DNA of 27,193 bases from Anaerolineae bacterium (GTDB lineage: Bacteria > Chloroflexota > Anaerolineae > JAFGEY01), in contig JAFGJF010000207.1 in the NCBI GenBank assembly GCA_016929205.1, positions 1-27,193 on the forward strand, written 5' to 3'. The notes below the pieces were generated by a model. The model searched no databases and was not told where the DNA came from. It was given only the letters and a program-made list of their open reading frames with translations. A program made the translations under genes and the position numbers. Numbering within the stretch: the first letter of the stretch is position 1; the number at the start of each line of letters is the position of its first letter. Positions 1 through 27,193 of the stretch are shown in pieces.

Positions 1-53
1 CCAATAATTGTAATACAAGGTTTTGATGCCATATCTTTACTCCATTTTGAGAT

Positions 54-554
54 CTAGTGTTGTCCATCGGCCCAATGCAAAGCAACCAATCGACTATCGT
101 GAGGATCGGAATCGTGATGTCCTTTGACCAAAAAAGCGACTTGAGATGAACCAGCTTCCTTTAGCAATCGCGCGCCGATCTCGGGATGTGACACGTGAAC
201 GGCAAAACCGCGCTTCCATCCCCTACCATCCTGCGCCAATTGTTCCAGCCAACTGGGCACAATCCTTTGCATCAGCACCACAGCCACGCGATGAACTATC
301 GTTATCTGGCCGGCAGCCTTGCCCACATCGTGCAGCAACGCCGCCTGCAAAAGCACGGCATCGCGATAGCCTGCCCGATAAAGCGAGTAAAAAACGTCCA
401 GGCAATGCCGCTGATCGATACGGTGCATACGACAGAACAATGCCATCTCTGAAGCAGAGAGATGCACCTCAACCAGGGCGTACTCGTCCTCTCGCACCCG
501 GGGCCACATCGCCCGAAAGAACTGGCCGGCACGATACACAATTCGTTTTAACAC
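54..554 (-). CDS. HD-domain phosphohydrolase, small
   Basis: A 166-residue soluble protein starting with GTG at 554. It shows the HD-domain metal-binding pattern: H50 in 'DQRHCLDV', the H75-D76 doublet in 'LLHDVGK', further His residues in 'GHHDSDPHD' and a late Asp in 'LHWADGQH'. HD proteins of this size usually hydrolyse phosphate esters of nucleotides with a divalent metal; the substrate cannot be read from the sequence. It begins 18 bp after the stop of the upstream membrane metalloprotease gene on the same strand, so the two are probably co-transcribed. No strong Shine-Dalgarno precedes the GTG, which suggests coupling to the upstream gene. The HD assignment is solid; the role is unknown. 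Confidence 0.85.
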   Translation of the reverse strand: MLKRIVYRAGQFFRAMWPRVREDEYALVEVHLSASEMALFCRMHRIDQRHCLDVFYSLYRAGYRDAVLLQAALLHDVGKAAGQITIVHRVAVVLMQRIVPSWLEQLAQDGRGWKRGFAVHVSHPEIGARLLKEAGSSQVAFLVKGHHDSDPHDSRLVALHWADGQH

Positions 555-572
555 CAGTCAATCCCGGCCAGA

Positions 573-1238
573 CTAGCCCAAAATCACCTTTAGCAATAGA
601 TCGTAGACTGGACCCAAGACGGTCCAAATGATGCCTCGGCCAGGCAGGATCTGGTCAATAAAGATCACAGCCATAAAGATCATTGGCCCATAGACCTGCA
701 TCCGATCCATAAATGTGCTGGCATCGTATGCCCACCGCGCGCGAATGGTGCTCAAAATACCCCGCAACACACTAAAACCATCAAGAGGATGAAGTGGAAA
801 CAGGTTGAACACAGCCAGGGCAATGTTGGTCGTAATGATTGCGGACAAGATGACCCACACTACACTAGGAAGCAGCATGCCCTGCAAGGATACAATACGC
901 AAAGGTGCTGCAGCCAATGTAGCCACAACAATGTTTGAAAAAGGGCCGGCAAAAGAAACCAGAGCCAGGCCAACGCGCGGGCCGTAGCGCAGATTGACAG
1001 GATTGACCGGAACGGGCTTTCCCCAACCAAATCCAAATCCGGAGATCGAGCTGACCAAGATCATCAAGCCGCCAACCGGATCAAAATGTGCCACCGGATT
1101 AAGCGTCAACCGCCCCTGATAGCGCGGAGTCGGATCGCCCAACAGATCTGCAGACAAGGCATGGGAAAATTCGTGTACCGTGATACCTATAACCAGGCTG
1201 ATCAAGCTAATAATAATGAAAAGTGGATCCAAAATCAT
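573..1238 (-). CDS. Site-2 protease family (M50) membrane metalloprotease
   Basis: About 221 residues, almost all hydrophobic helices. The zinc-site motif 'HEFSH' is at residues 22-26 in the first membrane segment, and the third metal ligand is expected in 'NLFPLHPLDG' (D153). Both are hallmarks of the compact bacterial M50/S2P group, which cleaves substrates inside the membrane. The reading frame stays open further upstream, but that extension is unlike the family and runs into the divergent padR gene, so I start at ATG 1238. An AGAGAGG sequence touches that ATG directly, so translation could instead start at TTG 1232, which has better spacing. The gene is followed by an HD hydrolase 18 bp downstream. 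Substrate unknown. Confidence 0.88.
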   Translation of the reverse strand: MILDPLFIIISLISLVIGITVHEFSHALSADLLGDPTPRYQGRLTLNPVAHFDPVGGLMILVSSISGFGFGWGKPVPVNPVNLRYGPRVGLALVSFAGPFSNIVVATLAAAPLRIVSLQGMLLPSVVWVILSAIITTNIALAVFNLFPLHPLDGFSVLRGILSTIRARWAYDASTFMDRMQVYGPMIFMAVIFIDQILPGRGIIWTVLGPVYDLLLKVILG

Positions 1239-1280
1239 CCTCTCTGCGAGATATGGTGTGAAAAGCTTGCTCAAGGAGGC

Positions 1281-1310
1281 ATTATAACATGAAAACGCCA
1301 GAGAAGCGAA
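1281..1310 (-). promoter_or_regulatory. Possible promoter for the M50/HD gene pair
   Basis: On the minus strand a perfect TATAAT lies at 1286-1281, about 40 bp before the protease start. The best -35 candidate (TTCGCT at 1310-1305, 18-bp spacer) is poor. It is supported mainly by the -10 and its position. Confidence 0.4.
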
Positions 1311-1343
1311 TTTTGGCATCCAGTGCCGGGCATCAACAGACTC

Positions 1344-1372
1344 TTGACACGCACCACAAGACATGGTATAAT
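1344..1372 (+). promoter_or_regulatory. Consensus sigma-70-type promoter of padR operon
   Basis: TTGACA at 1344-1349 and TATAAT at 1367-1372 are separated by exactly 17 bp, a full consensus match. Transcription would start near 1379, inside the palindromic operator, giving a leader of about 55 nt to the padR ATG. Such a strong promoter fits a repressed, autoregulated operon. Confidence 0.9.
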
Positions 1373-1404
1373 CTATGTACCTAGATATTCTATGTACATA
1401 GAAT
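1371..1404 (+). promoter_or_regulatory. Tandem palindromic operator, probable PadR autoregulatory site
   Basis: Two dyads lie side by side just after the -10 box. ATCTATGTACCTAGAT (1371-1386) is a near-palindrome, and ATTCTATGTACATAGAAT (1387-1404) is a perfect 18-bp palindrome. Both contain CTATGTAC, giving direct repeats at 1373-1380 and 1390-1397 spaced 17 bp apart. PadR-family repressors bind AT-rich dyads with ATGT/ACAT-like half-sites, and the next gene is padR. The palindromes are seen directly; PadR binding is inferred. Confidence 0.8.
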
Positions 1405-1433
1405 CGACCTAATGATAACAGGAGCAGTTCAAA

Positions 1434-1781
1434 ATGGCTAAAAACCTTGACATGCGCAAAGGAAGCACTACCGTACTGGTTTTGAGCATGCTGACCGAAA
1501 AACCAATGTATGGTTATCAAATTGCCAAAGAGCTGGCTGCGCGCAGCGAAGGTGTATTCGACTTTAAAGAGGGCACCCTTTACCCTGCGCTTCACCGTAT
1601 GGAAAAGGACGGTCTGCTGTTCAGCTATTGGGAGGTGGTACAAGAAGGCCCATCTCGCAAATACTATACCATTACCGACAAAGGGAGCGATGCCCTAGCA
1701 CGCAGGTCCAAGGATTGGGGCGACTTTGCACGTGCAATGTTGCGCGTGCTAGAGGGAGCCAAAAGCCAATGTCTGTCGTAG
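1434..1781 (+). CDS. PadR family transcriptional regulator
   Basis: A 115-residue winged-helix regulator of standard PadR length. The N-terminal part has the family pattern 'YGYQIAKEL', then 'GTLYPALHRMEKDGLL' (recognition helix and turn) and 'RKYYTITDKG' (wing). PadR proteins are usually ligand-responsive repressors that often control membrane proteins. A GGAG Shine-Dalgarno at 1421-1424 sits 9 nt before the ATG. The gene lies directly behind a consensus promoter overlapped by palindromes, so it probably represses itself and the genes behind it. The downstream HAAS-type membrane gene overlaps its end by 13 nt, a classic PadR-HAAS pairing. Ligand unknown. Confidence 0.93.
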   Translation: MAKNLDMRKGSTTVLVLSMLTEKPMYGYQIAKELAARSEGVFDFKEGTLYPALHRMEKDGLLFSYWEVVQEGPSRKYYTITDKGSDALARRSKDWGDFARAMLRVLEGAKSQCLS

Positions 1782-2719
1782 AAAACCGTCTGCTGCGGGA
1801 CTATATGGATCAACTGGGCCAGGAGCTCGAGGCATCACCACAAGAGACCAAACAAATCCTGTACGAAGTACGCTCACACATCGAGATGGCTGTCCAAAAT
1901 ATGCAGCGTGCGGGACAAGACGAAACAACCTGTCTTGCCCAGGTTCTGAAACAGTTTGGCACGGCACACCGGATTGGACAGTCACTGCGCCAGATACACG
2001 GCCGTGCGACCTGGATGGAGGTCGCGCTGGCTGTGTTACCCCTGATTCTCTTTGGTTGGCTGCCCTACACCATATCATTGCCAGCCTGGGCAATCCTTCT
2101 AGCGCTCGCCATTGCGACCGCATTCGGTTGGCGTGCCCGCTGGCCGCTGTGGTGGTGGGCCTGGCTGGGATGGGCCCCTTTTGTCGTTCCCAACGCTCCC
2201 AGCAGCCTGGTCTGGGGCGCTGTATCGTACGTCCTGATCTTGCTCTTGATCCGCCAACGCGACTGGTTGGAGGCCACACTGGCGATTTACCCTTTGCCGA
2301 CGGCCTGGGCATTCCATCACGTTGTACTGGTCTCCAACGAAGTACAGAACGTCGCATGGAGCCCGACCACAATAGCCATCCTCGGGCTCGGTATCGCCTC
2401 AATCTGGGCCGCACTGCTAATCCGCACCTTGCGCACGCCACCGGGCCTAGTCCGCATCTCCAAGGCACTGCAAGGCCAGGGCATCATCTTTGGCATCAAT
2501 GCGCTGATCATCGTCGCCGCACGTCTGTGGCCAACCTATCCCTTTCCATACCCCTTTTCATTGCAGCACTTTGTCTTTCTGACCATTCCGTATGGCATCT
2601 ATAGTGGGTTGCCCTTTCTTCTATTTATGCTGCTGACATCGCTCCCGGCGCTCCTGTCACTGATCAAAGCACGCGCCCGGCAACAGAAACCGCCATCTCG
2701 CGAGGTTTGGAACGGATAA
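1769..2719 (+). CDS. HAAS (DUF1700-like) multi-pass membrane protein
   Basis: About 316 residues starting at ATG 1769 inside the end of padR, with a GAGGGAG-type ribosome site at 1752-1758. The first 75 residues are soluble and helical ('LRDYMDQLGQELEASP', 'EVRSHIEMAV', 'VLKQFGTAHRIGQSL'), the pattern of HAAS/DUF1700 domains that accompany PadR genes. About seven or eight hydrophobic segments follow, ending in a basic tail. The open frame extends upstream to 1628 inside padR, but that part is a shadow of the regulator. The likely role is a membrane signalling or accessory protein controlled by PadR; no catalytic motif is visible. Confidence 0.8.
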   Translation: MSVVENRLLRDYMDQLGQELEASPQETKQILYEVRSHIEMAVQNMQRAGQDETTCLAQVLKQFGTAHRIGQSLRQIHGRATWMEVALAVLPLILFGWLPYTISLPAWAILLALAIATAFGWRARWPLWWWAWLGWAPFVVPNAPSSLVWGAVSYVLILLLIRQRDWLEATLAIYPLPTAWAFHHVVLVSNEVQNVAWSPTTIAILGLGIASIWAALLIRTLRTPPGLVRISKALQGQGIIFGINALIIVAARLWPTYPFPYPFSLQHFVFLTIPYGIYSGLPFLLFMLLTSLPALLSLIKARARQQKPPSREVWNG

Positions 2720-2729
2720 GGAGACACTG

Positions 2730-4007
2730 ATGCTGATTCGAGCAGCCTACTTTTTGCACTATCTCATCTGGCGGCAACCCGATCATTTGATCAACGGTAT
2801 GGCCTGGCTTTGCCTGGCTGGCGTGTTGACCAGCGCCGGCACTTCGCTTTTGCTCAAGCGCCTTCCCAAGACGCGCATTGTTTCGAGGGAAGGGCTGTCG
2901 CTGGCCACGACGTTGTTGCTTTTTTGCTTGTTCGACTGGGTGTTGCTGCGCGCATTGCCCTTGCTCAAACTCTCATTTTCAAACGCCATCACCTTACCCT
3001 TAATCGCCAGTGTCGTCGTGCGGCTGTGCATTTTCTGGGGATTAACCGGAGCAGTACTGCTAACGCAGTGGCAAAAACGCGGCCGGGCAAAGCAGACAAA
3101 TTCGCGCTTGCTGGGCTTCTGGCACACGCATCGCCACGAGATCAAGATACACGCCAAGTTCAACGTCATCCTGTTTCTCGCTATCAACCTGGGCTTCAGT
3201 CTCATCCAACTGGATGCGTATGTCGTAGAACCGCTGCTGGTAGAGACAACTGTGCTAACTATGGCCTTTGATAGCCTCTCCCCGGATGCACCACCTGTTC
3301 GCATCGTGCACGTTACCGACACCCATATTGAGCGCAACAGCTATCGCGAAGCGTCAACGATCGCCAAGATCAATGGGCTCAAACCAGATATTATTGTCTT
3401 TACCGGTGACTATTTGAACACCTCCTATGCCACCGATCCAACAGCCGCCGATCATTTCCGCCAGTTTGTGGGTCAACTAAAAGCCCCGTACGGCATTTTT
3501 GCCGTACGGGGCTCAATTGAAAACACACCACACGATATGTCCTGGCTGGTCCAAGGCAGCGATATCACGTGGTTAGAAAACGAAACACACACCGTCAACG
3601 TCCGTGGTCAGCTTGTGACACTGATTGGTATAGCGTGCAGTCACGATCAAGTGCAAGACAGTGCGCGGCTTGACAGGACAATGCGGGATGTTCCGGCAGG
3701 CACATTCAAACTGCTGCTGTACCACTCCCCGGACTTGATCCATGCAGCCGCCAAACACCAGATTGATCTATACCTGGGCGGACATACGCACGGCGGACAA
3801 CTCCGCTTGCCGTTTTATGGCGCAATCGTCACCTCATCTGTATACGGCAAACGTTACGAGGCAGGTCTCGCCCGCCAGGAGAACACGCAGATGTACATCA
3901 GCCGCGGATTGGGGTTTGAGGGCGGCGGAATGCCACGCGCGCGATTCTTGTGCCGCCCCGAAATTGTCAGTGTAGAGCTACAAGGCGCTACCCTTCAAGC
4001 GCCTTGA
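2730..4007 (+). CDS. Membrane-anchored calcineurin-like metallophosphoesterase, YkuE-like, altered active site
   Basis: A 425-residue protein with an AAGGAGA ribosome site, 10 bp after the HAAS gene. Residues 1-180 hold about four membrane segments; the rest is a metallophosphoesterase domain. Visible metal motifs are D197-T-H199, G-D227, H332 in 'YHSPD', and H352-T-H354 in 'GGHTHGGQ'. The central family motif GNH(D/E), supplying a bridging Asn and the catalytic His, should follow 'GIFAVR', but the sequence reads 'GSIEN' (261-265). Relatives hydrolyse phosphoesters, for example on lipids at the membrane. The loss may impair or change catalysis. The altered stretch abuts a perfect hairpin in the DNA. 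The 3' end overlaps the convergent gene by 20 bp. Confidence 0.87.
   Translation: MLIRAAYFLHYLIWRQPDHLINGMAWLCLAGVLTSAGTSLLLKRLPKTRIVSREGLSLATTLLLFCLFDWVLLRALPLLKLSFSNAITLPLIASVVVRLCIFWGLTGAVLLTQWQKRGRAKQTNSRLLGFWHTHRHEIKIHAKFNVILFLAINLGFSLIQLDAYVVEPLLVETTVLTMAFDSLSPDAPPVRIVHVTDTHIERNSYREASTIAKINGLKPDIIVFTGDYLNTSYATDPTAADHFRQFVGQLKAPYGIFAVRGSIENTPHDMSWLVQGSDITWLENETHTVNVRGQLVTLIGIACSHDQVQDSARLDRTMRDVPAGTFKLLLYHSPDLIHAAAKHQIDLYLGGHTHGGQLRLPFYGAIVTSSVYGKRYEAGLARQENTQMYISRGLGFEGGGMPRARFLCRPEIVSVELQGATLQAP
3482..3513. repeat. Perfect 14-bp inverted repeat inside the phosphoesterase gene
   Basis: Left arm AGCCCCGTACGGCA (3482-3495), loop TTTT, right arm TGCCGTACGGGGCT (3500-3513). It encodes 'APYGIFAVRG' and the start of the next codon, ending exactly where the expected GNH(D/E) motif is replaced. 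Such a long GC-rich perfect stem with a T4 loop is unusual inside a coding region. Confidence 0.95.
3981..4006. terminator. Hairpin at the tail-to-tail gene overlap, possible bidirectional terminator
   Basis: CAAGGCGCT (3981-3989) and AGCGCCTTG (3998-4006) form a perfect 9-bp stem with an 8-nt loop, covering the overlapping stop codons of two convergent genes. Neither side has a T-tract, so it is not a textbook intrinsic terminator; position is the main support. Confidence 0.5.
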
Positions 4008-5322
4008 GCAGCATCTCGGCTTCTTCGGCCGAGATCTTGCCCTCCTGCAACATCCTTAATATGGACAACTGCTCCTCTTGTGAGACCTTGGGGCGAGCGC
4101 GTTGGCCAAGATGATCAGCGCTCATCTGGATATGGAACTGGCGGCCTCGCTTTTCGGCCTGACGGCGGGCAGCCCGACCGGCAGCACGTCTCGCCTTCTC
4201 TTGTACTCGTCGCGCTTTTTCATGGGCTTGGCGCGCCAGTTCTTCCGCCTGTCGCGCGTGCTCGCCGGCTCGGTGCTGTATCTTGGCCATATCCCGCTCA
4301 AGCTTGGCCATAGCCTTTTCCATTTCAACACGAGCCAGGTCGTCAAAATGCATGCCCTGCAACTGTTCAGCGATCTGCGCCTCAACCTGGGCTGCAATTG
4401 ATTCGCCAAAGTGTGTGCCAAACTCGCCAAAATTCGCGCCAAACTCGCCAAACTCGCCATCCCAACCACCAATCGGTTTCAGTGCCAGATGCCCATCAGA
4501 TTCCAACACGACCCGGGCTTCGCCGTCGCCCATTTGACCTTCTACGCATCCAGACTCCATCTCTTCAACCCGCAAAAGCCGGGTCGATATACCGCCTTTT
4601 GCCTTGAGTGTGAAACGTGCGCTCGAATCCGCAGGAACGTGCGCGCTGATATCACCATCTGCGGAGCCCAAGTAATCTGTATCTGGTGCTAAAACTGTCT
4701 TTAATGTCAGGTCCCCCCGGACGTGAACGTTCATTCCTGCCCGCAGGTCCGTTCCCCTAAAGTCCCCTACCGCCTCTTCAATTGTGACCACTCCTCTTGC
4801 GTCACGAACGCGGGCATCTCCTTGTATCGTGCCCAATTTGAGTCCGCCCCCCACATCCCGGGCGCGAAAATCGCCACCCACCTGCCCCAACTCGGCAAAA
4901 CCGACGGTGTTTGTCAAGCGTACATCCGACCTGGCCTCTTTTACCGTCAGGGTATTGGCCGTTTCTTCGACGTCAAGACTCCCCCGCACCGAGCCAATCG
5001 ATATCTTGGCGGAACTCGAACGCAGATCACAATCGCCGTATGCTTCCTCAACTGACAATTCACTCTCCAAGTTAGATGCCACCAAGTCACCACGTACTTG
5101 TCCGATGTGAACGTGCATCTCACATGGCACGCTCACAGCCAGAGCAACCTGACTATTGATGACAAGCGTGCCTTCTTGCTGCTCAACCTGGCAGTCCTCG
5201 ATCTCTCCATCCAGGCTCAACTCGACGAAATCCTCATCCCACCCCTTGATGGCCACATCACTGTCCGCACGCACAAGATCAAGAACATCCCGATCGCTAA
5301 CCTGATACTGAACCTTGTTCAT
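3988..5322 (-). CDS. Toastrack/DUF4097-like beta-solenoid protein with coiled coil and C-terminal SHOCT/YvlB-like domain
   Basis: About 444 residues from ATG 5322, chosen for the GGGAGG four bases upstream; the open frame extends to 5436 but lacks a better site. Residues ~1-285 are repeated short beta strands with motifs such as 'GSVRGSLDVEE', 'GQVGGDFRARD' and 'IQGDARVRDARG', typical of the toastrack/DUF4097 solenoid. A low-complexity 'EFGEFGANFGEFGTHFGE' stretch follows, then a charged coiled coil rich in Ala, Arg, Glu and Gln. The end, 'ILRMLQEGKISAEEAEMLL', matches the short SHOCT-like segment found N-terminally in YvlB/LiaX proteins. There is no signal peptide or membrane helix, so it is probably cytoplasmic. 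Relatives take part in envelope stress responses. It has its own consensus promoter. Confidence 0.82.
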   Translation of the reverse strand: MNKVQYQVSDRDVLDLVRADSDVAIKGWDEDFVELSLDGEIEDCQVEQQEGTLVINSQVALAVSVPCEMHVHIGQVRGDLVASNLESELSVEEAYGDCDLRSSSAKISIGSVRGSLDVEETANTLTVKEARSDVRLTNTVGFAELGQVGGDFRARDVGGGLKLGTIQGDARVRDARGVVTIEEAVGDFRGTDLRAGMNVHVRGDLTLKTVLAPDTDYLGSADGDISAHVPADSSARFTLKAKGGISTRLLRVEEMESGCVEGQMGDGEARVVLESDGHLALKPIGGWDGEFGEFGANFGEFGTHFGESIAAQVEAQIAEQLQGMHFDDLARVEMEKAMAKLERDMAKIQHRAGEHARQAEELARQAHEKARRVQEKARRAAGRAARRQAEKRGRQFHIQMSADHLGQRARPKVSQEEQLSILRMLQEGKISAEEAEMLLKALEG

Positions 5323-5586
5323 CTTGCCTCCCATTCTACACAACGATTCGGCTGAACACTGTATTGCTCCAAGGCTGCCACAACAATTTAGCATACGGCC
5401 GCTCACATAAGCAAAATACCCAATTTGCTCTTGCAAGTTTGCCCAGACCTAATCGCCATTCCACAGAACAAAACCGCTGTGATTGAAGGATTTCCTCCCA
5501 GTTATGTCTGCCCGCTGACAATTCCACCCGGCATCCCTCTGTATATTTTTAAAACAATGATTAAATTATTCAACATCTCTTGTAAT

Positions 5587-5615
5587 ATTATACTTGAAAT
5601 GTTCCAATTTGTCAA
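5587..5615 (-). promoter_or_regulatory. Consensus promoter for the toastrack gene
   Basis: On the minus strand TTGACA (5615-5610) and TATAAT (5592-5587) are exact consensus hexamers with a 17-bp spacer. The predicted start is near 5580. Confidence 0.85.
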
Positions 5616-5681
5616 GTGGTTTTTAATACTTTCAATAGAATTATTGATTTCACAAATACCAAGACTCACAGATCCACTCAG

Positions 5682-5710
5682 TTCTCAATCGAGATGCTTT
5701 GTGTTATAAT
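5682..5710 (+). promoter_or_regulatory. Promoter of the M20 peptidase operon
   Basis: TATAAT at 5705-5710 is a perfect -10. TTCTCA at 5682-5687, 17 bp upstream, matches four of six -35 bases. The leader would be only about 17 nt and contains AAGGAGG (5721-5727). Confidence 0.75.
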
Positions 5711-5733
5711 AGAGTGCAACAAGGAGGCGAAAA

Positions 5734-7104
5734 ATGAACCCACTTGAATACGCTCGAACCAATCGCTCACTGTTTCTCGCCGAGTTGATCGAATTTTTGC
5801 GCATTCCCAGCGTCAGTACGCAACCAAAATTCAAGTCCGAACTCGAACGTGCTGCACTGTGGTTGCGCGACAAGTTGTTTGCTGCCGGAGCGACCAAAGC
5901 AGCGATCATGCCCACAGCAGGCCATCCCGTAGTCTATGGAGAGTGGCTGGATGCTGGATCAGAAGCACCAACCATCCTGATCTATGGCCATTATGACGTA
6001 CAGCCGCCCGATCCACTGGAACAATGGCATTCGCCACCTTTTGAGCCGGCTGTCGTCGACCAAGATATCGTTTGCCGGGGCGCGTCCGACGACAAAGGAC
6101 AATTGTACATCCATGTCAAAGCCCTGGAAGCATTTGCGCAAACAACTGGCACACTGCCTATCAACGTCAAGTGCATTTTTGAAGGTGAAGAAGAAGTAGG
6201 CAGCCCCAATCTCGGGCCATTCATCCGCAAGCATGCGGATCTGCTCGCCTCCGATGTCGCCATCGTCTCTGACACACACATCCTGGACAAAGACGTGCCA
6301 TCGATCGTTTACGCGCTGCGTGGTCTATCCTACCTTGAGGTAGAGATAACCGGTCCTGACCACGATCTCCACTCCGGCATGTACGGCGGAGCAGTACAAA
6401 ATCCTATTCACGCCTTGTGTGAAATGGTCGCCGGGCTTTTTGATGAAAACGGGCATATCACCATCCCAGGGTTCTATAGTTCTGTTCTTGAACTCGACGA
6501 TCAAGAACGCACAGAACTGGCCAACATTCCCTTTGATCGCCACAAATGGCTCGCCGAATCAGGCACACGAGTCGATTGGGGGGAGCCAAACTATACGATC
6601 ATCGAACGGACAACAGCCCGCCCCACGCTAGATGTGAATGGCATCTGGGGTGGCTACACCGGGCCGGGCGGCAAGACAGTGCTGCCCAGCAAAGCTTTTG
6701 CCAAGATCTCGATGCGGCTGGTGCCCAATCAGCATCCGGACGAGATCGCACGGTTGCTCCAAACCTACCTGACCAAGACTGCCCCGCCGACCGTTGAGGT
6801 TGCGGTGCGATACCTGAGTGGGGGTGAAAGCGCCGTCGTCCGCCGTGATAGTTTGGCGATGCAAGCGGCGTTTCAAGCCTATGCCGAGTCCTTTGGACGA
6901 AAACCGATTTTTGTCCGCGAAGGCGGCTCGATTCCCGTCGTTGCAACGTTCCAGCAGGTGCTAGGTATTGAAACAATTTTGATGGGCTTTGGCCTGCCCG
7001 ACGACCGACTGCACTCACCCAACGAAAAATTCCATCTGCCCAACTTTTATAGAGGCATTGAGACATCCATCCGGTTTATTGAGCTTTTGACTCAACCAAT
7101 GTGA
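5734..7104 (+). CDS. M20 family metallopeptidase, dipeptidase (CNDP-like)
   Basis: A 456-residue cytosolic peptidase of the usual M20 length, with AAGGAGG six bases before ATG. The zinc-site motifs appear in order: 'GHYDVQPPD' (H86, D88), 'GASDDKGQ' (D119/D120), 'EGEEEVGS' (150-157, general base and ligand Glu), 'SDTH' (D180) and 'DRLHSPNEKF' near the C-terminus. A lid domain with 'DLHSGMYGG' lies between the catalytic halves. It matches the carnosine/cytosolic nonspecific dipeptidase subgroup, which cleaves dipeptides and related amide bonds with two zinc ions. It is the first gene of a four-gene operon of metal-dependent enzymes, 16 bp before the next start. Physiological substrate not deducible. 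Confidence 0.95.
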   Translation: MNPLEYARTNRSLFLAELIEFLRIPSVSTQPKFKSELERAALWLRDKLFAAGATKAAIMPTAGHPVVYGEWLDAGSEAPTILIYGHYDVQPPDPLEQWHSPPFEPAVVDQDIVCRGASDDKGQLYIHVKALEAFAQTTGTLPINVKCIFEGEEEVGSPNLGPFIRKHADLLASDVAIVSDTHILDKDVPSIVYALRGLSYLEVEITGPDHDLHSGMYGGAVQNPIHALCEMVAGLFDENGHITIPGFYSSVLELDDQERTELANIPFDRHKWLAESGTRVDWGEPNYTIIERTTARPTLDVNGIWGGYTGPGGKTVLPSKAFAKISMRLVPNQHPDEIARLLQTYLTKTAPPTVEVAVRYLSGGESAVVRRDSLAMQAAFQAYAESFGRKPIFVREGGSIPVVATFQQVLGIETILMGFGLPDDRLHSPNEKFHLPNFYRGIETSIRFIELLTQPM

Positions 7105-7120
7105 TGCAAAAGGAGGAGCT

Positions 7121-7954
7121 ATGTTTAATCCTCAAAGGCTCGTCATCGAACACTTTGTCCAGGATATTCTGGAATCCTACAGAGAGATGTATGGCGAGCT
7201 GGACATCCACATCGGCAATATCGCCGCCTGGACAGGACGCATCGTCCTGGAAAACATTGCCACCTCGGACGCGCTGTATCATAACGTCGAACACACCATT
7301 ATGGTCACCCAGGTCGGGCAGTCGATCATCCGAGGCAAACATCTGTGCGAAGGAGGCATCTTTCCTCAAGATTGGCTTCATTTTACGATGGCACTGCTGT
7401 GTCATGACATCGGCTATGTGCGTGGAATATGCCGGGCCGACGAAAAAACCGTCTTTGCGACCGGTATCGGTAACGAAACCATTGAGATGCCGTCTGGCGG
7501 CACAGACGTGGCAATGACGCCCTATCACATTGATCGCAGCAAACTCTTTGTCCGCGAACGGTTCAGCGGTGATCTGATGATCGACGTAGATGCCGAGCTC
7601 ATCGCATCATATATTGAGCTGACACGGTTTCCGCCGCCTGAGGGCGAGGCTTACAAAGACACAAAAAGCCTTCCTGGTCTGCTTCGTGCCGCCGACTTTA
7701 TCGGCCAGCTTGGCGATCCCAACTACCTGCGCAAGATTCCCGCCTTGTTTTACGAATTCGAGGAACTGGGAACCAACGAGACATTCGGCTACAAAAATCC
7801 AGGCGATATGCGCAAACGGTATGCGCGATTTTACTGGGAGGTCATAGACGACTATATCCAGGACGCCCTGTACTATCTGCGGCGCACGCAGCAAGGGCAA
7901 ATCTGGGTCTTTAACTTGTACGCACATGTGTTCGAAATCGAACACGAAGAATAG
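7121..7954 (+). CDS. HD-domain phosphohydrolase resembling cyclic-nucleotide phosphodiesterases
   Basis: A 277-residue soluble protein with an AAAGGAGG ribosome site. The metal motifs are 'YHNVEH' (H54, H58), 'LLCHDIGY' (H95-D96) and a later 'RAADFIGQLGD' helix containing Asp. The YHN..H plus HD spacing resembles the signature of class I cyclic-nucleotide phosphodiesterases, while the length and single domain fit bacterial HD hydrolases. A phosphodiester or phosphomonoester of a nucleotide is the likely substrate; this is inference. It sits between an M20 peptidase and a TIM-barrel sugar enzyme, with 18 bp to the next gene. Confidence 0.82.
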   Translation: MFNPQRLVIEHFVQDILESYREMYGELDIHIGNIAAWTGRIVLENIATSDALYHNVEHTIMVTQVGQSIIRGKHLCEGGIFPQDWLHFTMALLCHDIGYVRGICRADEKTVFATGIGNETIEMPSGGTDVAMTPYHIDRSKLFVRERFSGDLMIDVDAELIASYIELTRFPPPEGEAYKDTKSLPGLLRAADFIGQLGDPNYLRKIPALFYEFEELGTNETFGYKNPGDMRKRYARFYWEVIDDYIQDALYYLRRTQQGQIWVFNLYAHVFEIEHEE

Positions 7955-7972
7955 ACACGATAGGAGAGACAT

Positions 7973-8755
7973 ATGAAATTCGGTGTATGCACAGATCCTA
8001 GCATGGCACCCGCCCTGGCCAGCGCAGGGTTCGAGTTTATCGAACTCCACGTCCAGAACCATCTAAAAACGCTAGAGGATGAAGCCGCTTTCGCGCCCGA
8101 ACTGGCGCGAATCCACACCTCGGCACTGCCTTGTGAAGCAGCAAACTGTTTTTTGCCCGGCAGCCTCAAAATCACCGGGCCAGACGTCGATATGGACGCC
8201 CTTGCCGCCTACGTAGATCTGGCCTGTGAACGAGCCAACCGCGCCGGCATCGAGACGATCGTCTTTGGCTCGGGTGGCGCTCGCCGTATTCCCGAAGGCT
8301 TTGACCGCGACAGGGCATGGAAACAACTGCTTGAATTTGGCACTATGCTCGGCCCGGCAGCCCAAAAACACAAGGTCACGATCGTGGTTGAACCGCTCAA
8401 CAAACGCGAATGTAACGTCTTCAACAGCGTTGGCGAGTGTGCGACCTATGTCCGGCAAGTCGATCATCCCAACCTGCGACTGCTGGTCGACGCCTATCAC
8501 TGGGCACTTGAAAACGACAGCTATGACGATCTGGTAGCGTGCACGCCGTTGATCGATCATGCACACATTGCCACCTATGCATCCCGTATGGCACCGGGAC
8601 TGGAAGAATGCGATTGGAGCACGTTTTTCCAGGCTATCAAAAAAGGTGGCTATGACGGGCGGCTCTCTATCGAGGGAAAATGGTCGGATATGGCTAGGGA
8701 TGCAGCGCGTGCACTCGAGACACTCAAAAAATCTGCTCAGGCAGCGGGGTACTGA
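7973..8755 (+). CDS. Sugar phosphate isomerase/epimerase-like TIM barrel (xylose isomerase-like)
   Basis: A 260-residue single-domain TIM barrel with a TAGGAGAG ribosome site. Strand-end metal ligands typical of the AP-endonuclease-2/xylose-isomerase superfamily are visible: Glu in 'IVVEPLNKRECNVF', Asp in 'LLVDAYHW', His in 'DHAHIATY' and Glu in 'LSIEGKW'. The N-terminal 'MKFGVCTDPSMAPALASAGFE' fits the first barrel strand of this family. Members isomerise or epimerise sugars, inositol derivatives or keto acids. The substrate is not clear, but the position next to hydrolases suggests a catabolic pathway. The family call is confident; the specificity is not. Confidence 0.88.
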   Translation: MKFGVCTDPSMAPALASAGFEFIELHVQNHLKTLEDEAAFAPELARIHTSALPCEAANCFLPGSLKITGPDVDMDALAAYVDLACERANRAGIETIVFGSGGARRIPEGFDRDRAWKQLLEFGTMLGPAAQKHKVTIVVEPLNKRECNVFNSVGECATYVRQVDHPNLRLLVDAYHWALENDSYDDLVACTPLIDHAHIATYASRMAPGLEECDWSTFFQAIKKGGYDGRLSIEGKWSDMARDAARALETLKKSAQAAGY

Positions 8756-8785
8756 GCACAAAACCGCCGTTGCGGGAATCAAGCG

Positions 8786-10636
8786 ATGGCCTATAGCCAA
8801 CTGGGTCCAGACCTGTTTGTCCATCATGGTGAGGTTAACGTCGGCATATTGCGCGACGGCAGCCGTGCCTGCCTGATCGACTGTGGTGACGGTGACGTAC
8901 AGCACACGCTCCAAGAACTGGGTATGACATACGTCGAGGCTGTTTTGTTTACCCACCACCATCGTGATCAGGCTTCCGGTATTTATGGGTTGGTTGAAAC
9001 AGGAACCCGCGTGGTTGTACCTGCAAAAGAACAAGCGTGGTTCGCCAATGTAGAAAAGGTTTGGAATGACCCTGCCTGGCGCTGGCATCTTTACGATTTC
9101 CACCCCCACAATCTGATGCTGGCACAATCGGTTCCTGTTCACCAGGTATGTCAAAAAGGCGATACGTTTTCCTGGGGCAGGATGAACGTTTCTGTTTTTG
9201 AGACACCGGGACATACCGAAGGCAGTGTATCCTATCTGGTCAACGACAAACAGGATACGACGGGATATTTGTTCTGCGGCGATACGATCTATGCCCTTGG
9301 GCAGATTTACGATCTGTACAGCCTGCAAAAAGGCTGGGAGACACGAGACTATCACGGGTTCCTGGGCAACCGCAAACGGTTAATTTCTAGCTTGCGCGAG
9401 ATTCAAGTCGTTGAGCCAATAGCTCTCGTTCCCTCACATGGAAACACAATCACCCACCCGGGGCGTGCCGTCGATTTGCTCATCAGTCGGCTGGAACAAT
9501 GCTACGAGCAATACGCTGCTATCAGCGCGCTGCGTTTTTACTTTCCCGAGATGTTTGCCGACTATGAGGGGCGTCCAGGCACGATGCCTGTAGGTACAAG
9601 CAAACCGACTCCGGGCTTTGTGACCCACATCGGTACGACGTGGATCATCTCTTCACAGAACGGCGCAGCCTTTGTGCTCGACTGCGGCACCGAAAGGGTG
9701 ATCCATCACCTCCGGCACATACAAGCCAGGGGCCAATTGGGCACTGTGGAAGGGCTGTGGATCACCCATTATCACGACGACCACGTCGACGCCATTCCAC
9801 AATTTCAGGAGACGTTCAACTGCCCGGTCATCGCCGACGAACACGTCGCTCAGGTCGTTGAGAACCCGCTAGCCTGGCGGCTGCCTTGCATCTCGCCTGC
9901 TCGAATCCAGGTTGACCATCATACAGTCCACGGTGAATCGTGGGCGTGGCGCGAGTTCATTTTTACCGCTTATCATTTGCCGGGACAGACATACTACCAT
10001 GGCGGGCTGCTCGTCGAGGGGCGCGGAGCGCGCATCTTTTTCGTCGGCGACTCGTTTACACCTTCCGGCATTGATGACTATTGCGCCGGCAACCGCAATA
10101 TTCTTGGCGAAAGTCAAGGCTTTGACGCTTGCCTGAGACTCGTTCAGCAAATTGCGCCAGAGATGCTGCTCAATTCGCACGTTGACACTGGTTTTAGCTT
10201 TACGCCTCAAGATTGTGCCTTGATGCGCGCCAACCTCGCCAAACGCGAACAAAGCTATGGTGACCTGTTTCCGTGGGATAACGTCAACTATGGGATCGAT
10301 GAACATTGGGTACGCTGCCACCCTTACGAGCAGCATATCTCACCCGGCGCTCGCGTACAAATCGATACAATCATAACCAACTATACAGATCACCTCTGTG
10401 CTGCACGATGCCGCCCTATTTTGCCACCGCAGTGGCAGATTGGCGTAGCCGCAGGGGAAGCAACGATTGCACCGCAAAGTCAAGAACGAATAACTTTAAT
10501 GTTCAGCGTGCCACACGATGCCGCTCCCGGGCGGTGGGTTGTCCCAATCGATGTGACATATGATGGACGACGGCTGGGGCAATTTCGCGAAGCGATTGTC
10601 GTCATCAAGAACGATAGGGAACGAGTCACACAATAG
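8786..10636 (+). CDS. Tandem metallo-beta-lactamase-fold hydrolase with C-terminal beta-sandwich
   Basis: A 616-residue protein with two MBL domains in one chain. Domain 1 (about 1-260) has 'FTHHHRDQ' (H57, H59, D61, then Q62 where HxHxDH expects His), 'GHTEGS', 'CGDTIY' and 'PSHGNTI'. Domain 2 (about 275-500) has an intact 'THYHDDH', then 'GDSFTP' and 'NSHVDTG'. The last ~100 residues look like an Ig/CARDB-type beta sandwich ('AAPGRWVVPIDVTYDGRRLG'), often seen in secreted or carbohydrate-related proteins, although no signal peptide is visible. The ATG is weakly supported by GCGGGA upstream and lies 30 bp after the TIM-barrel gene. The substrate is unknown; MBL proteins hydrolyse esters, thioesters, phosphodiesters or lactams. 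Confidence 0.87.
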   Translation: MAYSQLGPDLFVHHGEVNVGILRDGSRACLIDCGDGDVQHTLQELGMTYVEAVLFTHHHRDQASGIYGLVETGTRVVVPAKEQAWFANVEKVWNDPAWRWHLYDFHPHNLMLAQSVPVHQVCQKGDTFSWGRMNVSVFETPGHTEGSVSYLVNDKQDTTGYLFCGDTIYALGQIYDLYSLQKGWETRDYHGFLGNRKRLISSLREIQVVEPIALVPSHGNTITHPGRAVDLLISRLEQCYEQYAAISALRFYFPEMFADYEGRPGTMPVGTSKPTPGFVTHIGTTWIISSQNGAAFVLDCGTERVIHHLRHIQARGQLGTVEGLWITHYHDDHVDAIPQFQETFNCPVIADEHVAQVVENPLAWRLPCISPARIQVDHHTVHGESWAWREFIFTAYHLPGQTYYHGGLLVEGRGARIFFVGDSFTPSGIDDYCAGNRNILGESQGFDACLRLVQQIAPEMLLNSHVDTGFSFTPQDCALMRANLAKREQSYGDLFPWDNVNYGIDEHWVRCHPYEQHISPGARVQIDTIITNYTDHLCAARCRPILPPQWQIGVAAGEATIAPQSQERITLMFSVPHDAAPGRWVVPIDVTYDGRRLGQFREAIVVIKNDRERVTQ

Positions 10637-10651
10637 ACACCGATCTAGATG

Positions 10652-10680
10652 TTGACAATAACACCTAGATACGATATGAT
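10652..10680 (+). promoter_or_regulatory. Promoter of the kinase-TIR-ATPase operon
   Basis: TTGACA (10652-10657), a 17-bp spacer and TATGAT (10675-10680). The spacer contains ACCTAGATA (10663-10671), a 9-mer also present in the padR operator at 1379-1387, which may be chance. Confidence 0.82.
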
Positions 10681-10699
10681 AGATTCATAAAAACGAGAG

Positions 10700-10718
10700 T
10701 CCTCTTGGATGAGAGGAG
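10700..10718 (+). promoter_or_regulatory. Hairpin covering the ribosome binding site of the kinase gene
   Basis: TCCTCT (10700-10705) pairs with AGAGGA (10712-10717) across a 6-nt loop. The right arm is the Shine-Dalgarno (GAGAGGAG, 10711-10718), six bases before the GTG start at 10725. This could limit translation or be relieved by a factor; the pairing is visible, the role inferred. Confidence 0.5.
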
Positions 10719-10724
10719 CAACAA

Positions 10725-13160
10725 GTGAGCGAAAAGGAAACACATCCTGCAAACCCCGGTCAGCCAGACGAGGGTAATAACGAACAGCAGCCATCCTTAA
10801 AGACACTGGGCAAATACAAGATCATTTCCCAGCTAGGTATGGGCGGTATGGCCCGCGTCTTCAAAGCCTACCAACCCGGCCTGGACCGTCACGTGGCGAT
10901 CAAAGTCATTCACAGCCACCTGTCCAGCACCGGCAACTTTATCGAGCGATTTGAACGCGAGGCGGCAACCATCGCCCGCTTGCGTCACCCCGGCATCGTC
11001 CAGGTCTATGACTTTGACTCCCAAGGCGGCCTGTACTATATGGTTATGGAACTCATCGAAGGCCCTTCGCTGAAAACCAGGCTGGAAGAACACTACGCTC
11101 GACAACAGACCTTTTCCTTGTCTGAAACGCTGCACATTCTTACCACCTTGGGTGGTGCCATCGACGCTGCCCACGCCCAGGGTATTGTCCATCGCGATCT
11201 AAAACCGGCCAACATCATGTTCACAGCTGAAGGCCAGGCAGTATTGACCGACTTTGGCATCGCCCGCATCTTTGGCAAAACCTCGTTTACGTCGACAGGC
11301 ACGATCGCAGGAACACCGAAATACATGTCGCCGGAACAGGTGCAAGGCGAGCGAGGTGACGAACGCAGCGACATTTATTCCTTGGGTGTGACCCTGTACG
11401 AGATGCTCACAGGATGTGTGCCGTTTGATGCCGATAACACGTTTGGGATCATGATGAAACACGTCACCGAACAAGTGCCCCCGCCAACGCTGTGCAACCC
11501 GGACATCCCCCAGGCGGTCGAGCAGGTCATCCTCAAGGCATTGTCCAAGTCCCCTGATGATCGATACCAAACCGCCGGTGATTTGGTCAACGCATTCGAA
11601 AACGCGATCAAAAAGCCAGCCGCGACGACCAAAGCACGCGTGTTTATCAGCTACAAACGCCACGTCACACCGGACGAACCGTTGGCCGTGCGCCTTCGTC
11701 AGGCATTGGAACAAGCCGGGCACATTGTGTTTATCGATCAAAAGCTAGAAATCGGCGTCAACTGGGCCCAAGAACTGGAACGCCAGATCAAAGACTGTGA
11801 CTTTATGATTGTGCTCTTGTCGGAAGCGTCGGTAGACAGCGAAATGATCGCCAAGGAGGTCGAATGTGCTCACCGCTACCACAAACAAACGGGCCGCTCT
11901 CGCTTGTTGCCTGTGCGCATCAGCTATGAGGGCACACTCCCTTACCAAATCAGCCATTATCTCGATCCGCTGCACTATGTCGAATGGCATCATGACGCGG
12001 ACAACGAAACGCTGGCCGAGCAGATCCTGGATGCGGTCAGCAAACTCACACCGCTGCCCAAAACTGGGTCGAAACCGGCTTCGGACGACGAGTCTGAAGC
12101 TGGTATCACCACCGCGCCGCAGCCCTATGCCGATCCACGCTTTGTTGAATCTTTGCGCGATCCAAGCGGGGCAGTCGGCCGTCGTTCCCAGTTCTACATC
12201 GCCCGCGAAGAAGACGACCAGCTTTTGCGTGAACTGGCCAAACCATATGGCACCACAACGACGATCCGCGCTCCTCGCCAAAGCGGCAAGAGTTCACTGC
12301 TGATCCGAGGAATTGCTCAGGCCAAGGCCCAAGGCAACCAGGTCGTTTTTCTCGACCTGCAGCCCATTGCCAGTAGCTATTTACAGAGTCTGGATGACTT
12401 TTTGTACTACTTTGCCACGTCGATCGTCACCAAGCTAAAGCTGGATCCCGGTGAGGTCGAAAAAGCGTGGCGCAGCTCACTCGGCGCGCCGGACAAAACG
12501 ACTTATCTGATGGAAGGATACGTTTTGCCAGAAGCAGATCACAAGATCGTCCTCGCTATCGACGAGGCCGATCTGCTGCTGCGTACACCTTTCCACGACA
12601 ACTTTTTCGGTCTGATCCGCTTCTGGCACAACAGCCGAGCAATGGACGATATCTGGGAAAATCTGGACATCGTTATGGTTATCTCTACGGAGCCGCACTT
12701 GCTGATCGGCGATGTCACCCAATCTCCGTTCAACGTCGGGCTCAAGCTGCGCCTGCAAGACTTTGACCAGAACCAAGTACGCGAATTAAATGCTCGCTAC
12801 CGCCAGCCGCTAAACGAGCAGCGCCTGTCAGCCTTGTACGGTTTTCTGGGCGGGCACCCTTATCTAACTCACAAGGCAATCTATATCATGGTGACCGAAA
12901 ACGTCTCGTGGCAAGATCTGCCCGGCATTGCCGCTTCCGAGTCAAGTCCGTTCGGCGACCACCTTCGTCGCTATCTATGGCTGCTGCGCGATCAGCCCAA
13001 ATTGAGAAACGCGCTGAAAACGATCATTGCCACGAACCAATGCCCCGATGAGGTATCATATTATCGTCTCCTTCAAGCCGGCCTGATCAAGGGCCACGGC
13101 CGCAGCGCCTGCACCTGCCGCTGCGAACTGTACGAGCTCTATTTGAAGGATAAACTATGA
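10725..13160 (+). CDS. Ser/Thr protein kinase - TIR - AAA_35-like ATPase fusion
   Basis: An 811-residue soluble protein starting at GTG with a GAGGAG site. Residues ~30-295 form a complete Hanks kinase: glycine loop 'GMGGMARV' (38-45), K60, E79, 'HRDLKPAN' (156-163), 'DFG' (176-178), activation loop rich in Ser/Thr and 'SPE' (202-204). Residues ~304-440 are a TIR domain, opening with 'VFISYKR' and keeping Glu378 where NAD-cleaving TIRs have their catalytic Glu. Residues ~470-811 are an AAA-like ATPase with Walker A 'APRQSGKSS' (516-524) and Walker B 'IVLAIDEAD' (608-616). No membrane helix or PASTA repeats. The C-terminus has a C796-x-C-x-C800 cluster. It leads an operon with two ATPase paralogs. 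Probably a signal-transducing or defence protein; the trigger is unknown. Confidence 0.93.
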   Translation: MSEKETHPANPGQPDEGNNEQQPSLKTLGKYKIISQLGMGGMARVFKAYQPGLDRHVAIKVIHSHLSSTGNFIERFEREAATIARLRHPGIVQVYDFDSQGGLYYMVMELIEGPSLKTRLEEHYARQQTFSLSETLHILTTLGGAIDAAHAQGIVHRDLKPANIMFTAEGQAVLTDFGIARIFGKTSFTSTGTIAGTPKYMSPEQVQGERGDERSDIYSLGVTLYEMLTGCVPFDADNTFGIMMKHVTEQVPPPTLCNPDIPQAVEQVILKALSKSPDDRYQTAGDLVNAFENAIKKPAATTKARVFISYKRHVTPDEPLAVRLRQALEQAGHIVFIDQKLEIGVNWAQELERQIKDCDFMIVLLSEASVDSEMIAKEVECAHRYHKQTGRSRLLPVRISYEGTLPYQISHYLDPLHYVEWHHDADNETLAEQILDAVSKLTPLPKTGSKPASDDESEAGITTAPQPYADPRFVESLRDPSGAVGRRSQFYIAREEDDQLLRELAKPYGTTTTIRAPRQSGKSSLLIRGIAQAKAQGNQVVFLDLQPIASSYLQSLDDFLYYFATSIVTKLKLDPGEVEKAWRSSLGAPDKTTYLMEGYVLPEADHKIVLAIDEADLLLRTPFHDNFFGLIRFWHNSRAMDDIWENLDIVMVISTEPHLLIGDVTQSPFNVGLKLRLQDFDQNQVRELNARYRQPLNEQRLSALYGFLGGHPYLTHKAIYIMVTENVSWQDLPGIAASESSPFGDHLRRYLWLLRDQPKLRNALKTIIATNQCPDEVSYYRLLQAGLIKGHGRSACTCRCELYELYLKDKL

Positions 13161-14728
13161 CCCTCATCCAGCGCAGAGAAGCCGAATTTTTTAGGGCAGG
13201 CGGAACGCTGCATCCTGATTCCCCATCGTACATCCGTCGTACCGCCGATATCAACTTGATGCAACAGATCGCGGCCATACAGTTCTGCTATGTGCTCACA
13301 CCGCGGCAAATGGGGAAATCCAGCCTGATGATCCGTACCGCTGGCGAGCTCCGATCACAAGGCATCAAGGTAGCGATTATCGATTTGAGTGTCCTCGGTA
13401 CTCAGGCAACGGTCGAACAGTGGTATCTGGGCATCCTAAAACGGTTGGCCCAGGATCTCCGGCTGTCTGTCGATCCGGAAAGTTGGTGGCATGCCCGCAG
13501 AACGCTCGGGCCGGTGCAGCGCTTTACCGATTTTATCCACGATATCATCTTGGGCGAGATCGAAGAACAGATCGTCGTATTTGTTGACGAAATTGACTCG
13601 ACGCTCAAACTCGATTTCACTGACGATTTTTTTGCTGCTATCCGGGTCATGTACAATCTGCGTGCCAGCGAACCCGAATACGAACGTTTAACGTTTGTGC
13701 TTTTGGGTGTAGCCTCGCCCGGAGACTTGATCAAGGATCGCAATCGCACGCCATTCAACATTGGCCAGGCTATCGACTTGAAAGAATTCAGCCGCCAGGA
13801 CGCCCAGGCACTCGAGAACGGCCTCAACGAGATCTATCCCGGACAAGGACAACGCATCCTGGATCGCATTTTTTATTGGACAAATGGACACCCCTACCTG
13901 ACCCAGAAGCTGTGCTACGAAATCGCAACCGCTACTGATGCGGATGCAACCACTCATTGGACGCAAACGCGCATCGATGCAACCGTTTACGACCTGTTCT
14001 TCAGCCCGGATGCCCAGGCCGAAGATAATTTGCAGTTTGTGCGCAGTCACATCCAAACGGACCCGCAACGCCGTGACCTGCTGCACCTTTACCGTCGCGT
14101 ATACAAAGGTCAACCTGTCCAAGAAGATAAACGATCCTTGGTACAAAATCGTCTCAGCCTGATTGGCCTGGTGTACGCCCAAGATGGCAGACTCCAAGTG
14201 CGCAATGAAATCTATCGCCACGTCTTTGACCTCGCCTGGATCCGGGAAAACACCCCTATCAATTGGTCGCAGATCACAATCTTGGGCAGCCTGATCGTCT
14301 CCCTGATTGCGCTACTCGTTGCCTTTGTTGTCATCCCGGGCCAAGAACGCATCAAGCAAGCGACACAAATCAACACGTATGTCGAAGGATTCCGCACCTC
14401 GAGCAGCGCCAACGCCCAGATCTTTCACCTCTCCAAGCTGTGCGGCATCGAACAATGCGAAACAGCGCGCCAGATCTTTTTCGAGCGCCCCTCTAAAGAA
14501 CAACTCGCGATGTTTGAGCAAGTCGATGCGGGAGCAGGCGACCGGCTGGCGGTTGTCGCCGGCTGCTTGTACCCCTCTGTTGCAGAAAACACCGGTACAG
14601 ACGATCAAGCACAGGCGCTCTCTCAGGCCATTTGCTGTGCGATGCACAAGTTGGGTGGCGATCATTGGGCCCGGTTTCAGGCCAACACGTCCCAGACCTG
14701 CGAATGCACGACGAAAGGTAACCCATGA
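13157..14728 (+). CDS. AAA_35-like ATPase with transmembrane anchor
   Basis: 523 residues; its ATG overlaps the stop of the kinase-TIR gene by 4 nt, so translation is probably coupled. The N-terminal module opens with 'FFRAGGTLHPDSPSYIRR', then Walker A 'TPRQMGKSS' (48-56) and Walker B 'VFVDEIDSTL' (141-150). A conserved 'FYWTNGHPYLTQKLC' sensor-like region and a winged-helix-like end ('LQVRNEIYRHVF') follow. A single membrane helix lies at ~373-395. The remaining ~125 residues would be outside the cytoplasm and match the post-membrane domain of the next protein ('ARQIFFERPSKEQLAMF'). This makes it a membrane partner of the upstream kinase-TIR-ATPase. Function not established. Confidence 0.88.
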   Translation: MTLIQRREAEFFRAGGTLHPDSPSYIRRTADINLMQQIAAIQFCYVLTPRQMGKSSLMIRTAGELRSQGIKVAIIDLSVLGTQATVEQWYLGILKRLAQDLRLSVDPESWWHARRTLGPVQRFTDFIHDIILGEIEEQIVVFVDEIDSTLKLDFTDDFFAAIRVMYNLRASEPEYERLTFVLLGVASPGDLIKDRNRTPFNIGQAIDLKEFSRQDAQALENGLNEIYPGQGQRILDRIFYWTNGHPYLTQKLCYEIATATDADATTHWTQTRIDATVYDLFFSPDAQAEDNLQFVRSHIQTDPQRRDLLHLYRRVYKGQPVQEDKRSLVQNRLSLIGLVYAQDGRLQVRNEIYRHVFDLAWIRENTPINWSQITILGSLIVSLIALLVAFVVIPGQERIKQATQINTYVEGFRTSSSANAQIFHLSKLCGIEQCETARQIFFERPSKEQLAMFEQVDAGAGDRLAVVAGCLYPSVAENTGTDDQAQALSQAICCAMHKLGGDHWARFQANTSQTCECTTKGNP

Positions 14729-14761
14729 TTCGCCATTCGCTATTTCTTGGAGAGTCGTACG

Positions 14762-17701
14762 ATGAATAACGCATCCGATTATTTTGTCGCTGGGGGCACG
14801 CTTCGCCTGCACACCCCCTCTTACGTCACCCGTCCTGCCGACCAGGAGTTGTTCGAACGCGTTCTGAATGGCGCATTCTGCTACGTCCTCACCCCCCGCC
14901 AGATGGGGAAATCGAGCCTGATGGTGCGTACAGCGCAGCGGCTCAGGGAAGAAGGGGTGGCAACCGTTATCATCGATTTGACCAGCATCGGCACCGTTTC
15001 CGCCGAAGCATGGTACCTGGGCCTGCTGACGCGTATCTCGAACGGCCTGCGCCTGCGCCAGGACGTGCAAGCGTGGTGGGAGAGTCAATCACTCAGCGCA
15101 CCACAGCGCTTTATGGAATTCCTACGCCAGGTCGTCCTCGAACACGTCGAGGGGCCGGTAGCCATTTTCATCGACGAAATCGATTCAACGCTCAAACTCG
15201 ATTTCCGAGACGACTTTTTTGCCGTCGTCCGCGCCGTCTATAACGCCCGGGCCAACGATCTGACCTACAACCACCTGACATTTGTCACCCTCGGTGTAGC
15301 CACCCCAACCGACCTGATCCGAGATCGCAATCGCACGCCGTTCAACGTTGGCACTCGCATCGTGCTTCAAGAATTCAGCCGGCAGGATGCTGTCCCGCTG
15401 CAAGAGGGCATTAACAAGACCTATCCTGGCCAGGGCGAGCAAATCCTGGAACGCATTTTTTATTGGACCAGCGGCCATCCCTATCTGACCCAAAAGTTGT
15501 GCCTCACCGCGGTCACCGACGATCGCACACCCTGGACAGACGAACGGGTCGACGAACTGGTTCACCAGGCATTTTTGAGCGAAGAGGGCCGCAAAGACAC
15601 CAACCTGGTTTTTGTCCAGGACCGCATCCAGAACAGCACGGAAATGGAACGGCACCATATGCTCAGGCTTTACGACCGGATCCGCCGCGACAAGCCTGTT
15701 ACTGACGACGACCGTTCACCGATCCAAAACTATCTCGAACTTTTCGGCCTGATCAAGGTCGAACAAGGCCAACTGCAGGTGCGCAACGAAATCTATCGCC
15801 ACGTCTTTAATCGCAGCTGGATCAAGGACAACCGGCCTCCCAGGCGGCAAAGCAGGTGGGCCGTTGCCTCGATCGTCACTGCCGTGCTGCTCGTAGCCGC
15901 CATCGCTATCGCCATTCTCACTCGCCAGAAGCCGCCCGAGATCCGCGCCCAGACTTACATGGAGCTGTTCGACATCGCCACAACCGATGCAGAACGTTTT
16001 GAGGCCCTGTCCGATCTGTTTAGCCTGGGCGGCTATGACCGGGAAGCATTGGAGCGATTCTACGCCCTGCCCCCCAGCGAACAAGAATTTCTCTTTTTCC
16101 TGCAAGATACACCGGTCAAGGCAGAGGAAGTGGAACTTGTCGTCCGCAAAATCTATGTTACCCTGGATGCGACGAGCGATGGTCACGACCAGGCGATTAT
16201 GGAAGCGATGGTCAGTGCCCTGGAAAACGCCGGCGCAGATCAGGCCCTGATCGACGAGATCGAGAACTGGCGATCGGGGCGCGAACAAAGCCTGGAAGGT
16301 GAGTTTGAACAGGCTATCGCATCATACACTGCCGCCATCGATCAAAACCCCGATCATCCCGTCACCCGCTACGACAGGGCAGAGGCATACATCGCCCACC
16401 AAGACTATGGCAAAGCGCTGATCGATCTCGATCACGTGGTGCGCATCGCAGACTCACCAACACCCCAGCCCCAGGCGCGCGGCATCGTCTTGGCGCAGAG
16501 TGCCACGAACAGATTTATCGACGCCAAAGCGATCGAACAGACGGTTCGCGAGGCCATCCTCGGCAGCGAGATATTGCAGGATATATTGTACACCAGCCTG
16601 GACACGTACCAGCACCTACCTTCCGTGATCGAGCCAACGGACCTGGGATTCTATTACGAGGTTCTGATCAAGGACGCAGCCACAGATATGGCGCTTGAGA
16701 ATGCAAGTTTTACGCTTGCGGCCGGACGAAACTGGGTTTACGAAGCCACGACGAACACCCAGGGTATGGTCAAGGCGTTCATTGCAGCACAATATGCAGG
16801 GCAACAAGCCAAGCTAACTATCACAAACCGAGACTACCTGGAGCACTCGGCAGAGGTGCAACTGGACAAGCACTCAGGGGCGGTTGTCGTCTCTATCGAG
16901 AAACATACGCCAACACCCACACTGACCAACACGCCAACGTCGACCAACACGCCAACGTCGACCAACACGCCAACGTCGACCAACACGCCAACGCCGACCA
17001 ACACGCCAACGCCGACCAGTACACCGACACTCACACCGACGCCGACCGGTGTGCCAACCAAATCACCAACACCGGTACCAACGCCTACGCGCCAGATTGA
17101 AATCATCTACATTTGGCCCAGCGCCCAATGCAACTCGGATGGAAGCTGGACGGCCTATTTCAAAGTCAAGGTTGTCGGTGGAAACCCACAGAATTACGTA
17201 TTCTATTGGGACCTGGAACCGGTCAGCTATACCCCCGAACCCGGCGAGTCCGACGTATATGTCATCCAGCGTTCCGGCATTCCCGTACTCATGGTGGGAA
17301 CCATCTGGGTTGAATCGGGAGGACAACGCATAGGCAAAGCGACAAGCCTCGAGCCGCCACCGAGTTGTCCCAAGATGATTCCCACACCTACATTGCAGCC
17401 CGGCAGTGGGCTGAGACTATCTACCGGTACGTTAAAAATCGATCGTATCTGGTCATCCGCGACATGCCTAGGTGATGGCAGGTGGGTCGTTCGTTTTCAC
17501 ATTTACATCTTGGGTGGAAATGGGCAGAACTATAACCTCTATTGGAATGACAACCCGGTCTATTATATTGGGCAAGACAACGTGGCAACGGTTCAATTTG
17601 GTTGGCTCTACGGTGATATCCACGGAACCGTTCGAGTCGTATCAGGAGAGCAACAGGCTGAAGCCAAGGCCTCTGGCGAAAAATCCAAGCTGTGTCACTA
17701 G
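14762..17701 (+). CDS. AAA_35-like membrane ATPase with large extracytoplasmic region, PT-rich stalk and twin beta repeats
   Basis: 979 residues from ATG 14762 (GGAGAG seven bases upstream); an in-frame TTG at 14747 is less likely. Domains: AAA-like ATPase with Walker A 'TPRQMGKSS' (44-52) and Walker B 'IFIDEIDSTL' (135-144); membrane helix ~366-387; a domain shared with the preceding protein (~396-490); a TPR-like helical pair (~508-560, 'AIASYTAAIDQNPDHP'); an Ig-like segment (~625-713); a Thr/Pro stalk (716-777). Two related beta repeats end it (~779-870 and ~892-978), each starting 'IW.SA.C' and ending with Cys. The paired cysteines and PT stalk suggest a surface-exposed sensor. Its ATPase half is a close paralog of the preceding gene, pointing to tandem duplication. 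Confidence 0.88.
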   Translation: MNNASDYFVAGGTLRLHTPSYVTRPADQELFERVLNGAFCYVLTPRQMGKSSLMVRTAQRLREEGVATVIIDLTSIGTVSAEAWYLGLLTRISNGLRLRQDVQAWWESQSLSAPQRFMEFLRQVVLEHVEGPVAIFIDEIDSTLKLDFRDDFFAVVRAVYNARANDLTYNHLTFVTLGVATPTDLIRDRNRTPFNVGTRIVLQEFSRQDAVPLQEGINKTYPGQGEQILERIFYWTSGHPYLTQKLCLTAVTDDRTPWTDERVDELVHQAFLSEEGRKDTNLVFVQDRIQNSTEMERHHMLRLYDRIRRDKPVTDDDRSPIQNYLELFGLIKVEQGQLQVRNEIYRHVFNRSWIKDNRPPRRQSRWAVASIVTAVLLVAAIAIAILTRQKPPEIRAQTYMELFDIATTDAERFEALSDLFSLGGYDREALERFYALPPSEQEFLFFLQDTPVKAEEVELVVRKIYVTLDATSDGHDQAIMEAMVSALENAGADQALIDEIENWRSGREQSLEGEFEQAIASYTAAIDQNPDHPVTRYDRAEAYIAHQDYGKALIDLDHVVRIADSPTPQPQARGIVLAQSATNRFIDAKAIEQTVREAILGSEILQDILYTSLDTYQHLPSVIEPTDLGFYYEVLIKDAATDMALENASFTLAAGRNWVYEATTNTQGMVKAFIAAQYAGQQAKLTITNRDYLEHSAEVQLDKHSGAVVVSIEKHTPTPTLTNTPTSTNTPTSTNTPTSTNTPTPTNTPTPTSTPTLTPTPTGVPTKSPTPVPTPTRQIEIIYIWPSAQCNSDGSWTAYFKVKVVGGNPQNYVFYWDLEPVSYTPEPGESDVYVIQRSGIPVLMVGTIWVESGGQRIGKATSLEPPPSCPKMIPTPTLQPGSGLRLSTGTLKIDRIWSSATCLGDGRWVVRFHIYILGGNGQNYNLYWNDNPVYYIGQDNVATVQFGWLYGDIHGTVRVVSGEQQAEAKASGEKSKLCH
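16925..17014 (+). repeat. 18-bp tandem repeat encoding the PT-rich stalk
   Basis: Five consecutive copies of ACCAACACGCCAACGTCG (the last two have CCG at the end) start at 16925, 16943, 16961, 16979 and 16997, with degenerate units on both sides. Each adds one TNTPTS-type hexapeptide in frame. The near identity suggests recent slippage, so stalk length may vary between strains. Confidence 0.95.
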
Positions 17702-17825
17702 GCACCAGGAGCCTATAGAGCAATATGCTGCCAACAAATCACCCGAGAAACTGAATAACAGAGCACAAAATGGTCCAAGTCCGGCACCACTAAAAGGCTA
17801 TTGGATGCACAAACAAGGAGAAACC

Positions 17826-18596
17826 GTGACCGTCCTGGATCGCTTCAACATGCACAACAAAACCACTCTCATCACCGGCGGCAGTCAGGGCCTGGGTGCG
17901 GAAATGGCCCGTGCGCTGGCCTCTGCAGGGGCCAATGTCGTTGTCTGCAGCCGCAGCGAGGAAAAGGTACAACCTGTGGCCTCAGAACTGCAGAAAACCT
18001 ACACCGTCCAAACCCTGGCCCTGGGCTGCGACGTCACCGATCCCGACCAGGTAGAAGCGGCCGTCGCCTGTACCATCGACACATTCGGACAGATCGACGT
18101 CCTGATCAACAACGCTGGGATCAACATCCGGGGCCAGATCGAGGACCTTTCCCTGGCCCAATTCCTCCAGGTGCAAAACACCAACGTCACCGGCGCATGG
18201 TTGATGTGTCGAGCCGTCGCTCCGCACATGAAAGCGCGCAAATACGGGCGCGTGATCAACGTCGGCTCGATCCTGTCGATCATCTCTATCCCCGATCGCA
18301 CGCCTTACGCCACCAGCAAAGGCGCGGTGCTGCAGCTTACCCGCACATTAGCCCTGGAATGGGCGCCGTACAACATCACCGTCAACGCCATCCTACCCGG
18401 TCCCTTTGGCACCGAGATGAACCGTTCCCTGCTCGACGATCCGGACAAATATCAGGCTTTTGTCAGCCAGATTCCACTCGGTCGCTGGGGAGATCTGGAA
18501 GAGATCGGCGGCCTGGCTTTGTTCCTGGCAAGCGACGCATCCAGTTTCGTCACCGGCACCGGCATCACCATTGACGGCGGCTGGACGGCGAGATAG
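17826..18596 (+). CDS. Short-chain dehydrogenase/reductase (SDR)
   Basis: 256 residues starting at GTG 17826, chosen because AAGGAG ends five bases upstream; longer in-frame extensions cross the previous gene. Classical SDR motifs: 'TGGSQGLG' for NAD(P) binding, 'NNAG', the catalytic Ser in 'GSILS' and 'YATSK' with catalytic Tyr and Lys, then 'PGPFGTEM' and the C-terminal 'TGTGITIDGGW'. It would reduce or oxidise a carbonyl/alcohol, most likely on a sugar acid or keto compound; similar sequences include gluconate 5-dehydrogenase and 3-oxoacyl reductases, so specificity is open. The 124 bp before it contain only a weak 5-bp hairpin (17699-17715) and no clear promoter. It converges on nagB. Confidence 0.93.
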   Translation: MTVLDRFNMHNKTTLITGGSQGLGAEMARALASAGANVVVCSRSEEKVQPVASELQKTYTVQTLALGCDVTDPDQVEAAVACTIDTFGQIDVLINNAGINIRGQIEDLSLAQFLQVQNTNVTGAWLMCRAVAPHMKARKYGRVINVGSILSIISIPDRTPYATSKGAVLQLTRTLALEWAPYNITVNAILPGPFGTEMNRSLLDDPDKYQAFVSQIPLGRWGDLEEIGGLALFLASDASSFVTGTGITIDGGWTAR

Positions 18597-18602
18597 AACG
18601 TC

Positions 18603-18659
18603 AGGCGTCAAACGTCGTTCGTCATCCTAACGAACTGCATCACGTGACGTTTGACGCCT
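18603..18659. repeat. Composite intergenic inverted repeat between convergent genes
   Basis: AGGCGTCAAACGTC (18603-18616) and GACGTTTGACGCCT (18646-18659) are a perfect 14-bp inverted repeat. Nested inside is GTTCGT (18617-18622) / ACGAAC (18630-18635), coaxial with the outer stem on the left side. There is no T-run on either strand. It may stop transcription from both sides or be a member of a dispersed repeat family. Confidence 0.9.
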
Positions 18660-18688
18660 CGTCCGTGTCATCCACATTCCTCGCCAAG

Positions 18689-19498
18689 CTACCTGCCACC
18701 CTTTTCCCTTGTATCCACAAGCTCTATATAACTCGGGCACCCTCTCTCCCGGACCACCTGTTCAAATGTCGTCGCTGCGGCCTCGTCGAGATAGAACGTA
18801 CAATGATCATGCTCGCGCAAATAGCTGGCCGGGATCCACCCGGAAACCGGTCCCAAGAGAGCAATGGCCACTCCTTGCGCTTTGACCTTGCCCGTCGCCA
18901 GGAGCAGGACCTCTTGGCTGTGATCGATCACCGTCGAAATTCCAGCGCTCAAGGCCTCGGTTGGCACCGCCTCAGGACTGTCGAAGAAACGCGCGTTGGC
19001 CTCAATCGTATCGAGCGACAGCGACACTTTGCGCGTTTTGGAATCGCGAGACGAACCGGGCTCGTTAAAGGCGATATGCTCGTTGCGCCCCATGCCCAGC
19101 ACCCACAGATCAACACCCATCTCTTCGACCATCTGTTCGTACCGCGCACACTCTTTGTCCGGATCGCGCGCCAACCCGTTGGGCATAAACGTCTGCCGAT
19201 ACGGAATGTTGATGAAGCGAAAGAAATGGTGCACCATAAAATAGCGATAGCTCTGCTCGTGGTTCGGCGGCAGTCCGACGTACTCATCCAGGTTAAAGGT
19301 GTAGACATTTTGAAAGTCAATCTCACTCTGGTAAAAGGCCGTGATCAGATAGCCGTACAGCGGCAAGGGCGTGCTTCCCGTCGGCAGACCCAACACAAAC
19401 CGGTCGGACCGAGCCAACGCCTTCTTCATAGCCGCAATGACCTGCTGGCTGGAATAATATCCCACCTCATCCGGGTTTTTGCAGATAAAGACGCGCAT
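18689..19498 (-). CDS. nagB: Glucosamine-6-phosphate deaminase
   Basis: 269 residues from ATG 19498 with GAGGAGG five bases upstream; the frame continues further upstream but without family similarity. The enzyme converts glucosamine-6-phosphate to fructose-6-phosphate and ammonia. Visible motifs are 'LGLPTGSTPLPLY' (phosphate binding), 'FNLDEYVGL' (catalytic D71) and 'GMGRNEHIAFNEPGS' with catalytic H141 and E146. The residue before H141 is normally Gly ('NGH' or 'DGH'); here it is Glu140, which may alter activity. It is the last gene of a minus-strand group with a Gfo/Idh oxidoreductase and a DegT aminotransferase, but a hairpin lies in its leader, so it may be expressed separately. Confidence 0.9.
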   Translation of the reverse strand: MRVFICKNPDEVGYYSSQQVIAAMKKALARSDRFVLGLPTGSTPLPLYGYLITAFYQSEIDFQNVYTFNLDEYVGLPPNHEQSYRYFMVHHFFRFINIPYRQTFMPNGLARDPDKECARYEQMVEEMGVDLWVLGMGRNEHIAFNEPGSSRDSKTRKVSLSLDTIEANARFFDSPEAVPTEALSAGISTVIDHSQEVLLLATGKVKAQGVAIALLGPVSGWIPASYLREHDHCTFYLDEAAATTFEQVVRERGCPSYIELVDTREKGGR

Positions 19499-19523
19499 AC
19501 CATCCTCCTCGTTTTTCAAACAA

Positions 19524-19554
19524 AACGCCTGATGCAGAGTCTGCATCAAGCGTT
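19524..19554 (-). terminator. 31-bp near-perfect palindrome before nagB, terminator or attenuator
   Basis: TGATGCAGA (19530-19538) and TCTGCATCA (19540-19548) pair around one central base; outside one mismatch, AACGC and GCGTT add five pairs. On the minus strand the stem is followed by TTTTGTTT, like an intrinsic terminator after the Gfo/Idh gene. It could also be a regulator binding site for nagB. Confidence 0.65.
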
Positions 19555-19614
19555 GTAGACAACTCGATAGAACGACGACGCCAACCTTTTGCGCCCTTGC
19601 ATCCCCCTGGGCTC

Positions 19615-20649
19615 TCACGGCAGCACGTTCTTGAGCGCCTCCAGTTCCGGCTCGCCCGGTCCCAACGGCAAGGTCACCTTGCCACGCTGCACAACCGATC
19701 GACAGATGGCCATCATAATCTGCAAGCCCTTGAACGCGTTTTCACCATTGCACGGGTGCACCTGCGCCGGATCGTCGAGCCAATCGGCGATTTGTTGGAT
19801 ATAGGGAGGCATATCGTGATCATAGTCCATTCCTCCAGGGCCGGAAATGACCCCGCCCGAATCCCGGGTGATCGCCCGCCACCCACCCCCGGTCAGCACC
19901 TCGGCAAACCCTTCGGTTCCCTGCGCGCCAATCCGACACTTGCGCCACCAATAGTCCACCTCGGGCACATCAGGCGCGCCCTCGCCGCACTCGACAATGC
20001 CGCGCACGCCATTCTCGAACTGGATCAGCCCGGCAATATAGTCCGGTGAAGCGTGCAGGTCCTCGAACTTTTCCTTGCCCGCCGCCTGCCCCACCACCCA
20101 TTCCGCCTCGGCATAGTCATTGTACCAGCACACATAGTCGATCAAATGTGTCATCATGTGCATCATCCAGCCGGTAGCGTGTCCGTAGACCGTGTGCACA
20201 CGTCCGATAGCTCCGCTGTCAATGATCTCGCGAACTTTTTGGTAATGCTCGCCGTAACGATGCTGGTGGCTGACCACCGACTTGCAGCCGGCTTTGCTCA
20301 GCAGCTTGTGCATCTCGATCGCTTCGTTGGTCGTGGTCGCCATTGGCTTCTCATAAGCAATCAGCTTGACCCCGGCCTCAACACCGGCGCGGATAAAATC
20401 CAGGCGGATCGTCGGCAAGGTACAAAAAGTAAAAATGTCCGGCTTGGTATTGGCCAACATCTGTTCGACATCGGTGTTGGTGTACGAAACACCAACACTC
20501 GACGCAGCATCATCCAACCGATTTTGATCGATATCGCACAAACCGACAATCTCAAAACGTGGGTTGTCGGAAAACGCCTGCGCATGATGCGTGCCCCGTT
20601 TGCCTAATCCGGCAATGGCAACGGTATACGTTTGTTTTGTGTCACCCAT
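19615..20649 (-). CDS. Gfo/Idh/MocA family oxidoreductase
   Basis: 344 residues. The Rossmann motif 'VAIAGLGKRGTHHAQAF' at the start binds NAD(P), 'EKPMATTTNEA' carries the family's EKP Lys, and the C-terminal half is the mixed alpha/beta substrate domain, including 'GWMMHMMTHLIDYV' with the conserved His-x4-D region. Such enzymes oxidise or reduce hydroxyl groups of sugars, inositols and nucleotide sugars. GGGAGGG lies seven bases before the ATG, and the ATG is four bases after the stop of the aminotransferase gene, so the two are coupled. A 3-dehydrogenase supplying a keto sugar to the aminotransferase is a natural reading, but not proven. Confidence 0.93.
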   Translation of the reverse strand: MGDTKQTYTVAIAGLGKRGTHHAQAFSDNPRFEIVGLCDIDQNRLDDAASSVGVSYTNTDVEQMLANTKPDIFTFCTLPTIRLDFIRAGVEAGVKLIAYEKPMATTTNEAIEMHKLLSKAGCKSVVSHQHRYGEHYQKVREIIDSGAIGRVHTVYGHATGWMMHMMTHLIDYVCWYNDYAEAEWVVGQAAGKEKFEDLHASPDYIAGLIQFENGVRGIVECGEGAPDVPEVDYWWRKCRIGAQGTEGFAEVLTGGGWRAITRDSGGVISGPGGMDYDHDMPPYIQQIADWLDDPAQVHPCNGENAFKGLQIMMAICRSVVQRGKVTLPLGPGEPELEALKNVLP

Positions 20650-20653
20650 AACT

Positions 20654-21760
20654 CTATCCCTCCCAGGCGCGCACGGTGTGGATCACGTAATCGATCTCTT
20701 CCTGCGTCAATTCGGGGAACATCGGCAACGAGATGACACTGGCTGCCGACTTTTCACTGAGTGGCAGCGACACGTCCAGATCCGCCGGCTTGCCCCACGG
20801 ATACCCCTCTTGCTGGTGGATGGCAATGGGATAGTGCGTTTTGGCATCGACACCTGCCCCATTCAGATAGGCAAGCATCTCGTCGCGCTTGTCGACCTCA
20901 ATAATGTACAGATGGTAGATGTGACGATAGCCGGGCTTTTCGGTTGGCAGCTTGATCCACGGCAGATCCTTGAGCCCCTCGGTGTACATGGCAGCAATCT
21001 CGCGCCGCCGGTCGCTCCACTCGGTGACTTTTTTCAGCTTGACGCTGAGAATACCGGCGTGCAGATCGTCGAGACGGCTGTTATAACCCATGCTATGGTA
21101 CGAACGCTTGAGCGAACCGTGATTGCGCAATGCACGAATGCGGTCTACAATATCGTCACGATTGGTCATAATCCCGCCGCTGTCGCCAAAGGTGCCCAGG
21201 TTCTTTTGAATGATAAAACTGGTGCATACCGCATCGCTCAATTCGCCGCTTTTGAATCCAGGCCCGGCCGCATCAATGGCCTGGGCACAGTCTTCGACGA
21301 CAAACAAACCATACTTTTTAGCAATCTTGGAAATGGCCGCCATATCCGCTAACTGTCCGTACAAGTGCACCGGCACAATTGCCTTGGTCTTGTCTGTGAT
21401 CGCCGCCTCGATCTGGGCGGGATCAATGTTGCACGTATCTGGATCGATCTCGACGAAAACGGCCTTTGCGCCCACAAACCATATCGCCTCTGCTGTGGCA
21501 AAAAACGTGTTGGCCACCGTAATCACCTCGTCACCGGGGCCAATACCTAATGCCAGAAAGACCAACCATAACGCATCAGTACCCGAGTTACAACCGATAG
21601 CGTGCTTGGTACCCCAGTACGCAGCCAACTCTTTTTCGAAACGCGCCAACGTTGGCCCTTGCACGTACTGGCCACTTTCCAAAACCTCTAGAATAGCGGC
21701 ATCAATTTCTTTTTTCAGATTATGATACTGCCGTACATGACCATAAAAATCGACTTTCAT
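20654..21760 (-). CDS. DegT/DnrJ/EryC1-family PLP aminotransferase
   Basis: 368 residues, normal family length, with GGAGG five bases before ATG. Motifs: 'GCNSGTDAL' (cofactor phosphate), 'VVEDCAQA' with D157 holding the PLP ring nitrogen, and 'SFIIQKNLGTFGDSGG' with K186 as the Schiff-base Lys. Further conserved are 'LRNHGS' and 'GYNSRLDDLHAGIL'. The family moves an amino group from glutamate or glutamine to keto sugars, usually nucleotide-linked. The next gene is a Gfo/Idh oxidoreductase, the usual partner that makes the keto sugar, and NagB follows. The product sugar cannot be told; UDP/dTDP-3-amino sugars and kanosamine-like routes are both possible. Confidence 0.93.
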   Translation of the reverse strand: MKVDFYGHVRQYHNLKKEIDAAILEVLESGQYVQGPTLARFEKELAAYWGTKHAIGCNSGTDALWLVFLALGIGPGDEVITVANTFFATAEAIWFVGAKAVFVEIDPDTCNIDPAQIEAAITDKTKAIVPVHLYGQLADMAAISKIAKKYGLFVVEDCAQAIDAAGPGFKSGELSDAVCTSFIIQKNLGTFGDSGGIMTNRDDIVDRIRALRNHGSLKRSYHSMGYNSRLDDLHAGILSVKLKKVTEWSDRRREIAAMYTEGLKDLPWIKLPTEKPGYRHIYHLYIIEVDKRDEMLAYLNGAGVDAKTHYPIAIHQQEGYPWGKPADLDVSLPLSEKSAASVISLPMFPELTQEEIDYVIHTVRAWEG

Positions 21761-21809
21761 TTTTGCCTCCTATCAAAGCGAAAAACCACGTGTCTAGCAA
21801 CATTCCCCC

Positions 21810-21837
21810 ATTATACTTGTAAAGGGTGGAACAACAA
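21810..21837 (-). promoter_or_regulatory. Likely promoter of the aminotransferase operon
   Basis: A perfect minus-strand TATAAT (21815-21810) about 50 bp before the ATG; the -35 candidate TTGTTG (21837-21832, 16-bp spacer) matches only the TTG. Confidence 0.55.
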
Positions 21838-21855
21838 ATCGCACCACTTGGCAGA

Positions 21856-21885
21856 TTGGGCAGCATCCATAGAGTGTGGTAAAAT
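21856..21885 (+). promoter_or_regulatory. Likely promoter of the small membrane protein gene
   Basis: TTGGGC (21856-21861), 18-bp spacer, TAAAAT (21880-21885) with an extended -10 TGG before it. It is back to back with the aminotransferase promoter. Confidence 0.55.
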
Positions 21886-21909
21886 ACAAGTGTGCACGAC
21901 TTCAACACA

Positions 21910-21927
21910 CTCGGTGTGAGCACCGAG
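21910..21927 (+). other. Leader hairpin upstream of the small membrane protein
   Basis: CTCGGTG (21910-21916) and CACCGAG (21921-21927) form a perfect 7-bp stem with loop TGAG, between the predicted start of transcription and the GGGAG ribosome site. Role unknown; perhaps stability or translation control. Confidence 0.5.
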
Positions 21928-21949
21928 ACGATACGTTTGGGAGTATTCT

Positions 21950-22384
21950 ATGCCTGTTAGCTGGAAAAGGGCTATCATTGAGGTCTTGAAAGGGGCGAGC
22001 AACTCGCTTATTCTGATCGCCATCACTGGCGGAGCGCAGACACTGTTGTCGCTTTTGGTATGGCAAATGCTGTTTGGTAGCGAGCCACTTGGTTTCTCGA
22101 TGGGGCTCACCCTGGTCGGATTTGCAGGCTGGTTCTTGTCACTTTTGATGGGATTTGGCGGAAGGCGATCCGCGGCCGCGCCATCCGGGCCTACTCCTTT
22201 TCCCAGCGTCCTATCCAATCGCACTGCGCTGCAACAACTTGGGTCGCAGTCCGATCGTGCTGGATGTGGCTGCCTGATTTTCGTCGCCAGTCTCATTCCC
22301 TTGGCTATCGCCTTCGCCATCCGTGTCCAAGCCGACATGAGCACAGGAAAGAGCTGGCAGGACATCTTTCCACCTCTGCCGTGA
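21950..22384 (+). CDS. Small membrane protein of unknown function
   Basis: 144 residues with a GGGAG site six bases before ATG and its own predicted promoter. Three hydrophobic segments are visible at ~18-42, ~49-69 and ~106-124. A basic, Pro/Ser-rich loop (70-105) lies between the second and third, with 'AGCGC' just at the third helix. I recognise no family. It faces the HAD gene with a 7-bp gap between stop codons, so there is no room for a terminator there. The start, promoter and ribosome site make it a credible gene even without homology. Confidence 0.68.
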   Translation: MPVSWKRAIIEVLKGASNSLILIAITGGAQTLLSLLVWQMLFGSEPLGFSMGLTLVGFAGWFLSLLMGFGGRRSAAAPSGPTPFPSVLSNRTALQQLGSQSDRAGCGCLIFVASLIPLAIAFAIRVQADMSTGKSWQDIFPPLP

Positions 22385-22391
22385 CACTCGC

Positions 22392-23087
22392 TTATTTGGC
22401 CAGGTAGCGCAACACCCCGCGTAAATTTGCGATGACCCCAGCTCGCAGATCGTGTTGAAAGTGCAGCCGATCCAACCACAGAGCCTGCATCCCCACCGCC
22501 CGTGCGCCATCGACATTTTCCGGCACATCATCCACAAACAAGCTCTCTTGAGCCGACACACTGAGTTCTTCCAAAGCTTTCTGATAGATAAGTGGCGATG
22601 GTTTCATCGCTCCTGCACTCGTGCTATCGATCACGACATGGAACAATCGATCCAGGCGCAGATAAGACAATGAATCGGACAACGAAGGAAAGGTATCGCT
22701 GATCACACCCAGCAAGAATCCCTGGTCATACAACGTGGTCAGCACCTCCTGGGTCTCGGGGTAAAGCTGAGAGAATTTGAAAAACACAAACTTTTCCAGC
22801 GCCTCATCCAGATGAGAGTCGTCTATCCCAAGCAATTCCAGCGAGCGCCGCCAGTATTCGACCCAAAACCATGCCTCCGTACCCACGTCGACGATCAGAT
22901 CGGCGCGATGGCTGTCGAAAAACTCAAGGCCCACCCTTTCTCGCGCTTCGGAAAAAGGCACATCCTGGTAGCGGCTACGCGACTGAACCCAATCAAAAAA
23001 CTCTTGATCGCGTTCCTGGCTATGATAACACAGCGTCTCGTCTCGATCGAAAAAAACGGCGCGGATCTCCCCCCTTGACCGATCCAT
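22392..23087 (-). CDS. HAD superfamily hydrolase (phosphatase-like)
   Basis: 231 residues. All four HAD motifs are visible: 'FFDRDETL' (nucleophile D14, acid D16), 'VISDT', Lys in 'GAMKPSP' and 'FVDDVPEN'. The helical cap of about 75 residues after motif I makes it a subfamily I enzyme, as in phosphoglycolate-type phosphatases. Its ATG directly abuts the TAG stop of the upstream HAD gene with no gap, so it is very likely translated by coupling; a GAGAGG lies about 12 bases upstream. A small phosphorylated metabolite is the expected substrate. It is last in a minus-strand run of four genes. Confidence 0.9.
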   Translation of the reverse strand: MDRSRGEIRAVFFDRDETLCYHSQERDQEFFDWVQSRSRYQDVPFSEARERVGLEFFDSHRADLIVDVGTEAWFWVEYWRRSLELLGIDDSHLDEALEKFVFFKFSQLYPETQEVLTTLYDQGFLLGVISDTFPSLSDSLSYLRLDRLFHVVIDSTSAGAMKPSPLIYQKALEELSVSAQESLFVDDVPENVDGARAVGMQALWLDRLHFQHDLRAGVIANLRGVLRYLAK

Positions 23088-23741
23088 CTAGAACTCGACC
23101 TCTCTAACCACACGCCCGATGTCAGCGATCCGATCAATGACATAATCGGCACCCTCCGTGTCAGCTCCAACAGGCGGTGCAACCAATACGGTCGTCATCC
23201 CCAGCGCCTTGGCCGGGCGTAGATTACGCGCGGTATCTTCGACCATCAGACACACCTCGCCACCCACACCCAGCGTATTCAGCAGGCGATGATAGGATCC
23301 AGGCGCCGGCTTGCTTTCATTTTCGGCAAAGAAAGCGTCGTACATTGCCTCAAAATGGTGCCGCACGCCAACCACGTCTAACACTGCACGCGCATGTGCG
23401 GCTGTCGCATTGGTAAAAATGACTTTGCGCTGTGGCAGTGCCGCTAACACCGCGTCCAACTCGGGATTGGGAGCGATATAGTCACGCAGCGGCGCATCGT
23501 GGACGAAATCCATATAGTCGTCCACGTCAATGTCGTGCAATAACTGCAGCCCGCGCGAGGTTGTGCCGTACTTGTGCCAATATTCGCGGCGCAGGCGAGA
23601 CACATTTTCCGGATCCATCCCCAGTTTATCGATCATGTACAGGTTGATACGCTGGCTGATCGCTTGCATCAGGCCGGAATCGCGCGGGTAAATTGTTTCG
23701 TCGAGGTCAAAAATGAGCGTGTTTAGCACAATGACATCCAT
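23088..23741 (-). CDS. HAD hydrolase, pyrimidine 5'-nucleotidase-like
   Basis: 217 residues. 'LIFDLDETIYPRDSGLMQAI' is the typical start of the SDT1/PHM8-type pyrimidine 5'-nucleotidase group, which removes phosphate from UMP or CMP. Other HAD motifs are 'IFTNAT', Lys in 'ESKPAPGSY' and 'MVEDTARNLRPAKALGM'. The small cap region 'EYWHKYGTTSRGL' also matches this group. The start lies inside the end of the MBL gene (19-nt overlap), with AGGTGA directly before the ATG; an internal GTG five codons in is a possible alternative. Substrate assignment is from motif resemblance and not certain. Confidence 0.87.
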   Translation of the reverse strand: MDVIVLNTLIFDLDETIYPRDSGLMQAISQRINLYMIDKLGMDPENVSRLRREYWHKYGTTSRGLQLLHDIDVDDYMDFVHDAPLRDYIAPNPELDAVLAALPQRKVIFTNATAAHARAVLDVVGVRHHFEAMYDAFFAENESKPAPGSYHRLLNTLGVGGEVCLMVEDTARNLRPAKALGMTTVLVAPPVGADTEGADYVIDRIADIGRVVREVEF

Positions 23742-24520
23742 TCACCTATGCGTGGCTCAACCGTTTCCACAGCCGGCATCCGCTCGTGCACGAGCTCAAA
23801 AAACGGGCGTACCGCGATCTGCTCGCTGAACGGCGGGAAAAAATCGTCGTGGTGGTGCGGGATCACGCACTTGGGATGCAGCAGTTCGACCATCCGCAAA
23901 GCCACGCGATGGATATCCGAACGTCCCTGCAGCGGCAGCAGCGCCACGTCAGGATCGAGACCCACCAATTCCTGCTGGATCCAGCCGGCACTGCCCAAGT
24001 GTACCACACTTGTCTCCAAAACGGCAAATCGGTACCCCAGCACCTCCCCCACCGGCCAGCCGCGCGCCTGGCGCAGCGCAGCCAAAACGTTTTTCCTTTG
24101 GTGCAGCACGCGTCCCAACGCCCGCCAGACCAGTGGCAGGTCAAAACGAACGTGCCGCGAGGGAAAAGCCAGCACACCAACCCCGCCGACGTCGAAACGC
24201 CTCCCACCGGAAAGGGGATGCAGTTGCCTGGCCGGCACGCCGGCATCGTGCAAAACCTGGCACACCACGGCAGACGCGTAGACCGGTGCACGGGTGTGCA
24301 AAGCGACTGTCGGCACGTCGCACGCGTGATCAAAATGGCCATGGGTGACAAAAATCGCATCGGCAGCCAGATCGTGGATGGTCAGGTTGAGGTTGGGAAA
24401 TGCATCTTGGCTACGCGAAAGAAAAGGGTCGATCAGAATCGTGACAGTACCAAGCCGCAACTGGAATCCAGCCGTACCCAGCCAACGGAAAGCAAGCGGC
24501 AGATCGTGCTGTATTACCAT
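23723..24520 (-). CDS. Metallo-beta-lactamase-fold hydrolase, UlaG-like
   Basis: About 265 residues from ATG 24520; a longer open frame exists but overlaps the previous gene heavily. Motifs: 'FRWLGTAGFQLRLGTVTILIDPF' is typical of the UlaG/YycJ-like MBL branch with 'GTAG' and 'DPF', followed by 'THGHFDH' (full HxHxDH), 'FPSRHVRF', 'GSAGWI' and 'IPHHHDDFF'. Members are Mn/Zn-dependent hydrolases of lactones or phosphodiesters. The start overlaps the stop of the upstream LTD/PLD gene by 7 nt, and the stop overlaps the downstream HAD start, so it lies in a coupled operon. The ribosome site is weak, which also suggests coupling. Confidence 0.88.
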   Translation of the reverse strand: MVIQHDLPLAFRWLGTAGFQLRLGTVTILIDPFLSRSQDAFPNLNLTIHDLAADAIFVTHGHFDHACDVPTVALHTRAPVYASAVVCQVLHDAGVPARQLHPLSGGRRFDVGGVGVLAFPSRHVRFDLPLVWRALGRVLHQRKNVLAALRQARGWPVGEVLGYRFAVLETSVVHLGSAGWIQQELVGLDPDVALLPLQGRSDIHRVALRMVELLHPKCVIPHHHDDFFPPFSEQIAVRPFFELVHERMPAVETVEPRIGEWMSLC

Positions 24521-27193
24521 ACCACAACGCTGCCTGGTGCCGGTTCGTAAAGAATTCGAAAATCGTGCTGGCAATCGTTCGCGTCACGGTTGGCCGGCCG
24601 CCGCTCCAGCGAATTGCCACTGTAAACGCCGCTCACGTCGCCAAAGGAATCGACGCCGGCATACCCCCCACTGCCATAAACCACCACATCCACGGCCTGC
24701 CGTGATCCATCGAGCAGCAAAATCTCATCGCCCGCGTTGCCCAAGACAAACTCACCTTCGCCCCGCGCGCTGCGGTGCATATTGGGCACACTCCCGCTGC
24801 TGTCGTTCCACTCAAAGTCCGGCACAGGCTTGTTCACATAGCCCAACGTCTGGTACGCCGTCGCCTGGCGAGCTACGACCAGCACGCCGTAGGCCGGGAT
24901 CGTCGTTCCTGTTGGAAACACGTACAACCGTTCATAATCGGTTCGACGAACGGCATCGCCCAGGTACCAGCCACCCACATCTACAACGCTACCGGTTGGG
25001 TTGTACAGTTCAACCCACTCAGCCATATCATCGGCACCCGGTGGGTTGAACATCACTTCACTGATCAGAACGTGATCTGATTCGGTGACATAGTCTTGGA
25101 AAATGAACGGAAAATACGCCTCATACGGGCCGCCGCTGTGCGCCCAATCATAGTCAAAGACAAGCTTGAGCGTGTCGTATGCGCCCTCCGAGTGCACCTG
25201 CAGTGCCACCTCTCGGTTCCCCTTGGATGATACCTCTGATCCGTTGATGCTGCCCACGTGAACGACCCTATTGCCGCCTTGGTTAACCAGCACCATCTTG
25301 TTGTGAATGCCCCGTCGCGTCGGGTTACCCAGGCGCACATCCAGGTCCAACCCCTCACGATGAGCCACTTTTAAAATGTAAAAGGCCGTTTCATAGTTCT
25401 TGCGCTGGTCGTCAAACCCTTTATCCAGCAAAATGCGAACCGTCGCCCCGTTTCGCGCCGCCTGGATGTAGGCTTCCAAACGCGGATTGGGATCGACAGA
25501 CCATCCATCAGCAGACACACCCCAATCAACGCGCTCGTACATTTGCTCTACATACACCTCGTCACCCATCCCAGCTCGCAGCACGAGCCCGATCAAGCCA
25601 TCATTGTAACGCAGTCCAGTCTCTGGCGAATGAATCACCTCCAGACGTTCAGCCTGCAAAGCCGGCATCGTTGCCGAAAATGGAGCCATATAGTTGTAAC
25701 CGCCTCCGCCGGTTGAATAGACGGCTGTATAAGTGACGGGCACAGTATATTTGTCCAGCGCCCCGTAGGAAACGATGTCGTGATGGTGAATGGGATCGCA
25801 GTCGCGGGAAAACAACGTTTCTAGATAACGCGCTGTGTCAGCTTGATCGACGATCAGCACAATACCCCGGTTGCCTGCTGTACCATTTGCTTTATCGTCC
25901 ACAGGCAGCGCGTGATTGCCAAAATTCTCCGATCCGACCGCCACCCACCGGCCATCCACAACCACAAACTTGGCGTGCTGGCTCGTATAGCGATCAAAAA
26001 TATGGACAGTGCTGTCATTGTGCATAAAATAGACATGCCCACCGGCGTCGACGATCTTTTCACAGTTCCACAACTGCTGATCGGACATACCACCAGCCGG
26101 AGCGCCTTCTAACAGCATCGTCACCTGCACGCCGGCAGTTATGCGCTCGGTGAGAATGCCGGTCAGCCATACGCTCTCAAATGTGTAGGCCTGAACGACA
26201 ATGTGTGCCTGGGCACGCCTCAAAAGATGAGCCACCGGGGTGTACGCGTTATCCGGTGCGATGGCCACCGTTAGATCTACCGTTGCCGTGATTGCGAATG
26301 GTTCGTCATAGAGATCCCAATCCCAGCCAGGGTACATGACCCGCTTGCCATACAAATCACCCTCATGCACAAGTCCATAAAGCACCGGACCGGGCGTCAC
26401 ATCGTTGGCCCAATCAACGGCACTATCGGTATCGGTCACCGGAAGCCCGGTCAATTCATCCCGTTTTCGAAACAAGATCTGACCTTTGCCAAATCCGGCA
26501 AGAGGGTAGGATACGGCCTTGCCGTTCCACTCTGCCGTTTCTGTCACGCCGTCACCATAGACCAGCGTATCCGCGGCGCGCCCCTCATTGTCGTACAAGA
26601 TCGCTTCGTCGCCCGAGTTGGAAAACCCAGGCCAACTGCCGGACAACAAAGGGATGGCGTGCCCGGCATCACTGAGCGCCACATCGGGCGAAAAACCAAA
26701 AGAGACAGAAAACGCACCGGCATCGTCGGCAACCCACAGCACCCGACCCGGCGCGATTGCCACATCCGGCAGCGTTACACCGGGTGTCGATGGGCCATCG
26801 CTGACCCCCCATCCCGTCAACCACACAGGCACCGCTCCCAAATTGATCAACGCCACGGCCTCGTCACTGGTACGTAACGCATATGGATGCAAGGCATAGA
26901 TACACACCTTGGGCACAGAAATACTCGCGTTTTGCGCCCCAGGCGTGCCGTTGATCGGATCGCCATTCGCGTCAAGGCCGTTTCGAATCACGCCATCATT
27001 TGTCGCCCAATTATCGACGCGATCAGATCCTGTTGGGTCAATACGCTCCATCGTATAATCCGGACTGCTTTTCCCTGCGGCCCAACCGTTACCATAGCCC
27101 AAATCACGATTCGCCGTATCGATGATATGACCTACATTATCCAAAAGCACCAGCTCTTCGCCTGTATTCAAGATCCGCTGCCCACCGTACACC
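24514..27193 (-). CDS. Large LTD / phospholipase D-fold protein, likely exported (5' end missing)
   Basis: At least 892 residues; the frame runs off the right edge, so the N-terminus and any signal peptide are missing. Order as seen: lamin-tail-domain (LTD) part with 'GEELVLLDNVGHIIDTANRDLGY', a second LTD (~95-270, 'NSGDEAILYDNEGRAADTLVYGDG'), a PLD-like region (~305-700) and a C-terminal LTD (~708-830, 'ISEVMFNPPGADDMAEWVELYN'). The PLD region has two HxK motifs: H406-A-K408 followed by 'VVVDGRWVAVGSENFG', and H630-N-K632 followed by 'VHVGSINGSE'. LTDs mark many extracellular or surface bacterial proteins, often joined to nucleases. It probably cleaves phosphodiesters outside the cell (DNA or lipid). 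It leads into MBL and HAD hydrolase genes. Confidence 0.9.
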   Translation of the reverse strand, partial: VYGGQRILNTGEELVLLDNVGHIIDTANRDLGYGNGWAAGKSSPDYTMERIDPTGSDRVDNWATNDGVIRNGLDANGDPINGTPGAQNASISVPKVCIYALHPYALRTSDEAVALINLGAVPVWLTGWGVSDGPSTPGVTLPDVAIAPGRVLWVADDAGAFSVSFGFSPDVALSDAGHAIPLLSGSWPGFSNSGDEAILYDNEGRAADTLVYGDGVTETAEWNGKAVSYPLAGFGKGQILFRKRDELTGLPVTDTDSAVDWANDVTPGPVLYGLVHEGDLYGKRVMYPGWDWDLYDEPFAITATVDLTVAIAPDNAYTPVAHLLRRAQAHIVVQAYTFESVWLTGILTERITAGVQVTMLLEGAPAGGMSDQQLWNCEKIVDAGGHVYFMHNDSTVHIFDRYTSQHAKFVVVDGRWVAVGSENFGNHALPVDDKANGTAGNRGIVLIVDQADTARYLETLFSRDCDPIHHHDIVSYGALDKYTVPVTYTAVYSTGGGGYNYMAPFSATMPALQAERLEVIHSPETGLRYNDGLIGLVLRAGMGDEVYVEQMYERVDWGVSADGWSVDPNPRLEAYIQAARNGATVRILLDKGFDDQRKNYETAFYILKVAHREGLDLDVRLGNPTRRGIHNKMVLVNQGGNRVVHVGSINGSEVSSKGNREVALQVHSEGAYDTLKLVFDYDWAHSGGPYEAYFPFIFQDYVTESDHVLISEVMFNPPGADDMAEWVELYNPTGSVVDVGGWYLGDAVRRTDYERLYVFPTGTTIPAYGVLVVARQATAYQTLGYVNKPVPDFEWNDSSGSVPNMHRSARGEGEFVLGNAGDEILLLDGSRQAVDVVVYGSGGYAGVDSFGDVSGVYSGNSLERRPANRDANDCQHDFRILYEPAPGSVVVW

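What the first reader, a model, noticed from the sequence alone, without database searches (positions are those of the whole stretch)
10652..17701. Candidate undescribed signalling/defence system: kinase-TIR-ATPase fusion with two membrane ATPase partners
One operon joins a complete Hanks kinase, a TIR domain with the Glu378 position kept, and an AAA_35-like ATPase in one chain. Two AAA_35 paralogs follow: the first overlaps by 4 nt, the second starts 33 bp after the first stops. Both have a single membrane helix and outside domains, the larger with a stalk and beta repeats. Seen: domain motifs, order, overlaps and the dedicated promoter. Known: TIR domains in bacteria can degrade NAD or make signal nucleotides, and AAA/STAND-type ATPases act as switches. 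Inferred: an outside cue is passed by the membrane ATPases to the kinase-TIR protein, by co-assembly of the related ATPase modules and phosphorylation, with TIR activity as output.
Basis: partly seen in the sequence, partly recalled or inferred. Interest (0 to 1): 0.85.

Follow-up and report, generated by a model that had tools for sequence, protein, structure and literature searches.

The report
Split NLR-like receptor at cell membrane
Three neighbouring bacterial genes look like a two-part alarm, with membrane-anchored sensor proteins and an inner protein carrying a kinase and a TIR domain, and related gene pairs recur in several distantly related bacterial groups, recalling the paired immune receptors of plants, although no function has yet been tested.

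Summary
Gene 1 (811 aa) is kinase-TIR-AAA_35; genes 2 (523 aa) and 3 (979 aa) are AAA_35-membrane helix-outer domain. The 4-nt overlap, 33-bp gap, TIR Glu378 and an 11/12 sigma-70-like promoter are present.

Best reading: a split STAND receptor whose membrane sensors switch the executor by ATPase co-assembly, with TIR (here plus kinase) as output. Assembly, direction and NAD use are inferred. No defence-island signal was seen. The nearest published precedent found is the nSTAND2 two-gene system, where one partner is eroded; here neither is.

The parts
10652..10680 (+). promoter-like site TTGACA-17-TATGAT, ending 44 nt before the GTG start
   Evidence: consensus scan, 11 of 12; not evidence of function
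10725..13160 (+). gene 1, executor: Hanks kinase - TIR - AAA_35, 811 aa, GTG start
   Evidence: ORF, Pfam, AlphaFold2 pLDDT 79.6, pTM 0.45
10815..11570 (+). Ser/Thr kinase domain (residues 31-282), catalytic motifs intact
   Evidence: Pfam; motifs; best Foldseek matches PknA/PknB
11640..12023 (+). TIR domain (residues 306-433); Glu378 codon at 11856-11858
   Evidence: Pfam; Glu kept in 56 of 58 executor TIR domains
12162..13148 (+). executor-type AAA_35 STAND ATPase (cAAA), residues 480-808; protein ends 3 aa later
   Evidence: Pfam; tail 0-12 aa in 86 of 86 executors
13157..14728 (+). gene 2, short membrane sensor/partner: AAA_35 - TM - outer helical domain, 523 aa
   Evidence: ORF and Pfam; AlphaFold2 pLDDT 87.1
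13202..14227 (+). sensor-type AAA_35 (mAAA) of gene 2, residues 16-357
   Evidence: Pfam; STAND fold in the model
14279..14335 (+). membrane helix of gene 2 (residues 375-393, inside a model helix 370-414)
   Evidence: hydropathy, model
14408..14689 (+). outer helical domain of gene 2 (residues 418-511), with two Cys invariant in 33 aligned relatives (C429, C470)
   Evidence: model; alignment A1
14762..17701 (+). gene 3, long membrane sensor: AAA_35 - TM - helical/TPR - Thr/Pro stalk - two beta-type repeats, 979 aa
   Evidence: ORF and Pfam
14795..15811 (+). mAAA of gene 3, residues 12-350
   Evidence: Pfam
15863..15919 (+). membrane helix of gene 3 (residues 368-386)
   Evidence: hydropathy
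16295..16420 (+). TPR-like repeat (residues 512-553)
   Evidence: Pfam TPR_19
16906..17095 (+). Thr/Pro-rich stalk
   Evidence: sequence
   Evidence: self-alignment
17432..17698 (+). repeat 2 of the outer domain
   Evidence: self-alignment

Best explanation
The locus is a three-gene form of a split STAND (NLR-like) receptor. Gene 1 is the executor: kinase and TIR effectors fused to a STAND ATPase, with nothing after it. Genes 2 and 3 are membrane-anchored sensors: a related STAND ATPase inside, one membrane helix, and an outer domain. Proposed steps: (1) gene 3's stalked outer domain meets a cue outside, with gene 2 as short co-receptor; (2) the signal crosses the helix and frees the inner sensor ATPase to exchange ADP for ATP; (3) the active sensor ATPases nucleate or join an assembly of gene 1 ATPases; (4) clustering brings TIR domains together to cleave NAD or make a nucleotide signal, and brings kinases together for activation. 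Shown: architecture, gene order, separate clades, co-diversification, conserved ATP-site and TIR catalytic residues, STAND fold of the gene 2 ATPase model. Inferred: steps 1-4, topology, direction and purpose.
Against: No interaction, ATPase, NADase or phenotype data; no hetero-complex was predicted. 18 of 110 sensor genes have no AAA_35 gene upstream; of these 3 lie within 600 nt of a contig end, L139 and L140 are in loci with only about 1.5 kb upstream, L024 has its executor downstream, and several with ample room have none. In the multi-cassette set only 37 of 59 executor-type genes have a sensor within 450 nt. Within-genome co-diversification is uneven: G001 (3 cassettes) r -1.0, G546 (4) r 0.07. 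20 of 86 sensors lack a clear membrane stretch by the cut used, and two carry a kinase instead of an outer domain (L043, L054). Archaeal ATPases and ORC/Cdc6 score as high as NLRs in the fold comparison, so the fold does not single out NLRs.
Confidence: 0.55

Rival explanations
1. An ordinary environmental signalling relay rather than an immune or death switch: outer domains sense wall or matrix state and the executor changes gene expression or phosphorylation; the TIR makes a small messenger.
For: Some executors carry HTH domains instead of TIR (3 of 17 non-TIR N-termini scanned); the kinase residues are kept; neighbours show no defence-island signal; executor-type AAA_35 matches occur in 85 of 145 genomes of one cyanobacterial class at E<=1e-60, though not all of these need be in cassettes.
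Against: TIR dominates (59 of 86); other N-termini include CHAT, EAD11 and TCAD9, domains of conflict systems; in Anaerolineae the sensor family is patchy, 17 of 298 genomes at E<=1e-60.
Confidence: 0.3
2. The membrane ATPase is a lock, not a trigger: it holds the executor inactive, and the executor fires when the sensor is lost or disturbed, as in a guard or antitoxin arrangement.
For: Overlapping genes and partner co-diversification fit a lock equally well.
Against: The executor is the first gene in 86 of 110 cases, whereas antitoxins often come first (recalled); executors without a nearby sensor exist (22 of 59); the sensor's Walker residues are conserved throughout (85 of 85), which a passive lock would not need.
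Confidence: 0.2
3. TIR and kinase are scaffolds without catalysis and the neighbouring ATPases work separately; the order reflects shared regulation only.
For: TIR domains can act as adaptors (recalled); no activity data exist.
Against: Catalytic Glu in 56 of 58 TIRs and kinase residues in 9-10 of 10; complementary architecture and two clades.
Confidence: 0.1

Closest known systems
nSTAND2 two-gene system (Kaur et al. 2021, PMC8195603; section 15 read, other passages by term)
   Same: two adjacent genes, each with a STAND ATPase core; one carries variable effectors; predicted hetero-multimer
   Different: there one partner's ATP site is eroded and effectors are most commonly GT4 or HEPN; here the Walker residues are kept on both sides, effectors are mostly TIR, and the partner is usually membrane-anchored with a variable outer domain
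Paired NLRs of plants and animals (CHS3-CSA1, PMC11298796; NAIP/NLRC4 mentioned in PMC9975940; search listing with abstract starts only)
   Same: STAND receptors that work as pairs; TIR executor in plants and a sensor carrying the variable domain (recalled); fold match to TIR-NLR RPP1
   Different: plant partners keep both N- and C-terminal regions and are intracellular (recalled in part); here N-effector and C-sensor are split between two chains and the sensor is usually membrane-anchored
Avs / bacterial NACHT anti-phage STAND proteins
   Same: STAND core (Avs3, Avs4 and Avs5 among the Foldseek matches), effector N-terminal, sensor C-terminal (PMC10907252, passages)
   Different: tripartite single chain (PMC10907252, passages); here split and usually membrane-bound
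MoxR-vWA (VMAP) ternary conflict systems and DGR-diversified STAND sensors (PMC7159879, PMC10907252; passages)
   Same: multi-part systems of multicellular bacteria with TIR, caspase-like, kinase and EAD domains; some sensors here end in FGE-type domains (8 of 73)
   Different: no MoxR, vWA or VMAP protein among the 18 window proteins scanned with Pfam

Membership tests
STAND / NLR-like ATPases | intact Walker A and B | tested here: met
   Lys 80 of 80 and 85 of 85; Walker B Glu 78 of 80 and 85 of 85
STAND / NLR-like ATPases | NBD-helical-winged-helix fold over the whole module | tested here: met
NLR / Avs tripartite receptor | effector, STAND and sensor in one chain | tested here: not met
   effector-ATPase and ATPase-sensor lie on separate chains; executor tail 0-12 aa in 86 of 86
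nSTAND2 two-gene system | two adjacent STAND genes | tested here: met
nSTAND2 two-gene system | one partner's NTP-binding motifs eroded | tested here: not met
   Walker residues kept in both
nSTAND2 two-gene system | sequence match of the ATPase to the nSTAND2 family | tested here: inconclusive
   Pfam scan of the window proteins at E<=0.01 lists AAA_35 and no nSTAND family; whether Pfam holds nSTAND2 was not checked
nSTAND2 two-gene system | conserved arginine finger | not tested
   -
TIR NADase effectors | catalytic glutamate | tested here: met
   Glu378; kept in 56 of 58 executor TIRs; that this Glu is the catalytic one rests on alignment by eye with SARM1, recalled
TIR NADase effectors | NAD cleavage | not testable with these tools
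   needs enzyme assay
MADS6, Thoeris ThcB4 (NCBIfam equivalogs) | curated score cut-off | tested here: not met
   182.4 against 460; 39.7 against 220
PD-T4-6 kinase (PADLOC) | match beyond the generic kinase domain | tested here: inconclusive
   best E 4.1e-96, but over residues 28-297, the kinase domain; no cut-off given
VMAP ternary system | MoxR ATPase and vWA protein | tested here: not met
   neither domain among the 18 window proteins scanned
anti-phage defence system | location in defence islands | tested here: inconclusive
   each of the 25 PADLOC families shown matches 1 of 108 neighbour proteins; no matched control

The most novel reading that the evidence does not exclude
Bacteria of several phyla possess membrane-anchored paired NLR-like receptors, split so that an effector half and a sensor half, each with its own STAND ATPase, lie on two coupled genes, and use them to read the outside of the cell and fire TIR, kinase, caspase-like or transcriptional outputs inside. 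The window is an elaborated form with two sensors per executor and a kinase-TIR double output.
Probability: 0.45. Interest if true: 0.82.

Novelty: new variant of a known kind. Interest (0 to 1): 0.64.

Why it matters
The characterised bacterial relatives of NLR immune receptors that I know of are single-chain proteins. A common, membrane-bound sensor/executor pair would show that the division of labour seen in paired plant NLRs also arose in bacteria, with the input facing outward. Because sensor and executor are clean modules on separate genes, pairing and mispairing them in a laboratory host would directly test how one STAND ATPase switches another. The sensor ATPase family has no solved relative by sequence, the executor type only RecA Walker A matches, and the AAA_35 name is almost absent from the searched literature.

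Tried and rejected
Whole-genome search for the window: none is held. Plasmid records: 978 match gene 1 somewhere, 0 over 80% of it; the best covers 79% at 38% identity. Defence-island reading: PADLOC on 108 of the 136 neighbour proteins chosen from 40 loci shows no recurrent defence family; among 10 window neighbours one PLD protein matches DrmC over its PLD region (4.3e-13). The neighbour set uses crude longest-ORF gene calls and has no control, so it is weak evidence either way. PD-T4-6, MADS6 and other kinase hits were set aside because they cover the kinase domain only. A strict pattern search for reverse transcriptases (DGR) in the fetched loci found none, although PADLOC lists one RT-like neighbour among the 108; DGR linkage is unresolved. 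Foldseek with gene 1's model shows only kinases in the 50 rows listed, so its TIR and ATPase parts were not compared by fold. TIR sequence against solved structures: no match at 0.01.

Rows dropped before counts: one search drops sensor genes that share an identical 80-aa core with an earlier one; tree and Mantel use 79 of 86 pairs, those with both ATPase domains over 280 aa; one search counts rows with domains long enough (TIR over 90 aa, ATPase over 280 aa); one search scanned 95 of 106 sensor C-termini (residue limit); one search scanned 17 of 18 non-TIR executor N-termini (L001, cut at the contig end, left out by me); non-TIR executors with under 90 aa before AAA_35 were not scanned; the shuffle uses genomes with at least 3 pairs and leaves out 22 executor-type genes without a sensor within 450 nt. 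One search read only one strand of the loci and was replaced. The genome searches scored only 5, 7 or 15 candidates per genome at most, so genome counts are lower bounds, and the loci are the best-scoring ones, not a random draw.

Literature: ten searches were answered. 'PF14516' occurs in 0 papers; 'AAA_35' in 5, four unrelated by title, the fifth (cyanobacterial sigma factors) not opened. 'AAA-like domain-containing protein' occurs in one genome paper, seen in passages as a table entry. Most subscription journals and all preprints are outside that library, so 'not in print' is limited to it. Whether AAA_35 is the Npun2340/2341 STAND family of Leipe et al. 2004 (named in PMC8195603) was not settled.
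Full report
WHAT IS THERE. Gene 1 (10725-13160) is a Hanks kinase, a TIR domain and an AAA_35 ATPase in one chain; genes 2 (13157-14728) and 3 (14762-17701) are AAA_35, one membrane helix, and outer domains. The 4-nt overlap and 33-bp gap are exact, and a TTGACA-17-TATGAT site ends 44 nt before the GTG start. Gene 3 ends in a Thr/Pro stalk and two homologous repeats. GC content is even across cassette and flanks (55.2% against 53.3% and 55.8%), so composition does not mark it as a recent arrival.

RELATIVES OF THE WHOLE CHAIN. In the protein database 11 of the 13 best foreign hits to gene 1 carry kinase, TIR and AAA_35 together; P0006 and P0010 have TIR-AAA_35 without kinase. Four of the full-length ones share an extra N-terminal stretch (P0007, P0008, P0009, P0011) that looked to me like a death-like adaptor domain; no call tested that. 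Genes 2 and 3 have 2679 and 4257 relatives at E<=0.001 among capped candidate lists, gene 3's with changing outer domains such as TPR, propellers, amidase, M23 peptidase, CAP, VWA, SH3 and FGE (domain names recalled from Pfam accessions). By eye, 16 short/long pairs in those two lists share one contig length, which suggests but does not prove that they are neighbours; in one case (26,263 bases) a TIR-AAA_35 protein shares it too.

A CONSERVED CASSETTE, TESTED IN BOTH DIRECTIONS. A scan of one genome per species with the gene 2 alignment alone, which knows nothing of gene 1, gave 80 loci (the best 80 of 482 confirmed). Record titles name Chloroflexota, Cyanobacteria, Acidobacteriota, Verrucomicrobia, Myxococcaceae, Nitrospira, KSB1, Aminicenantes and Methylococcaceae among others; many are metagenome bins and some may be misbinned. 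In 70 of the 80 an executor-type AAA_35 gene lies directly upstream of the sensor on the same strand. Over 110 sensor genes (85 from these loci, 18, 5, 2 from the window) 86 have it, 6 follow another sensor, and 18 have no AAA_35 gene upstream. Of the 18, three lie within 600 nt of a contig end, two are in loci with about 1.5 kb upstream only, and L024 has its TIR-AAA_35 gene downstream; several with ample room have none. The commonest spacings are overlaps of 4 nt (22 of 86) and 8 nt (16 of 86). Conversely, from the executor ATPase, a sensor follows in 24 of 27 Anaerolineae and 24 of 30 cyanobacterial loci that have room downstream (24 and 21 within 300 nt). These are the best-scoring executors; in a set of multi-cassette genomes that reaches lower scores, 37 of 59 executor-type genes have a sensor within 450 nt.

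EXECUTORS AND SENSORS ARE COMPLEMENTARY HALVES. In 86 of 86 pairs the executor ends 0-12 residues after its AAA_35 domain, so it has no C-terminal sensor. The sensors begin with AAA_35: 65 of 86 have at most 17 residues before it and the rest up to 82, which may be overcalling by the longest-ORF rule. A hydrophobic stretch follows within 75 residues in 66 of 86, then a variable region: WD40/propeller in 42 of 95 scanned; in a second scan of 73, 15 matched WD40, 11 TPR and 8 FGE-type. In L043 and L054 the sensor's C-terminal part is a kinase. Executor N-termini: TIR in 59 of 86, of which 10 also carry a kinase; in L018, L036 and L056 a TIR lies in a preceding, apparently broken ORF. Of 17 other N-termini scanned, 3 match CHAT (one of them, L038, with EAD11), 3 HTH, 2 TCAD9 and 2 APH; the others match nothing at 0.001.

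TWO CLADES THAT CHANGE TOGETHER. The 79 executor and 79 sensor ATPases with full domains split into two clades with none misplaced (support 1.0) and about 25% identity between them; partner distances correlate at r 0.92 (0 of 2000 permutations). That correlation includes species history, so it was repeated inside genomes: over 5 genomes with 3-5 cassettes r is 0.85, and shuffling partners within each genome reaches it 29 times in 5000; taken alone, G001 (r -1.0, 3 cassettes) and G546 (r 0.07, 4) do not show it. This favours specific partnership without proving contact.

CATALYTIC SITES. Walker A Lys is kept in 80 of 80 executors and 85 of 85 sensors, Walker B Glu in 78 of 80 and 85 of 85, the TIR Glu in 56 of 58; kinase Lys, Glu, HRD Asp and APE Glu in 10 of 10, DFG Asp in 9 of 10.

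VARIANTS OF STOICHIOMETRY. The window has one executor and two sensors. So does L118 (kinase-TIR executor frame of 1318 aa, then 1173- and 730-aa frames) and, with TIR executors, L057 and L062; L007 and L011 show two sensors with the upstream side cut or empty. In L002 and L003 two sensor ATPases are fused in one chain ahead of a single membrane helix, and G420 has the same arrangement of two matches in one frame; I take this as the best hint that two sensor ATPases per executor is a working unit in this branch. L117 has two executors and one sensor; in L241 a sensor-type ATPase, a stretch that reads like a class III nucleotide cyclase (by eye, not tested) and an executor-type ATPase form one chain.

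HOW IT MOST LIKELY WORKS. See Best explanation. Shown: anatomy, order, partnership, conserved active-site residues. Inferred: that sensor ATPases switch executor ATPases by direct assembly, that the cue is outside, and that the TIR cleaves NAD. The kinase is an optional extra output: 11 of the 30 Anaerolineae loci have it, as do L051, L072 and L074, titled Acidobacteria, Acidobacteriota and Pyrinomonadaceae; three cyanobacterial loci have kinase without TIR.

DEFENCE OR SIGNALLING? Among 108 neighbour proteins each PADLOC family shown hits one member, with no control. The window's neighbours include an M20 peptidase, a protein with two metallo-beta-lactamase folds, a xylose-isomerase-like protein, an SDR and an aminotransferase. 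HTH executors point to regulation in some branches. EAD, caspase-like and TIR domains are typical of conflict systems of multicellular bacteria (PMC7159879 and PMC8195603, passages). I leave the purpose open.

WHAT IS KNOWN. Kaur et al. 2021 (PMC8195603, section 15 read) describe a two-gene system in which both proteins are nSTAND2 STAND modules, predicted to form a hetero-multimer, with one partner eroded and GT4 or HEPN effectors most common. That is the conceptual precedent; the present cassette differs in conserved sites on both sides, TIR-dominated effectors, and mostly membrane-anchored sensors. DGR-diversified STAND sensors (PMC10907252, passages) share the theme of variable C-terminal sensors. 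Paired NLRs of plants and animals (PMC11298796, PMC9975940; listing and abstract starts) are the functional analogy. I found no paper on AAA_35 pairs in the library searched.

VERDICT. Interest 0.64.

Noticed in passing
window 14725-14769: A 14-codon ORF starts in the ATGA that ends gene 2 and stops just inside the start of gene 3, so it could couple translation of genes 2 and 3 (read from the sequence).
   Followed up: no
window 10700-10717: Short hairpin just before the GTG start of gene 1, ending beside the GAGGAG stretch (listed on the minus strand as terminator-like).
   Followed up: no
window 8786-10636: Protein with two metallo-beta-lactamase folds in tandem immediately upstream of the cassette; an Anti-Pycsar Apyc1 match far below its cut-off.
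   Followed up: no
window 24514-27192 (-): Protein with PLD-type and lamin-tail domains; DrmC match over the PLD region (4.3e-13).
   Followed up: no
L127, L130, L133, L135: 811-817-aa membrane AAA_35 proteins without an executor upstream, each directly after a gene for what reads like a secreted, adhesin-like repeat protein (by eye).
   Followed up: partly
L241:3200-5929: Single chain with sensor-type AAA_35, a nucleotide-cyclase-like stretch (by eye) and executor-type AAA_35.
   Followed up: partly
L006, L010, L013: Executor-type AAA_35 with an N-terminal stretch that reads like an HTH in place of TIR (sequences; 3 of 17 members match HTH families), suggesting membrane-to-transcription versions.
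   Followed up: no
L043, L054: Sensor genes whose C-terminal part is a protein kinase rather than an outer domain.
   Followed up: no
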